NCBI GenBank assembly: GCA_040756715.1
Contig: JBFLYE010000181.1
Coordinates: 1-7,937, forward strand
Reading direction: 5' to 3'
Length of the DNA stretch: 7,937 bases
From: JBFLYE01 sp040756715 [NCBI: bacterium]
GTDB taxonomy: Bacteria; UBA9089; UBA9088
The position numbers and the translations under genes were made by a program. Under the pieces are notes generated by a model that saw nothing but the letters and a program-made list of their open reading frames with translations, was not told where the DNA came from and did no database searches. Positions 1 to 7,937 of the stretch are shown one piece after another (the first letter of the stretch is position 1; each line of letters opens with the position of its first letter).

Positions 1-63
1 AAACTTGCTTTCCTGGTTTCCTCATCATTGGCGAAATGATGAGGAAACCAGGAAAGCAAGTTT
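1..63. repeat. Perfect 29-bp fold-back palindrome at the window edge
   Basis: Bases 1-29 are the exact reverse complement of bases 35-63, with only GGCGA (30-34) as loop. The right arm lies in a readable GNAT acetyltransferase frame (NDEETRKASF), so the left arm is that coding sequence turned round rather than upstream gene sequence. It starts exactly at base 1, so the true arm length cannot be seen. A coding palindrome this perfect at an edge is typical of a chimeric read or an assembly fold-back at a contig end. A genuine inverted duplication is the alternative. There is no U-run, so I do not call it a terminator. Confidence 0.9.
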
Positions 64-163
64 TAATTCTGAATTTATTTCTTATGCGGTTCATAAAGAA
101 TGGTTTAATAGATCTTTGAATGATTCTAATCGCTACATTTATATTGTAGAAGCAGTTTCATAA
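29..163 (+). pseudogene. GNAT acetyltransferase, N-terminal fragment (truncated)
   Basis: The frame reads WRNDEETRKASF, then ISYAVHKEWFNRSLND, then RYIYIVEAVS and a TAA at 161-163. This matches the N-terminal part of GNAT N-acetyltransferases found in sugar-nucleotide and nonulosonic acid clusters, where a WRND..(V/T)R..SFN stretch precedes a conserved H..WF..(K/R)L.D..(C/R)..YI block. The family normally runs on for about 100 more residues containing the acetyl-CoA-binding loop, and none of that follows. The upstream side is lost in the palindrome. The last codons fall inside the 66-bp inverted-repeat element starting at 155, which may be what cut the gene. With the flippase next door, the original enzyme probably acetylated an amino-sugar precursor of a surface glycan; this is inference. 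The family call is by eye. Confidence 0.6.
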
Positions 164-220
164 GGGTCAAGAGGCTCTTGTTTTATAAGGAGTTATACCC
201 CACAAAAGGACTTATGAAAC
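155..220. repeat. 66-bp element with 10-bp terminal inverted repeats
   Basis: GTTTCATAAG at 155-164 is matched by its perfect reverse complement CTTATGAAAC at 211-220. Inside is a smaller palindrome, CAAGAGGCTCTTG at 168-180, followed by TTTTAT, which could act as a weak terminator. The left terminus coincides with the point where GNAT homology ends, and its TCATAA supplies the stop codon. No clear target-site duplication is visible in the flanks (AGCA and CAGT), so a MITE origin is only a guess. Confidence 0.5.
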
Positions 221-264
221 CAGTTCTAGAATGATTAAAACTTGCAATTTATCAACTAAGGAAA

Positions 265-1830
265 TTGCTTTCAAAAGAAGATTCACTTAAAAAACGATAC
301 TTTTATAAGTTATTTGCCAACCTTTTTAGCATGGTGATGGGGTTAATCACTGCCACTATAACCCCTCGGGCGCTTGGCCCTCAAACCTATGGCAATTTTA
401 ACTTCCTGACAAATTTTTTCCATCAAATTGTTGCTTTTTTGGATATGGGCACTTCTATAGGGTTCTATGCAAAGCTTTCTCAAAGGCAAAAAGATTACGC
501 TTTAATAACCTTTTATTTCTATTTTATGGCAATTGTTGCTGGTTTGGTAATTCTATTTCCCATCGTAGCATTTAAGACCTCCCTATTTAAATTCATCTGG
601 CCTGACCAGACGATACATTTTGTTTTTCTGGCTGCTCTATTTGGTATTTTAACCTGGCTAATCCAGATATTAACCAAAATTACTGATGCTTATGGATTGA
701 CAGCTCCGGCAGAGATTGTTAAAGCCCTGGAATGCGGATTTTTGACTTTAATCCTGGGGCTTCTCTATATATTTGGGAGGTTGAATTTAGAAAGCCTATT
801 TTACTCTCAAATATTTTTATCAGTTATTTTAGGTTTTGTCTTTTGGTGGATAATTAAGCCCAAATGTAAGGAGATAGGGTGGAAGATAAATACTACCAAG
901 ATTAAAAATTATCTCAAAGAATTTTATACATATAGTCATCCATTATTTGTATATGCTTTGGTGGGTTTACTCGTAGGTTTATTGGACAGATGGCTACTTC
1001 AAATATTTGCAGGAAGCAGAGAGCAAGGATTTTATGGATTATCCTATACGATTGGCGCATTTTGTTCCCTTTTTACCGGGGCAATGCAGCCATTGCTGAT
1101 GAGGGAATTTTCTATTTCTTATGGAGATAAGAATATAGAGCAGATGAAAATTCTCTTTAGAAAATATATCCCCCTATTTTATTCAATTGCCGCTTATTTC
1201 GCATGTTTTGTTGCCATTCAATCAGCAAAGGTTGTGTATATTTTTGCTGGAAGCAAGTATCATGCGGCAATTTTACCTGTTGCTATAATGGCTTTTTTTC
1301 CCATCCATCAGACCTATGGACAGCTAAGCGGCTCTGTGTTTTATGCAACTGATCAGACTGCTTTATATCGTAATATCGGTATCACTATGATGCTAATAGG
1401 ATTGCCGATAACCTATATTTTACTCGCACCAACGAATATGTTTGGGCTTGAGGCAGGAGCTTTAGGTTTAGCAATTAAAATGGTTGCTTTACAATTTATT
1501 ACCGTTAATATACAATTATATTTTAATGCCAAGTATCTCAGATTCTCTTATTTTAGGTATTTGGGACACCAGATATTGGTTTTATTATGCTTTACAGGCT
1601 TAGCAGGTGTATCATATCTGGTGATTGATTATTCAATAAATAATTTAAATGTAGTGATAAGATTTCTCTTATCAGGAATGGTTTATACAGGCTTAGTGGC
1701 TCTCCTTACATATTATGTGCCTATTGTTTTCGGTTTAAATAAGCCTCTGTTAAATTCAATAATTAGTATGTGTTTAGCTTTAAGGGAACAAATGAAATCC
1801 GAAATCAAAAAAACAAATTCAAATGACTAA
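265..1830 (+). CDS. Polysaccharide flippase of the Wzx / MATE-like (MOP) family
   Basis: A 521-aa integral inner-membrane protein, close to the usual flippase length, with about a dozen hydrophobic segments spread over residues 16-495. Family features seen are the basic, amphipathic start (KKRYFYKLFANL), the PRALGPQTYGNFNF signature at residues 34-47, and a charged LLDRWLL element near 239-245. Such proteins move undecaprenyl-linked oligosaccharide units from the cytoplasmic to the periplasmic side. The start is TTG at 265, with AAGGAA ending only two bases upstream; the frame is closed by a TGA at 232-234 and has no ATG near the N-terminus. The last residues (about 510-521, KSEIKKTNSND) are read from an ATCCGAAATC / AATTCAAA repeat rather than conserved protein. 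The stop overlaps the head of a four-helix-bundle gene relic. The GNAT fragment upstream supports a surface-glycan setting. The exact substrate cannot be inferred. Confidence 0.88.
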   Translation: MLSKEDSLKKRYFYKLFANLFSMVMGLITATITPRALGPQTYGNFNFLTNFFHQIVAFLDMGTSIGFYAKLSQRQKDYALITFYFYFMAIVAGLVILFPIVAFKTSLFKFIWPDQTIHFVFLAALFGILTWLIQILTKITDAYGLTAPAEIVKALECGFLTLILGLLYIFGRLNLESLFYSQIFLSVILGFVFWWIIKPKCKEIGWKINTTKIKNYLKEFYTYSHPLFVYALVGLLVGLLDRWLLQIFAGSREQGFYGLSYTIGAFCSLFTGAMQPLLMREFSISYGDKNIEQMKILFRKYIPLFYSIAAYFACFVAIQSAKVVYIFAGSKYHAAILPVAIMAFFPIHQTYGQLSGSVFYATDQTALYRNIGITMMLIGLPITYILLAPTNMFGLEAGALGLAIKMVALQFITVNIQLYFNAKYLRFSYFRYLGHQILVLLCFTGLAGVSYLVIDYSINNLNVVIRFLLSGMVYTGLVALLTYYVPIVFGLNKPLLNSIISMCLALREQMKSEIKKTNSND

Positions 1831-1921
1831 AATTAAAAATTCAAAACAATATAATTTAGAGGAACGAACGCTAATGTTTAGAATTTTGAATTTAGATATC
1901 GTTTCGTGCTTCGGATTTCGT
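1791..1921. repeat. Nested inverted repeats spanning the flippase 3' end
   Basis: There are two nested stems. The outer pair is GAAATCCGAA (1794-1803) with TTCGGATTTC (1910-1919). The inner pair is AAATTCAAAA (1837-1846) with TTTTGAATTT (1884-1893). Both are perfect 10-bp matches. The outer left arm is inside the flippase coding region. No T-tract follows the right arm, so this is better described as a palindromic intergenic repeat unit than as a classical terminator. The AATTCAAAA vocabulary recurs around 4535-4560 and 7412-7495. Confidence 0.6.
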
Positions 1922-1978
1922 ACCTTCTTTCATTTTAACTTCCTTTCTTCTTCTCGTCTACCTAAACATATACTATAA
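1823..1978 (+). pseudogene. Four-helix-bundle (23S rRNA IVS-type) protein gene, 5' relic
   Basis: An ATG at 1823, inside the last codons of the flippase, opens a frame reading MTKIKNSKQYNLEERTLMF. The NSKQY(D/N)LEERT block is the characteristic start of the small four-helix-bundle proteins related to those encoded in 23S rRNA intervening sequences, which are usually about 115-130 aa and scattered through candidate-phylum genomes. Homology stops at about 1879. The frame then runs through the repeat arms and ends at the TAA at 1976-1978, so only about 19 of 51 codons look genuine. I read it as the severed head of a gene, not an active protein. The family assignment rests on one short motif. Confidence 0.5.
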
Positions 1979-1979
1979 T
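1974..1979 (+). promoter_or_regulatory. Possible -10 box before the DUF502 operon
   Basis: A perfect TATAAT lies here, preceded by the overlapping TATACT (1969-1974). No good -35 hexamer sits 16-18 bp upstream; the spacing positions read TTCTCG or TCTTCT. If used, the transcript would start near 1986, leaving almost no leader before the 1994 ATG, which also lacks a Shine-Dalgarno sequence. In such AT-rich DNA a chance match is quite possible. Confidence 0.25.
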
Positions 1980-1993
1980 TTTAAATGCTTAAG

Positions 1994-2611
1994 ATGTCAA
2001 GAGTAAAGGGATATTTTATTACAGGGCTGATTGCGGTTATCCCTATTGCAGCAACCATTGCTATCCTTATCCTTTCTTTAAAGGTTGTAAATAGCCTTTT
2101 AAGTATGCCCATATCCAGGGCTTTTGGGATAAAATATAGATTTTTATCTGGCCCTCTTGACTTTTTTTCTGGGGTGTTCATTACAATTCTTGTTATCCTT
2201 ATTGCTGGATATATTACCACAAACCTAGGAAAAAGGGGGGTATTTGGATGGATAAAAAATTTAGTAGGAAGGGTTCCTGTCATAAACAACCTCTATGCCT
2301 CAGTAAAACAGCTTGTTGAGATCTTTATTCTAAATAAGGCAATTGAAGGGTTCACCAGGGTTGTGTTGGTTGAATATCCAAGAAAGGGATTGTACGCCAT
2401 TGGTTTTGTAACCGCCAAGTCAGGAGAGGATATGGATAAGGAAACGGGAAAAAGGCTTATAAATGTTTATTTTCCAAACTCATTTGATCTAGCCTCTGGC
2501 TTTTTTGTCTTAATAGATGAGGATGAGGTGATAAAGTTGGATATTCCGGTTGATGAAGGCTTTAAAATGGTAATCTCAGGAGGCCTTATTGTTCCAGAGA
2601 AATGGCAATAA
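1994..2611 (+). CDS. DUF502 family membrane protein, first tandem copy
   Basis: A 205-aa protein of the DUF502 (PF04367) family, whose biochemical role is unknown. It has two membrane segments: one near residues 8-28, starting at the FITGLIAVIP family motif, and one near 56-76 (FSGVFITILVILIAGYI). A soluble domain follows with the conserved VVLVEYPRKGLYAIGFVT block (about 123-140) and a closing DEGFKMVISGGLIVP (about 187-201). The usual P-T-x-P-N-P-T-S-G loop is altered to PNSFDLASG. I chose the ATG at 1994 because it aligns codon for codon with the start of the second copy at exactly 650 bases offset. An in-frame ATG at 1985 would add MLK. Neither has a clear ribosome binding site. It is the first gene of a DUF502-DUF502-HU operon, 32 bases ahead of its paralogue. 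Confidence 0.85.
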   Translation: MSRVKGYFITGLIAVIPIAATIAILILSLKVVNSLLSMPISRAFGIKYRFLSGPLDFFSGVFITILVILIAGYITTNLGKRGVFGWIKNLVGRVPVINNLYASVKQLVEIFILNKAIEGFTRVVLVEYPRKGLYAIGFVTAKSGEDMDKETGKRLINVYFPNSFDLASGFFVLIDEDEVIKLDIPVDEGFKMVISGGLIVPEKWQ

Positions 2612-2643
2612 AAGATTTAGAATTTAGGATTTAGGAATTTAAA
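2612..2643 (+). repeat. ATTTAGGA-type tandem repeat carrying a Shine-Dalgarno
   Basis: The gap between the two DUF502 genes is almost wholly degenerate copies of a 7-8 bp unit (GATTTAG, AATTTAGGA, TTTAGGA). The last copy places AGGA at 2633-2636, seven bases before the ATG at 2644, a good ribosome binding site. The repeat therefore seems to double as the translation signal of the second gene. The same vocabulary recurs at 3505-3578. Confidence 0.6.
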
Positions 2644-3252
2644 ATGTCAAAGGTAAAAGGATATTTTATTACAGGGCTGATTGCGGTTATCCCTATGGCA
2701 GCAACCATTGGCATTCTTATTTTTTCTTTAAAGATTACCAGAAGCCTTTTAAGTATGCCCATATCTAGGGCTTTAGGAATAAAATATGGATTTTTGTCGG
2801 GTTTTCTTGACCTTTTTGCTGGGGTTTTTATTACCATTCTTGTTATCCTTACGGCAGGATATATTACCACAAAGATAGGGAAAATAGGTGTATTTACCTG
2901 GATTGAGGGTTTAATGAAAAATCTTCCGGTGGTAAATAGCCTTTATACCTCGATAAAACAACTGGTTGATATTTTTATCTTAAATAAGGCAATTGAAGGG
3001 TTCACCAGGGTTGTGTTGGTTGAATATCCAAGAAAGGGATTGTACGCCATTGGTTTTGTAACCGCCAAATCAGGAAAGAAATTAGACGAGCTTACTGGAA
3101 GAAGGCTTATTAGCATTTATGTTCCAAAGCCATTAAGCATTGCCTCTGGTTTTTTTATTCTAGCCTGCGAGGATGAGATTATTCAGCTAGACATCCCTCT
3201 TGATGAAGGCTTTAAAATGGTTGTCTCAGCAGGGCTTGTTATTCCAAAATGA
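2644..3252 (+). CDS. DUF502 family membrane protein, second tandem copy
   Basis: A 202-aa paralogue of the preceding gene, about three quarters identical at protein level by eye. It has the same plan: FITGLIAVIP and a first membrane segment at about 8-28, a second hydrophobic segment at about 56-76, the VVLVEYPRKGLYAIGFVT block, and DEGFKMVVSAGLVIPK at the C-terminus. The DNA aligns to copy one without gaps at a 650-base offset over the first two thirds. An 88-nt stretch (2981-3068) is identical to 2331-2418, including third positions, while its flanks have diverged. The start has AGGA seven bases upstream. The TGA stop at 3250-3252 overlaps the HU gene start (ATGA), implying translational coupling. 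The function is unknown. The two copies might form a hetero-oligomer or simply be a recent duplication. Confidence 0.87.
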   Translation: MSKVKGYFITGLIAVIPMAATIGILIFSLKITRSLLSMPISRALGIKYGFLSGFLDLFAGVFITILVILTAGYITTKIGKIGVFTWIEGLMKNLPVVNSLYTSIKQLVDIFILNKAIEGFTRVVLVEYPRKGLYAIGFVTAKSGKKLDELTGRRLISIYVPKPLSIASGFFILACEDEIIQLDIPLDEGFKMVVSAGLVIPK

Positions 3253-3533
3253 CAAAAAAAGACTTGGGTTTGCAAGTAGCAGAAAAATTGGGCTTTAAAA
3301 AGGATGACGCAATCCTTATAGTAGATAAGATTTTTTCCGCAATAACAGAGATTCTTAAAGAAAATAAAAGGATTGAAATTAGGGGATTTGGAAGCTTTGC
3401 TGTTGTCCAAAGAAAGCCAAAGAAGGGAAGGATAATAAAAACACAAGAGGTAGTGAATATACCTTCCCAGAAAACCGTTGTATTTATTAGGGGAAAGAAG
3501 ATGGAGAATTTAGAATTAGGATTTAAGATTTAA
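3249..3533 (+). CDS. HU/IHF-family DNA-binding protein with atypical arm tip
   Basis: A 94-aa nucleoid protein, usual size for the family. The N-terminal helices (MTKKDLGLQVAEKLG...) are followed by the signature RGFGSFAVVQRKPKKGR at about 45-61 and the DNA-binding beta arm to about residue 80. In typical HU/IHF the arm tip reads G-R-N-P-x-T-G, with the proline wedging into the minor groove. Here it reads GRIIKTQ (60-66), so the Asn, the intercalating Pro and the second Gly are replaced by Ile, Ile and Gln. DNA contact probably remains, but sharp kinking may be reduced; this is inference. The last eight or so residues (ENLELGFKI) are read from an ATTTAGGA repeat. The start overlaps the DUF502 stop as ATGA and has no good ribosome binding site, so translation likely depends on coupling. 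It converges on the pseudouridine synthase gene. Confidence 0.9.
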   Translation: MTKKDLGLQVAEKLGFKKDDAILIVDKIFSAITEILKENKRIEIRGFGSFAVVQRKPKKGRIIKTQEVVNIPSQKTVVFIRGKKMENLELGFKI

Positions 3534-3578
3534 AACAATTGATTCAAATTCCTAATTCCTAAATCCCAATTCCTAAAT
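3505..3578. repeat. Convergent ATTTAGGA-type repeat arms between HU and RluD-like genes
   Basis: The plus-strand arm (GAATTTAGAATTAGGATTT, 3506-3524) faces an inverted arm made of AATTCCTAATTCCTAAAT and a further copy at 3547-3578. The best stem pairs GAATTAGGA (3513-3521) with TCCTAATTC (3550-3558) and extends outward with one bulged base. The left arm encodes the C-terminus of HU, and the right arm encodes the C-terminus of the RluD-like protein on the other strand. It could help end transcription from both sides, but there is no clear T-run on either side. Confidence 0.6.
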
Positions 3579-4455
3579 CATTTTCTGATTGGCTAAACAT
3601 ATTGTGCATATCCTCTGGAGGCTCTACCACAAAGGAGAGGGGTTTATTTGTTATGGGATGGGGAAAAGATAAAGAAAAGGCATGGAGGAAAGAGCGATTG
3701 ATTAAGCTTGTCTTTTTTCCATATGCCTTATCACCGATTACAGGGTGTTGGATGCTTGCCAGATGAACCCTTATCTGGTGTGTCCTTCCTGTTTCAAGGG
3801 AAACCTCTAATAATGACATATCCTTTCTTCTTTCTAATACCTTGTAAAATGTCTTTGCTTTCTTCATCTTCCTCCCATAGGGTTTCATCAACACCCCTCC
3901 TTTTTTTGGCCTTCCAATGGGAATTGAAATTTCTCCCTTATCTTCCTTTACACTCCCTAATACCCAGGCAAGATACCTTCTCTTAACAAAGCGCTCTTTT
4001 ATCATCTTTACTAATCTTTCGTATGCCTCTTTTGTTTTTGCTATAACAATAAGCCCGGATGTATCCTTATCAAGCCTGTGGACAATCCCTGGTCTATCTG
4101 GATTACCTGTATCTGGAAGGGAGGTATGAAAAAGGAGGGCATTAACCAATGTCGCCTTCCTTATCTTTGCTGTTGGATGGGTAATCATACCCGCTGGCTT
4201 ATTGACAACAATTATATCAGAATCTTCATAGACAATATCCAAAGGAACATTTTCTGGCTTAATTGCGGTATCTTCAAAGGCAATTTCAATCCTTTCCCCT
4301 ATTTTTGTCTTATGATGTGGCTTTATAAATTTTCCATCTACCTTAACTTTGCCCTCCTTTATCAAAAATGCTACCTTTGACCTTGATAAATTAAGCCTTT
4401 TTGATAAAAATATATCAATTCTTTCACCCCCTCTATCAACTATAGTATCTTCCAT
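3559..4455 (-). CDS. rluD: RluA/RluD-family 23S rRNA pseudouridine synthase
   Basis: A 298-aa cytoplasmic enzyme of normal family length that converts specific uridines in RNA to pseudouridine. It has an N-terminal S4 RNA-binding domain (about 11-60: RIDIFLSKRLNLSRSKVAFLI, then KVKVDGK). The catalytic domain opens with VVNKPAGMITHP (about 83-94). The catalytic motif HRLDKDTSGL is at 126-135, with the active Asp at 129, and the conserved ETGRTHQIRVH is at 221-231. The S4 domain plus this length favour RluD-like enzymes (helix 69 of 23S rRNA) over RluA, but the exact target is not certain. The ATG at 4455 fits the domain start; its ribosome binding site is weak. The C-terminal tail NDLGIGI is read from an inverted ATTTAGGA repeat and is unlikely to be functional. 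The gene stands alone on the minus strand, with the repeat copy at 4482-4630 just upstream. Confidence 0.92.
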   Translation of the reverse strand: MEDTIVDRGGERIDIFLSKRLNLSRSKVAFLIKEGKVKVDGKFIKPHHKTKIGERIEIAFEDTAIKPENVPLDIVYEDSDIIVVNKPAGMITHPTAKIRKATLVNALLFHTSLPDTGNPDRPGIVHRLDKDTSGLIVIAKTKEAYERLVKMIKERFVKRRYLAWVLGSVKEDKGEISIPIGRPKKGGVLMKPYGRKMKKAKTFYKVLERRKDMSLLEVSLETGRTHQIRVHLASIQHPVIGDKAYGKKTSLINRSFLHAFSLSFPHPITNKPLSFVVEPPEDMHNMFSQSENDLGIGI

Positions 4456-4481
4456 TACTTAGTGCAAAAATAGATAGGGTT

Positions 4482-4630
4482 GTGTTTATCTGTTAAAAAT
4501 TCATCCACCTTTTAAGAAATTTTGAATTCTAAATTTCAAAATTCAACATTCAAAATTCATAATTTTATAAAGTTTTCCTTAAGATTATCTAAACACATAC
4601 ATTTTGTAAAGCGTTATGGAATTAACTATA
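4482..4630. repeat. Intergenic repeat, copy A (upstream of the rluD-like gene)
   Basis: Three blocks are shared with 7384-7526. Bases 4511-4536 equal 7396-7421 (26 nt). Bases 4535-4572 equal 7470-7507 (38 nt). Bases 4607-4630 match 7503-7526 with one difference. A looser TGTGTTTA.CTGTT block near 4484 also matches near 7385. Copy A has a 34-nt insertion (4573-4606) bounded by TAAAG repeats where copy B runs straight on. Copy B has about 48 nt that copy A lacks. Both copies sit 20-30 bases ahead of a minus-strand gene, so they could carry promoter or leader signals, or be a dispersed palindromic repeat. Confidence 0.75.
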
Positions 4631-4671
4631 CCTTAAGCTTGCCATCCATCTATTTTATTATACTTAACTTT

Positions 4672-4735
4672 ATGGTAATATATCCAGCAATTGATATTAG
4701 GGAGGGAAGGGCTTACACAGGGAGATTTTAAAAGG
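4672..4735 (+). pseudogene. hisA: hisA 5' fragment (with an 8-nt internal loss)
   Basis: The ATG at 4672 opens MVIYPAIDIREGR, the canonical start of HisA, the ProFAR isomerase of histidine synthesis. One frame over, 4712-4735 continues as LTQGDFKR, again canonical HisA. Between Arg13 and Leu the family has Cys-Val-Arg (9 nt), but only one base is present, so about 8 nt are missing and the frame is broken. HisA is normally about 240 aa, and here the match ends after about 24 residues, where glycosyltransferase sequence begins. TATACT lies shortly before the ATG (4660-4665) and may be part of the old upstream region. It is oriented opposite to the intact genes on both sides. Confidence 0.7.
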
Positions 4736-5041
4736 TAATTGTTCAAAAATCTCTTAAGGAAGGATTTCGAGGCCCTGTGGAAGGCAAAGGCGGTTGTAGC
4801 TTCCAATGTAGGTGGTATTCCTTTGCAGATAAAGCATAAATACTCCGGTCTTTTATGTCATTCCATTGAAGGTGCTGCCTTTGCCATAAAACAGTTGCTT
4901 AATAGTCCAGAATATGCCAAAAAATTAGGAGAAAATGGCAAAGAGCATATAAAAAATAATTTTCTCCTTACCAGACACTTAAGGGATTATATGCTCTTAT
5001 TTCTTTCTTTATCTCACAATGAGGATATTGTTTATTTATAG
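4735..5041 (+). pseudogene. GT4-family glycosyltransferase, C-terminal fragment (frameshifted)
   Basis: The fragment starts mid-protein as VIVQKSLKEGF (4735-4767). After a single base it continues in the next frame with EALWKAKAVVASNVGG, then IPLQI, SGLLCHSIEGAA, and the C-terminus NFLLTRHLRDYMLLFLSL to a TAG at 5039-5041. In GT4 enzymes of the trehalose-synthase (TreT) type the join normally reads EGFGLxVxEALWK, so about 14 nt are missing. These are the nucleotide-sugar-binding C-terminal features of a GT-B fold. The N-terminal acceptor half, about 300 residues, is absent. The TTG at 4739 would open a frame but gives a nonsense N-terminus, so I do not treat it as a gene. The fragment joins hisA sequence without a gap. 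Confidence 0.75.
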
Positions 5042-5105
5042 CATCTTTCATAAATGATTCAGAGAGACAGATTAAATCAGTAAACTTTGGCAAAGTTTAA
5101 GATAG

Positions 5106-6605
5106 CTATTTGGTATAGGATTTTGCTATCCTTACCTTTCCCTTTTTCTTAAGCCAATCATACCAATTCCCTAAGATTCTATCCCTCTTTTTAGCTAATG
5201 CATAACCCCTTATTTCTTTATATTCCTCCTTAAACCTTTTTTCTTCGGATGACAGGAATTTATTAACCCTTATGATATGAAAGCCAAACCCTGTTTTTGT
5301 TACGGTGGAAACCTCATTTTCCTTTAAAGAGAAGATAACCTCGGAAAGCTCAGGGGCAATAAACCTTCCATAGGCTACCTCGCTGTTTAATTTCTCAAGC
5401 AAATCCCTGTTTTCCTTTGTATCGGTTCCCGAAAGGACAAGCTTTGGAAGTATTCCAATCCTTCCTTGATACCTTTTTGAAAAGCTACCATTGGAATAAA
5501 GGGAAACACCCTGTTCAAATGTTAGTGTTCCGCCTCTTATCTTTTCTAAAACAAGGTCTGCTGTTTTTGATGCACTTCCAATTGCTTCGTCTTCATTCCT
5601 TAATTCTTTTTTTATCTCTTCTTCTGCCTCTTTTAATGTCTTTGGAACATCGGGCTTTTTCTCTTCGCATTTAATGATATGATAGCCAAATCTTGTCTTT
5701 ACAATATCGGATATTCTCCCTGGCTCTAAGGCATAAGCGGCCTTTTCAAAATCAGGGTCCATCCTTCCTGGGCCAAAAAATCCTAAGTCTCCACCGTTAA
5801 CCTTTGAGGGGCAATCTGAATTATTCTTGGCAAGCTCGGAAAAATCAGCACCACTCCTTAGCTGTTGCATAATGGAAGAAATCCTATTTTTCGCTGCCGT
5901 ATCTTGCTCCTTTGTTGGCTTTGGAGGAACAAAAACAAGGATGTGCCGAACCCTTATGTCTCCTGGCTTTTTGTAATTATCCTTAAATTCATCATATTGC
6001 TCCTTTATCCTTTTAGAAGAAACATAGAATGTTGGATCAATAAGAATATGGGAGACATCTGCCTGCTTATAATTATCATTAAAAAACTCCCTAATTTCAA
6101 AGTTTGTAACATCAATTGGGTCACAAACAATGCTTTCCATCTTTGAGATTAAAAGCTCATCCCTTACCTCATTTTCTTTGGCTCTCCAATATGCTGAATT
6201 CCAAACTTTTCTTGCCTGCTGATATGTTGCATCATCGGGAAATGAAAGTCTCATTGCCTGAATTACCTCTTTATCTGTTACAGAAAGACCCATCTTCTTT
6301 GCCTCTTTGAATAAAAGCTTTCTCTTTATTACCTCATCCAATGCCCTTTTATCAAGGTCAGGAATCATAGACTCATCAAAATCCTTAAACCTTTGTTTAT
6401 ACCTTTCTACTATCCTTCCCTTTGATTCCCTATACTCAATCTCGGTAATCTCCTTTCCATCTATTGAGCCATACAAAGGCTCTTTGCTTTTATACTGGCT
6501 TCCTGTCTGTCTCATTCCCCAGCTTATGAATATTGTTCCAATCACAAAGCTTATCATCAAAGCCCAAAATATTGGTTTTGCCTTTCTCCTTAATACCCTT
6601 ATCAT
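5106..6605 (-). CDS. Membrane-anchored parvulin-type peptidyl-prolyl isomerase (SurA/PpiD-like)
   Basis: A 499-aa protein with a short basic N-terminus and one membrane segment (residues about 12-30, IFWALMISFVIGTIFISWG). This anchors it in the inner membrane with the rest in the periplasm, as in PpiD. A SurA-type chaperone region follows (about 45-200; SIDGKEITEIEY, then LDEVIKRKLLFKEAKKMGLSVTD). A full parvulin domain is at about 217-312, with RHILV, GADFSELAKNNSDCPSK, GGDLGFFGPGRM and FGYHIIK. A second, degenerate parvulin-like half is at about 370-447; it keeps FSLKENEVSTV and FGFHIIRV but lacks the GGDLG part. Role: folding of outer-membrane or exported proteins through prolyl isomerisation. 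The start ATG has only AGG three bases upstream and a strong promoter almost adjoining. It lies downstream of rsmD after a 171-base gap, so it is probably transcribed from its own promoter. Confidence 0.88.
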   Translation of the reverse strand: MIRVLRRKAKPIFWALMISFVIGTIFISWGMRQTGSQYKSKEPLYGSIDGKEITEIEYRESKGRIVERYKQRFKDFDESMIPDLDKRALDEVIKRKLLFKEAKKMGLSVTDKEVIQAMRLSFPDDATYQQARKVWNSAYWRAKENEVRDELLISKMESIVCDPIDVTNFEIREFFNDNYKQADVSHILIDPTFYVSSKRIKEQYDEFKDNYKKPGDIRVRHILVFVPPKPTKEQDTAAKNRISSIMQQLRSGADFSELAKNNSDCPSKVNGGDLGFFGPGRMDPDFEKAAYALEPGRISDIVKTRFGYHIIKCEEKKPDVPKTLKEAEEEIKKELRNEDEAIGSASKTADLVLEKIRGGTLTFEQGVSLYSNGSFSKRYQGRIGILPKLVLSGTDTKENRDLLEKLNSEVAYGRFIAPELSEVIFSLKENEVSTVTKTGFGFHIIRVNKFLSSEEKRFKEEYKEIRGYALAKKRDRILGNWYDWLKKKGKVRIAKSYTK

Positions 6606-6614
6606 AGCCTAAAG

Positions 6615-6642
6615 ATTATCTTTATACATCTCCTCGTGTCAA
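6615..6642 (-). promoter_or_regulatory. Sigma70-type promoter for the PpiD-like gene
   Basis: On the minus strand TTGACA (complement of 6637-6642) is followed after 16 bases by GATAAT (complement of 6615-6620). That is a perfect -35 and a five-of-six -10. Transcription would start near 6608, about three bases before the ATG at 6603-6605. The mRNA would be leaderless or nearly so, with at most AGG as a ribosome signal. The match is much better than at the other gene starts in this window. Confidence 0.6.
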
Positions 6643-6776
6643 GGATTTTCTAGGGGAATAAAATAAAAAAACTACTCTCAGGCGTTTCTGTAAAAATTTA
6701 GCAAATTTTAATCTTAAGTGCTTGTAAATCAATATGTTACAAAGTTTTTTGTTTCATTATCGTAAGTCTTTTATTT

Positions 6777-7364
6777 TCAAAGGATTATAAAAAAATTACG
6801 GGAGCTCTGTGAGAAGCTGTTATCCCAAACTCCGGATTTTACATAAAAAGAAAGCATTGTTTCGCCAAAGGATTTTTGCCTTTCTAAAACAAAAGAGCCA
6901 ATTTTTTCTTCTATCTTCTCCTTTTTATGATGCTGGGCGATGAGCATTCCATCATCTTTTAGCATTGCTTTTTTATCTATTAGATAAAGCGTTTTATTTA
7001 CAAGGAAATCTCTATAGGGAGGGCCAAGAAAGATAATGTCAAAGGAATCCTTTAGCTTCAAAGAGAAAACATTTGCTGTAATAACCCTTGCATTATCCAT
7101 TTTAAGCCTTTTTAAAACCTCCCTTATTTTCTTTGCCTGTTCCCTATCCCTTTCCACAAAAACACAATAGCTTGCCCCTTTTGATAATGCCTCAATGCCA
7201 CAAGCGCCTGTCCCGGCATAAAGGTCAAGGAAATATGCTCCCTTTAGCTTTGGCTCTATTGATGAAAATAGGGATTTTTTTACCCTGGCAAGGATTGGCC
7301 TGGTTTTTAAGCTTGGGCCTGGAATTTCTGCTTTCTTCTTAATCCCTCCAATTACTCTTGGCAT
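6777..7364 (-). CDS. rsmD: RsmD-type 16S rRNA (guanine-N2) methyltransferase
   Basis: A 195-aa SAM-dependent methyltransferase of the family that modifies G966 of 16S rRNA (E. coli numbering). It begins MPRVIGG, followed by the family element TRPILARVKKSLF (21-33, usually TRPTxDRVxExLF). The SAM-binding motif I DLYAGTGACGIEALSKGA is at 47-64, and FVERD (69-73) is the acidic ribose-binding strand end. FGETMLSFY (166-174) corresponds to the usual GxTxLSFY near the C-terminus. Motif IV, normally DPPY, reads GPPY (114-117) because the codon is GGC rather than GAC. This removes an Asp that lies in the active site, so activity is uncertain. The last 15 or so residues (DNSFSQSSRNFFIIL) extend past the family's usual end. 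The ATG at 7364 suits the conserved start. It lies downstream of the GT9 gene, with repeat copy B between. Confidence 0.88.
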   Translation of the reverse strand: MPRVIGGIKKKAEIPGPSLKTRPILARVKKSLFSSIEPKLKGAYFLDLYAGTGACGIEALSKGASYCVFVERDREQAKKIREVLKRLKMDNARVITANVFSLKLKDSFDIIFLGPPYRDFLVNKTLYLIDKKAMLKDDGMLIAQHHKKEKIEEKIGSFVLERQKSFGETMLSFYVKSGVWDNSFSQSSRNFFIIL

Positions 7365-7383
7365 AATGTAACCATAATTCGTA

Positions 7384-7526
7384 TGTGTTTAGCTGTTTAA
7401 GAAATTTTGAATTCTAAATTTTGAATTTTGGATTGAAGGTTAAGTTTTATAAAATTTTTCCCCTTTTAATTCAAAATTCAACATTCAAAATTCATAATTT
7501 TATAAAGCGTTGTGGAATTAACTATA
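7384..7526. repeat. Intergenic repeat, copy B (between GT9 gene and rsmD)
   Basis: It shares its blocks with 4482-4630. The 24-nt right-hand block (7503-7526) overlaps the last two codons and stop of the GT9 gene. Internally it is quasi-palindromic: TTTTGAATTTTG (7419-7430) faces TTCAAAATTCAAC and TTCAAAATTC further right. Copy A contains the GT9-tail block without the GT9 gene, so copy A looks like a duplicated and rearranged derivative of this arrangement, or both derive from one repeat family. Confidence 0.75.
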
Positions 7527-7937
7527 AATTCCAAGCATCTTTATCGCAGGAATGGTAATATCATTTTCTGTAATTAGCTTCATACAATTAAAGTGTCCCT
7601 TTGGGCATTTTTGGGGTCCATGTGGGCTACAGGGACGGCAAGGAATGGATTTTTCAACAATTATGGCAGAGCTAGTTTTATAAGGACCAAAGCCCATTTC
7701 AACTGTTGTAGGGCCAAGAATAACTATTGTTTTTTTATTTAAGCCATAGGCTAGGTGGATTATTCCCGTATCATTCCCAATAATAAGAGAACATCTTTCA
7801 AAAAATAGGGGGAGCTCTGAAATGCTTATTTTTCCACAGGCAATTATGGGCTTATTTCTTGCCATTGCCTGGATTTTATAGGCTTCATTTAAATCAGACA
7901 CCCCTCCAAAGATAATTGCCTTTGCTTTGTATTGAGC
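7518..7937 (-). CDS. GT9 heptosyltransferase-like glycosyltransferase, C-terminal part (runs off the window)
   Basis: There are 139 codons before the window edge, and the frame is open up to base 7937. The GTG at 7901 is an internal codon (GG-V-SD), not a start. Full GT9 enzymes are about 330-350 aa, so over half lies outside. Seen in order: IIFGGVSD at 8-15, an ELPLFFERCSLIIGNDTGIIHLA stretch (about 41-63) with the family's NDTG..HLA nucleotide-sugar-binding motif, VILGPT, FGPY, and a Cys-rich CRPC....CPKGHF.CM segment (about 100-119) typical of LPS heptosyltransferase II-like members. The role is transfer of heptose or a related sugar from an ADP/NDP donor to lipopolysaccharide core on the cytoplasmic side of the inner membrane. 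The sugar cannot be fixed from this part. The stop at 7518-7520 falls inside repeat copy B. Confidence 0.88.
   Translation of the reverse strand, partial: AQYKAKAIIFGGVSDLNEAYKIQAMARNKPIIACGKISISELPLFFERCSLIIGNDTGIIHLAYGLNKKTIVILGPTTVEMGFGPYKTSSAIIVEKSIPCRPCSPHGPQKCPKGHFNCMKLITENDITIPAIKMLGIYS

What the first reader, a model, noticed from the sequence alone, without database searches (positions are those of the whole stretch)
4672..5041. hisA head fused to a glycosyltransferase tail, each scarred by a small deletion
The first two dozen codons of hisA run directly into the C-terminal third of a GT4 enzyme, with overlap at base 4735. hisA has lost about 8 nt and the glycosyltransferase about 14 nt, both inside well-conserved motifs. 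Two unrelated gene scraps joined with short deletions and bounded by an intergenic repeat look like the product of illegitimate recombination, in DNA that still keeps clear protein similarity and so decayed recently.
Basis: partly seen in the sequence, partly recalled or inferred. Interest (0 to 1): 0.6.

Follow-up and report, generated by a model that had tools for sequence, protein, structure and literature searches.

The report
Gene debris at a rearrangement join
Between two working genes of an unnamed bacterium lie the broken start of a histidine gene and the broken end of a sugar-transferase gene, ordinary leftovers of recent genome reshuffling, beside a small mobile repeat that seems to have given the neighbouring gene a new start codon.

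Summary
Window 4672-4735 is the head of hisA lacking 8 nt; 4735-5041 is the last quarter of a TreT-like GT4 gene lacking 14 nt. They meet with a 1-nt overlap and make no fusion protein. The interpretation changes. In a same-genus genome (G001) hisA and rluD are divergent neighbours 24 bp apart, so the hisA head sits beside its normal neighbour, not as an unrelated scrap. The window's genome has an intact hisA on contig C26, next to murA, and there the reverse is seen: hisA beside a ~100-nt scrap of rluD. Best reading: a segment with rluD and the hisA start was duplicated, each copy kept one gene, and the hisA end fused non-homologously to a treT-like gene not found elsewhere in the assembly. 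The treT tail shows no excess amino-acid change, so decay is recent. The 'intergenic repeat' is a TA-target MITE (window copy 4441-4630; 100 right and 96 left ends in 1.55 Mb) sitting in the old 5' end of rluD, whose frame now starts in it (MEDTI-). All belongs to known kinds.

The parts
3559..4455 (-). rluD-like pseudouridine synthase gene, open full length; its first codons (MEDTI) lie in the end of the MITE
   Evidence: TIGR00005 279 bits; 86% nt to G001 rluD; G001 protein starts MDCNLKVIISDIEGERIDIF, this one MEDTIVDRGGERIDIF
4441..4630 (+). MITE copy, 190 bp, imperfect terminal inverted repeats (20 of 29 positions), TA target; inserted in the old 5' end of rluD
   Evidence: length 190; the two sides are neighbours in G001; inverted-repeat identity; 100 right and 96 left ends in the genome, 0 in the reversed-pattern controls
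4631..4649 (-). original first codons of rluD, cut off on the far side of the MITE
   Evidence: comparison with the G001 rluD start
4650..4671 (+). upstream region of hisA (old rluD/hisA intergenic space)
   Evidence: aligned to G001 and C26; over the upstream part of that alignment, which also takes in 4632-4649, 34 of 39 (G001) and 31 of 39 (C26) columns are identical
4672..4735 (+). hisA head (about 21 codons), 8-nt deletion near 4711, stop at 4729-4731
4735..5041 (+). tail of a TreT-like GT4 gene, 14-nt deletion near 4767; about the last 90 codons open
5041..5103 (.). second join: the match to the G001 treT-like gene ends at 5040 and the match to the G001 surA block begins at 5103
   Evidence: in G001 surA is followed by a protease-like gene and trp-like genes, names by eye
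5106..6605 (-). surA-like gene (SurA_N and rotamase domains), open full length, converging on the debris
   Evidence: 88% nt to G001

Best explanation
The stretch is non-coding debris left by genome rearrangement. Shown: rluD and hisA are divergent neighbours in G001; in the window's genome rluD is open here beside a broken hisA head, while hisA is intact on contig C26 beside a broken rluD scrap; the hisA head runs at base 4735 into the tail of a treT-like gene for which no other copy was found in the assembly. Inferred: a segment with rluD and at least the start of hisA was duplicated or relocated; the two copies lost opposite genes; a non-homologous deletion or join fused the hisA head to the treT tail; small frame-breaking deletions came before or after. 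Separately, a TA-target MITE inserted in rluD's 5' end and probably supplies its start codon now. C26 is probably the original site, because hisA-murA is kept there and a nuoE-like gene (name by eye) that follows rluD in G001 is on the same contig.
For: Divergent rluD/hisA, 24 bp apart, in G001 (hisA 11610-12332 minus, rluD 12357-13250 plus). Intact hisA at C26:628-1353, over the TIGR00007 cut-off. rluD scrap at C26 495-599, matching window 3812-3918 and G001 rluD. hisA-murA order on C26, G001 and G002. The gene after rluD in G001 matches C26 5383-5835 at 90%. No second copy of the treT-like gene found (6 of 6 candidates scored, other matches at most 36% aa; 40 of 84 candidates scored, only this tail and two places on C174 that match a non-coding stretch after the G001 gene). 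Join overlaps by one base. No consistent excess of nonsynonymous change in the treT tail. The sequences on the two sides of the MITE are neighbours in G001.
Against: Reads were not available, so a chimeric join at 4735 cannot be excluded. The 32-mer across the join was not found in viral contigs; this says little, because that collection is viral and near copies of this genome may be left out. The hisA head is equally close to C26 and to G001 (58 of 61 coding columns each), so the age of the duplication is unresolved. In G002 rluD and hisA are not neighbours, so the adjacency is shown in one relative only. The rluD-side flank of the MITE aligns to G001 only from its 13th base, so the empty site is not exact on that side. 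The treT tail has a higher dS to G001 (0.79) than four other genes (0.40-0.62), so it may not be a strict ortholog. The assembly is 96% complete, so an intact treT-like gene could be missing.
Confidence: 0.78

Rival explanations
1. Single deletion in place: rluD, hisA and treT once lay in this order here, and one deletion removed the rest of hisA and the head of treT. The hisA on C26 is then an older paralogue or a later gain. (Overlaps with the best explanation in its last step.)
For: Same orientation of both pieces and a 1-nt overlap fit one deletion. No treT head found elsewhere in the assembly.
Against: C26 keeps the hisA-murA order and a rluD scrap, which this does not explain without a duplication as well.
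Confidence: 0.3
2. Assembly artefact: the join at 4735 (or the 14- and 8-nt gaps) comes from chimeric or poor reads in a draft assembly.
For: Draft genome in 218 contigs; two other copies of the MITE contain runs of ten N, so scaffolding across repeats happened; the window's MITE copy is 190 bp against 243 and 259 bp in the two other complete copies measured.
Against: The hisA head differs from C26 hisA by substitutions as well as the gap, and no other source of the treT tail was found, so neither piece is a misplaced copy of assembled sequence. A 1-nt overlap is too short for an assembler to join on (recalled).
Confidence: 0.1
3. Illegitimate recombination of two unrelated scraps captured or moved by the repeat, the stronger form of the first reader's idea.
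For: A high-copy repeat lies next to the debris.
Against: The two sides of this MITE copy are neighbours in G001, so the element need not have carried the scrap; hisA's neighbour is its normal neighbour.
Confidence: 0.04

Closest known systems
Bacterial pseudogene debris and complementary loss after segmental duplication (general knowledge, recalled)
   Same: Frame-broken, truncated pieces with intact relatives; each copy of a duplicated neighbourhood keeps a different gene.
   Different: Nothing essential; the two reciprocal scraps (hisA head here, rluD scrap on C26) make the history readable.
RUP-type MITEs of Streptococcus pneumoniae (IS630-related, TA target, 107 bp, 108 copies; passages of PMC2229807)
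   Same: Short, non-autonomous, inverted-repeat ends, TA target, about a hundred copies.
   Different: Longer (190-259 bp in three copies); no transposase with the same ends found (only DDE_3 was searched).
MITEs with start codons at their ends (MITEAba12; passages of PMC6382973)
   Same: A start codon plus a few codons at the element end could open into a neighbouring gene.
   Different: Here one conserved end (MEDTI-) starts full-length frames of rluD and of a WecA/MraY-like gene (name by eye).

Membership tests
Pseudogene (hisA head, treT-like tail) | Truncation or frameshift relative to intact homologues | tested here: met
   8-nt and 14-nt gaps and missing ends
Pseudogene (hisA head, treT-like tail) | Intact homologue in the genome or close relatives | tested here: met
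   hisA on C26, GT4 in G001
Pseudogene (hisA head, treT-like tail) | No functional product | not testable with these tools
   needs expression data
TreT (NCBIfam NF041139) | Score over the curated cut-off | tested here: not met
   intact G001 protein 357 bits against cut-off 775; hence 'TreT-like' only
MITE (TA-target type) | Terminal inverted repeats | tested here: met
   20 of 29 positions match
MITE (TA-target type) | TA target duplication shown by an empty site | tested here: inconclusive
   one site, rluD 5' end against G001: TA at both ends and the hisA-side flank continues as in G001; the rluD-side flank aligns only from its 13th base
MITE (TA-target type) | Short, many copies | tested here: met
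   190, 243 and 259 bp in the three complete copies measured; 100 right and 96 left ends
MITE (TA-target type) | Autonomous parent with the same ends | tested here: not met
   the one DDE_3 (IS630-type) match in the genome, on C164, lacks these ends within the 3.3 kb held; other transposase families were not searched

The most novel reading that the evidence does not exclude
The MITE next to the debris is a start-codon donor: its left end, read outward, is ATG plus four sense codons ending in the TA target, and this genome keeps insertions at gene starts where that codon replaces the lost native start (rluD here, a WecA/MraY-like gene on C92).
Probability: 0.35. Interest if true: 0.4.

Novelty: new member of a known kind. 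Interest (0 to 1): 0.2.

Why it matters
For the finding itself, little: it is a readable example of how duplication, complementary gene loss and small deletions leave debris, and it corrects the idea that two unrelated scraps were joined. The MITE gives a small testable point: whether a mobile element's end can rescue genes it hits by supplying their start codon.

Tried and rejected
A hisA-treT fusion protein was rejected: no frame runs through the join. No tRNA and no Rfam family at gathering score was found in the window. Import of the treT tail from Omnitrophota was considered because its protein is 91-94% identical to six of their loci. At the DNA level G001 scores highest (320 bits, 82% over 320 columns); the next is 284 bits (79%), and L084 reaches 81% over 273 columns only. 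It was not preferred but is not excluded. The IS630-type transposase on C164 as parent of the MITE was rejected because the element's ends were not found around it. Dating the duplication from the hisA head failed: too few sites.

The start-codon idea was tested on 96 distinct left flanks of at least 150 bases; one search also lists 96 left ends, but I did not match the two lists one by one, and the shortest flank (220 bases) cannot reach 80 codons in any frame. In frame with the element's ATG, 13 of 96 stay open for 100 codons or more, against 6 and 5 of 96 in the other frames (one-sided binomial P 0.028); at 80 codons 16 against 6 and 6 (P 0.008); at 60 codons 18 against 8 and 8 (P 0.014); at 40 codons 18 against 16 and 14 (P 0.32). 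The thresholds were not chosen beforehand. Two of the 13 (L297, L295) have AGG where others have the ATG. At the right end 0 of 54 distinct flanks held reach 100 codons in frame, against 2 and 6 of 54 in the other frames (one search lists 100 right ends). Eight of the 18 genes with 40 or more in-frame codons were searched in G001 as one joined query; 4 of the 8 matched, at 5 places. With rluD, five genes were compared: rluD and the WecA/MraY-like gene appear to have lost their native start to the element, the ThrC-like gene has an ATG of its own right after the element, the protease-like gene is cut internally, and the Cas1-like frame stops after 85 codons. So 2 of 5 are clean cases. The names ThrC, Cas1, WecA/MraY, LpxK, TolC, NuoE, MurA, OtsB and Trp are by eye from translations, not from a family search.

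One search scored only 7 candidates per genome, so absence from its table proves nothing. Searches scored 40 candidates in G000 and are lower bounds; the MITE counts used come. The seven relatives were picked from 80 loci. Papers: four listings seen and passages of PMC2229807 and PMC6382973; no paper was read whole.

Full report
What is there. The window is a whole contig (C181, 7,937 bases) of a draft genome of 1.55 Mb in 218 contigs, 96% complete. Around the finding, from left to right: a rluD-like gene on the minus strand (3559-4455), a repeat (4441-4630), the head of hisA (4672-4735), the tail of a GT4 gene (4735-5041) and a surA-like gene on the minus strand (5106-6605).

The hisA head matches both the intact hisA of the same genome on contig C26 and hisA of the same-genus genome G001; one 8-nt gap near base 4711 is seen against both. 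The GT4 tail matches a 403-aa gene of G001 at 82% with one 14-nt gap near base 4767. The two matches share base 4735 only. Translating three frames shows none that runs through: the hisA head stops at 4729-4731 and the GT4 tail is open from 4739. The intact G001 relative scores best against TreT_Thcocales but far below its cut-off (357 against 775 bits), so I call it TreT-like.

hisA belongs beside rluD. In G001 hisA (11610-12332, minus) and rluD (12357-13250, plus) are divergent and 24 bp apart. In the window the same order is seen, opened by the repeat: on one side rluD, on the other the old first codons of rluD followed by the hisA upstream region and hisA. So the hisA head lies by its normal neighbour and is not an unrelated scrap.

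The mirror image. On C26 the intact hisA is followed by murA, as in G001 and G002, and is preceded by about 100 nt of rluD (C26 495-599, matching window 3812-3918) and by the end of a TolC-like gene whose G001 relative lies in an open frame of 490 aa. A nuoE-like gene that follows rluD in G001 is also on C26, at 90%. The rluD-hisA neighbourhood is therefore present twice in this genome, and each copy has kept the gene that the other lost. The simplest account is duplication or relocation of a segment with rluD and at least the start of hisA, then complementary loss. C26 looks like the original site. The age cannot be told: the hisA head is equally close to C26 and G001 (58 of 61 coding columns each). 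In G002 rluD and hisA lie apart, so the adjacency rests on one relative.

The GT4 tail. No second copy was found in the assembly: the other matches to its protein are at most 36% identical, and the G001 region around the gene finds only this tail and two places on C174 that match non-coding DNA after it (40 of 84 candidates scored). In G001 the gene lies in one run with a 219-aa gene and an otsB-like gene (name by eye). Against G001 the tail has 12 nonsynonymous and 30 synonymous differences in 90 codons, dN/dS 0.076. Against seven further relatives its dN is higher than that of the intact G001 gene in three and lower in four. Its dS to G001 (0.79) is higher than that of rluD, surA, hisA and murA (0.40-0.62), so strict orthology is uncertain. 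The match to the G001 gene ends at 5040 and a match to the G001 surA region begins at 5103, where G001 has other genes: a second join.

The repeat. It is MITE-like: inverted-repeat ends (20 of 29 positions); TA at both ends, at a place where G001 has rluD and hisA without it, though the rluD-side flank aligns to G001 only from its 13th base; 190 bp here and 243 and 259 bp in the two other complete copies measured; 100 right and 96 left ends in the genome, none in the reversed-pattern controls. Counted by hand, 31 of the 100 right ends start within 108 bases of the start of a contig, so the element also breaks the assembly. The one DDE_3 transposase match in the genome lacks these ends; other transposase families were not searched. 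The insertion cut off the native start of rluD; the present rluD frame starts with ATG and four codons from the element end (MEDTI-).

A side test. Over 96 left flanks, frames open for 100 codons or more are commoner in frame with the element's ATG (13) than in the other two frames (6 and 5): P 0.028; at 80 codons P 0.008, at 60 codons 0.014, at 40 codons 0.32, so the signal depends on the threshold. At the right end the in-frame count is 0 of 54, below the other frames (2 and 6). Of five genes compared with G001, two (rluD and a WecA/MraY-like gene) appear to have exchanged their native start for the element's. Start codons at MITE ends and in-frame MITE fusions are in print (passages of PMC6382973 and PMC2229807).

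Verdict. Real, ordinary debris of rearrangement and gene loss, with a readable history and a modestly interesting mobile element beside it. Assembly error is unlikely but not excluded without reads.

Noticed in passing
window 4441-4630 and about 100 places in the genome: MITE-like repeat with TA target whose left end carries an outward ATG and four codons (MEDTI); appears to replace the native start of rluD here and of a WecA/MraY-like gene on C92.
   Followed up: yes
window 7374-7526: A related repeat copy between the rsmD-like and GT9 genes; it has the right end but not the usual left end, and the GT9 stop codon lies in its end.
   Followed up: partly
window 1985-2611 and 2644-3252: Tandem DUF502 genes, 81% alike over 300 nt, share a perfectly identical run of 88 bases (from 2331 and 2981), which looks like gene conversion.
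   Followed up: partly
window 1-63: A perfect 29-base inverted repeat with a 5-base loop at the very start of the contig, perhaps a foldback at a contig end.
   Followed up: no
L015 (contig C26) 1-600: MITE end, then the tail of a TolC-like gene, then a rluD scrap, then intact hisA: a second rearrangement join in the same genome.
   Followed up: yes
L234, MITE on contig C70: A MITE sits at the start of a Cas1-like frame (name by eye) that stops after 85 codons.
   Followed up: partly
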